Source: a virus. From it: DNA of 39,399 nt. The stretch spans positions 1 through 39,399 of the IMG/VR virus record IMGVR_UViG_3300032288_001774; one strand, written 5' to 3'. The notes below the pieces were generated by a model. The model worked only from the letters and a program-made list of their open reading frames with translations, had not been told where the DNA came from and searched no databases. Below are positions 1 to 39,399 of the stretch, piece by piece; the first letter of the stretch is position 1, and each line of letters begins with the position of its first letter. The position numbers were made by a program, and so were the translations under genes.

Positions 1-1485
1 CGTCGTGCTAGCTGCCGTGGTGTTCTTGTAGATCGTGCACTTGCGATGGTAGGTCGCGTGGTTCGCACCAGTGGACTGGCGACCCACGATGCGGATGTCC
101 GCGTGCCAGCAGGTGTTGTTGGGAAGCGTGGCGCGTGCGCTGCTTCCGTCGAGAAACAACTCGGTCGCGGTTGCGTCCGTAGTCGCATTGCGAAGCACCA
201 TCGTGCTGCGCTGGGCGTCGCCAATAGCAGCAAACTGCCCTGCTGAAAAGGCAAACTGGGATCGTTTGTTTGCAAGCGTTTGCAATCCCATTGCAATCGA
301 GTAGTCGGCACTTGCAGTATTCTGCAAACCGCCAATGCTTGCAGCTCGTCCACCAGAAGCGGTGTTGGTGTCTCCAATCGCAATGCTTGCAGTGTTGCTG
401 GATACACAGCCAACACCGCCAGCAATGCTAATGCTTCCAGACGCGGTGTTGTTGTATCCGCCGAAGATTGTGGACTCTAAACCGCTTGCAACTTGTGAAG
501 CTTGATTCCTGCGAGTTTGCAGATCAACGCAATGCGTTCCTCTGGCAATGCCACCACCAGTTCCACCATCAGGCAACTGGGCCATGATTGCGCCAGTTCC
601 AGCAGGAGAAAGAACAAGGTTCAGGTTGTACGCACCAGTGCCAGCCGTGGCCGCACGCAGGATGCAATACTCGCCTGCATACGTTCCGGTGCCGGTCGCA
701 TGCGCGATCTCTGTGCGCTCGTAGTTGCTTGCGTCGGTAAACTTCTTGTAGACGCGGAACGTCTGGGCGTTGGTGCCGTTGCGCTGGGCTAGCGTTGCGG
801 CTGCGTCGCGCAAAACAATCAAATCGACTGTGCCCGAGTTTACGTATGTGTTGTCTCGCCAAGTGATTTGGTTTAGCGAGCCCTGATAAAGAATGCTTCC
901 ATAATATCCAAGTGTCGGGTTTGGTCCATTTTCATGCCATGCCCACCCATTGCTAATAGAACCAAAATAATATGCCGCAAAAGAAGAACTTGGAGCCCAC
1001 GTCCCGCCAAGCATTCGTCCATCTCGACGAACTGCCAACTGGCTGGTGCCACCGCGTTGCAGGTCAAGCAACAACGATGCAGTGTTGGGCGTGCTGGATT
1101 CGGTGATGTTGAGCTTGATGGCAGTGGGCGTGCCCGTAGTGTTCCAAGTTCCAGCAAGGTCAACCAGCGAGCTGGCGTTGCTGCCCGTGAGGCTGTAGCC
1201 GGTCGAGGTGATTGCCGAAGCGTTGGCCGTGGTCTTGGTGACCGTCAGCAGGTCAGCCGTCACAGTGCCGCTTGCCGTGATGCTGGTCGCACCCGTCACG
1301 GAACCAGTTAGCGCGATTGCGCCGTCATTCTGCACCGTGAACTTTGGCGTGCCGCCAACCTGAAGGTTGAGGAGCTTAGATCCCGCCGCCGACGCAGTGT
1401 CGGTGACGTTCATCTTGATGGCGTCAAACGTCGTGGCGACGTTGTTCCATGTGTCGGTAAGGTCGTAGAGATACTGGTTAGCCAT
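1..1485 (-). CDS. Tail fibre with YadA-head-like repeats (3' end outside window)
   Basis: The frame is open for 495 codons from an ATG at 1485 to the window edge, so the C-terminus is missing. An AGGAG lies 6 nt before the ATG. Residues 8-57 (DLTDTWNN...) and 109-158 (DLAGTWNT...) are two copies of a repeat typical of phage fibre stems. Residues about 338-418 contain repeats such as NTASGSISIAGG, NTASIAIGDTNTASG and NTASADYSIAMG, which resemble the left-handed beta-roll of YadA-type trimeric adhesin heads. Residues 429-490 match the C-terminal part of the fibre encoded at 1945-2940. The likely role is a trimeric receptor-binding fibre at the tail tip. Codons in the repeat region are more AT-rich than in neighbouring genes. 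The fibre role is well supported; the receptor is unknown. Confidence 0.8.
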   Translation of the reverse strand, partial: MANQYLYDLTDTWNNVATTFDAIKMNVTDTASAAGSKLLNLQVGGTPKFTVQNDGAIALTGSVTGATSITASGTVTADLLTVTKTTANASAITSTGYSLTGSNASSLVDLAGTWNTTGTPTAIKLNITESSTPNTASLLLDLQRGGTSQLAVRRDGRMLGGTWAPSSSFAAYYFGSISNGWAWHENGPNPTLGYYGSILYQGSLNQITWRDNTYVNSGTVDLIVLRDAAATLAQRNGTNAQTFRVYKKFTDASNYERTEIAHATGTGTYAGEYCILRAATAGTGAYNLNLVLSPAGTGAIMAQLPDGGTGGGIARGTHCVDLQTRRNQASQVASGLESTIFGGYNNTASGSISIAGGVGCVSSNTASIAIGDTNTASGGRAASIGGLQNTASADYSIAMGLQTLANKRSQFAFSAGQFAAIGDAQRSTMVLRNATTDATATELFLDGSSARATLPNNTCWHADIRIVGRQSTGANHATYHRKCTIYKNTTAASTT

Positions 1486-1487
1486 GA

Positions 1488-1631
1488 TTAGCTCCTAGGG
1501 GATACGTCTTCGTCAGTGCGAGTGGTAACCGTGTCGCCGTTGCGGGCAAGGACAAGGTCGTAAGCGGGTGGCGGCGCGCTGCTGCCGATGAAGGCAGGGC
1601 GAACCAGCGACAGCGACAGGGCGAGTTCCAT
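1488..1631 (-). CDS. Small tail-tip protein, 47 residues, unknown function
   Basis: The ATG at 1631 follows a TGAGG whose TGA is the stop codon of the spike-base gene, so the two genes are translationally coupled. The TAA at 1488-1490 overlaps the leader of the fibre gene, and the AGGAG of the fibre gene lies inside this frame. The protein starts MELALSLSLVRPAF, has a proline patch (APPPAYD) and ends DEDVSPRS. I know no function for it. Its exact fit between two structural genes and its good ribosome-binding site are the reasons for calling it. It may be a small fibre or base connector. Confidence 0.6.
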   Translation of the reverse strand: MELALSLSLVRPAFIGSSAPPPAYDLVLARNGDTVTTRTDEDVSPRS

Positions 1632-1638
1632 GGATACC

Positions 1639-1902
1639 TCAGAAGAGGGCGACGATGTTCATGCTGGCCGAGGTGCCCGTGCTGTTCACACGCTTGCACC
1701 GCACCGGCAGGATCGTGCCCGCCAGCAAGCCGTAGAAAGTGATGGGGTCGCCGTTTTCCATCACTACGACGGCATTGCCTGCGCCGCCGATGTAGATGGC
1801 ACGCGCCAGCTTGGTGAAGTTGTTCGTGTCGTGAGGCGTCACGACCTCGGCCTCTAGGGCCGGAATGCTGCTGTGCACTGGAACGCTAGTAGAGACTGCC
1901 AT
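1639..1902 (-). CDS. Spike base protein, GTA Rcc01079-like
   Basis: This 87-residue protein starts at an ATG preceded by AAGGAG with a 6-nt gap. It carries the features of the small spike-base family of the Rhodobacter gene transfer agent: a VTPHDTNNFT stretch near the N-terminus, RAIYIGGAGNAVVVMENG in the middle, and ILPVRCKRVNSTGT near the end. In the GTA this protein attaches spikes or fibres to the particle. Its place between two fibre genes here suggests the same adaptor role. The family assignment is from memory of the motif pattern. Confidence 0.75.
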   Translation of the reverse strand: MAVSTSVPVHSSIPALEAEVVTPHDTNNFTKLARAIYIGGAGNAVVVMENGDPITFYGLLAGTILPVRCKRVNSTGTSASMNIVALF

Positions 1903-1944
1903 GGTTTGCTCCTTGGGTTGTTATACGGTCAGAAGTGTCGCTGC

Positions 1945-2940
1945 CTAGGGGTAGGTTACCTGCACCAAGTCAACGCAGGCCACCCACCGGATGTCTGTTG
2001 ATGCCACGCCCGTCGCCTCAATCTTGACGGCGTCGTTCGTGTCGTTTGCGGTGACGGTCACATCCCACGCGGCGTCCGACTCGATGTCGGTGCCCACGGT
2101 CTGGACCGTGCCCTCCAATGCCGTCGTGCCGCCGTCGTTGGTCAAGCAGCAGCGGCGGTGGTAGATAGCGCGGTCGTCGTTGGCCGCTGACTGCGCCACG
2201 ATGCGGATGTCCAGCAACCACGTCGTGTCCGTGGGAATGGCAAGCCGCGAGCTGCTGCCGTCCACAAACAGCTCGGTGGGCAGGTCGTCCGTGGTCTTGC
2301 GCCGCAGGATCACCCGCTTGGCGCAAGCGTCGCCTGCCGTTGAGAAGTTGCCGTTGCTGGTGGTCAGGGTGGCGAACGTCACCGAGTCCCCAGATTGCAG
2401 GTCGTCGATGTCCGCCTGCACCAACTTGCGCTGCACGACGTTGCCCGAGCTGTTGCCGATGAACACCGTGCCGTTGTCCAGCGCAGGCACGTCGTTGCTG
2501 CGCCCGGGGCCGAAGATGAGCAAGTTGCCGTTGCTGCCCGTCTTGGTCACCTTGCCTAGGTTCTGGATGAGGTTGGGGTAGCTTGGCTTCGTGGTCGTGA
2601 ACCCGCCGCCTGCGGCGACGTAGACCGTTTGCCCAGCCGTGGCTGCCCCGACATCGACGAACTTGCACAAGCCCGCCACGACGATGTGCCCCTCTTCAGT
2701 CGTGGCAAGGTTGGCATCAAGCGTCCCCACTGCTGGCATCTTGGCTGGGTCGCTGGCGTCTGCCGGGGCGATGTTGACCTTGTCGCCCGTGTTGCCCGTG
2801 ATGTAAACGGGCGTGCCCTTGTTGATGGTGCTGCCCGTCGTGTTTTTGCACGCCTTCCAGACCTGATACGCGGCCAGCGTGTAGTAGTTGCCCGCGTCCA
2901 AGTCCTTCTCAAGCACTACCCTGTCGGCGGTCGTGGTCAT
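1945..2940 (-). CDS. Tail fibre or receptor-binding structural protein
   Basis: A 331-residue protein whose ATG overlaps the stop codon of the tail hub gene (ATGA). The N-terminal 150 residues look like a compact beta domain (GTPVYITGNTGDKVNIA, AGQTVYVAAGGGFTTT). Residues 155-175 (NGTVFIGNSSGNVVQRKL) resemble the head of a fibre repeat. Residues 209-270 (PTELFVDGSS, DIRIVAQSAANDDRAIYHRR) align with residues 429-490 of the fibre at 1-1485. This suggests both fibres end in, or carry, the same binding or trimerisation domain. The likely role is a fibre attached to the tail hub, with an unknown receptor. Confidence 0.7.
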   Translation of the reverse strand: MTTTADRVVLEKDLDAGNYYTLAAYQVWKACKNTTGSTINKGTPVYITGNTGDKVNIAPADASDPAKMPAVGTLDANLATTEEGHIVVAGLCKFVDVGAATAGQTVYVAAGGGFTTTKPSYPNLIQNLGKVTKTGSNGNLLIFGPGRSNDVPALDNGTVFIGNSSGNVVQRKLVQADIDDLQSGDSVTFATLTTSNGNFSTAGDACAKRVILRRKTTDDLPTELFVDGSSSRLAIPTDTTWLLDIRIVAQSAANDDRAIYHRRCCLTNDGGTTALEGTVQTVGTDIESDAAWDVTVTANDTNDAVKIEATGVASTDIRWVACVDLVQVTYP

Positions 2941-5900
2941 CCTTGGAACCTCTTGCGGCGGCTGGTGCCGTAGTCGCCCACCTGTTCGATGGTGTAGTAG
3001 ATCGTCGAGCTGCCGGGTGTGAAGCCATCTGCAAGCACGTCGGCCTTGGGGTACGTCACCCAGCGGTCGCGCAGACGCGCCGCACCCGTCGCCCGCGTGG
3101 TCACAATCAGCGGGCTGCTGGCGGTCTCGGTCACGTAGGTGTTGTCGGTGTAGATGCGCACGACGTACTCCTCGATGGTGTCGTCGAACGTGTAAGGGCC
3201 AGCGTCACCGATGGCCACGTTGCGGTTGGTCCACGGCGTCATCGTGATCGTGGCGTCGTCGTTGGCTTCCCACGTCAGCGTGCTGGCGTAGGGCGCAAAA
3301 GGCAGCGCGTTGCGGGCCTTCAGCGTCAGCGACTGGTGCGTCACGTCTACGATGTTCTGGCCCGGGGCCACGAACTTGTAGCGGATGGTCTGTCCCACGT
3401 TGGCCGGGCCGGGGTAGGTGCGGAACTTGCCTGTGGCCTCGAAGCGTGTCAGCAGCACGAACCGCTCGCCACCGACGTGGCTGTCGGCGTCGATGTCCGG
3501 CTCGGCGATCTGGTCGCGCAGGTTGCGCAGGAAGCCCGACAGCGTGTACAGCCCGGGGCCGTCGAGAGTGGCCGTCGTGAAGCCGACAATCTCGTTGCCG
3601 ATGAGTGCCCAGTTCTCTCCGACCAGCACCTGCGCCTGCGTCACCGTGGACAGCGTGCCGTTGTCGAGCTGGACCTGCACCGTGCTCGTGTTGTCCCACG
3701 TAACCGTGGCCGACCCTGCGGTCCAGCTCTGGCCGGTGTAGGCGTCGAGCGCGTCCACTGTCGTGCCCGCTGTGGTCTGCTGCGACACGCTGCCGATCAC
3801 GTTGTACGACACGCCCGCGTCCAGCGACTCGTAGACCGTGCAGCCACGGAACTCGCTGCCGACAGGGCCAGCCACGCCGAGGTACACGCCCGGGGCGCGC
3901 GTCTCGATGTCAAACACCGCAGGGATGTCGAGAATCAGCGGCGTGATGTCCGCAGGCGCGTCGGTAAAGGCCAGCGTCTGACCCGCCCCGCTCTGCACTG
4001 CGCTGCCGATGTAGCCACCCGCGATGTCCTCGGCAACCGCCGTGATCTTGATGACCCAGTTGGTGCCACGGTCGATGCGGATGATGCGCGCCGCGTGGAC
4101 GATGGACTCGTCGTCGGTCCACGAGATCACGTCGTTCTCCAGCAGGTGCCAGTAGCTGGCAGGAAGCTCCAGCTCGTAGGTCGTGCTGTTGATCCACGTG
4201 CGCCGCAGCACCGCGCCCGCAAGGTTGCGTGCCGCCTGCCGCGTCAGCACCAGAGTGGACAGGTCCACCTCGTCGCGGTTCTCGTGCCCCGCCCCGGTCG
4301 GCCCACGGATGCCGAAGTGCTGGTAGCCGTCGGCGTAGAAGTTGTCCGGGTCTTGGTGCCGCACGCCCACACTAGACGGCAGAACCGTCTTCTCGACCTG
4401 CGCCACGCTGAACTTCGAGTCGGCGGTGCGGTTGCCGGTCGCCGCACCCATGTCGCTGTAGTCCGCGCCGTTGCGTATGCTGACCACCTCGGCCTGCGAG
4501 ATGGGGAAGAAGTGCAGCACGCCGTCGCGGTCCTGCGTCACGACTTCCTTGGCTACTAGTAGCGGCTGCAACGCCGTCACGCCGGGCACTGCGCCGCGCA
4601 GGTAGTAGCCGTCGAAATTGTCTCGTGCGATCTTGGACAGGTTGCGTGCGCTAGCCGGAAGGCCAACACGGTCGCACACCAAAGCAAACGCCTCCTGCCA
4701 GTTAGCGTACAGCGCCGGGTCAAGCACCGCCTCGACGCTTGGCACGCGGTTGCCGAACTCGGTCAGGCTGAACTCGTCGAACACGACGTACGACAAGCCG
4801 CGGAAGTCGGGCACCTCGCTCGCCTCGATGTGCTGCGTGATGATGCTCGACTTGGTGATCTGCGACCCGTCGAAGTATTCGGGGTCGCCTTCGTACAAAT
4901 CCGGCGGGCTGTTGGTTTCCGCGTCGGGGAAGATGGCAATATTGGTGACGGTCGAGCTAGTTGTCGAAGGCACTGCACCGTCGAGGTACATGCGCTTGTC
5001 GTCTTCGATGCGCGTGATCTTCCTCGTCAGCGTTGTCCCGCCATAGCCGTAGATATTGACCGTCATGCCTGCGACCAACGCAGGGCCAAACCCGGCAGTG
5101 GCCACATCGGTGCGCTCGAAGTACCACTGCGTGGTGACGATGGTGCTGTAGATGTAGCGGACCCTGCGCCTGCCAGCCCAGCCACTATCAAGGCGGGCAA
5201 TGCTTGCGGGAGTTTGCTGCGTACCCGCTGCGCTGGTTGCGGGCGTAACCGTGCCACCCGTGCGCGTCGAAATCGGCTCCAGCAACGCAAAGCTGCTGCC
5301 AGCCAAACGATGCGGGCGGATGTACAGGATCTGGTACAGGCCGTTGACGCTGGTCGTGTCCCACCCGCGCAGCTCGACCACATCGCCAGCGTCGGCAATG
5401 ACGTACTCGTCGCCGTTCTGCGGCAGCGTAACGATGCCAATGTTTGTCAGCGTGTTTCGCTCGACGGACACCGCGTTGCTGCTGTTCGACGTGATGCGGC
5501 CACGTTCGCCAAGGCGAGGCCCTGACGTGACCACGAACACCTTGCCCACCCACTGGTTGGTGGTCCAGCCGGGGCTGCCGCTGACCGTGATGGTGACCGT
5601 GGGCGTGCTGCCACTGACGCTGCTGACCGTCGCCGTGGTGTTGATGCTTGGGTACTGGACCCTGCCTGCAAACCGGTTGCTCAGGTCGATCTCGTTGGCC
5701 GAGGCCATCGTGACCGTGAGGAAGTTCGTGTTGGTCGCAACCGCCGACATGCCGCTGGTGCGGATGCTCAACAGGTCGCGGTCTTTCCAGTAGAAGAGGC
5801 GGCCATCGCCCACGAGACTGGCGATCTGGTAGTTGTTGCGGTCGTTCAGAGCAATCGCCACGTCGCTCCAAACCTTGCGCACGTTGATGCGAGCCTGTGC

Positions 5901-6257
5901 ACCACCCTTGCCGCCTTGGCTCTGCGTGCGCTGCTTCTCCGTCATAAACATGATGTGCGCAGGCACTCGCACGCGCGTCCCGTAGGACCAAACGCGAGGC
6001 GAGCCCGGCGACATCGTCATCGTCGGAAGCTGGAGGAACTTGGCAGCCCTTGCCGCGTTGGGGTTGTTGCCCTCACCCAGCAACCAAGGCATGGTGAACT
6101 GGCTGTCAAGCATGCCAGCGCCAGTCGTCAAAGCTGTGCCAGCCAGCGCCGCCCAGAACCCGCCACCCGTGACGACGCCCGCAGCTGAAACGCTACCCGC
6201 AGCGGTCAAGGTCGCAGGGAATGCCGAGGTCAACGCGAGCGCGCCAATGATCGCCAC
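2937..6257 (-). CDS. Central tail hub protein, Phage-tail_3 / gpJ-like
   Basis: At 1106 residues this is the largest gene. It starts at a GTG with AAGGAG 7 nt upstream; the GTG overlaps the TAG of the peptidase gene (TAGTG). The N-terminus is alanine-rich and hydrophobic (MAIIGALALTSAF). It is followed by a domain with SPRVWSYGTRVRVPAHI, as in gpJ-type hubs. The segment GLYTLSGFLRNLRDQ... HVGGERFVLL, about residues 925-960, matches the C-terminal region of the GTA Rcc01698 megatron. The glycosidase-like TIM barrel of that protein was not recognised here. Position after NlpC/P60 and DUF2163 genes is the conserved GTA tail-tip order. It probably forms the tail tip and the channel that contacts the host. 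Confidence 0.8.
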   Translation of the reverse strand: MAIIGALALTSAFPATLTAAGSVSAAGVVTGGGFWAALAGTALTTGAGMLDSQFTMPWLLGEGNNPNAARAAKFLQLPTMTMSPGSPRVWSYGTRVRVPAHIMFMTEKQRTQSQGGKGGAQARINVRKVWSDVAIALNDRNNYQIASLVGDGRLFYWKDRDLLSIRTSGMSAVATNTNFLTVTMASANEIDLSNRFAGRVQYPSINTTATVSSVSGSTPTVTITVSGSPGWTTNQWVGKVFVVTSGPRLGERGRITSNSSNAVSVERNTLTNIGIVTLPQNGDEYVIADAGDVVELRGWDTTSVNGLYQILYIRPHRLAGSSFALLEPISTRTGGTVTPATSAAGTQQTPASIARLDSGWAGRRRVRYIYSTIVTTQWYFERTDVATAGFGPALVAGMTVNIYGYGGTTLTRKITRIEDDKRMYLDGAVPSTTSSTVTNIAIFPDAETNSPPDLYEGDPEYFDGSQITKSSIITQHIEASEVPDFRGLSYVVFDEFSLTEFGNRVPSVEAVLDPALYANWQEAFALVCDRVGLPASARNLSKIARDNFDGYYLRGAVPGVTALQPLLVAKEVVTQDRDGVLHFFPISQAEVVSIRNGADYSDMGAATGNRTADSKFSVAQVEKTVLPSSVGVRHQDPDNFYADGYQHFGIRGPTGAGHENRDEVDLSTLVLTRQAARNLAGAVLRRTWINSTTYELELPASYWHLLENDVISWTDDESIVHAARIIRIDRGTNWVIKITAVAEDIAGGYIGSAVQSGAGQTLAFTDAPADITPLILDIPAVFDIETRAPGVYLGVAGPVGSEFRGCTVYESLDAGVSYNVIGSVSQQTTAGTTVDALDAYTGQSWTAGSATVTWDNTSTVQVQLDNGTLSTVTQAQVLVGENWALIGNEIVGFTTATLDGPGLYTLSGFLRNLRDQIAEPDIDADSHVGGERFVLLTRFEATGKFRTYPGPANVGQTIRYKFVAPGQNIVDVTHQSLTLKARNALPFAPYASTLTWEANDDATITMTPWTNRNVAIGDAGPYTFDDTIEEYVVRIYTDNTYVTETASSPLIVTTRATGAARLRDRWVTYPKADVLADGFTPGSSTIYYTIEQVGDYGTSRRKRFQG

Positions 6258-6673
6258 TAGTCAACTCCTTTGATGCGCCAGACGCTGTGCAGCAACCGAT
6301 GCCACCTTGGATCAAACTGCTGGATGCTCACGCGCTCCAGCTTGTTGTACGCATGGACAAACCTCGTGCCGTCAATCAGCACGCCGAAGTGCGTTGGCGT
6401 TGAGGCCCCCGACTTGAAGCACAGGATGTCGCCCGTCTGTGCGGTCTCGACGGGAACCTGCTCGCAGTCGAGCGCAATCTCGCGCATGAGCACATCGGGC
6501 TGCGGCAGTTGCCCGTAGCCCTTGAAGTCATGGACTTCGACTCCAGCTTTTCTAGCTGCCGCGATGGGCACCCCGATGCAATCGAGGCCCACGCCCGGCA
6601 GCCGACCTTGGTGGTGGTACGGAGTGCCCACCAGTTCGAGCGCCGCCGCAGCGATGTCGGAAGGGTTAGCCAC
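6257..6673 (-). CDS. NlpC/P60 tail-tip peptidase
   Basis: A 138-residue cysteine peptidase of the kind found in GTA and siphovirus tail tips. The catalytic cysteine is Cys32 in GLDCIGVP, the histidine is His95 in PTHFGVLID, and the third residue is probably His107 in FVHAYN. The GTG start at 6673 overlaps the end of the DUF2163 gene by 8 nt, so the two are coupled. The enzyme is expected to cleave peptidoglycan stem peptides while DNA enters the cell. All catalytic residues appear intact. Confidence 0.9.
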   Translation of the reverse strand: MANPSDIAAAALELVGTPYHHQGRLPGVGLDCIGVPIAAARKAGVEVHDFKGYGQLPQPDVLMREIALDCEQVPVETAQTGDILCFKSGASTPTHFGVLIDGTRFVHAYNKLERVSIQQFDPRWHRLLHSVWRIKGVD

Positions 6674-7994
6674 GGCCCGGGGTACTCAGCACGAACCCGC
6701 TGCCGGGGTCGTAGGGTGAGCCGCCAAAGTTGGCGACGTTGTTGAACTTGTCGCGGCACGTGGTCACAAGACCATCGCAGCCGGGGCGGATGATGCCGAA
6801 GTCGTTCGTGGTGATCGGGTACGGAGTCGGCACAAGCAGCACAAGGTTCCGGGTGCTTGCCGTGTACTGGTACACCGGGCTGACCACGCCAGCGTTTGCC
6901 CCCACGGTCCATTCGATTTCACCGTCGCGGAAGTAGTCATCGAGCTTTTCGTCCATGCCCGAGAACCGCACCTCCTTGCGGGCGTCCACGACCGTTGTGA
7001 CCTGATAGCCCTGACCGATGCGGAACGTGTTAGTGTTGATAGGCACCGGATCCAGCGCCACGTCGAGCGTGATGGTCTGTGCACCATTCGCCACGATGCG
7101 CCGCTCTTGTCCCTTGCCCGCGCCGCTAGTAATGAGGCAGCGATACCCAACCCACTGGTTGGTGGTCCACGCCGTGCCGCTGCGCGTCAGCACCAGCGGC
7201 GTGGCAGAGGTGACCGTTGCCGACACGCCGGACGCACCGAGGATCTGAATGTCTCCCGTGATGTCGGCCTTGCAGGTCGTGAGGTTGCCCAGCTTGTAGG
7301 GGCAGGTCGGCGTGTAGATGCCGCCACGGTCGCCGCCGATAGGCTTCTGCAACACCTGCGCACGCGACTCCAGCGAGATGGTCCACTGGTGCCCGTCGCT
7401 GCGAACGTCGCGCATGAACCGCACCTGCCCGTAGTGTTTCAGGTACGGGCGACGCCAGTCGATGGTGGCCGTTTGCACGCGCGCGTCACGGTACATGCCA
7501 CGCATCAGGTCGGTGTAGTTGATCGACTGATGCCGGATGCGGTACGCCCCGGTGGTCGGCGTCGAGGACCAAGCCGAGCGCAGCAGCAGCATGGTCGGCG
7601 TGTTGGCCATGACCACGCGCGTCTCGTTGTTGGCGAGGTTCTCGACCGTGTAGCCCGCCCATGCGTTTGGTGCCCAGTTGGCCGCCGTATCGTTGAGCGT
7701 GACGCTGGTGTTGCTGCCCGTGCTGTTGGCCGTGTAAGCCGTGACCACCTCGGTGGACAGATAGCCCGTGGCTTCCACGTCGCCGGTCTTGAGCCCCGAC
7801 TCGCGTCGTTCTGCCGACATCGTGGCCGACCCGATGGGCATGTAAACCTTGCCGTCCAAGGTCAGCGCCCGGGTGTGGTCCGTGAACCGAAGCTCGACGC
7901 CGTCGCGGCGCAGGATGCTGTAGATGTTGCACCACGTCTTCGACCGGCGATAAGTTTGCGCCGCCGCCACTGCGTTGCCGCGTTGGTAGGTCAC
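6666..7994 (-). CDS. Tail hub protein, DUF2163 / phage_BR0599 family
   Basis: A 442-residue protein that starts at a GTG overlapping the adhesin stop codon (GTGA). The C-terminal motif GCDGLVTTCRDKFNNVANFGG with PYDPG is the signature of the BR0599 C-terminal domain. An earlier cysteine pair (TCPYKLGNLTTCKAD) supplies two more cysteines. In RcGTA the homologue Rcc01696 is a tail hub component, and I recall a metal or iron-sulfur site held by these cysteines. The middle holds an insertion with two copies of a TxNQWVGYRxLITSGAG-like stretch; the tail hub also has a copy (TNQWVGKVFVVTSGPRLG). The role is a structural ring at the tail tip. Confidence 0.8.
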   Translation of the reverse strand: MTYQRGNAVAAAQTYRRSKTWCNIYSILRRDGVELRFTDHTRALTLDGKVYMPIGSATMSAERRESGLKTGDVEATGYLSTEVVTAYTANSTGSNTSVTLNDTAANWAPNAWAGYTVENLANNETRVVMANTPTMLLLRSAWSSTPTTGAYRIRHQSINYTDLMRGMYRDARVQTATIDWRRPYLKHYGQVRFMRDVRSDGHQWTISLESRAQVLQKPIGGDRGGIYTPTCPYKLGNLTTCKADITGDIQILGASGVSATVTSATPLVLTRSGTAWTTNQWVGYRCLITSGAGKGQERRIVANGAQTITLDVALDPVPINTNTFRIGQGYQVTTVVDARKEVRFSGMDEKLDDYFRDGEIEWTVGANAGVVSPVYQYTASTRNLVLLVPTPYPITTNDFGIIRPGCDGLVTTCRDKFNNVANFGGSPYDPGSGFVLSTPGRG

Positions 7995-9064
7995 GAGGTG
8001 CCCCCGTACTGCGTGCCCGCGTTGATCGTCGTGACCGTCGGCGTTCCGACGCGCAGGATGGCGTATCCCTTGGCTCCACCCGTCAGCAAAGGCTCCGCCG
8101 TCAAGTTAGACGCGCCTGCCGTGCCAAGCCCGCCGCCAGCGCCCGAGGCCGTGGATCCAGTCCCGACGCCAAGACCTCCCGCCGTCTCGGTGCCGTTGCC
8201 GCCCGCGTAGCCGCTCGCCGTCGTGTAGACCGTGCCGCCAAAGCCGGGGTCAAGGCCAGCACCGCCGCCACCCGAGCCTGCGCTGGTACCGACGCCGCCG
8301 CCACCGCCGCCCGCGATGGTGCCGAAGTTGGCCAGCACAAGATCTTGATCGATGACGATGGCACTGCTGCCCGCACCGCCGCTTTGCCGTGGCGTAGTAG
8401 GGCTACCCGACAACGGGCCGCCAGCACCGCCAACGCCACCGGCCCCGAAGATCTTGCCGAAGTTGACGACGAGGAAGGTGCTGTTGGCCGGGAAGCCTTG
8501 CAGGTTCAACGCAGGCAACACCGGGTCACCGGGCGAAGTCCTCGCGGTGCTCTTGATGATGCCGTTGGAGTTGACCGTGATGACCAAGGCGATGGGCGAC
8601 ACGCCATCCCATCCCTTTTGCTGGGCAAGGAAAGAGATGTTAGGGCGGATGACGTTCTCGTTGAAGATCAGCGTGACCGGGTATCGGTTTGTGCCCAGCG
8701 CGTTGCCCTTGGCAAAACTGTCGCGGGTCTCGACCACCCACGTGCCGTTGGCCGAGGCGTTGGCTTGCAGGTGCAGGATCACCAGCTTGCCGGTCTGCAC
8801 CGTCGTCAGCGTGGTCGTGCCGTCGTTGAGCAGGATGTCGAAGCTGTCGGTGTTGTCGGCGTTGAGGACCACGAAGTGGACCACGCCCGGGCGCAAACGG
8901 CGAGCGTCCGGCAGGCTGACCGTGCAGTCGGGCTCGCTCGGGTCCAGCTCGTACAGCCGAGGCTGCCCGTAACCGGAACGCAGCGCAAGCGTGTCGCCTG
9001 CGGTCAAGGTCAGCGTGACCGACCCGCCGAACTCAATGTCGCTAGCCGTTACCACAGCACCCAC
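7991..9064 (-). CDS. Glycine-rich tail adhesin inserted in the tail-tip module
   Basis: A 357-residue protein with three parts. Residues 1-120 form a beta-rich domain similar to the C-terminal extension of the upstream DUF2460 protein. Residues about 125-200 contain FNENVIRPNISFLAQQKG and FLVVNFGKIFGAGG. The last 150 residues are very rich in glycine (GGGGGGVGTSAGSGGGGAG). Such glycine-rich tails resemble polyglycine-II sandwiches of phage adhesins such as S16 gp38, where loops between glycine runs bind receptors. The GTG start at 9064 overlaps the end of DUF2460 by 16 nt; a GTG at 9055 is an alternative. It is probably a receptor-binding accessory between the distal tail and hub proteins. 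Confidence 0.6.
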   Translation of the reverse strand: MGAVVTASDIEFGGSVTLTLTAGDTLALRSGYGQPRLYELDPSEPDCTVSLPDARRLRPGVVHFVVLNADNTDSFDILLNDGTTTLTTVQTGKLVILHLQANASANGTWVVETRDSFAKGNALGTNRYPVTLIFNENVIRPNISFLAQQKGWDGVSPIALVITVNSNGIIKSTARTSPGDPVLPALNLQGFPANSTFLVVNFGKIFGAGGVGGAGGPLSGSPTTPRQSGGAGSSAIVIDQDLVLANFGTIAGGGGGGVGTSAGSGGGGAGLDPGFGGTVYTTASGYAGGNGTETAGGLGVGTGSTASGAGGGLGTAGASNLTAEPLLTGGAKGYAILRVGTPTVTTINAGTQYGGTS

Positions 9065-10005
9065 GTCTTGGTTGAGCCGTTGTCAAGCAGGCCGATGGTC
9101 TTGGTCGAGCCCGCCGCGATGGTGCTGCCGACCGTCGCACCCGTGTCGTCCCGCACCTGTAGGGCTGACGCGCTCGCTGCGGCGTTCTGCAGCGTCCAAT
9201 ACACGCCCCCCGACAGGTAGGTGGGTGCAGGGAGATATACGTTCCTCGTCGATCCTGCGGCGTTTGTGACCACGACGAGTCGCCCCTGCGTGACGCCGAT
9301 GGTCAGGTCGCTGGTGGTGCTGACCACGTAGCTGCCACCCGGATCCCACGGGTCGGGCAGCTCGGTCTCGTCAAGCACCTCGATGAGCTCGATGTCCGCC
9401 ACCTCGTGCAACTGGTAGGCCCCCTGCTGGGCGGCCATCCACTGGTCCACCGACTCGGCAAACCGGACGGGCACGTCGAACTCAAAGCCAGCCGTGACCA
9501 CGACGCCGTTGCCCGGGGCCGACGTAAACGTCACCACTCCGGTGCGGGACACCGTCCAGCCGCTGGTCTGGTTGACGCCGTCGAGGGCCACGACCACGGA
9601 GCTGGTCACGGCCAGCGTAATGGTCCGCACATAGGGGTTCACCAGCCCGACGTTGTAGGTCTTGATGAGCTGAAACTGCTTCTTGCTGCCGTCGCCCGTG
9701 CCGATCTGCTGGTGACTGTTGACCGGTGCCGTGATGCCGTCGGCTGCCGACGTGAAGTCGTTCCAATCCTTGAACGGGAAGCTGTGCAGCGCGCCGCGCC
9801 TGGCAAGGAAGAAGTCCTTCAGCGTCTGCGCGTCGGCGGGCGTGAGCAGCGACTTGTCGCAGCGGTAACGGTGGCGCGCCTCGCCCCAACGGGTGATGCG
9901 CTCCTCGTGGCCCGAGGCCGTGGTTTGCACCACGGTCTGGAACCCGGGGCCGCCTCGGTAGCCGTAGTCGATCTCGGTCGGCAGACGTTCGTCGTGGAAG
10001 CCCAT
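9049..10005 (-). CDS. Distal tail protein, DUF2460 (TIGR02217) family
   Basis: A 318-residue protein starting MGFHDERLPTEIDYGYRGGPGF, the hallmark of DUF2460 proteins such as RcGTA Rcc01695. LTPADAQTLKDFFLARRGALHSFPFKDW is another family motif. The usual family length is about 210 residues, so the last 100 or so residues (from SYVVSTTSDLT) are an extension. That extension resembles the start of the next protein. The role is the ring that joins the tail tube to the hub. The gene follows the tape measure stop by 3 nt and lacks a clear ribosome-binding site, so coupling is likely. Confidence 0.85.
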   Translation of the reverse strand: MGFHDERLPTEIDYGYRGGPGFQTVVQTTASGHEERITRWGEARHRYRCDKSLLTPADAQTLKDFFLARRGALHSFPFKDWNDFTSAADGITAPVNSHQQIGTGDGSKKQFQLIKTYNVGLVNPYVRTITLAVTSSVVVALDGVNQTSGWTVSRTGVVTFTSAPGNGVVVTAGFEFDVPVRFAESVDQWMAAQQGAYQLHEVADIELIEVLDETELPDPWDPGGSYVVSTTSDLTIGVTQGRLVVVTNAAGSTRNVYLPAPTYLSGGVYWTLQNAAASASALQVRDDTGATVGSTIAAGSTKTIGLLDNGSTKTWVLW

Positions 10006-10008
10006 GGG

Positions 10009-11961
10009 TTATGCGTTGGGGAGGGTGTTGCCTCGGTATGTCTGGCTCGCCGCGCCAGCGTCGTAGCTGGCCTGTCCGGGAGTAGAACCGAAGTTGTTAC
10101 CCGGTCCACCAGCAAAGATGCCGCCGATGGCATTTGCAAGCGGTCCGAGGATGGCGCGCTGTGCCGCGATCCGCAGCAAGTCTTGGAGCAGTGCCGCCAG
10201 TGCCTGCCGCAAGGTGCCGACGCCCGTGGCCGCGTTGACGAAGGCGTTGCCAAGTGCGGCACCGACTTCCTGACCCGTGGCACGCAGCACTTCCATCTGC
10301 TGCATGGCCTCCATGTTGGCGCGGATCTGCTCGGCTTCTGCCTGACGCAACTGCACGCCACTGCTTTGCGCCTGCGCCTGCGCGGCGGCAATAGCGGCTT
10401 GTATCTCGCGCTCGTTCTGGTCGAACCCGGCAAGGTAAAGCCCCTCCTCGGAAGGGCGGATTACGTCGCGGTTGAACTGCGCTTGACGCTCCTCGCGTGA
10501 CAGCCGCTGGCGAGCCGCCAAGATCCGCTCAATGTTGGCAAGCTCCTCGTCGCTAAGGTTGACGCCAGCTTGCGCCGCCTCCTGCTTGATGCGCAACAGC
10601 TCGACTTCACGTTCGCGTGCGTCGCTGCTCAAACCAGCTATGCGGGCTTCCTCGGACAAGCCAGCGTTGATCTGGTTGATGACAGACAGCTTGCGGAAGT
10701 ACGCATCGACATCCTCACCAGCTCGCAGGTTAAGTTCCTCCTGCGATAGCATGGGCGTCAACTGCGGGGCCAATGATTGCGAGATGCTTGCCCGCATACC
10801 TTCAGAAACGGCATCGCGGACACCATTGCCAAGTTCGTCGAAGCGCCCTTGCAGGATCTGGATGGCCTCGTCGTAGCCGATCACAAAGCTGTCGCGGACG
10901 GTCTGGGTTGCCTTCTCTTGGAACTCCCGCAGCTCCTTAGCACTGAACAACTTTTCTAGGTTTGCTGGGAGCTCACTTGGCATGAAAGCCATGGAAGCAC
11001 TGCGGGTCTGAGCAGCTTCGCGTTGAAGTCTTAAGTTCTCGTCCCTGACCGCCTCAGCAAACCTTTGACGCCGCTCGACGTCCTGCATGATGAGCAACTG
11101 CGAAGGCCCAGCAGAAGTCAAGCTGGATATGGGCACCTGCCCACGTCCACCTTCCTGCCTACGCATTTGCTCGACCTCGACCGCCTGCTGAAACACGGTA
11201 TCCCGTTCGCGCTTGCGGGCGGTTTCGGCAGCTCCGGCAATGCCAAACTGCTCGCCAACTACGCGCTCGGCACGGATGCGCTGCACGTTCTTAAGCGCCT
11301 GCTCAAGCGCCTTCTGCTGCTCGCTGAGGGCAGCAGTGTCGTCGGCAGTCTTGCGCGTGCTGCTGCCAAAAGCCGCCATGGCCGTTGCCGCAGCCGCGAG
11401 GACGGTGCCGATGAGCAGCACCGGGTGCGCCGCCCACGCCGCGCGCAGGGCCAACGTGGCCCGCGTGAACAGGGTCGTGGCACCCGTTGCCGTCGAGGTC
11501 GCCGCCGCCTGCGCTCCGATAGCTGCGCCCGCCGCCTGCGCCGCATCGCCCAGCCCGTCAGCCGCCTGCGCTGCTTGGTTCAGCGGGCCGGGCAGATCGA
11601 CGAACACGCTGCCTATCTGCTGAATGTCCTTGAAGTCGTCGAACGCACGGGCAAACGACAGCACCGTCTGCGCTGCGTTGGCGGCCACGTCGGCAATACC
11701 AGCGAAGCCGCCGTCGAGCTGCTTCAGCGAGTCCACAAGGTTGCGAATGTTGCCCGCCGTCTGAATCGCACCCGCCGTAGCCTTGAGGCTTTCGCGGGTC
11801 ATGTCGAGGCTGGCAGCGGTCCTCTGGGCGCGTCGGTCAGTGTTGTCGAACTCGCTTCCCGTTTGCTTGGCCTTGCGACCCATGTCGTCGAGCGCGGCGG
11901 CCACCTGCTTGCTGATTGCCAGCATCTGCGCCGCGTCGAGTGCTACCCGAAGAGTCGTCAT
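10009..11961 (-). CDS. Tail tape measure protein
   Basis: A 650-residue protein rich in Ala and Gln, with long charged helices (REREVELLRIKQEAAQAG, ERQAQFNRDVIRPSEEG). A hydrophobic stretch near residues 190-210 (HPVLLIGTVLAAAATAMAAF) is typical of tape measures. The start is DAAQMLAISKQVAAALDDMG, similar to other tape measure N-termini. The ATG at 11961 has GGAGG about 9 nt upstream. It lies inside the -1 frame of the assembly chaperone gene, which it overlaps by 125 nt. At roughly 1.5 Angstrom per residue, a tail of the order of 100 nm is expected (inference). Confidence 0.85.
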   Translation of the reverse strand: MTTLRVALDAAQMLAISKQVAAALDDMGRKAKQTGSEFDNTDRRAQRTAASLDMTRESLKATAGAIQTAGNIRNLVDSLKQLDGGFAGIADVAANAAQTVLSFARAFDDFKDIQQIGSVFVDLPGPLNQAAQAADGLGDAAQAAGAAIGAQAAATSTATGATTLFTRATLALRAAWAAHPVLLIGTVLAAAATAMAAFGSSTRKTADDTAALSEQQKALEQALKNVQRIRAERVVGEQFGIAGAAETARKRERDTVFQQAVEVEQMRRQEGGRGQVPISSLTSAGPSQLLIMQDVERRQRFAEAVRDENLRLQREAAQTRSASMAFMPSELPANLEKLFSAKELREFQEKATQTVRDSFVIGYDEAIQILQGRFDELGNGVRDAVSEGMRASISQSLAPQLTPMLSQEELNLRAGEDVDAYFRKLSVINQINAGLSEEARIAGLSSDAREREVELLRIKQEAAQAGVNLSDEELANIERILAARQRLSREERQAQFNRDVIRPSEEGLYLAGFDQNEREIQAAIAAAQAQAQSSGVQLRQAEAEQIRANMEAMQQMEVLRATGQEVGAALGNAFVNAATGVGTLRQALAALLQDLLRIAAQRAILGPLANAIGGIFAGGPGNNFGSTPGQASYDAGAASQTYRGNTLPNA

Positions 11962-12729
11962 TGCTCACAGCCTCCGTTGCCTTGGACAACCACGCCCGGT
12001 CGAGCGCACGTATCACACTCCAGAACGTAGGCCACCTCCACTGGGGTACACCGTGAACAACGCACCAGTCCTTCACCGACGAGATCTGGATCGGCTCCGG
12101 GCCAAAACCCGCTGTCCGCGATCCGCTCAAGTCGATGAAGGCAATCCATAGGTCTGCGTGTTCTTCTCGAAGGGTGGGCTTGTCTCGTAGTGCTTTGGGT
12201 ATTGGCTTGCCGATGCGCCTCCGCTGCTCGGCCAACTTGCTCAGAAAACGATACTGCTCCTCGGTGAAGCGGAGGTTCCAGTCGAGGAGGTTGACGAGTT
12301 TCCCGCTGCGGCCTCGTCGGCTTGCGCCCTGAACAAGTCCACGCGCGTTGCGCACTCCAGCACGAACTGCCGGATCTGGTCGTAGCGTTCGTCGTCCAAC
12401 AGCTTCTCGGCTGCCTCGACCGAGTAGGCCAGCGTGGTGCCGTCCTCGTTCTCGATGTTGGCCCAGTCGAGGACCACGGCGCGGGCCATGGCCTTGCCGG
12501 TGGCAAGCCGCATCGCCTCGACGGCGTTGCCTTCCAGCGTGTCGCGGTGCCGTTCAAGGACGGCCACGCGCTCGGCGCGGAAGCGCGGGTTGTTCCAACG
12601 GGCCACACGGAAGCAGATGTGCTTCTCGTGCGGCGCGTCAAGAGGCACCTGCGATTGCGCCTCGAAGTCGAACCACAGACCCTCCACCGAAGTGGTGGGG
12701 TCCGTGCTGTAAAGGGAGAGCTTTGCCAT
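11837..12729 (-). CDS. Tail assembly chaperone, frameshifted G-T fusion
   Basis: This is the product of a -1 frameshift at GGGAAAC (12298-12304). The ribosome reads 144 codons from the ATG at 12729, slips back one base, and continues for 153 codons to a stop at 11837-11839, giving about 297 residues. The -1 part (LLDWNLRFTEEQYRFLSKL... HADLWIAFIDLSG) has no good start of its own and its conserved-looking sequence begins at the slip site, as expected for a T domain. Genes in this place, just before the tape measure, encode chaperones that coat the tape measure during tail assembly in lambda-like phages. The last 40 residues are basic and low in complexity and overlap the tape measure gene. Confidence 0.75.
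12241..12729 (-). CDS. Tail assembly chaperone, short (G) form
   Basis: The zero-frame product is 162 residues, starting MAKLSLYSTDPTTSVEG at the ATG at 12729 and ending at TGA 12241-12243. A longer frame upstream adds residues with no family look and overlaps the tail tube gap, so I reject it. The body (RAERVAVLERHRDTLEGNAVEAMRL cut here into parts) is helical and includes AYSVEAAEKLLDDERYDQI. The gene sits between the tail tube and tape measure genes, the position of lambda gpG. The frameshift site lies 20 codons before its stop codon. Confidence 0.8.
   Translation of the reverse strand: MAKLSLYSTDPTTSVEGLWFDFEAQSQVPLDAPHEKHICFRVARWNNPRFRAERVAVLERHRDTLEGNAVEAMRLATGKAMARAVVLDWANIENEDGTTLAYSVEAAEKLLDDERYDQIRQFVLECATRVDLFRAQADEAAAGNSSTSSTGTSASPRSSIVF
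12298..12304 (-). promoter_or_regulatory. Programmed -1 frameshift slippery site GGGAAAC
   Basis: Read on the minus strand, G GGA AAC sits in the zero frame of the G gene exactly as the X XXY YYZ rule requires, and slipping back one base gives GGG AAA. The downstream -1 frame is open to 11837 and encodes the T-like part. This heptamer is a known efficient slippery site in phage tail chaperone genes. A downstream stimulating structure was not modelled. Confidence 0.8.
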
Positions 12730-12755
12730 GGGGTGGTTGCGAGGGTTGCTAGGTA

Positions 12756-13910
12756 TCAGGCCCAGAACAGGGTGCGCATCGTGCACTGACTGCCCGAGTC
12801 GTAGACCGCCTGCCACTGGAGGGTGACGAACACGTCCGTGTCTTGACCAGTGGTCGGGGCCTCGACCTGCGAGTACTTGATGCGCGGGAAGCAAAAAGCG
12901 TACGCCTTGCCAGCGGCGTCGCGGCAGGCGACGAGCAGGCTGGACTCGGTGTCGTTTACGACTTTCTCGAACTCGGTGTAGTCGTCAAGGTAGGCGCGAA
13001 TGGTGCCGGTCACTTGAAACGAACCCGAGCGCACCGACTTGCTGCCGAGGGTGCCGATCACGGTGCGGGCCGCGCTGGCGTTGTTGATCTCGAAGCTGAT
13101 CTCGGTTGCCTCGTAGTTGGTCGAGGTGATGCGGAACGCGGGGACGTGGTCAACGCAGTTCATCACTTGCGTCGTGGGGGCAGCAGTGCTGCCGGAGTCC
13201 ACCGTCGCGGTGTTGGTTGCCGCCAGCCGCTTGCCCACGAAGGAGAAGCTGCCCTGCGTCATCTGGCCGTCGGCGATGGTCAGCCGCATGCGGTCAGGGA
13301 CCATGCCCGTGTACAGCTCGTACTTGTCGGTGCCGCTCATGTCCGGGTGGCCGACCTCGACCGTAAACGACTTTTGCACGGCAGCGTTCTTCAGACGAGC
13401 CCCACGCTTGACCTCCAAGTTGGTCGCCAAGCTAAGACCTGACCCGCCGTAGACGATGATGCTGCCAGTGCCAATGCTCTTGACCTCGAAGAACCCAACC
13501 AGCGCACCGCCGCTGGTGGACACGCGAACCACGTCGCCCACTTCAAGGCCCGTCTGGATACCCGCAACGGCAAGCTGCGTGTCAACGACCGAGTCAATCG
13601 AGGCCGTAGCACCCGTGTGCGTCTGCTCGCCATCGATAGAGCCGTCCTGCATGACGGCAGCGATCAACTGGTACAGCGCACCCGAGTCGTCGTAGCGCAG
13701 GGCGAAGCCAAGGTCGCCTTCGGCACCAAGCCCAAGACGCACGAGGTCAGGAATGTCGCGCGTGCCACGGATCGACGGGTCCTGCTGGTAGGTCGTGGTC
13801 GGACGAAGCGACGTGCTGGTGAAGTTGAGGTTGTAGTAGGGAGCCGAAGCCTGCGTGCCGAAGGTGCTCTCGGCAGCAAGTTTGACAATCGTGCTGGAAG
13901 CGTTGCTCAT
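12756..13910 (-). CDS. Major tail tube protein
   Basis: A 384-residue protein starting MSNASSTIVKLAAESTFGT at the ATG at 13910, which overlaps the stop of the upstream gene (ATGA). A longer frame to 13958 is open, but the overlap favours this start. The AAESTFGT opening followed by SLRPTTTYQQDPSIRGTRDIPD, and the late FEVNNASAARTVIGT-like stretch, are typical of tail tube proteins of the Phage_tube_2 type (family recalled, not searched). Its order after the terminator gene and before the chaperones is the usual siphovirus order. The function is to polymerise into the tail tube. Confidence 0.8.
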   Translation of the reverse strand: MSNASSTIVKLAAESTFGTQASAPYYNLNFTSTSLRPTTTYQQDPSIRGTRDIPDLVRLGLGAEGDLGFALRYDDSGALYQLIAAVMQDGSIDGEQTHTGATASIDSVVDTQLAVAGIQTGLEVGDVVRVSTSGGALVGFFEVKSIGTGSIIVYGGSGLSLATNLEVKRGARLKNAAVQKSFTVEVGHPDMSGTDKYELYTGMVPDRMRLTIADGQMTQGSFSFVGKRLAATNTATVDSGSTAAPTTQVMNCVDHVPAFRITSTNYEATEISFEINNASAARTVIGTLGSKSVRSGSFQVTGTIRAYLDDYTEFEKVVNDTESSLLVACRDAAGKAYAFCFPRIKYSQVEAPTTGQDTDVFVTLQWQAVYDSGSQCTMRTLFWA

Positions 13911-14326
13911 GCGTGTGTGTCTGCCCGGAACGGGATGGTCACAACTCGCCGCCACCAAGGCCCGTCCCGAGTTCCCTCGGTCACAGACGGCGAATCGAAA
14001 ACGATCTGCGGACTGCTCAGGGACACGCCCCGGAAGGCCGCAATGATTGTGTCAGCCAGTGCCAACTGCCCGCCGTCGCCCACGCCCTCGGGCTCGTACA
14101 GCTCGGCGTACGCAACGCCAGCGGTGCGGAAGGTGCGGCTGCCGACGTTGGCAAACGTGGCCTGAATGGTCTCGCCGAGGCGCACGCTGAAGCGCACCCA
14201 ACGCCCCGTGCCGGGCACGTCGGTGTCGCGGTGGTTGTCGTAGAGCACCTTGAGCCCATCGACCTCGTCGGCCACCTCGTCCTTGAAGCGGCCACGGATG
14301 GTGTTGGCAATCGTGGCTTGGCTCAT
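13907..14326 (-). CDS. Tail terminator protein
   Basis: A 139-residue protein with MSQATIANTIRGRFKDEVAD at the start and VAYAELYEPEGVGDGGQLALADTI in the middle, a pattern common in DUF4128-like or tail-terminator proteins. It ends WWRRVVTIPFRADT. The gene lies between the HK97 gp10-like gene and the tail tube gene, where the tail terminator is usually encoded. Both ends overlap neighbours by ATGA. It is expected to cap the tail tube and set the joint to the neck. Confidence 0.65.
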   Translation of the reverse strand: MSQATIANTIRGRFKDEVADEVDGLKVLYDNHRDTDVPGTGRWVRFSVRLGETIQATFANVGSRTFRTAGVAYAELYEPEGVGDGGQLALADTIIAAFRGVSLSSPQIVFDSPSVTEGTRDGPWWRRVVTIPFRADTHA

Positions 14327-14796
14327 CCGCCCACCTGCGCGTTGTAGCCCACGGCGATCTCCTGAATGGTGACGCGGAACGTGCCGGGCGGTGCCTGCGT
14401 GCTGTGCCCTTCCTCCATCACGCGGATGGCGTAGGGCGACGGGTTCTGGAGGTAGATGATGCTGCCAAAGGGAGCGGCGTTGATGGCCTTCTCCTCGCGG
14501 CGGATGACCGTGGCCGGGCTACGGCTGACCCCGTCGATCTCGGCATCCGTGGTGCGGTTGACGGTCACCTGCCAGTTGTGGCGCAGGTGGCCGCCCACGT
14601 AGCCCTTGGGCACAAGCTGCCGCTTGGACCGGCCTTGGTTGACCTTCCACAGCTCGCGGTTGCCCACGGGCGTCTTGTTGACCAGCCTTGCCAGCAGGTC
14701 GAGGCCCATGCGGCGATGCAAGGCAGAGCCCTGCTCCTCGACCTGTTGGATCTGCTTGGCCAGCTCGCGGGCGAAGTCGTCGGCGTTGTTAGGCAC
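14323..14796 (-). CDS. HK97 gp10-like neck or tail completion protein
   Basis: A 157-residue protein. I choose the GTG at 14796 because AGGGGGG lies about 3-8 nt before it and because the longer open frame upstream reads as arginine-rich shadow sequence of the previous gene. The core LARLVNKTPVGNRELWKVNQG... HLRHNWQVTVN is the gp10 signature. YLQNPSPYAIRVMEEGHSTQAPPG and GTFRVTIQEI follow, as in the family. It acts at the head-tail joint. It overlaps the upstream gene by 8 nt. Confidence 0.75.
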   Translation of the reverse strand: MPNNADDFARELAKQIQQVEEQGSALHRRMGLDLLARLVNKTPVGNRELWKVNQGRSKRQLVPKGYVGGHLRHNWQVTVNRTTDAEIDGVSRSPATVIRREEKAINAAPFGSIIYLQNPSPYAIRVMEEGHSTQAPPGTFRVTIQEIAVGYNAQVGG

Positions 14797-15175
14797 GCGC
14801 CCCCCTCTCAAGCTGAAGTTCCCACGCGATAACCGTCGCACCCACCGGGTACGCCAGCGTGCTGATGACCGTGAAGTCGAGCCCGTTGCAGCGCAGCTTC
14901 TGCCCCACGAAGGGCGACCACGCGATGTCCAGCGCCGCAACCAGCATGGTGGCGTCGCCGACCTGCGCCATGTCGTTGCCGCGCATGGTGGTCCTCGTGG
15001 GCATCGGCGGCGTCGTCGTGACCACCTGCTCGGACACGACCTCCCCCGAGGTGATGCCAGTGTCCGGGTCGTACGTTCCCGCCGTGGTCGGCACGTAAAA
15101 CGTGGTCGATGCCTGACCGTTCGCGGCGATCAGCCGCGAGGCCATGGCACGCAGACGGCTGGGGTCAAGGGTCAT
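14789..15175 (-). CDS. Head closure (stopper-like) protein
   Basis: A 128-residue protein. The ATG at 15175 overlaps the stop of the neck fusion gene (ATGA); a longer open frame upstream is the shadow of that gene. The sequence MTLDPSRLRAMASRLI, then TFYVPTTAGTYDPDTG and FVGQKLRCNGLDFTV, has the size and beta-rich look of head closure proteins. The gene order adaptor, closure protein, gp10-like, terminator, tube is that of many siphoviruses. Family membership is inferred from position more than from motif. Confidence 0.6.
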   Translation of the reverse strand: MTLDPSRLRAMASRLIAANGQASTTFYVPTTAGTYDPDTGITSGEVVSEQVVTTTPPMPTRTTMRGNDMAQVGDATMLVAALDIAWSPFVGQKLRCNGLDFTVISTLAYPVGATVIAWELQLERGARA

Positions 15176-17655
15176 CTGTTCGCCCATGAGTCCGACTCGA
15201 TGAGTCCCCCGGTCTTGAGCAGGCGCTCCACCGTGGTGAACCGCTTGCTGTACGCCTTGCCGCCCTGATAGCTGATGCTCTGGCTGATCGGGCCGACGGT
15301 ATTGGATTCGCTGGCGATGCTTTGATCGTCCTGCGCCACGTCGGGCAGCAGCTCGTCGGGAGCGGTCAAGTAGCGCAACGCCATCTCGGCGGTCGCGTGC
15401 TTGAGCCGCTTGGGCACCTCGTCGGTCTCGATGGGGTAGCCGTCGAGGTCGTACGCCAGCGCACGAGGCCAGTCGAGCGCCTGCGTCTTGGTGTTGCGGA
15501 TGCCGACCCACATGTCGCCGTACTTAGCGTCGAGGTAGTCCGTGCCCACGCGCAGCGCCTGCTCGCGCGCGGCGTCGTCCGCCTCGGTCCACGTGGCCGG
15601 GTTGCGGCGTGCCTCGAAGTACGTGTTGGCGTCCGCCAAGCTGATGTAGCTGTTGGCCGATGCGAGGCCAGTGCCGTCTTCGACTACAAGGGTGGCACCT
15701 TCCGGCGGCGGGCCGTCCTCGCCGGTGTCTTCACCGGTGTCGGTGCCCGTAGTTCCCGCCGCACCCGTAGCCGACAGGCTCAAGAGCGCGTCCGCGAGGC
15801 GATAGCCCAGCTCGTAGTTGGCCTCGCCGCCGTAGTGGATGTTGTCGCTGCGCTTGAGTTCGAGATCGTCGGTGTTGACCAGCGAAACGTACGTGCTGCG
15901 CGATGCCACGACAGCCGTCTGCGCTGCACGCACAGCTGTGCGAGCCTCTTGGTTGCCAAGCGTGGACTGGCCGCCCTCCAACACGCCCTTGGGCGCGTGA
16001 TGCATGACCACGGGAACCACGGTCGTGTCGGTGCGGGTGCGGAAGTCCGTCACCATGTTGGTGATGAACGTCCCGATCTTGTTGGCGAAGGCCGTCGAGG
16101 CCTCCGTGCTGTAGGTGTCGTTGTCGCCCAGCACGATGGCGATGCCTCGTACGTCGGGCACGCGAGGGGTTTCCCAGCCCGGTCGCTCGGTGACCATGTC
16201 CCGCTTGCAGCGGTTCCATGCGTCCACCAGCTTGTCGTACAGGTTGTTGAGTGCGCCGCCCTTCTGGTAGCTATCAGACGCGCCACTAGTCACAGCCTCA
16301 GTGGTAAGGGCTGCGCCGTTCTTGGCGATCTTGATGACTAGGAAGCCGTTCTGCCCGTGCTCTTCGGCCAGCCGCTTCATCATCGTTGCTTCGGGGCCGA
16401 AGACGCCCGTGGTGTACTCCGACGATGGCAGCGTGTTGCTGTTGGTCAGCACGCTGTACGGCTCGATGAGGTTGGTGTTGCCGTTCCAGATGTACTGGTA
16501 GCTGCGGGTGAAGTTAGGCGTGCCCGCGTTGTATGCGCCGAGGATGGTCGCCTGATCGCCAAAAGTGGCAACCAGCGGGCTGATGGTGCCCTTGGCTTGG
16601 CTGTCGCCCAGCAGAAAGTAGGTGGCAATGCCTGATCCCGGCACGACCGACGGGGCCACCTTGTAGTACGACTCAATGGCGACGCCCATACGGTAGCCAA
16701 GCGCGATGTATTCATCGCTGGCGTACATCTCAGGATTGGCAGCCTGACGGTCGGCGGTGGTGACATCGGCTGGCGCAAGGTTTGCGCCGGTCATGTCGAT
16801 TACGCGGATGTTGTTGAACGTCGGGTTGTTGGTCGAGTTGGCCGCGATGTTGGCGTGCACCTCGCGGAAACTGCCAGCCACACCCGGACGCGCCGTCTGG
16901 CGGAAGCGCGGGTCATGGCTGATGAGCCAGATGGGTGCGCTGCTGCCGAGGCCGCCGTTGCCAAGCGTGTCGCGGATCTTGGTAATCAACTCGCGCAGCT
17001 TGGTGTCGTAGTTTGCGGACGTTGCACCGTCGATGAGGTCCTGCGTGCTTGCGTCAATGAAGATGCCGCGCACGTTGAGCGTGTCGCCCACGAGGCGGGA
17101 TACCGCCACGTCGTAGACGTTGGTGCGGAAGTCGGCCCAGTGGCTGCTGCTATTGCTTGGTGCCCAACCGCTCGTGCCATCGCCCACGACGCCTTTGGAG
17201 CGGGCGACCTTCAAGAACTTGAAACCCGGCGACGTGATGCCGTGGTAGGACTTCAAGAACTGCATCAGGCTAATGGTCGGACCAAAGGTCGGAGCCGTAG
17301 GCAGTGGCGGGCTTTGGTTGTAGTCCACGGCGTACCAGTTGTCGCCGTTGGTGCCCGGGAACGGAGCCAGAGGACCGTAGTCGTAGCTGCTGATGTGGTG
17401 GTAGACGACCCAGTTGCCGGTGACGCCACCGCTCGTGTACTGGCCGTCCCACCACGGGAAGTAGCTAGCCTGCCCAACCTGAGGCGCACCGCTGGCTTGG
17501 CTTGGCACCTGCTGCATGAGCTGCGGGATGGCAGCACGCAGGGACCATGCTTCCCCAATGGGGATTCCGATGCCGGTGTCACTTGACATCGAGCTGGTCG
17601 TTTGACCGTTGAGCTGCTTGTCGCCGATGTAGATGTAGGTTGGGATCGCTGCCAC
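15172..17655 (-). CDS. Neck fusion: two SGNH-hydrolase-like domains plus head-tail adaptor
   Basis: An 827-residue protein starting at a GTG with AGGAG 6 nt upstream. Residues 5-332 and 343-630 are two diverged copies of an SGNH/GDSL-type fold: YIYIGDKQLNG pairs with YFLLGDSQAKG, and IALGYRMGVAIESYY with YELGYRLADALLSL. Copy 2 keeps the catalytic set: Ser352 in GDS, Gly510 and Asn512 in GDND, Asp604 and His607 in DNIH. Copy 1 has Lys13 for Ser and Ile317 for His, so it is probably inactive. A Gly/Asp-rich linker (about 630-653) leads to residues 655-827 (NSYISLADANTYFEAR, ALDWPRALAYDLDGYPI), which match the DnaT-like or gp6-like adaptor family. It probably places a carbohydrate esterase on the neck. 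Confidence 0.8.
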   Translation of the reverse strand: MAAIPTYIYIGDKQLNGQTTSSMSSDTGIGIPIGEAWSLRAAIPQLMQQVPSQASGAPQVGQASYFPWWDGQYTSGGVTGNWVVYHHISSYDYGPLAPFPGTNGDNWYAVDYNQSPPLPTAPTFGPTISLMQFLKSYHGITSPGFKFLKVARSKGVVGDGTSGWAPSNSSSHWADFRTNVYDVAVSRLVGDTLNVRGIFIDASTQDLIDGATSANYDTKLRELITKIRDTLGNGGLGSSAPIWLISHDPRFRQTARPGVAGSFREVHANIAANSTNNPTFNNIRVIDMTGANLAPADVTTADRQAANPEMYASDEYIALGYRMGVAIESYYKVAPSVVPGSGIATYFLLGDSQAKGTISPLVATFGDQATILGAYNAGTPNFTRSYQYIWNGNTNLIEPYSVLTNSNTLPSSEYTTGVFGPEATMMKRLAEEHGQNGFLVIKIAKNGAALTTEAVTSGASDSYQKGGALNNLYDKLVDAWNRCKRDMVTERPGWETPRVPDVRGIAIVLGDNDTYSTEASTAFANKIGTFITNMVTDFRTRTDTTVVPVVMHHAPKGVLEGGQSTLGNQEARTAVRAAQTAVVASRSTYVSLVNTDDLELKRSDNIHYGGEANYELGYRLADALLSLSATGAAGTTGTDTGEDTGEDGPPPEGATLVVEDGTGLASANSYISLADANTYFEARRNPATWTEADDAAREQALRVGTDYLDAKYGDMWVGIRNTKTQALDWPRALAYDLDGYPIETDEVPKRLKHATAEMALRYLTAPDELLPDVAQDDQSIASESNTVGPISQSISYQGGKAYSKRFTTVERLLKTGGLIESDSWANR

Positions 17656-17677
17656 GTTCTGCTCCTGCTTTCAAAGT

Positions 17678-17704
17678 GGGGAGAGGGCAACGAGCCCCCT
17701 CCCC
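17678..17704 (-). terminator. Imperfect GC-rich hairpin between cement and neck genes
   Basis: Two 11-nt arms, 17678-17688 and 17694-17704, pair at 10 of 11 positions around a 5-nt loop. On the minus strand the hairpin is followed by ACTTTGAAAG, not a long T run. It could weaken transcription from the capsid genes into the neck and tail genes, or protect mRNA ends. The terminator label is tentative. Confidence 0.35.
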
Positions 17705-17716
17705 TTCGCAACCTAT

Positions 17717-17734
17717 GCCCCGGCGAACCGGGGC
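17717..17734 (-). terminator. Perfect 7-bp hairpin with TTCG loop after the cement gene
   Basis: GCCCCGG and CCGGGGC flank a tetraloop that reads TTCG on the minus strand. It starts 8 nt after the stop of the cement gene. There is no T tract, so it may be a processing or stability element rather than an intrinsic terminator. Confidence 0.4.
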
Positions 17735-17741
17735 CTTGAGA

Positions 17742-18215
17742 TCACTGACGCTTCGACAGCCAAGCGGTAAAGTTGATGCCGGTGGCAATCGTGCCAGCGA
17801 CGTCAACCGCGAGACGCAGGTACCGGAAGTAGGTGCCGGTGCCAGCGTCGCCCGCAGTGGCGTAGCCGAAGTTGTGGACGGGCAGGACGTAGCGGCCAGT
17901 CGTCACGTCCACGTCGTACCCAAGGCTGGTGCCAAAAGTCTCGAACGCGCCGAACTGGATGCTCTGGAGCGGGACAACGCCCGAGGCGAACGTCGCGCTG
18001 TTGCTGCCCTGCAACGTGACGATGTACTCCTCGTCGTTGTTGGCAATCTCGCACGCCGTCACGTCGATGACGAGGTCGCCCTGAAAGTGGGCAGCGCCCA
18101 CGTCCAGAACGGCGTCCGCGCCGCCGACCTGACAGATGTCGTCCGCAGCGATGAGGCCCGCGTCCTTAAGAAGGAGGGAGTCATCCCTCGTACGATCAAA
18201 GCTCTGCTGAACCAT
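17742..18215 (-). CDS. Capsid cement protein, Bbp16-like
   Basis: A 157-residue protein with AAGGAG upstream of its ATG. The pattern DAVLDVGAAHFQGDLVIDVTACE followed by EYIVTLQGSNSATFASG is characteristic of the Bbp16 family of capsid cement proteins of BPP-1-like phages. It directly follows the major capsid gene in the same direction. In BPP-1 the cement protein binds the outside of the capsid as a stabiliser. The same role is expected here. Confidence 0.75.
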   Translation of the reverse strand: MVQQSFDRTRDDSLLLKDAGLIAADDICQVGGADAVLDVGAAHFQGDLVIDVTACEIANNDEEYIVTLQGSNSATFASGVVPLQSIQFGAFETFGTSLGYDVDVTTGRYVLPVHNFGYATAGDAGTGTYFRYLRLAVDVAGTIATGINFTAWLSKRQ

Positions 18216-18235
18216 TGGATGTTCTCCTTGTTAGA

Positions 18236-19144
18236 TCAGGCCACTGCCTGCTTGTTCTGGATCTTGAACAGACGAGCGACCGCACGCGGGTGCTCGATGA
18301 CCTGACCGCACATCCACTCAACGCGGGTGCGGAACTTCGGCGCAGTCTGGAGTTCACCAAGGTCGCGGACCTCGATGCCACCGTTCTGGATGCCGTGGTA
18401 GGTGTTGACGCCGAGGTTGACCACAAAGATCGAGGTCGTGCTCGACGCCTCGCCAAAGCCCAGCGCGGCGCGGTCGCCATTGCGGTCGGCAACGAGGATG
18501 GGCAGGCCAGCGTAGGACAGCAGCGGGCGACCAAACTCGTCCTCCATCATCTCGACGGCGGTCGAGCCAGAGCGCAGGAACGTCTTAATGTTCCGCAGCA
18601 TGGCCTTGTTCATGATGATGTGAGTCGCGCCATCCACCTTGTCGATGGTCTCGTCCAGCTTGCGCATGGAGAGGGCGTCGCCCGAACCGTCGTTCTCGAC
18701 AGCCTGCGAGCCCGTGGTGGGCACGCGAGCCTTGAGACCGTCGAACTCGGCAGGCGTGGTAGCAGCCGCACCCTCGATGAGGATGTAGCTGATCTCGCGG
18801 GCGAGCGCGCGGGCCTTGGCAGCCTCGTGGTAGCCACGGACGGCAGCGCCCATGGTCTTGATGAGAGCCGTGTCCACATCGAGATCGCCACCGGCAATCT
18901 TGAGGGCCTCGGTCTGGGGATTGATGACGCCAGTGGACTCGGTGAACGAGCCGTTGATACCACGGAAGGCGATGCCCGGGAGCGTGCCTTCGACGTTGTA
19001 GGCGTAGCTGTTGCCAGCAATGGAGAGCATCGGCATCACGCGAAGGAGATCGCTCTCCGCCGCGAAGATTTCGATGAGGGCAGCCTTCTTCGTCTCGCCG
19101 TTATTGGCGGCGAGCTTGGCTGCTTCGACAAGATTCAGTGCCAT
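18236..19144 (-). CDS. Major capsid protein, Bbp17-like HK97 fold
   Basis: A 302-residue protein starting MALNLVEAAKLAANNGETKKAALIEIFA. The stretches LRVMPMLSIAGNSYAYNVEG, GIAFRGINGSFTESTG and MEDEFGRPLLSYAGLPILVAD fit the major capsid proteins of the BPP-1 group and related siphoviruses. GVNTYHGIQNGGIEVRDLGE and RTRVEWMCGQVIEHPRAVARL near the end are also family features. Scaffold lies upstream and cement downstream. The start codon is preceded by TGAGGA, which can be sequestered in a hairpin. Confidence 0.85.
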   Translation of the reverse strand: MALNLVEAAKLAANNGETKKAALIEIFAAESDLLRVMPMLSIAGNSYAYNVEGTLPGIAFRGINGSFTESTGVINPQTEALKIAGGDLDVDTALIKTMGAAVRGYHEAAKARALAREISYILIEGAAATTPAEFDGLKARVPTTGSQAVENDGSGDALSMRKLDETIDKVDGATHIIMNKAMLRNIKTFLRSGSTAVEMMEDEFGRPLLSYAGLPILVADRNGDRAALGFGEASSTTSIFVVNLGVNTYHGIQNGGIEVRDLGELQTAPKFRTRVEWMCGQVIEHPRAVARLFKIQNKQAVA

Positions 19145-19147
19145 GTT

Positions 19148-19173
19148 TCCTCAGTAGGACGAACCCCTGAGGA
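19148..19173 (-). promoter_or_regulatory. Hairpin covering the ribosome-binding site of the capsid gene
   Basis: TCCTCAG at 19148-19154 and CTGAGGA at 19167-19173 are perfect 7-bp arms with a 12-nt loop. On the minus-strand mRNA the 3' arm contains the GAGGA that precedes the capsid ATG by about 4 nt. It could limit capsid translation until opened. This is seen in sequence; regulation is inferred. Confidence 0.35.
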
Positions 19174-19182
19174 CGCAGGCGA

Positions 19183-19938
19183 TTAGCGAACCACTGTGGT
19201 CGCTTCAGCAATCGCGGCAAGGCGAGCCTCGGGGGAAAGTTTGGGTTGGTTGTCACCCATGCGCACGGTTCCCCCGGCTGCATGATTGCTCCCGCTTCCT
19301 GCGGGTGCCGTCGCCTCGAAGGCCGGTGCGTAGTCCGGCTGGGTCTTCAGAGTTGCGACGAAGTCGGCGATGGTCATCGGGTCACTGCTGCCAGCCTTGG
19401 GGCTGATCATGGGCTTCCCGTCGTCCCCGACGAGCAGCATGGTCAGCTTGCCATCTGTTCCAGCATCCCAACGAACGCGCCGTTCAATGATCGGCAGCAG
19501 CAGGTTGGCCTTGCCCTTGGCCTTGGAGATCGCATCACGCGCCTCCGTACCAAAGCGCAGCTCCTGCAACTGCTTCTCGTATGCGGTCACCTTGCCGGTT
19601 GCGGCGGCAAGGTCCTTGGCCACCTTGGCCTCAAGCTGCTTGCGGTACTCGTCGAGCTCGGCAGACCCCTTGAGGCTGCCAGCCTTGAGCTTCTCCAAGG
19701 CATCACGCGCAGCGGCTGCGTCCTCGATGCCCTCGAAAGCCTTGAGTGCCTTGGCTGCCTGCTTGTGCGCCTCGCGCTCGTCGATCAGTGCCTTCTTCAG
19801 GCCCGCGACGTTCTCTAGGGCGTAGCCAGCCGACTCCTCGACACCGAGCACAAACTTCCCGTCCTGTGTCTTGGTGTAATGGGCGGCGATGGCTTCGGGC
19901 AATCCGTCTAGAGAGTCCAGCAGTGCTTTGAGTGCCAT
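19183..19938 (-). CDS. Capsid scaffolding protein
   Basis: A 251-residue acidic, helical protein. I choose the ATG at 19938 (MALKALLDSLDGLPEAIAAHY); a GTG 27 nt earlier is also possible. Residues 40-140 are coiled-coil-like (KKALIDEREAHKQAAKALKAF, AAARDALEKLKAGSLKGSAEL in parts). AISKAKGKANLLLPIIERRVRW is a stretch often seen in phage scaffold proteins. It lies just before the major capsid gene. It is expected to guide procapsid assembly and then leave. Confidence 0.75.
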   Translation of the reverse strand: MALKALLDSLDGLPEAIAAHYTKTQDGKFVLGVEESAGYALENVAGLKKALIDEREAHKQAAKALKAFEGIEDAAAARDALEKLKAGSLKGSAELDEYRKQLEAKVAKDLAAATGKVTAYEKQLQELRFGTEARDAISKAKGKANLLLPIIERRVRWDAGTDGKLTMLLVGDDGKPMISPKAGSSDPMTIADFVATLKTQPDYAPAFEATAPAGSGSNHAAGGTVRMGDNQPKLSPEARLAAIAEATTVVR

Positions 19939-19988
19939 AGGTAGGTTGCCCCTATAGGTGGACACAAATGCGGTCCACTGTCAAGGGG

Positions 19989-21077
19989 TCAATCATCCAG
20001 CAGGTCTTCCAGCGGGATAGGACGCCCGAGCTGGTTGACGGCATTGACCTCGGACCATGTCAAGTCACCCGCCCGCCATGCCTTGGCCCGGGCCGTCCCG
20101 AGGGCGTCGTTCTGGACGCTGACAGGCTGGTCCTTGAGCCATGTCTCGTAGGTTGTGGTGGCTGGCACCTGCCCGTTGACTGAGGCCCTCGTGCTGGGTT
20201 CCAGCTCGTCCTTGTCGATACCCATCTCGCGGAAGCTCTTGAGGATGGGCGTGATGGTCGAGCGGCAGTTCCAGTGGGCGGGCGGCAGGTCGTTGGAGTC
20301 CACCGGGTAGACCTTGCCGTCGCGCTCGCGGCATATGGGCGTGGTGTTGCTGTCTAGGGTGGACAGCCAGCGGTATCCCTTCACGAGGTCGCCGTTCTCT
20401 TGGAACGTGGCCCGGCGGGTCTGGGTGCTGACCTGATTGACGGCGGTCTTGACGATGGCGGCGGCCTGCGACCGGGTGACGTTGAGCGCCCCGTCGGTAA
20501 AGCCAGCCGCCTGCGTGCCCCGGATGCGGCGCATGATCTGCTCCGAGGTCTCCCCTTGGGTCATGCCGATGCCGATCTGTTGTTCGACCCGCCGCTGGGT
20601 CTGCTCGGCCAGCCCGGCCCACCAGTCCTTCATAGGTGCCCCCACGATGGGCTGGTTGACTACGGTTTGGACGGAGCGCAAGTCTAGGCCCCGAAAGGTC
20701 ACGTCGAGGTCGGCGGGTACGGAGCCAGACAGCGACCGCAACACGTGGTCCGCCTCGACCTTGGACAGCTCGACGAGGTCGGCCTTGACAATCTTGTTGG
20801 CCTCCTTGGTGCCGTCCTTCAGGACCGTCCACAGGTCGCCCAGCATGGTCTGGTAGCGTTTGGTCGTCCACGGCCCCGAGTCGATGCCGCGTGCCTTAAT
20901 GCGGTCTAAGCGGCTCTGGAGCTTGCCCAGCAGGTCAGGGAAGACGAACTCCTCAAGGAAGCTGATGACGTCGCGGCTGGCCCCGGCGGCGTACCGCTGG
21001 AGGTAGACCGAGTGCCTGATGGTGCGGGACATCACCCGCTCGTTGGCAGTCTTGTTGTTGTCAGGCAGGCTCGTCAT
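19989..21077 (-). CDS. Minor head protein, Mu F-like (head morphogenesis)
   Basis: A 362-residue protein. The C-terminal half carries the Mu F / SPP1 gp7 signature: RSQAAAIVKTAVNQVSTQ, then STLDSNTTPICRERDGKVYP and LPPAHWNCRSTITPI with paired cysteines. The N-terminal half is helical and binds portal or capsid in relatives. It follows the portal gene region and precedes scaffold. The ATG at 21077 overlaps the zinc-ribbon gene by 17 nt. It is expected to be a few-copy head protein needed for assembly or DNA ejection. Confidence 0.85.
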   Translation of the reverse strand: MTSLPDNNKTANERVMSRTIRHSVYLQRYAAGASRDVISFLEEFVFPDLLGKLQSRLDRIKARGIDSGPWTTKRYQTMLGDLWTVLKDGTKEANKIVKADLVELSKVEADHVLRSLSGSVPADLDVTFRGLDLRSVQTVVNQPIVGAPMKDWWAGLAEQTQRRVEQQIGIGMTQGETSEQIMRRIRGTQAAGFTDGALNVTRSQAAAIVKTAVNQVSTQTRRATFQENGDLVKGYRWLSTLDSNTTPICRERDGKVYPVDSNDLPPAHWNCRSTITPILKSFREMGIDKDELEPSTRASVNGQVPATTTYETWLKDQPVSVQNDALGTARAKAWRAGDLTWSEVNAVNQLGRPIPLEDLLDD

Positions 21078-21324
21078 CGTCGCTCGGCTGGTGGTTGGTC
21101 TCGATGTAGCAGGAGTCGCACAGGATGCCGTACCCCACCACGAAGTGGCTTAGGCTGACCCGTTGGTCGATGGTGCCGAAGCACTGGTCGCAATGGTTGT
21201 ATCGGCTGGTCAGCCGGTCGATGCACGCGCGGCACAGCACGACGTGCCCCGGTCGCGGTGCCTTGCCCTCCATGATGATCTTGGAGCAGCACGAGCACAG
21301 GACAGGGGGCGGAAGGCTACGCAC
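21061..21324 (-). CDS. Small double zinc-ribbon protein
   Basis: An 87-residue protein with four CxxC pairs (CSCC, CRAC, CDQC, CDSC), enough for two zinc ribbons. I choose the GTG at 21324 because it keeps the first cysteine pair and overlaps the portal stop by 8 nt; upstream residues are shadow sequence of the portal gene. It ends in an acidic tail (PSDDDEPA). It is encoded between portal and the Mu F-like gene. Its function is unknown; it may bind nucleic acid or be a small assembly factor. Confidence 0.6.
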   Translation of the reverse strand: MRSLPPPVLCSCCSKIIMEGKAPRPGHVVLCRACIDRLTSRYNHCDQCFGTIDQRVSLSHFVVGYGILCDSCYIETNHQPSDDDEPA

Positions 21325-22864
21325 CTGCCGGCGCTGCTTCCTCCGGCTCCTCAAGCGCGCGGACGGGCACAAGGCCGGCCATGGGCAGGTTAGATGCCGA
21401 CTCGCCGGCCATCGCGGCCTGCTCGGCAGGGTCAAGGTCGTCGCCGTACAGCCCGCGACGCTTGGCCTCGAGGAGATACCGTTCGGTCGTGACGCGCCCG
21501 GCGGCGGCGTCGGCTTGCAGCATGGCGAGATCCTGCGCCGAACGCATGACCAGTCCGAAGTCGCGGAACACCGTCACGTCAAAGTCCTCGGGCAGCGGGT
21601 AGCCGATCCACGCGGCGGCCATCTGGTAGCCGTTGTAAAGCGCCCACTCCAGCGATTCGGCCCATGCCTGCGCCTCGGACTGCGCCCTGACCTCGTCGAT
21701 GGTCGCGCCCGTGGCCGTCTCCGGCCCCGTGGTGACCAGCAGCGGCTGCATCCCGAGGGCAGCCATCTGCTGCTCGGTGTCCTGAATGTCTTCGCGCCCT
21801 GCCTGCGTAGCCCCTCCAGAGGGCTCTAGGTAGGACATGGCGAAGTTGGGGTCGGTGGACAGCATCGTCGCACCTGCCCCGAGGGTCACGCCCTGCTCAA
21901 TCTGCTCCTGCGTCAGCCCCTTGCCTTGGATCATGGGCGCACGGACGTAGTGGAGGATGTAGTTCTGCTGCGACGAGGTCTGCCAGTGCTTGACGTTCAG
22001 CCACGCGAGGTCGAGCAGGGGCGGCTTGCCCGTCAGCGGCTCCCGCTTGTGGGTGTAGTAGGTCACCAGCGGCACCTTGCCGAGGTAGTTAGGCCCCTCG
22101 CGCACAAGCGTGTACGCCTGCGACTGGTCGCTGCCATTGTGCTGGAGCGACTGCGTCGGCGTCTGGATGAGGTCGTTGGAGCCGAGGGCAAAGCCACGCT
22201 TGACTTGATCCGTCTGCACGCGGTCGCGTTCCCAGATCTGCCAAGCCTCGCGGGACCAGTAGCGGATGCGTTCGATGCGCTTGGCACGGAACTGGTCCGA
22301 CGGGTCCATCACGTCGGCCTGCTCGTAGATGCAGATGAAGTCGAGCACGTCGCGCCCGGTGGCGTCTTGCACCCACCCCCAGTTAATGAGGTTGTCTGGG
22401 TGCACGAGCGAGAAGTAGGGCCGGATGTCCAGCTCGATCTGCTGGGCGAGGCTGTTGGCCTGCACCGCAGGAAGGTCCACGAGGAAGTGGCCCACCCCTC
22501 GGTCACACGCCACGTCGTGCAGCATGCGGGCGAACGAAGTCAGGCTGGTGCCCTTGCGGTCGCAGTCGTCCTCCAGCTCGTCGATGAGCGGATTGCCCGT
22601 GGTCGTGACGCTGACGCCCTTTTGGAAGGGGCGGCTCGACACCTTGCGCACCGTGTCGTCGTAGGCCGGGAACAGGAACGACATTTTGAGCCGCTTGAGG
22701 TACTCGTCGGGCTTACGCAGCTCGCGCCAGTCCTTGGGGAGGAACAGCTCCCCGAGGCTACGCATAGCCGTAGTGCCACCACGCAGAGCGCGAGTGACCT
22801 GCCAGTCGTCCTCTGCGTTCTGACGCGCAGGATGCCAGTTGCCGATGGTGCTGCTTGTTGCCAT
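21317..22864 (-). CDS. Portal protein, DUF4055 family
   Basis: A 515-residue protein. The opening ...DDWQVTRALRGGTTAMRSLGELFLP, then FLFPAYDDTVRKVSSRPFQKGV, identifies DUF4055 portals. Later family features are RYWSREAWQIWERD, LGKVPLVTYYTHKREPLTG and PPLLDLAWLNVKHWQTSSQQ. The start overlaps the stop of the large terminase (TAATG), so the two are coupled. It forms the dodecameric DNA gate of the head. The last 40 residues are Ala/Glu-rich. Confidence 0.9.
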   Translation of the reverse strand: MATSSTIGNWHPARQNAEDDWQVTRALRGGTTAMRSLGELFLPKDWRELRKPDEYLKRLKMSFLFPAYDDTVRKVSSRPFQKGVSVTTTGNPLIDELEDDCDRKGTSLTSFARMLHDVACDRGVGHFLVDLPAVQANSLAQQIELDIRPYFSLVHPDNLINWGWVQDATGRDVLDFICIYEQADVMDPSDQFRAKRIERIRYWSREAWQIWERDRVQTDQVKRGFALGSNDLIQTPTQSLQHNGSDQSQAYTLVREGPNYLGKVPLVTYYTHKREPLTGKPPLLDLAWLNVKHWQTSSQQNYILHYVRAPMIQGKGLTQEQIEQGVTLGAGATMLSTDPNFAMSYLEPSGGATQAGREDIQDTEQQMAALGMQPLLVTTGPETATGATIDEVRAQSEAQAWAESLEWALYNGYQMAAAWIGYPLPEDFDVTVFRDFGLVMRSAQDLAMLQADAAAGRVTTERYLLEAKRRGLYGDDLDPAEQAAMAGESASNLPMAGLVPVRALEEPEEAAPAGA

Positions 22865-24156
22865 TAGTCGAATGCCGTGCGGTGTCCGCTGATTGGGTAC
22901 TTGGCGGCCAAGTAATACCCGAAAGCGTCTGAGATGTGGGTGAGGGAAGGGTCGCGCTTCTTGTCTAGCTCGCCGCTGCCGCCTTGTAAAAGGCAGACAC
23001 CTTCGAGGTCTTGGACCAGATGCGGGGCCTTGGTTGGATCGGCTGCAAAGCGCACGAGGCCAGCGGCTGACTTAAGCCGGGCGTTGACTGCGTTGACGCG
23101 CTCGCGCTCGGGCGGGTTGGACTTAGCCACGCGCCAGTGCAGGTCGAAGTGGGGGCGCAGGTACTCGCGCACGAGGTCCCAGTCGCTGCCCTGCGTCTGG
23201 CTGGACTTGCGGGCCCCGCCCGTGGCGTCGCCGTAGACGTAGACCGGCCCCTTGTGCTTGCCCCAGTCGAGGGCCAGCTTGCGGCAGACGGCGGGCGTGT
23301 TGCTGTTGCGGGGGATGTAGACCTCACCGATGGCGCAGGTCGTCAGCAGCGGGCCGTGGATGCTTGGCAGCGTCTGCTCTTGCAGGATGGCGCACACGCC
23401 CGGGTCCACGTTGAAGTCGAAGCAGAACACGATGGGCTGGCTGGGGTCGTATTCCAGCCGCCGCAAGTGGACGTTGGCGTCGAACTGGTAGTAGGCGCGG
23501 CCCTCAAAGGACACGAAGTCGGCCTCGTACTCCTGCTGGAACGTGAGCGGGTCGAGGTCGCGGCGGGCTGCCTCGATCTCCTCGGGGCCGAGGATGTCAG
23601 CCGACACCCAGTGGAAGCTGGCCCAGTCGGCGCGGGTCTTGGCGTCGCGCCACAGCTCGTAGAAGTGGTTGCGGCCCTTCGGTCGCCCGGTGAACCAGCA
23701 CCAGCCCGGGCGGCCACGGGTCGAGAGCGCGGGGCGCAGGCTCTGCGTCCACGCCTCGGGGCGGCACTCGGCGTACTCGTCGAGCACGGCCCCGTCGATG
23801 GGGATGCCCTCGATGCGCTGCGGACGGTCAAGGCCCACGACCATGATGCGGGAGCCTGTCTTGAGGCGGATGGTTAGGTCCACCTCGCGGACCTCCTCGA
23901 TCCACTCGCGGGCGCAGAGGGCCTTGAGATCATCCCAGAAGATGCGGCGGGCTTGGTCGCGGGTAGGTGCGCCTGCGATGAACGTCGGCACGGCCACGTC
24001 GGGCGGGTCGAGGGCTTGCAAGACGAGGCGGCGCTTGGCGGTCTCGGTCTTACCCGAGCGGCGACCAGCGGCCACGACGCGGAAGCGCGCCGGGCTGCTG
24101 ATGAGGCGACCCTGCTCGGGGTGCGGGTCGAGTCGCGTCCAGCGTTCAGGGAGCAA
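22864..24156 (-). CDS. terL: Terminase large subunit
   Basis: A 430-residue packaging ATPase and nuclease. Walker A is GRRSGKT at residues 31-37, Walker B is AVLDEYAE with Asp126 and Glu127, and motif III is FTGRPKG at 155-161. The nuclease domain has acidic residues Asp247 (CFDFNVDPG), Asp310 (VYGDATGG) and Asp410 (HISDAFGYYLA). The N-terminus is short and the ATG at 24156 overlaps the methyltransferase end by 11 nt. All catalytic residues are present. Confidence 0.92.
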   Translation of the reverse strand: MLPERWTRLDPHPEQGRLISSPARFRVVAAGRRSGKTETAKRRLVLQALDPPDVAVPTFIAGAPTRDQARRIFWDDLKALCAREWIEEVREVDLTIRLKTGSRIMVVGLDRPQRIEGIPIDGAVLDEYAECRPEAWTQSLRPALSTRGRPGWCWFTGRPKGRNHFYELWRDAKTRADWASFHWVSADILGPEEIEAARRDLDPLTFQQEYEADFVSFEGRAYYQFDANVHLRRLEYDPSQPIVFCFDFNVDPGVCAILQEQTLPSIHGPLLTTCAIGEVYIPRNSNTPAVCRKLALDWGKHKGPVYVYGDATGGARKSSQTQGSDWDLVREYLRPHFDLHWRVAKSNPPERERVNAVNARLKSAAGLVRFAADPTKAPHLVQDLEGVCLLQGGSGELDKKRDPSLTHISDAFGYYLAAKYPISGHRTAFD

Positions 24157-25351
24157 ACAGTGCCCCCTGCCGTTGCTTGCTAGCCTCCTCGACGGCGGCG
24201 TCGATGCGTGCCTTGGCGATGGCTAGGTACGACTCCTCGCGCTCGATGCCGAGGAAGCGGAAGCCCTCCAGCACCGCAGCCTTGCCCGTGCTGCCGCTGC
24301 CCATGAACGGGTCAAGGACGAGTCCACCCGGCGGCGTGACAAGGCGGCACAAGTAGCGCATCAGGTCTGTGGGCTTAACCGTGGGATGGGCATTGCCTTC
24401 GCCACGGTCTGCCTTGCTTGCTTTGGCGCAGTAGAAAAAGCGCGCGGCACTGCCGGTGTCGGCATAGCTTTGCGTGGTCGCTCCAAATGCTTTTCCGTAT
24501 CGCCCGTTTTTTCCAAAGTCTCCGGTGTGAATCGGCTTTCCGTTGCCGCCTCCAGCTTGTGGAAACAGCCCCACCACCTCCTCGCTCCCGTCGTGGATGA
24601 GGTTGGCGGGCCAGCGGCCACCCGGTTTGTACATCGGGATCTCTTTGCCAAGAATGGAAGCCACCCATCCCTTGCCCACTGCGTTTCCGGTTCCTTCTGC
24701 TTGCTGCCTATGCACCATAGTCAGATCAACATCTGATCCGTGAGCCACCCTACACCCGTCCACGTTCAACGCGCCCGTGCCATGCTCCAGCACGTTGGCG
24801 GCAACGGTGCCGACCAGCGGCTTGCGGGCCACGGTGATCGGCTCAAGGGCTGGCTTGAGGGCGGTGCCCCAGCCTTGCCACTGACGGGCTGCGTCGGTGG
24901 CGGGTTCGGTGATATTTGCCCCGCCTGTGTTTCCTCCTTGGTAAACACCTTCGTAGCATGTTCCAGAAACGGGCCGGTGATTGGGGTTGCTGGCAATCAC
25001 TTTTCTTTCAGCCCCTGCTCCGTTGTCAATGGCCTTTGACACGTCCAAAGATTTCGGGAACCCGCTACCATACACCCACGCGATCATGTCGCGGATGTCG
25101 AAGCCAGCGTCCTCGATGCGAACGGCCATGCGGTGCTGCGTCCGCGTCCCGGCAAAGGCAAGCAGGTGCCCGCCGGGCTTCAGCACGCGCAGGCACTCGG
25201 CCCATACCTCGACCGACGGCACGTCGTAGTCCCAACGCTTGCCCATGAAGGACAAGCCATAGGGCGGGTCGGTGACGACCGCGTCCACGCTCGCCTCGGG
25301 CAGCGTGCGCAGCACGTCGTAACAATCACCGAGGCGTAGGTCGGTCAGCAC
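24146..25351 (-). CDS. DNA methyltransferase (N6-adenine or N4-cytosine, beta-like order)
   Basis: A 401-residue enzyme. The start is a GTG at 25351 that overlaps the upstream stop; an open frame further upstream is shadow sequence. Motif IV DPPY is at 28-31 and the AdoMet motif DPFMGSGSTG starts at 347, the order of the beta class. HPTVKPTDLMRYLCRLVTPPGG precedes it (shown in part as VKPTDLMRYL). The 200-residue centre is the target recognition region and is clearly more AT-rich than the two ends, which suggests exchange. It probably protects phage DNA from host restriction. Confidence 0.85.
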   Translation of the reverse strand: MLTDLRLGDCYDVLRTLPEASVDAVVTDPPYGLSFMGKRWDYDVPSVEVWAECLRVLKPGGHLLAFAGTRTQHRMAVRIEDAGFDIRDMIAWVYGSGFPKSLDVSKAIDNGAGAERKVIASNPNHRPVSGTCYEGVYQGGNTGGANITEPATDAARQWQGWGTALKPALEPITVARKPLVGTVAANVLEHGTGALNVDGCRVAHGSDVDLTMVHRQQAEGTGNAVGKGWVASILGKEIPMYKPGGRWPANLIHDGSEEVVGLFPQAGGGNGKPIHTGDFGKNGRYGKAFGATTQSYADTGSAARFFYCAKASKADRGEGNAHPTVKPTDLMRYLCRLVTPPGGLVLDPFMGSGSTGKAAVLEGFRFLGIEREESYLAIAKARIDAAVEEASKQRQGALFAP

Positions 25352-25581
25352 CCGTCGTCCTCGTGCTGGCGTTCCAGCTTGGCGACGGTGTCGCGCATCT
25401 GCTCCAGCCGCAGCCACAGCAACATGCCCCATCCTGCGAGATCTTGGCACTCGGCCTGTAGCTCGTCGATGAGGTGTTCGCCGCCCTTGCTGACGCTGTT
25501 GTTGCCGTAGATACGCTCGCCCTCGCACAGCCGCTGGTAGACGGCCTGCGTGAACCTGTCCCACTCGCGCTCGTACATCAT
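25345..25581 (-). CDS. Hypothetical protein, 78 residues
   Basis: The start MMYEREWDRFTQAVYQRL overlaps the upstream stop, and the stop overlaps the methyltransferase GTG. The middle RIYGNNSVSKGGEHLIDELQ followed by ECQDLAGWGMLLWLRLEQ resembles small phage proteins with a conserved ELxDLAGW helix. I recall the pattern but no proven function. A distant MazG-like helical fold is possible because of the acidic Glu/Asp spacing. Confidence 0.6.
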   Translation of the reverse strand: MMYEREWDRFTQAVYQRLCEGERIYGNNSVSKGGEHLIDELQAECQDLAGWGMLLWLRLEQMRDTVAKLERQHEDDGC

Positions 25582-25907
25582 CGGCGTGCCTTGCCCTTCT
25601 TTGGCTTGTCGCTGACGGCGTTGGCCTGCAACTGGACCAGCTCGATGGCCTCGGTCAAGCTGTCCACGTCGCCCACGAAGCTGTCGCCCGACCCGTAGTA
25701 GCGGTTGCTCGACCCGTAGTAGAGCGACATGCCATCGGCAGCGCGAAGCTTGGCAATGGGCAAGTCGGTGAGGACTTCGATGGTGAGGATGACCTTGCGT
25801 GGTTTCATGGTTGCTTTCTTGGGGTGGTGTTCGTGGATGCGCTCGATGCCTGCCCAGCTACGCAGCAGGTCGAGCATGCAGGTGATGACGTTGAAGAGCC
25901 AGTTCAT
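25578..25907 (-). CDS. Hypothetical protein, 109 residues (or 76 from an internal start)
   Basis: The ATG at 25907 overlaps the upstream stop (ATGA) and gives a hydrophobic N-terminus (MNWLFNVITCMLDLLRSW). An internal ATG at 25808 starts MKPRKVILTIEVLTDLPIAKLRAAD, which looks like the conserved core of many phage small proteins. Both products could be made. The protein ends in a basic tail (KPKKGKARR). No function is known. Confidence 0.5.
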   Translation of the reverse strand: MNWLFNVITCMLDLLRSWAGIERIHEHHPKKATMKPRKVILTIEVLTDLPIAKLRAADGMSLYYGSSNRYYGSGDSFVGDVDSLTEAIELVQLQANAVSDKPKKGKARR

Positions 25908-26230
25908 GGGCCAACCAGCAACTGGTAGACGCGGCTGTAAGCCAGCGCCCACTCGGGGTCATGGTCGCACGTGGTGGCGTGGCCTTCGCGCCATGCAATC
26001 GCGTGGGCCCACTCGTGCATGAGGGTGTCGGCGATGGTCTGGTTGCTGCCTTTGCGGATCTCGATGACGAAGTGCGTCGGGCGCATGTCGCGCATCTTGA
26101 GCGAGCACGAGCCGAGCCAGCCTTCCTCGTTGATGCGGTCGCGCAAGTAGACCCTCACCGGCAGCAGCGGTGGCAGCTCTGCACGCAGACGGGCGACCAT
26201 GCCCTTGAGGGTCTTGTTGCGTTTGGTCAT
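25904..26230 (-). CDS. SprT-like zinc metalloprotease domain protein
   Basis: A 108-residue protein with the zinc motif HEWAH at residues 72-76 (TLMHEWAHAIAW) and a third ligand candidate His90 in CDHDPEWALAYSRVYQ. This is the layout of SprT-like domains, which in cells act on DNA-protein crosslinks. The short length is common in phage homologues. The gene overlaps both neighbours by 4 nt. Phage role unknown; DNA repair or removal of bound proteins is an inference. Confidence 0.75.
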   Translation of the reverse strand: MTKRNKTLKGMVARLRAELPPLLPVRVYLRDRINEEGWLGSCSLKMRDMRPTHFVIEIRKGSNQTIADTLMHEWAHAIAWREGHATTCDHDPEWALAYSRVYQLLVGP

Positions 26231-27297
26231 CTCTTAGCCACCGGGCCAGACAGGTTGTACTGCTGGTTGTAGTAGCCTCGGTCGTAGTACATCTTGAACC
26301 GTGGCGTGAGCTGCGTGATGGCTCCGCCCTCGTGCTGCTCGGCTTCGATGATGACGCCGCCGACGTGGTACTCCAGCCCCTTCTTGCGCCCGAAGGTGTC
26401 GAGGTCCTTGGTGCAAGGCACGAGGATGGCGTGGACGTTGCGGGCTTGGAAGTAGCCGTGCTTGTGCCAGTGGCCAAACGCCCAGATGGCGGGCTTCTCG
26501 CCGCCCTGCGCGGCTTCGATGCGCTTCTGCGCTGCATAGCTGATTGCATATGCAGATCCGCCACCGGGGTGGTCGATAAGCATGCGGGCGTGACGCTTGG
26601 TCTTGGGGTGCTCAAGCGTGATGAAGCATTCTTTGTAGCCGAGGTTGATGAGGTCGCGGCGGCCAGCGCGTCGAGCCGTGTCCTGCATCATGCGTCCGAT
26701 GTCCACGCCTTCTCGGGCGGAGTACCAGCCCTCATGGTCATCGCCTGAAACGATGTGCGTCTCAACACCACGGCGGTGCGGGTACTGCTCCACCATCAGG
26801 TCGAGCTGCGCCTGCATGCCGTGCGCGCGGTCGTCGAGCTCGTGCTTGTTGAACCGTGCCTCGCCCTCAATCCAGTTGCCCGCATGGTAGACGCGGGTGA
26901 TGCCCTCGCGGGCGAACCAGTCGTACAGGTCATCAAGCACGTCGAGGCGGCAGTGCTTGCTGCCGATGTGCGTATCGGCCACGAGGCCGAAGCGGTACGG
27001 CTCGTTGGCCTTGCCCTTGACGGTCCAGACCGTCTCGCTGTCGGGTGCAAGGTGGCGGTCGATGCGCCACTTGCCAGCCTGTAGCACGAGGTTGGCACCT
27101 GCTGCCTTGTAGTCGCCGAGCAGCTCCTCGACCTCGCCGGGTCGTAGGCCGAAGGTCTCGGCAATCTCGCGCTCGGATAGCGACCGCACAAGCAGCGCCT
27201 GCCGGACCTTCTGCGGGTAGTTGAGGCGGCGCGGGTCGGCGTCGAGCGTGTCGCGCAGGAAAGCGTCGAGGTCGCGCGTCTTCTTCTTGCGGATCAT
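26227..27297 (-). CDS. Calcineurin-like metallophosphoesterase with N-terminal HTH
   Basis: A 356-residue protein. Residues 30-62 (SLSEREIAETFGLRPGEVEELL) look like a helix-turn-helix. The metal-binding motifs follow in order: DTH at 108-110, AGNWIEG near 139-145 (usual Asp replaced by Asn), GDDHEG at 185-190, His243 in DHPGGG, and GHWHKH at 275-280. The fold is a metal-dependent phosphoesterase or nuclease. It lies in the packaging operon. The target is unknown; a DNA-processing role is suggested by the HTH. Confidence 0.8.
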   Translation of the reverse strand: MIRKKKTRDLDAFLRDTLDADPRRLNYPQKVRQALLVRSLSEREIAETFGLRPGEVEELLGDYKAAGANLVLQAGKWRIDRHLAPDSETVWTVKGKANEPYRFGLVADTHIGSKHCRLDVLDDLYDWFAREGITRVYHAGNWIEGEARFNKHELDDRAHGMQAQLDLMVEQYPHRRGVETHIVSGDDHEGWYSAREGVDIGRMMQDTARRAGRRDLINLGYKECFITLEHPKTKRHARMLIDHPGGGSAYAISYAAQKRIEAAQGGEKPAIWAFGHWHKHGYFQARNVHAILVPCTKDLDTFGRKKGLEYHVGGVIIEAEQHEGGAITQLTPRFKMYYDRGYYNQQYNLSGPVAKR

Positions 27298-27599
27298 GCC
27301 TTGGCCTTGCCCCTGTCAACGGCCTGCAGGCACTCGCGCACGTGGCGCAGGACGCTGCTATAGCGCACGTCAAGCTTTAGCTCGCCACGCAGGTAGGTCT
27401 CGATGAACCATTGCCAAGACTGCCACTGCTTGGTCTTACCCGCTCGTCGCATGGCGACGAACTCGCTACACAGACCCGCGACGGTTGCATCGTTGCACGT
27501 GATGCAGTGCGACTTGGGGCGTGCGGTGACTACGAACTCAGCTAGAGGCTTCGCCCCCTTGCGCGGGCGTTGTGGCTTGCGGGTTGGCTGGGGTGGCAT
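27294..27599 (-). CDS. Hypothetical protein with possible zinc site, packaging operon
   Basis: A 101-residue basic protein. SHCITCND gives a CxxC pair and the late SVLRHVREC gives a His and Cys, so a zinc site is possible. WQSWQWFIETYLRGELKLDVRYS is a helical stretch that resembles DNA-binding segments of small terminase-like proteins. The ATG at 27599 overlaps the small terminase gene by 62 nt, which is unusually long here. Another start downstream would remove the cysteines. Confidence 0.6.
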   Translation of the reverse strand: MPPQPTRKPQRPRKGAKPLAEFVVTARPKSHCITCNDATVAGLCSEFVAMRRAGKTKQWQSWQWFIETYLRGELKLDVRYSSVLRHVRECLQAVDRGKAKA

Positions 27600-28005
27600 G
27601 GGTCACGCTTTCTTCGAGGGCCTTGATGGCTCTGATGTCGTCGAGGAGCTTGCGCGCGTCGTCTTTGGTAGGCGGCTCCTTGATCTCGCGCTTCGCCCAA
27701 CGCTCGGGCCAGCGGCGTTCGAGGATCCATGCGCACGCGGTCCACTGCTTGTCGGTGTGCATCAAGATGCGCCCGAGGTAGCTCTCCTCGGCTTTGGCGA
27801 TTGCCTCTTTTATGAGCGCGGCAAATGCCTTGTCCCGCGTCTTGTGCTTGCGAAACGTGCCAGCGGGCACGCCTGCGGCTTCTGCGGCTCGATCAGGATG
27901 CAGCCCGACGCTGATAGCTCGCAGGATGGCCTTGATGTTTTCCTCGGTCATGGATGTCCGAGGTCTTCCAACCTTCTTGGCTGGGTCGCGTTTGGCTTTC
28001 GCCAT
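27538..28005 (-). CDS. Terminase small subunit
   Basis: A 155-residue protein starting MAKAKRDPAKKVGRPRTSM at 28005. Residues 17-55 (NIKAILRAISVGLHPDRAAEAAGV then GTFRKHK) form a helix-turn-helix of the small terminase type. TACAWILERRWPERWAKRE is a phrase found in many small terminase subunits. The longer open frame upstream has no family sequence. It should recognise the packaging start site. It is 3.4 kb away from the large subunit gene. Confidence 0.75.
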   Translation of the reverse strand: MAKAKRDPAKKVGRPRTSMTEENIKAILRAISVGLHPDRAAEAAGVPAGTFRKHKTRDKAFAALIKEAIAKAEESYLGRILMHTDKQWTACAWILERRWPERWAKREIKEPPTKDDARKLLDDIRAIKALEESVTHATPANPQATTPAQGGEASS

Positions 28006-28024
28006 AGCGGCGGACCGTACCTCG

Positions 28025-28414
28025 TCAAGTGCCCGGGGGCAAGAGCGGGTCGGGCAGCTCGCAGGCGACAAGCGTGATGCCGTCAGTGCCCAGCTCGACG
28101 GCGGTGCGGCGCAAGGTCCAACGCTTTGCCTTGCCACGCGGGCCGCGCTTGGCCCACGACCAGACCTCGAAGTGGGCGGCGCATTGCAGCCATGTCAACA
28201 GGCGCGGCTCGGCCATGGCCTTCTTGAGGCGGGCGCTGTGGCTGCTGCCCGCGCAGGCTTGGATGCCGAGAACTGACCCGGTCAGGGCCACGAGGTCGAT
28301 GCACCCAAACAAGTCCTGCCGGATGCGGGCGTGCGGGTTCCACTTCTCGACGACCTGCACCACCCAGTTGGCTTTGCGGCAGTGGGCGAGGGTGCGTTGG
28401 GTTGGGCTAGACAT
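28025..28414 (-). CDS. Putative PD-(D/E)XK-like nuclease
   Basis: A 129-residue protein. The stretch VEKWNPHARIRQDLFGCIDLVAL followed by VLGIQAC and then RLLTWLQCAAHFEVWSWAK resembles a small family in which RDLFGxIDxxAL and a later beta strand contribute acidic and polar residues of a PD-(D/E)XK fold. The usual lysine after the second acidic position is not obvious here, since the second strand reads IQAC. It overlaps the sigma factor gene by 8 nt. Nuclease activity is therefore uncertain. Confidence 0.55.
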   Translation of the reverse strand: MSSPTQRTLAHCRKANWVVQVVEKWNPHARIRQDLFGCIDLVALTGSVLGIQACAGSSHSARLKKAMAEPRLLTWLQCAAHFEVWSWAKRGPRGKAKRWTLRRTAVELGTDGITLVACELPDPLLPPGT

Positions 28415-28889
28415 GGAGTTCTCGCAGGTATCGCAGGCCGCGTTTCATCCGGTGGCTGACGCAGCTTGGGGTGACGCCGGTCAGGTCGGCTATCTTGTTC
28501 TGGTCGTACCCGCACAGGTAGTACATCACCAGCACTTGCCTTGTGAGGGGCCCCACAAGGTCAAGGATGGCCCGCACGTCCTCGCGGTTGGCTAGGTGGT
28601 CTGGTTGGTCAGGTGCGTGCACGCGCTCGATGGCGGCCCTCCTGTCCACGGGTAGGTAGTGCCAGCAGCGCAGGCTCATGTGGTCGAGGATGGCCCCTCG
28701 GATCCGCAGCTTTGCGTAAGCGAGCCATGCGCCCTTGGCCGGGTCGTACTTGGCAAGCGCGTCGAGCAGGCCCTCGTACCCAAAGGACGCCAGCTCCTCG
28801 GCGGTCCAGTAGCCTCGGGTGCGCTTGGCGATCTTGCCTGCCACCCGCAGGACCATGGGCCACCACCGCTCGACGGCGTCGGCGTCCAC
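28407..28889 (-). CDS. Phage RNA polymerase sigma factor, sigma-70 family (FliA-like)
   Basis: A 160-residue protein. Residues 33-72 (LASFGYEGLLDALAKYDP, AYAKLRIRGAILDHMS) match region 2 of FliA/SigF-type factors, and residues 105-156 (ILDLVGPLTRQVLVMYYLCG, KIADLTGVTPSCVSHRMKRG) match region 4 with a helix-turn-helix. Region 3 is nearly absent, so the protein is compact. It lies upstream of the terminase operon, so it may direct late gene transcription. The promoter it reads is unknown; a candidate motif occurs 0.4-0.9 kb upstream. Confidence 0.85.
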   Translation of the reverse strand: MDADAVERWWPMVLRVAGKIAKRTRGYWTAEELASFGYEGLLDALAKYDPAKGAWLAYAKLRIRGAILDHMSLRCWHYLPVDRRAAIERVHAPDQPDHLANREDVRAILDLVGPLTRQVLVMYYLCGYDQNKIADLTGVTPSCVSHRMKRGLRYLRELHV

Positions 28890-28890
28890 C

Positions 28891-29256
28891 TCAGAACGTC
28901 CGCAACGTCAGGGTGTCGCTGTACCCGTAGACGGTGCCCACTCGCAGGAGCCACGTGCCCGGCGGGATGGCGGCGAGCGGCAAACGGAACTCGGCGGGCC
29001 ACTGGGTGCTGACCCGCTCGATGCAACCGTCACGCCACAGGACCAGCGGCGGCACGACGTACGACCACCACCAGCCCGAGGCGTCGCCGACCTCGACCAC
29101 GGTCAATGCCGTCTCGGGTAGGGGCACCGCAAGGTAAGGCTGATCGATCCGCACGATCCTTGGGAGCAGATCAACCACGCCGTCTGCCGTCGCGGTCACG
29201 GACAGGTTCTGAGCGGGAAGTGCAGAGCACAAGAGGGCCATGGCAAGGGAGCGCAT
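28891..29256 (-). CDS. Exported beta-rich protein of unknown function
   Basis: A 121-residue protein starting MRSLAMALLCSALPAQNLSV, which looks like a signal peptide (cleavage near residues 12-16). The rest is rich in Val, Trp and Tyr (VVEVGDASGWWWSYVVPPLV) and ends in beta-strand-like VGTVYGYSDTLTLRTF. The ATG at 29256 has no Shine-Dalgarno sequence, but a TGCTATACT extended -10 box ends 9 nt before it, so a leaderless mRNA is possible. It may be a moron acting in the host envelope, for example against superinfection. Confidence 0.65.
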   Translation of the reverse strand: MRSLAMALLCSALPAQNLSVTATADGVVDLLPRIVRIDQPYLAVPLPETALTVVEVGDASGWWWSYVVPPLVLWRDGCIERVSTQWPAEFRLPLAAIPPGTWLLRVGTVYGYSDTLTLRTF

Positions 29257-29264
29257 GGCACCAA

Positions 29265-29273
29265 AGTATAGCA
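29265..29273 (-). promoter_or_regulatory. Candidate extended -10 promoter for the exported protein
   Basis: The minus strand reads TGCTATACT followed by TTGGTGCCATG. It is an extended -10 box (TGN then TATACT) with no good -35 element. A nearly identical stretch, TATAGTTCGGTGCCA, precedes the next upstream gene, which supports a functional motif. Confidence 0.45.
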
Positions 29274-29283
29274 CGCAAGCAGA

Positions 29284-29739
29284 CTAGTCGGCGTTGAGCA
29301 CCTTCTCGTACCGAACCTTGGGTTCGGTGGGTGCTTTGTCCGCTCGTCCTCTAGATGGTCTGCTCCACGATCCGCCAACCGACTGCGCGGCCTTCGACCA
29401 TCCGCTTGCTAGCAGAGAAACGCCCGACTCGCTTTGCAGGATGAAGGTCTGGATCTTCAGGTAGCCCATCTCTTTGCCGACTCTGGCCGCAGCCGCATAG
29501 AGCTTGCTGCATGCGTTCTTGGTGCCATCGGTGCAGAGCCTTGTGACCTCCAAGACCGTCGCCGCATTGGTCATCCTTGCGACCGGCCTGCCAACGCAGA
29601 TGACGCCGACAAGCTGCTCATCGCTCCACAACCCCAGCGAGAAGCGGTGACCTTGCACGCGTTTGTGGTGGCGGTGCAGCCTTTCCACGAACGCATTGGC
29701 ATCCCTCAGTTCGCAAGGGCGGACTTTAAAGTTGGGCAC
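29284..29739 (-). CDS. XF1762-like GNAT-type acetyltransferase protein
   Basis: A 151-residue protein from a GTG at 29739. The stretches LHRHHKRVQGHRFSLGL, VGVICVGRPVARM, LEVTRLCTDGTKNACSKLY and MGYLKIQTFILQSESG are the hallmark of the XF1762 group of phage and bacterial GNAT-like proteins. The substrate is unknown. It lies in a row of small accessory genes and may modify a host target or phage DNA. The C-terminal 30 residues are basic and Ser-rich. Confidence 0.75.
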   Translation of the reverse strand: MPNFKVRPCELRDANAFVERLHRHHKRVQGHRFSLGLWSDEQLVGVICVGRPVARMTNAATVLEVTRLCTDGTKNACSKLYAAAARVGKEMGYLKIQTFILQSESGVSLLASGWSKAAQSVGGSWSRPSRGRADKAPTEPKVRYEKVLNAD

Positions 29740-29826
29740 TTGGCACCGAACTATACTGAAAGTTGAGCTTCGAACTTTGAATAGCGGCCCCGCCTATTCA
29801 GTTTGGCTGCATTAGCCGCCCCATTT
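29740..29826 (-). promoter_or_regulatory. Short intergenic region with TATA motif and hairpin
   Basis: On the minus strand TATAGTTCGGTGCCA (29755-29741) lies just before the GTG at 29739. At 29779-29799 GAATAG and CTATTC flank a GC-rich centre, giving a hairpin of about 9 bp with one bulge. There is no T run, so a terminator is not proven. The region separates two gene groups and may hold a promoter. Confidence 0.4.
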
Positions 29827-29928
29827 CTACCGGTACGGCGGCGGCGTCCGCTTCGTGTCCTCCATGCAGTAGAGGAGGAACCACATTACGCACAGGACGG
29901 CAACCGCTTGCATGAGGGCGTCAGCCAT
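29827..29928 (-). CDS. 33-residue membrane microprotein
   Basis: The frame starts at ATG 29928, overlapping the end of the upstream gene by 8 nt, and stops at TAG 29827-29829. It reads MADALMQAVAVLCVMWF then LLYCMEDTKRTPPPYR, a single membrane helix with a charged Pro-rich tail. It has no strong ribosome-binding site, so translation would rely on coupling. The position in a tight operon and clear membrane helix support it; the function is unknown. Confidence 0.45.
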   Translation of the reverse strand: MADALMQAVAVLCVMWFLLYCMEDTKRTPPPYR

Positions 29929-30091
29929 GGCCCGGCCAAGGATAGCGCCTGCGAATGGAGTACAACTGGTTGACCCACTCGGGGCGCAGGTTGGTGAGGT
30001 CGAGGGCCTCGATGAGCAGCAGCAGGGTGTGGATGTCGCGCACGGCCTCGGGCGTGGGCAGCAGGTCGAGGCGCACTGGTTCGTACTTCAT
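29921..30091 (-). CDS. Hypothetical protein, 56 residues
   Basis: The ATG at 30091 overlaps the stop of the HNH gene (ATGA). The protein reads MKYEPVRLDLLPTPEAVRD, then IHTLLLLIEALDLTNLRPEW, and ends SIRRRYPWPGHG. It is helical and has a Leu-rich centre. No family is recognised. Coupling to the gene before it supports expression. Confidence 0.6.
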   Translation of the reverse strand: MKYEPVRLDLLPTPEAVRDIHTLLLLIEALDLTNLRPEWVNQLYSIRRRYPWPGHG

Positions 30092-30654
30092 GGCTGCACC
30101 TGCTCGGCTTGAGGTGCCTGCTGGTCCGGCCTGCATGCTTCCAACAAGCACCAGACGATAGTGTTGACGTTTTGGCCGCCAAAGTGGTTGGCCGATTGCT
30201 GCCGCAGTTTCTCGTATTTCTCAAAACTGAATCGGCTCATGTCAAAGCCTTTGGACTCAGCAATCGCAAGTGCTTTTTCGCTGCAATAACTGCCACCATA
30301 AAAGATCGCATGTTCTTCTTTGATCCAATCCCACACAGCCCTTGAGTTAGAAACGTTTGGCATTTCATCATGGCATGCTCGGCACAATGGGATGATGTTG
30401 TCTGGGCCGTTTGTCCCGCCGCGACTTTTAGGGATGATGTGGCATTTCTCTAGCACGACGCCACGACTTTCTTTCCCATGCCTGCGTAGACGAGCGCATC
30501 GCCAACACATGGCACCAGCATCCGCAAAATCGACACCTAAATCAGATTCACAAATGCGTGTTTCCCAATACTTGATGCACGCTTTGATCCATTGAGGTGC
30601 CATGCGGTGGAGCTTGATGATGCGGTTGCATCTTTCGTTTTCTCTACGCTTCAT
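30088..30654 (-). CDS. HNH endonuclease
   Basis: A 188-residue protein. I choose the ATG at 30654 (MKRRENERCNRII) because AGGA lies 5 nt before it; an ATG at 30672 is also in frame. Zinc pairs CWRC (50-53) and CRAC (91-94) frame the HNH core KCHIIPKSRGGTNGPDN with His72. The gene is visibly more AT-rich than its neighbours, a sign of recent transfer, as common for homing-type HNH genes. It is not inserted within another gene here. Its cut site is unknown. Confidence 0.8.
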   Translation of the reverse strand: MKRRENERCNRIIKLHRMAPQWIKACIKYWETRICESDLGVDFADAGAMCWRCARLRRHGKESRGVVLEKCHIIPKSRGGTNGPDNIIPLCRACHDEMPNVSNSRAVWDWIKEEHAIFYGGSYCSEKALAIAESKGFDMSRFSFEKYEKLRQQSANHFGGQNVNTIVWCLLEACRPDQQAPQAEQVQP

Positions 30655-30671
30655 TGCTTTCCTATTGATCA

Positions 30672-30884
30672 TCACCACGTCTGGGCCTCCTTGCTCAAGG
30701 CGACAACCTTGGTGGTGTGCATCTTCTGAATGTGCTTAATGCGAGTGACGAGCCGTTCGGTCTCAATGCCATGCTCGTTGAGGTTGCGGTAGATAAACCA
30801 CTCGCCATCTTGAATCTGGACCCAGTCTGGGTCTCTCTCGGTCATGTAGCGGAGAACGGACGCGGGGATCACATCGGGGTGCAT
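30672..30884 (-). CDS. Hypothetical protein, 70 residues
   Basis: The ATG at 30884 has AGGAG 6 nt upstream, the clearest ribosome-binding site in this area. The protein starts MHPDVIPASVLRYMTERDPDW and contains DGEWFIYRNLNEHGIETERL. It is soluble and charged and matches no family I recognise. The longer open frame upstream is part of a non-coding hairpin region. The stop overlaps the alternative start of the HNH gene. Confidence 0.6.
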   Translation of the reverse strand: MHPDVIPASVLRYMTERDPDWVQIQDGEWFIYRNLNEHGIETERLVTRIKHIQKMHTTKVVALSKEAQTW

Positions 30885-31155
30885 GGGAACTCCTGAAGGT
30901 AAATGCCGCCCCGGTTGCCCAGACGGGCGCACGAGGAAGGTCCGGGGCGGTTGCTGCGTTGTGCAGCGGTAGAACATCCCAGCCCCGAGGATCTGGTCGC
31001 AATCAAGGAGGCGCAGTACCTCCACACGGGGCTGGGTGGCACACACGTGCCAAAAAAAGATGCGGGCCGGGGGGAAAGGAAAGCAGTGAGACGATGACGG
31101 TGTGACGAGCACCGAAGACCCCCGGCCCGCCGGGAGCCAAGCTCCCTGTGTACGG
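30885..31155 (-). ncRNA. Hairpin-rich intergenic region, possible structured RNA
   Basis: No convincing gene is present in 271 bp. Three long inverted repeats follow each other: 9-bp arms at 30906-30914/30942-30950, 9-bp arms at 30978-30986/31028-31036, and 12-bp arms at 31062-31073/31119-31130. Each encloses a smaller hairpin (GCCC/GGGC at 30917-30928, GGAGG/CCTCC at 31007-31023, CGGTG/CACCG at 31098-31114). Two more hairpins lie at 31037-31052 and 31132-31146. The third repeat acts as a terminator on the minus strand. The rest may be a structured leader or a small RNA; that label is an inference. Confidence 0.4.
31052..31130 (-). terminator. Rho-independent terminator after recT
   Basis: On the minus strand a 12-bp GC arm pair (31119-31130 and 31062-31073) encloses 45 nt with an inner hairpin. 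It is followed after 3 nt by seven T residues (31058-31052). It starts 26 nt after the recT stop codon. The long loop is unusual, but the stem and T tract are strong. Confidence 0.7.
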
Positions 31156-32004
31156 TTAGAAGGTCGGGATGGGCGGCTCGTCACCACCCTCGGCGGCCTT
31201 GGCGGCAGCCTCCTCCAGCTCGGCTTTGCGAGCGCGGTAAGCGTCGCGGGCCGTCTTGAGGTCGGTGCCGGTGAGTTGCTTGGCGGCGTCCTTGCAGGCA
31301 TCGAGGCCCACGAGGTCGCGCGCGTTGTCGAAGCAGGCGAGGATCTCCTCCAGCAGAACGGGCTGCGGGGCGACGACCTCGGCTGGCTTGACGACCTCGA
31401 CCTCGGCCACTGGCAGCCCTGCGGCTGCGAGCTTGGCCGTAAGTCGGTCGGTGCCGGTCGGTGCCGAAGCGGGCGCGGCCTTGCCTTGGATCTCGTCGAG
31501 CTCGTCGAGGCTGTAGCTGCCCGACATCACCTCGGCGGCAAACGCACGACCCGCCGAGGTCACGGCGCGGGCGCGCAGCATGGTCTCGGGGTAACGCTGC
31601 CAGCCTTGGCCTTGGTTCCACAACCCGGCGGCTTGCGCGCGAGCCTTGTCCCACTTCTCGATGTGCACTGCGCCCTTGGGGTCGGTGAGCTTGAGCACCA
31701 CGCGCTCGGCGCTGCTCTCGGTCCACTCGACGCGGTAGCCGTTGCGCTTGAGCAACGCCACCCACAGCGAGTAGTCGGCACCCACCTTGCCCTTGACCAC
31801 GTGCAGGCCACGCATGGCTGCCATCGGGCCAAGGCCCAGCTCGCGGCCTGCGAGGATAGTGGCGAGGATCTGGCCCTCCGTGCGCAGGTGCTCGGGGATC
31901 AGCCCCGACGCGCCCTTGAGCATGCGGGCCAGTTCCATCATCTGGGGGACGGCGGCGAGCACGTCGGTGCTGGCGGCCACGGTAGCAATCGTCATCTCGG
32001 TCAT
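31156..32004 (-). CDS. recT: RecT-family single-strand annealing protein
   Basis: A 282-residue protein starting MTEMTIATVAASTDVLAAVP. The ATG at 32004 follows GGAAG with a 6-nt gap, in a leader shared with two other genes. Core stretches ATILAGRELGLGPMAAMRGL, GKVGADYSLWVALLKRNGY and YPETMLRARAVTSAGRAFA, with SGSYSLDELDEIQG, are those of RecT proteins. It works with the YqaJ exonuclease upstream in phage recombination. The C-terminal 90 residues are acidic and variable, ending GGDEPPIPTF. Confidence 0.85.
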   Translation of the reverse strand: MTEMTIATVAASTDVLAAVPQMMELARMLKGASGLIPEHLRTEGQILATILAGRELGLGPMAAMRGLHVVKGKVGADYSLWVALLKRNGYRVEWTESSAERVVLKLTDPKGAVHIEKWDKARAQAAGLWNQGQGWQRYPETMLRARAVTSAGRAFAAEVMSGSYSLDELDEIQGKAAPASAPTGTDRLTAKLAAAGLPVAEVEVVKPAEVVAPQPVLLEEILACFDNARDLVGLDACKDAAKQLTGTDLKTARDAYRARKAELEEAAAKAAEGGDEPPIPTF

Positions 32005-32055
32005 CGTCGTCTTCCTTTCAGATAGCCGCACTCGCGGCTTACAGTTGGCCGCGCG

Positions 32056-32940
32056 TCACTTGACGCGCAGCACACGGGACTCGGTCTGGTTGCAGCACTC
32101 TTCGTAGATCGACGAGTACTGCGCCTTGAATCGTGCGGTGTCCAATCGACGCGACACCTGCGTCTTCCATGTTGCCACAACCTTGCCCGCTGAGTCAACA
32201 GCGGTGTCGGCATCTTGCATTGCCCGCTTGAGGGCAAGCTCGGCTTCCTCGATTTGCTGTTCAAGTTGCGCGATCTGGTCGCGGTACGCCTTGCGGTTGT
32301 TGATGGCGATGACCACGTCCTCGGGCAGCGTGACGCTGCGCCCGGTGGACTTGCGCCACAGGTCGTTGGCCTCGGCTGCGGTGACCGGGTCGGGCGGCAC
32401 TTCCTTCAGCACGTTCTCGTGCCAGAAGCGTTCGGCCAGCGCGCGGAGCTGGTTGACCACAAGCGGGATCTTGCGCTGCGAGTAGATGCGGAAGTCGCTG
32501 CCCGCGATCAGGACGGCGAAGTCCACGCGGTCGAGGCCAAGCACGTCGCAGTACCACTGGCCTTGGCAGGCGTAGTGGTCGGGCACGTCGTCGCTGTACG
32601 CCTGACCCCAGCCTCGGTCGGTGCGTGCGGTCTTGGCCTCGACGACGTAGGTCTGGTCGTTGAGCACAGCCTCGGCGTCCACGTTCGCCATGCGCCAGCC
32701 GTCGGCCAGCACGGTGTCACGCTTACGCAGCGTGGCCCCGGTCTGCTGCGCGTACGTGTCGAGCACGAGCGGCTCCAGCCGGGTGCCCCACGACATCGCG
32801 GCGTTCTCCTCGACGGTGTCGCCGAGGACCTTTTCCTTCCACACCTGCAACGGCGTCTTCCACGGGTTGAGCCCGGCGATGGCAGCGACGTCGCTGCCAC
32901 CGATGCCTTTGCGGCGCAGTTCTGCGAAGGTGTTAGTCAC
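32056..32940 (-). CDS. YqaJ-like viral exonuclease
   Basis: A 294-residue nuclease from a GTG at 32940, with AAGGA 7 nt upstream. IGGSDVAAIAGLNPWKTPLQ and SWGTRLEPLVLDTYAQ are YqaJ hallmarks. Catalytic residues are likely Glu56 (RLEP), Asp88 (NVDAEAV), Glu101 and Lys103 (VEAKTAR). DHYACQGQWYCDVLG follows, as in the family. It should resect double-stranded DNA ends to expose a strand for RecT. Residues about 215-245 form a coiled coil. Confidence 0.85.
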   Translation of the reverse strand: MTNTFAELRRKGIGGSDVAAIAGLNPWKTPLQVWKEKVLGDTVEENAAMSWGTRLEPLVLDTYAQQTGATLRKRDTVLADGWRMANVDAEAVLNDQTYVVEAKTARTDRGWGQAYSDDVPDHYACQGQWYCDVLGLDRVDFAVLIAGSDFRIYSQRKIPLVVNQLRALAERFWHENVLKEVPPDPVTAAEANDLWRKSTGRSVTLPEDVVIAINNRKAYRDQIAQLEQQIEEAELALKRAMQDADTAVDSAGKVVATWKTQVSRRLDTARFKAQYSSIYEECCNQTESRVLRVK

Positions 32941-33142
32941 AGGCGGATCCTTTCTCCAACTGGCGGATGCTGTTGTGCATCACGATGGTTTTCTCGATCC
33001 ATCCGATCAGCAGGGTCAGCGTCTCCTCGACGGTCGCGCTGTCGGTCGCAGGGCTAAGGGTGCGCTGCGCTTCCTCCCAATCGTTCCTCGCAAGAGTCAG
33101 GTGCTTCTTGCACTCGGTCAGCCAAAAGTCTGCACGGTTCAT
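32933..33142 (-). CDS. Hypothetical protein, 69 residues
   Basis: The ATG at 33142 has AAGGA upstream, with a leader similar to the repeated leader seen before recT. The protein reads MNRADFWLTECKKHLTLARND and VEETLTLLIGWIEKTIVMH, mainly helical. It overlaps the YqaJ gene by 8 nt, so a role in recombination is possible but unproven. No family is recognised. Confidence 0.65.
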   Translation of the reverse strand: MNRADFWLTECKKHLTLARNDWEEAQRTLSPATDSATVEETLTLLIGWIEKTIVMHNSIRQLEKGSACD

Positions 33143-33145
33143 CGT

Positions 33146-33583
33146 CTAGTTTCCTTTCATTGCCTTCTGAACCTTGACCCAGTACGGCTGAGTCGCCCGC
33201 TTGCTGGCACCGGCAGGACCACCGTTGTGGATTCGAGCCAGCACCTCGTAGTTGCGTTCCGCAACCGCGTGCCGAGCGTACCTGAGCAGGTAGGCCACGG
33301 TCACGCGCTCTGCGTAGATTCGTTGCTTGCAGTCGTCGTACTCGCCGCCGAGGCCGGGGCAGTGCTGCGTGGCGTCGGTCCAGTACGCCTTCCAGATCTG
33401 GAGGCAGCCGATGGCCTTGCCGTTGTCGCCCACAGCGGCGTCGTCGCCGCCCGACTCGACGGCGATCAGCGCGTCAAGGAACGGGCGCAGCTCGGCGCGG
33501 ACTTCGTCGAGTCGCTCGACGGTCGGCTTCTGGGCGAACACGGTGGCGATCAGGAACAGGACGCAGGTGATGGTGCGGATCAT
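33146..33583 (-). CDS. Secreted lysozyme-like (transglycosylase) enzyme, possible endolysin
   Basis: A 145-residue protein. I choose the ATG at 33583 with GAGG 6 nt upstream; an ATG at 33595 overlaps the previous stop. Residues 1-17 (MIRTITCVLFLIATVFA) form a signal peptide with a VFA-QKP site. The catalytic Glu43 is in AVESGGDDAA; AIGCLQIW and RIHNGG are motifs of the goose-type or SLT lysozyme fold. It may be a Sec-exported or SAR-type endolysin, or cleave wall during entry. It lies 4.8 kb from the other lysis candidates. Confidence 0.7.
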   Translation of the reverse strand: MIRTITCVLFLIATVFAQKPTVERLDEVRAELRPFLDALIAVESGGDDAAVGDNGKAIGCLQIWKAYWTDATQHCPGLGGEYDDCKQRIYAERVTVAYLLRYARHAVAERNYEVLARIHNGGPAGASKRATQPYWVKVQKAMKGN

Positions 33584-33591
33584 GGTGTACC

Positions 33592-33831
33592 TCATCGGCT
33601 AACCCGCACCTGCGGCTTGAGCTTAATCCACCGGCTGTCGGCCTCGTCTTCGGCGTCCTCGACGGACTCGAAGAACGCAGCCGTCAGGTCAGCCGTCCAC
33701 ACCGTGGCCTTGTTGGCCCACGTCCACCAGACCCACCACGCGCCGCCTTCGGTGGCGTTGCGGAGGATGCCGATGTCGAGGGTGCGTCGGCTGTCGCCGA
33801 CGACCACGTACATGCCGCTGTGTAGGTTCAC
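33592..33831 (-). CDS. Hypothetical protein, 79 residues
   Basis: I choose the GTG at 33831, which follows GAGGAGG and overlaps the upstream stop (GTGA). The longer open frame upstream is shadow sequence. The protein reads VNLHSGMYVVVGDSRRTLDIG, then GGAWWVWWTWANKATVWTADL, and ends in a basic tail. It is Trp-rich and soluble. No family is recognised. Confidence 0.6.
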   Translation of the reverse strand: MNLHSGMYVVVGDSRRTLDIGILRNATEGGAWWVWWTWANKATVWTADLTAAFFESVEDAEDEADSRWIKLKPQVRVSR

Positions 33832-34121
33832 GACCCCACCTCCTCGGTCACAAGGTCCATGCGCGTGGCGTAGCACTCGCGCCCGTCGCGGTAAACCAGC
33901 AGCGGGCGGTTGGCTTGGTCGCGCACAAGCAGCCACGCATGCCCGCCGTCTACAGGGCCGCGAACGGGATCCCAGCCACGGAACCACGCCGTCGCGCCGG
34001 GCATCTCGCTGTCGATCTCGTTGACGGGCTCGCCGCAATCCGCAACAGCTCGGCACGCTTCCCAGTGCTGGAGAAGCATGTCCTCGGGCAAGGACTGGAG
34101 CACGTGCCAGATGCCGCTCAC
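33828..34121 (-). CDS. Hypothetical protein, 97 residues
   Basis: The GTG at 34121 overlaps the stop codon before it. The protein starts MSGIWHVLQSLPEDMLLQHW, has a Trp/Gly-rich middle (ATAWFRGWDPVRGPVDGGHAW) and ends YATRMDLVTEEVGS. The GHAWLLVRDQANRPLLVY part looks like a small beta domain. No family is recognised. Tight overlap on both sides supports expression. Confidence 0.6.
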   Translation of the reverse strand: MSGIWHVLQSLPEDMLLQHWEACRAVADCGEPVNEIDSEMPGATAWFRGWDPVRGPVDGGHAWLLVRDQANRPLLVYRDGRECYATRMDLVTEEVGS

Positions 34122-34333
34122 TGCTGCACCACCTTCCTACGTGCAGCGGGAATGATGCGATAGTTACCACGGCTGCTGACTTCCCAGTGGTAGCCACAAA
34201 CCCAGTGAGTCGCCAGCATGCGCTTCAGGCTGTCAAGGCACGCGGTCGTCAAAGGATCCGGTACCATGGCTGCAAGCTTGTTGATGCCGTCGCACAAACG
34301 CTTGGCGTCACACAGCGGATAGTTGGTCGTCAT
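34118..34333 (-). CDS. Hypothetical protein, 71 residues
   Basis: The ATG at 34333 has the repeated leader GGAAGACGACGATGAC, also found before recT and before the gene at 34372-34581. The protein reads MTTNYPLCDAKRLCDGINKL, with CLDSLKRMLATHWVCGYHW and a basic end. No family is recognised. It begins a run of three overlapping small genes. Confidence 0.6.
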   Translation of the reverse strand: MTTNYPLCDAKRLCDGINKLAAMVPDPLTTACLDSLKRMLATHWVCGYHWEVSSRGNYRIIPAARRKVVQQ

Positions 34334-34371
34334 CGTCGTCTTCCTTTCTGCGCCCCGTAGGGCGCGGGTCG

Positions 34372-34581
34372 TCAGATCGAAATCGCAAGGTCGTCAAGGA
34401 TCAGCTTGGCGCGGCCGGTGATCTCCAGCGTCTTGCGCTCGTAGCTGTAGCGCACAACAAGGACGTGCTCGCGTAGGCACTTGGGGCACTTGGTGTGCTC
34501 GGCAGCATCCTCCATGCCGGTGTACGGGATGGGCTGCGCAAACTTGTGTTTGGGGCAAACCTTGGTAGCGGTAGTCGTCAT
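34372..34581 (-). CDS. Small zinc-ribbon-like protein, 69 residues
   Basis: The ATG at 34581 has the repeated leader described for the gene before recT. VCPKHKF and KCPKCLREH give two Cys/His pairs, fitting one zinc ribbon. ERKTLEITGRAKLILDDL ends the protein. It is the first gene after the pentamer array in transcription order. Its function is unknown. Confidence 0.65.
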   Translation of the reverse strand: MTTTATKVCPKHKFAQPIPYTGMEDAAEHTKCPKCLREHVLVVRYSYERKTLEITGRAKLILDDLAISI

Positions 34582-34738
34582 CGTCGTCTTCCTTTCTCGT
34601 CGTCGTGGTCAGCACTGCGCTGCTCACACAAGCAGTATCGTCCAAGTAGACGCTGGGATTTACTAGTTGTTCCCAAATCCTGCGCGTGTTACACGGCGTT
34701 CGGGTGCCGTTCGGGTTGTACGGTGCGGGGGAACCGTA
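34582..34738 (-). promoter_or_regulatory. Leader between the pentamer array and the zinc-ribbon gene
   Basis: No gene is supported. The leader of the gene at 34372-34581 starts here. AGCACTGCGCTGCT near 34614-34627 is a small inverted repeat. A -10-like GATACT near 34636-34641 (minus strand) lacks a good -35 box. A promoter here is possible but weak. Confidence 0.25.
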
Positions 34739-35400
34739 GCTTGCCTTGCCTCGCCTTGCCTGTGCATGCCCTGCCTGCCTTGCCACACCCCTACGTGCCC
34801 GTTCTTGCCTTGCCTGCCTTGTTGGGACACGCCTTGCCACGCCAAGCTACACCTCGTCCCAACTTGCCTTGCCTCGCCTGCCCTACCTTGCCGTGCCTCG
34901 CCGCTGCTTGCCCTACCTTGCCTTGCCTGCCTTGTCTTGACCAACCCAACCATGTCCTCCATGCCCTGCCGCGCCAGACCTCGACGAGCCATGCCTGCCT
35001 TGTCCGACCTCGCCGGTCCAAGCCGGTACTCGCCGCGCCTCTTCTTGCCGAGCCTTGCCGTGCCTGCCATGCCTCGCCATGCCGTATCCAGCCGATTCCT
35101 GCCTCGCCAGACCTTGCCTCGCCTGCCATGCCATTCCACGCCACGCCTAGCCAAGGCCCGCCTGCCTTGACAGGCCGCGCCTGACCTCAACCTGCCAGAA
35201 CCCGCCTCGCCTGCCTTGTCGCACCATGCCGGACCATTCCGGGCCCTGCCACTCCTTGCCGTGCACTGCCGCGCCATGCCTGCCTTTCCATGCCCCGCCA
35301 GACCCCGCCATATCCCGCCAGACCCTGCCACGCCTGCCTTGCCTTTTCGTGCCGTGCCGAATCGCGCCGTGCCGTTTCGAGCCATGCCAAGCCTGCCAAG
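34739..35400. repeat. Degenerate pentanucleotide array, NNGCC (plus) / GGCNN (minus)
   Basis: About 660 bp are made almost only of 4-6-nt units such as TTGCC, TCGCC, ATGCC, GTGCC, AGACC and TGCC. The plus strand is poor in purines and the minus strand has a GG doublet about every 5 nt. Open frames appear in several frames on both strands, with no codon preference, because the units rarely create stops. That argues against coding. On the minus strand GGN3GGN3 runs could form two-tetrad G-quadruplexes. It sits between genes of the early operon, near the RecT/YqaJ pair. Possible roles are an origin, a protein-binding array, or a decoy RNA. Confidence 0.9.
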
Positions 35401-35403
35401 TAA

Positions 35404-35427
35404 CCGGGCCAGCTTGCGCCAGCCCGG
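35404..35427 (-). terminator. Hairpin between the array and the upstream operon
   Basis: CCGGGC at 35404-35409 pairs with GCCCGG at 35422-35427 around 12 nt. It follows the stop of the gene at 35440-35928 by 12 nt. On the minus strand it is followed by TTACTTGG, so the T tract is poor. It may end or weaken transcription into the array. Confidence 0.4.
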
Positions 35428-35439
35428 ATTGTCCTTCTG

Positions 35440-35928
35440 TTACAGCCTGTCCACCGCAGCCCACACGTCGGCGAACTCGGCGAACGCCTCGTGCTTGCGA
35501 CGCATCGCCTTCAGCTCTGCGCGTAGCTGCGCCATCAAAGCCGCCCTCATACCATCGTCACCCATCAAAAGTTCGACGGGCCGGTAAAGGTAGCCGCGGT
35601 TGTGCAACTCCTCCGCGTCGTGCTCCTCGCAAGTCACCTCACGCACGGACACCCATGCTTGAAGCGGCTTCGAGCATCCCTCGGGGATGACCGTGACGCA
35701 GTTGATGATCTGACGCGCCTCTTGGAGACGCCACTGGTGCGCCGCCTCGGGGTCGTGCCACGTGAAGTGGTCGTGCAGCAGCGCGTCCTTTGGACGGCTG
35801 GCCTCAACCACAGCGGGCGGGGTAAGCCCGTCTGCGGCCAGCTCGATGCGCTCCAGCTCCTCGCCCACGGCTTGCGCCGTGAGCCCGGAGACGATGCGTG
35901 CAGGCTTGTACCCGTACTGTTTGGACAT
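35440..35928 (-). CDS. Conserved phage protein of unknown function, 162 residues
   Basis: The ATG at 35928 follows GGAGG and overlaps the upstream stop (TGATG). The N-terminal phrase ARIVSGLTAQAVGEELERIE, then GLTPPAVVEASRP and LLHDHFTWHDPEAAHQWRL, recur in phage and plasmid proteins I have seen without a function. The C-terminal 50 residues (MRAALMAQLRAELKAMRRKHE) are helical. It is paired with the gene before it, which often travels with it. A role in DNA replication or recombination is an inference from location. Confidence 0.65.
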   Translation of the reverse strand: MSKQYGYKPARIVSGLTAQAVGEELERIELAADGLTPPAVVEASRPKDALLHDHFTWHDPEAAHQWRLQEARQIINCVTVIPEGCSKPLQAWVSVREVTCEEHDAEELHNRGYLYRPVELLMGDDGMRAALMAQLRAELKAMRRKHEAFAEFADVWAAVDRL

Positions 35929-36560
35929 CACTTGCCCTCCCACGAAAAGCTCGACACCATCGCGTAGCGGCCCTTGTCGCCGTCGCACTCGGGGCGGTGC
36001 TCACCGACGCCGACCGCGAAGCCGCCGAGGTTAAGCAGGTTGATGACCTGTTCTGCCGTGAACGCACGGCGGTTGTATTGCAGGCGCAGCACGACGCCCC
36101 ACCTGCGGAACTCGGGGCGGAAGCGGATGTCCGCCGTGCCCATGCCGACGCGCACCATGTCCTCGCGCATCACGGGCGGGCAGTCGTCTGGGTGCAGGAT
36201 CGGCGTGAGGTCGCCGCCGTCCGGGTCGGGCAACAGGTGGAACGCTTGACGCGCCCCGACCTTGGTCACGTCCTTGCCCAGCGAGGTCACCGCCGTCACG
36301 GCTGCGGCCTTGAAGGCGAGGATCGGGAACGCAGGGCGACCGTCGGCCAGACGGTAAAACGCCGACTCGTATTCAACCTGCGGGTCTTTCTTTTCCTTGC
36401 CCTTGGAAGCCTTGCCCATCTGCTTGTCGAGCATCATGCGCTTGGCCTTTTCGGACCACGCATGCGTGATCAGCGGGGAGGTTCCTTCGAGCTTGACCTG
36501 CAACACGGCGAGGTCAAGCATGACGAGGCTGATAGCCTCGGAATCTACGGTAGCTTTCAT
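35928..36560 (-). CDS. Conserved phage protein, 210 residues, RAMP-like C-terminus possible
   Basis: I choose the ATG at 36560 (MKATVDSEAISLVMLDLAVL). Core stretches are EGTSPLITHAWSEKAKRMML, RPAFPILAFKAAAVTA and EFRRWGVVLRLQYNRRAFTAE. The end NLGGFAVGVGEHRPECDGDKG followed by RYAMVSS recalls the glycine-rich end of Cas7-like and other RRM-fold proteins; that is a resemblance only. It is the partner of the gene at 35440-35928. A nucleic-acid-binding role is possible. Confidence 0.6.
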   Translation of the reverse strand: MKATVDSEAISLVMLDLAVLQVKLEGTSPLITHAWSEKAKRMMLDKQMGKASKGKEKKDPQVEYESAFYRLADGRPAFPILAFKAAAVTAVTSLGKDVTKVGARQAFHLLPDPDGGDLTPILHPDDCPPVMREDMVRVGMGTADIRFRPEFRRWGVVLRLQYNRRAFTAEQVINLLNLGGFAVGVGEHRPECDGDKGRYAMVSSFSWEGK

Positions 36561-36659
36561 CTGCGACTCTTTTCTCCACCTTAGGGGTTCTTCTTGCTGC
36601 GACATGCAGCGCGAGGATTGTAGGTGGTGTGCGTTCTTTAGAGGTTGCGACGACGCGCG

Positions 36660-36917
36660 TCAAGAGGTTGCCTTCGGTTTTCTGCCACGCGGCTTCTTTT
36701 TGGCAGGCAGCAGGGCCTCAACTCGCGCCCGCACGCGCTGGCCCATGGGGTCGTCAGCCACGACGGTCGTAGTGCCATGCTCATGCGTCACGTACACCAC
36801 CACCTTGTCGGCATTGCAGACGCAGCGGAGTTGCCACGCCAGAGGCCCGCGATCCATCTGCTGGAGGACCGTGAGGCCGTTGGCAGCAAGAAGGGTAATC
36901 ATCTCGTGCATGGTCAC
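36660..36917 (-). CDS. Small protein with AT-hook-like tail, 85 residues
   Basis: The GTG at 36917 overlaps the upstream stop (GTGA); an ATG 6 nt later is also possible. The body (MHEMITLLAANGLTVLQQM, QLRCVCNADKVVVYVTHEHG) is a small alpha/beta domain. The end KKKPRGRKPKA resembles an AT-hook, a minor-groove DNA-binding motif. It could be a small DNA-binding protein. No family is recognised. Confidence 0.6.
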   Translation of the reverse strand: MTMHEMITLLAANGLTVLQQMDRGPLAWQLRCVCNADKVVVYVTHEHGTTTVVADDPMGQRVRARVEALLPAKKKPRGRKPKATS

Positions 36918-37453
36918 ACGTCACGCTCGTCTTCGTTCTTGTAGCCGATGGCTCGGCGGTCTTGGCACCCGTCGCAGTTGCACGACGAGATCGGGCTTGG
37001 GAATCCCCAGTAGTGCTCGCTGGCTGGCTCGTTCCGCAGCTCTTGCCGCTTTTTGGAACGCACCTCGCGCAGCTTGCGTAGGTCTTCGATCATGGTCGGC
37101 AGCTCGTCGCGGTTGAGCAGCTTGCCCACGATGGTGCGTTGCACGTGCGCCGCGTCGGTTAGCAGCTCGGACAGGTAGGCGTGCAGCTCGCGGAGGTCCT
37201 CGACCGTCACGCCGTCTTGCACAAGCCTTGTGGCAAGCTCTCCACGCTTCGGTCTGGAAAGGGCGAAGACGCCCAACTCCAGAAGCACATCCGACAGGGA
37301 AGCGTTGTCTTCCTTCTCTGTAGAAAGAAAGAAAGAAGATTCTTCATTCCTTCCTTCTACAGAAGAAACCGAAACCGCAGACCCCCCCCTACCCCCCCCG
37401 GTAGGTTTGGAGGTCGGGACAGTAGCAACCGCCTTGGACTTGTCAACACTCAT
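36914..37453 (-). CDS. Hypothetical protein with palindrome-bearing N-terminal region
   Basis: A 179-residue protein from the ATG at 37453 (MSVDKSKAVATVPTSKPTGG), which overlaps the previous stop. Residues 19-27 are encoded by two G8 runs (TGGGRGGS). Residues 31-46 (VEGRNEESSFFLSTEK) are encoded by a 47-nt near-perfect palindrome. The rest is helical (LATRLVQDGVTVEDLRELHAY) and ends with a CNCDGC cysteine cluster, which may bind metal. The low-complexity, AT-rich N-terminus looks added to an older core. No family is recognised. Confidence 0.6.
   Translation of the reverse strand: MSVDKSKAVATVPTSKPTGGGRGGSAVSVSSVEGRNEESSFFLSTEKEDNASLSDVLLELGVFALSRPKRGELATRLVQDGVTVEDLRELHAYLSELLTDAAHVQRTIVGKLLNRDELPTMIEDLRKLREVRSKKRQELRNEPASEHYWGFPSPISSCNCDGCQDRRAIGYKNEDERDV
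37317..37363. repeat. 47-nt near-perfect palindrome inside a gene
   Basis: Arms 37317-37339 and 37341-37363 (23 nt each) flank a single central T. By my pairing, 20 of 23 positions are Watson-Crick, 2 are G-T and 1 is a mismatch. The arms are A/G-rich on one strand and strongly AT-rich compared with the genome. Such a palindrome can extrude as a cruciform or fold as an RNA hairpin. Confidence 0.85.
37382..37399. repeat. C8-TA-C8 (G8-TA-G8) homopolymer runs
   Basis: Two 8-base C runs on the plus strand flank TA. They are read as Gly-Gly-Gly-Arg-Gly-Gly on the minus strand. Runs of this length slip easily in replication or sequencing, and the minus strand can form G-quadruplex. They lie 19 bp from the 47-nt palindrome. 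Confidence 0.9.
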
Positions 37454-37686
37454 GGCTTGATTCCTTGCTTGCGAGTTCGCTCCCACGGCATCTTCAACTC
37501 TTCCTCCACCATCTCCTGCAACCGCTGCTCGACCTCGTACGCGGGCATGTCGCCCGACGGGGGCCGGGCCTTGCCCGTGCAGCAGTAGTAGCACCGCTTG
37601 CCGTCCTGCTGCTCACGGTCGCGGCGGCTCATGGTGCGCCCGCACTGGGCGCAATGCACCTGCCGACCCTTGGGGAAGGTTCTCAT
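37450..37686 (-). CDS. Small zinc-ribbon protein, 78 residues
   Basis: The ATG at 37686 has GGAGG 5 nt upstream. HCAQCGRTMSRRD and RCYYCCTG give a CxxC...CxxC zinc ribbon separated by 17 residues. The C-terminal half (AYEVEQRLQEMVEEELKMPW) is helical. It overlaps both neighbours by 4 nt. Role unknown; nucleic-acid or protein binding is likely. Confidence 0.65.
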   Translation of the reverse strand: MRTFPKGRQVHCAQCGRTMSRRDREQQDGKRCYYCCTGKARPPSGDMPAYEVEQRLQEMVEEELKMPWERTRKQGIKP

Positions 37687-37943
37687 GCGCCCTCCAACTG
37701 GGACCAGATCCAGCACAACGCCCACACGCAGACCCCGGCCAGCAGGAGGAACGTCGCTACGAGGCCGAGAAAGGCCACTGCCGCCGCTAACGATGGGGGG
37801 CCGCTATGGTGGTAGCGGGAAAGGCAAGCATGCGTTTCTGTGGCGTTGTGGACCGTTTGGCAACGCTTGCACAACGTGTAGAAAGGTTTGGGCCACGGGT
37901 TCAACTGGTCGGGTGTGCTCACGGTCTCACGAAGATGCAACAT
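37683..37943 (-). CDS. Small membrane protein with zinc-binding motif, 86 residues
   Basis: I choose the ATG at 37943 (MLHLRETVSTPDQL); no good ribosome-binding site is visible, so the start is uncertain. LCKRCQTVHNATETHACL may hold a zinc ion through two or three Cys and a His. A single membrane helix follows (LAAAVAFLGLVATFLLLAG). It is the first gene after the 411 bp gap. It could be a holin-like or regulatory membrane protein; no family is recognised. Confidence 0.55.
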   Translation of the reverse strand: MLHLRETVSTPDQLNPWPKPFYTLCKRCQTVHNATETHACLSRYHHSGPPSLAAAVAFLGLVATFLLLAGVCVWALCWIWSQLEGA

Positions 37944-38354
37944 AGTGCATGCGGGTAAGGGTGACGGCCCACCTGCGGCACCGGTCAGAGTAGCGCAGGC
38001 AGGCCGTTGCCCCGGCAACACACCGGGGCGGGATGGGAAAATGCTCCGTGGTCCTCTCGCTGAAAGGGTTACCGCTGCGAGGGAGAAAGGAAGGAAAAGC
38101 ATGACGCGGCGGAGAGTCAGCCACCGCTGTGGGTCGCAAAACCTCGCGCACCACGGGCTGGTGTACGGTTGAAATGGTGTGGGCCCGATCTCGGGGTCGG
38201 GCCTACCGACGGCGCGCCGCCTACGTCGTGGGGGACGCGGACCGCACAGGTTGACCCGAGCACCTGAGCATGGCCGTCGAAAGAACGGGGCAGCGGGGTC
38301 GCCGGTCGCGGCCCCATGCCGAGTGCGCCTTGTACGCCGGAGTCCAACGGCGCG
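37944..38354. other. 411 bp gap with hairpins and a candidate promoter
   Basis: No minus-strand gene is supported. Hairpins occur at 38009-38029 (7-bp arms GCCCCGG/CCGGGGC, loop CAACACA) and 38182-38203 (7-bp arms GGCCCGA/TCGGGCC). A candidate minus-strand promoter lies at its right border. A plus-strand AGAAAGGAAGGAAAAGC precedes ATG 38101, which opens a 23-codon frame. The gap is likely the control region for the operon to its left. Confidence 0.5.
38182..38203 (-). terminator. Hairpin after the spanin-like gene
   Basis: Seven-bp arms 38182-38188 and 38197-38203 flank an 8-nt loop. It lies about 150 bp after the stop of the gene at 38355. It has no T tract on the minus strand. It may mark the end of the lysis cluster transcript, but this is weak. 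Confidence 0.3.
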
Positions 38355-38358
38355 TCAA
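38329..38358 (-). promoter_or_regulatory. Candidate sigma-70-like promoter for the early operon
   Basis: On the minus strand TTGACG (38358-38353) is followed by an 18-bp spacer and TACAAG (38334-38329). The -35 box fits well and the -10 box fairly. It overlaps the stop codon of the spanin-like gene and points into the 411 bp gap and the small-gene operon. Confidence 0.35.
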
Positions 38359-38759
38359 GGTTCTCGTGCCCATTTCCATGCCATCGCCGCGCCGCTCGCT
38401 ACGACAACGGCTAGCACCAGCCACACCCACCACGACACCCCTGACGTGGCAGGATCAACGGCCAGCGCCTGCTCGAGCCCGAAGGCATCGACCTCGAGAA
38501 CGCACTGGAAGGTTGGGGCGACAGGAAAGGCAGGCACCTCGAGGTACTCGACGACGACGCCACCGGGCAAGCCAACGACACGCTCGACGGCAGGCCGCGT
38601 CTCGTACGTGGCCGTGACCGCGACCCCGTACCCGTTGTCTGGGCCGAGGTCGAAGGGCGGCAGCATCGGTCCACTCAGGTAGTCGTAGTCCGCCGACGTG
38701 GTCACCGACACGGAGTCAGGCACCACACAACTTGCCAGCAGGACCACGCACCACCTCAC
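38355..38759 (-). CDS. Putative unimolecular spanin (lipoprotein plus C-terminal membrane helix)
   Basis: A 134-residue protein from a GTG overlapping the upstream stop (GTGA). It has a short lipoprotein signal with lipobox LASC (Cys11) and a C-terminal membrane helix at about 109-129 (SWWVWLVLAVVVASGAAM), ending KWAREP. The region between is beta-rich (YGVAVTATYETRP, GGVVVEYLEVPAFPV). Outer-membrane lipoprotein plus inner-membrane helix is the design of u-spanins such as T1 gp11, which has a similar length. It would fuse the inner and outer membranes at lysis. The very short signal sequence is a caution. Confidence 0.6.
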   Translation of the reverse strand: MRWCVVLLASCVVPDSVSVTTSADYDYLSGPMLPPFDLGPDNGYGVAVTATYETRPAVERVVGLPGGVVVEYLEVPAFPVAPTFQCVLEVDAFGLEQALAVDPATSGVSWWVWLVLAVVVASGAAMAWKWAREP

Positions 38760-39121
38760 TTTGTCTCGGGCGTCGGCGCGGGCGCGGCAGGCGCCTCGGG
38801 CTGCTGCTTGCCGATGCCTTGCAGCATGTCAGCCTTCTTGCCGAGGATCGCCCGCAGCAGGACAAAGATCAAAGGCTTGAGGGCCATGATGATCCTCGCC
38901 GTTGGCGCAAGGCCGAGGGCAGCGAGGATGTACACGATGATCTCGACCACGTCGAAGCCGTGCATGGGCGGCTCAGGCGGGCCAATGATGCCGGGGCTAG
39001 GCGGCACCGTGGAACCGGCTTCCTCCATGGCCTTCTGCACACCGCTGACACCGGGGCACGCGGTAAGGGTCGCGCACAGCGCGAGGACGAGGACGAGCAA
39101 CAGGATGCGGTGCATGGTCAT
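38756..39121 (-). CDS. Lipoprotein with hydrophobic C-terminal half
   Basis: A 121-residue protein from the ATG at 39121; an in-frame ATG 6 nt later is possible. MTMHRILLLVLVLALCATLTAC ends in a lipobox (LTAC, Cys22; shown in part). A Pro-rich linker (PPSPGIIGPPEPPM) leads to hydrophobic residues 58-92 (VVEIIVYILAALGLAP, ALKPLIFVLLRAIL), then a Pro/Ala tail. Its stop overlaps the spanin-like gene. It may be part of the lysis system. No family is recognised. Confidence 0.6.
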   Translation of the reverse strand: MTMHRILLLVLVLALCATLTACPGVSGVQKAMEEAGSTVPPSPGIIGPPEPPMHGFDVVEIIVYILAALGLAPTARIIMALKPLIFVLLRAILGKKADMLQGIGKQQPEAPAAPAPTPETK

Positions 39122-39192
39122 TTGCGCTTCTTTGGCAACTTGGTGGTGAACATGGCGAAGAACGCCAACAGGGCACGGAGCGGTCCGAACAT
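39118..39192 (-). CDS. 24-residue hydrophobic peptide
   Basis: The frame starts at ATG 39192, overlapping the previous stop (TGATG), and ends at TGA 39118-39120, overlapping the lipoprotein start (ATGA). It reads MFGPLRALLAFFAMF then TTKLPKKRK: a short membrane segment and a basic tail. The double coupling supports translation. It may be a small lysis or regulatory peptide. Confidence 0.45.
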   Translation of the reverse strand: MFGPLRALLAFFAMFTTKLPKKRK

Positions 39193-39398
39193 CAGCGAGC
39201 CTCCAGCTTGGTCTCGACACGGGTGATGCGCTGCAACACGTCAGCACGCATGGCATCCACGCTGCTGCGCAGGCCGCGCAACTCCTCAAGGATTGCACTT
39301 GCACTGCGGCGGTCGCTGTCAAGCTGCGCCGCAAGCAAGCGCACGCGCCCGTCGAGCTCTCCGAGCTGCTGGTGGACGTTGACCGCCCAGCCAGCACC
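39192..39398 (-). CDS. Coiled-coil protein (5' end outside window)
   Basis: The frame is open from the right window edge to TGA at 39192-39194, giving 68 residues without the start. It reads VNVHQQLGELDGRVRLLA, SASAILEELRGLRSSVD and VLQRITRVETKLEAR, a heptad-like coiled coil. Small coiled-coil proteins with an N-terminal membrane anchor are common in phage lysis or tail clusters. GAGWAVNV at the visible start could be the end of such an anchor. Confidence 0.55.
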   Translation of the reverse strand, partial: GAGWAVNVHQQLGELDGRVRLLAAQLDSDRRSASAILEELRGLRSSVDAMRADVLQRITRVETKLEAR

Positions 39399-39399
39399 C

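Follow-up and report, generated by a model that had tools for sequence, protein, structure and literature searches.

What is the role of the array of degenerate pentanucleotides at positions 34739–35400 of this viral sequence, which at its full length of 39,399 nucleotides we refer to as the window? We conclude that the array is very probably part of a tailed-phage VIPR locus, with vipr, vap and, downstream of them, the vrRNA guides all on one strand, and that this locus would silence the genes of competitors. The link to VIPR was reached by a literature search after viral contigs had been scanned for the array pattern. VIPR is a recently described (2026 preprint) CRISPR-like system and a proposed forerunner of CRISPR (PMC13142463); it is phage-borne, and its components are Vipr, which is a small RAMP protein, the accessory gene vap, and vrRNAs in which GGY and NN motifs alternate (PMC13142463; bioRxiv 2026.04.26.720920). 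The conserved GG doublets of the guides are the scaffold and the NN dinucleotides carry the information, pairing with double-stranded DNA in such a way that one base is skipped, and transcription is silenced (PMC13142463).

Organization of the array

The original prediction described units of about 5 nt that retain GCC while the other two bases vary, and this is borne out, with nearly exact coordinates. The lag-5 autocorrelation proposed as a check gives an identity of 0.507 within the array, well above the 0.308 of dinucleotide-preserving shuffles (z = 11.2); at lag 10 the identity is 0.526 (z = 12.4), and there are further harmonics at 15 and 20. GCC occurs 87 times versus 45 +/- 4 in shuffles, with spacings of 5 (40 instances), 10 (23), 15 (7) and 4 (13), and sliding windows across the remainder of the 39 kb show no comparable periodic signal. 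Because the identified genes flanking the array are on the minus strand, its relevant sequence is GGCNN, and it reads on that strand as (GGY-NN)n with a 4-nt GGCA unit (TGCC on the plus strand) at the end of each of eleven closed cassettes. These 4-nt units are joints dividing the array into cassettes, and are not noise. When the array is split at GGCA the closed cassettes are 39–69 nt long, and ten of the eleven are exactly 5n+4.

All of the features are on the minus strand. The array is preceded by a leader hairpin, CCGGGCUGGC-GCAA-GCUGGCCCGG (35404–35427), that folds at -20.4 kcal/mol (z = -2.1), and by a last leader element, UACUUGGCA (35394–35402), which is identical in eight relatives. 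The closed cassettes then run from 35393 down to 34776: cassette 1 (35335–35393; 11 units and a GGCA joint), 2 (35281–35334; 10 units), 3 (35212–35280; 13 units), 4 (35163–35211; 9 units), 5 (35124–35162; 7 units), 6 (35065–35123; 11 units), 7 (34996–35064; 13 units), 8 (34928–34995), which has one internal 4-nt slip and hence is 5n+3, 9 (34879–34927; 9 units), 10 (34815–34878; 12 units) and 11 (34776–34814; 7 units). A last, partial cassette (34775 to about 34737) is unclosed and leaves the 3′ end of the array undefined. Read from the DNA (the RNA ends may differ), the cassettes have 7–13 units; the published range for type II vrRNAs is 9–16 repeats in each guide (PMC13142463), and the 7-unit cassettes fall short of it. 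No CRISPR-length direct repeats are present within the array, and an Rfam search gave no match.

The information content of the 102 in-register units is 1.78, 1.00 and 0.84 bits for G, G and Y, and 0.25 and 0.04 bits for the two N positions; GGY is thus conserved and NN almost free. The units are less regular than those of relatives, with the second G kept in 81 of the 102, and some cassettes may therefore be decaying. A broader version of this is that the whole array is in decay, with vipr and vap intact and the guides partly functionless and drifting. The 21 units without the second G, the several 7-unit cassettes and the internal slip are in keeping with it; however, the leader, the 5n+4 spacing and the GGCA joints are kept (in 10 of 11 closed cassettes), the lag-5 signal is very strong, and the GA and GT unit variants are also present in the arrays of Escherichia phage SUSP1 and of contig L251. 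We consider general decay unlikely, if worth keeping in mind.

An ATG-started frame of 240 codons spans most of the array, which could suggest a repeat-containing protein. This is the least probable of the alternatives, since every 5n+4 cassette shifts the frame, and relatives replace whole cassettes. A protein-level match had been named as evidence against selection on nucleic acid, and the array frame has no PHROGs or Pfam family match. The proposal that selection acts on DNA or RNA and not on protein holds, although not through the open frames that were offered in its favor: the sole stop codon that a GGCNN repeat can form is TAG, so several open frames are expected and uninformative.

The vipr and vap genes

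Two genes upstream of the array, with vap between, is an open reading frame at 35928–36605 (minus strand; ATG at 36560 is the likelier start) that matches phrog_4652, a family of unknown function. Both sequence and model indicate that it encodes a Vipr protein homologous to SUSP1 Vipr, with a RAMP fold and G-loop. A profile built from 62 homologues finds PDB 36pp, 'SUSP1 Vipr protein' (E = 2.3e-44), which is also found with the window Vipr as a single-sequence query (E = 1.1e-5), and an hhalign comparison with the SUSP1 gene scores 99.9%. Its AlphaFold2 model is confident (pLDDT 93.5, pTM 0.87), and all 50 of the PDB matches listed by Foldseek are CRISPR RAMP complexes, mainly of the Csm3/Cas7 type (best E = 1.9e-6, prob 1.00). 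G180, G184, G186 and R189 are near-invariant, and among the near-invariant residues are the glycines and arginine of a G-loop-like motif, GxGDxRP.

The vap start codon overlaps the vipr stop (vap, 35440–35928, minus strand; phrog_15946), and vap accompanies vipr in 75 of 80 relatives. Its model is confident (pLDDT 90.4), and no fold match was found for it in the PDB. Seven types of VIPR and accessory genes vap1–6 are distinguished in the published account (PMC13142463). No sequence relation was found between the window vap and SUSP1 vap1, and for this reason we do not call the locus type II.

The array was also predicted to be a possible sponge for a host RNA-binding protein, and a short RNA motif repeated over a long stretch is what such a sponge would look like. 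But neither a distinct NN in each unit nor the exchange of cassettes among relatives described below would be needed for this, and the phage, judged from sequence and model, has a gene of its own for a binder of such RNA. A host-protein sponge is unsupported and most improbable; by analogy with the published system, the repeat RNA is expected to be bound by the phage's own Vipr instead.

Distribution of the locus and cassette turnover

When viral contigs were scanned for eight exact GCCNN units, at least 120 stretches were returned, and in many of these the array extends over hundreds of bases. Among the 120 such stretches listed, Vipr is encoded in 84, and 90 show two or more array runs on the same strand, compared with no array runs and no Vipr in 110 control viral stretches fetched for unrelated patterns; these counts include near-duplicate assemblies. 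Vipr was not detectable in 36 of the 120 (L002–L121); some of these are truncated at contig ends or match the pattern by chance, and others may have more distant Vipr types. In a bacterial scan, three of 120 stretches encode Vipr, with the remainder mostly low-complexity repeats in high-GC genomes.

This near-exclusive association of array and vipr bears on the predictions that the array is a DNA element such as an origin, a packaging or partition site, or a recombination hot spot, or that it forms G-quadruplexes. The strand asymmetry is strong, and two-tetrad quadruplexes are in principle possible with GG doublets spaced 5 nt apart. However, near-random NN, cassette joints and an adjoining Vipr gene are all needless for such sites, and contig L103 has three separate arrays flanking vipr and vap. 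Neither proposal finds support, and we regard both as very improbable.

The original prediction called for a search for arrays at the same place in related phages, and eight contigs whose Vipr is 70–72% identical to that of the window do carry an array downstream of vipr and vap. Each opens with a hairpin followed by UACUUGGCA|GGC, and the joints are kept; the window hairpin differs in sequence from those at the same place in the relatives, and the same UACUUGGCA|GGC follows it. Because L245 nearly duplicates L249, and L246 likewise L248, the evidence for turnover that can be counted as independent comes from about six arrays. Identical whole cassettes occur at different ranks, one example being the first of L243 and the fifth of L246, and a second the ninth of L244 and the fifth of L250; other cassettes are replaced between arrays. 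Where cassettes are homologous, NN differs at 30 of 206 sites versus 6 of 206 for GG (about five times), with the caveat that the pairs are not all independent. No window cassette is recognizably common to the eight relatives. A tentative suggestion, which we think possible and no better, is that GGCA-delimited cassettes are mobile spacer-like units, with whole guides being gained, lost and moved in the arrays of this clade.

We note two other types of joint among the viral stretches. L009 has a 9-nt joint, GGCGTTCNN (L009:1986–2351), and in a 1.6-kb array in L064 (L064:1963–3555) a sequence of roughly 40 nt recurs and breaks up the repeats.

Comparison with other VIPR loci and with CRISPR-Cas

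One comparison is with the type II VIPR of SUSP1 (PMC13142463; PDB 36pp), which is likewise phage-borne, with a small RAMP protein containing a G-loop, vap beside vipr, and a GGY/NN tandem-repeat array; the SUSP1 GGTNN arrays adjoin the vipr gene. The two Vipr proteins differ, being only distantly related (about 18% identity), the vap genes are unrelated by sequence, and SUSP1 has separate guides of ~100 nt with a structured 3′ tail, whereas in the window the cassettes lie head to tail, joined by GGCA and without an intervening tail. Both vap1 and tail-separated guides, which are features of type II (SUSP1-like) loci, are absent from the window locus. Staggered arrays, in which vrRNAs overlap, are mentioned in the VIPR report (PMC13142463), and these may be the same as the GGCA-joined architecture seen here.

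Closer relatives are found in Brocalys and Donkeykong, which we take to be cluster F mycobacteriophages (database records give Cheoctovirus), and in the Gordonia phages Pipp, UmaThurman and Ecliptus, with Vipr proteins that are 41–44% identical to that of the window. They have a homologous vap (in the four loci read), and 5n+4 cassettes with the GGCA joint adjoin vipr; they differ in that the array is upstream of vipr or between vipr and vap, with fewer cassettes and other guides. The window locus belongs to this VIPR clade with GGCA-joined cassettes, which occurs also in cluster F mycobacteriophages and Gordonia phages. In Pipp, Ecliptus, Brocalys and Donkeykong (L364–L367) Vipr, vap and the GGCA-jointed arrays are annotated as hypothetical proteins or empty gaps, and in Brocalys and Donkeykong the locus lies close to the immunity repressor and the antirepressor.

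Class 1 CRISPR-Cas RAMP complexes (Csm3/Cas7) resemble the VIPR locus in their RAMP fold, RNA-guided recognition and turnover of guide cassettes, but the guide here is a non-contiguous pentamer code and sequence identity is ~10%. No cas family was found among 20 window proteins scanned with PHROGs and 10 scanned with Pfam. We rejected the possibility that the window array is itself CRISPR-Cas, there being no repeat-spacer array and no cas gene found.

Guide decoding and target searches

As queries we took 644 guides, the majority of them from this clade, and searched both strands of about 2.3 Mb of fetched DNA, most of it viral, with arrays masked. With a 1-nt skip, eight guides score at least 8, compared with one, zero and zero for 0-, 2- and 3-nt skips and zero when NN order is shuffled, and most of the best matches fall within coding frames, the skipped base being the wobble base. 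By these sequence matches, guides of the wider clade fit the genes of other phages best under the published 1-nt-skip rule. A wobble-skipping codon model fits best for 526 of 590 clade guides, although much of this is because of base composition; after within-guide shuffling the codon signal is significant for the pooled set (z = 5.6) but not for the window (z = 0.6).

For the window guides themselves we used 8-unit seeds of cassettes 7, 3, 6, 10, 1 and 2 against 2.9 million viral contigs. Seeds matched 110 contigs with the remaining units at chance level, and no convincing target was found, which is a further point in favor of array decay. Two candidates were set aside. One is a 21/22 match of cassette 1 in the tape-measure gene of L416, for which ~0.2 such chance matches are estimated for that guide. 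The second is a 20/24 match of cassette 10, in frame near the start of the L049 vipr; three of 644 shuffled guides score equally high, and the match is weakened further because the searched set is rich in vipr genes. Cassette 7 has a single 2-mismatch site in 199 genomes of one phylum.

Two examples come from guides of other loci. One guide, L293:7238–7293, matches the vap genes of L309, L301 and L271 at 20/22 and its own vap (L293:6951) at 15/22. The L293 vap keeps the peptide GLIRSVVAIY but with TTA, AGG and AGC, where other loci have CTN, CGG and TCN; through this use of the other codon family for Leu, Arg and Ser it would, in this one case, escape its own guide. In the second example, an L290 guide matches another phage's DNA methyltransferase-like gene at its DPPY motif region (L256:10692; 19/20).

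A model for the locus, and its implications

The array is most likely co-transcribed with vipr and vap from the minus strand; because no promoter or terminator consensus was found, with nothing above chance in the scan, we infer this transcription unit from gene order. If the published system is a guide to events here, the array RNA would be processed at GGCA to give individual guides, [GGYNN]n cassettes bounded by joints. Each guide would be coated by Vipr subunits, GGY serving as a non-pairing scaffold, and the NN dinucleotides would pair with double-stranded DNA as NN-x-NN-x-NN, the skipped base usually being the wobble base of a codon. Once bound, the complex would keep the targeted genes, those of competing phages or of other mobile elements, from being transcribed.

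The window phage also encodes a Mom-like DNA modification protein (29284–29739), a DNA methyltransferase (24146–25564) and a RecE/RecT-like recombination pair (31156–32940), all on the minus strand, and downstream of the array the RBS/start sequence GAAAGGAAGACGACGATGAC occurs at two small genes in succession (about 34328–34350 and 34572–34600, minus strand). Its terminase is closest to that of a spring-water virus (54%) and is 44–47% identical to loci in two genomes of a single phylum, one of them that of Planctomycetes bacterium Pla86; as a hint of the host this sequence likeness is only suggestive.

The locus and its relatives show how a guide array changes, with fixed-joint cassettes kept, replaced and moved, and with NN varying several-fold more than GG. 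If cassettes are indeed mobile, they would constitute a guide memory that phages carry and can update, with no acquisition enzyme known for it. Guide acquisition by VIPR becomes testable through cassette turnover, and tractable hosts are at hand, since this architecture is present also in Mycobacterium and Gordonia phages that are grown in the laboratory.
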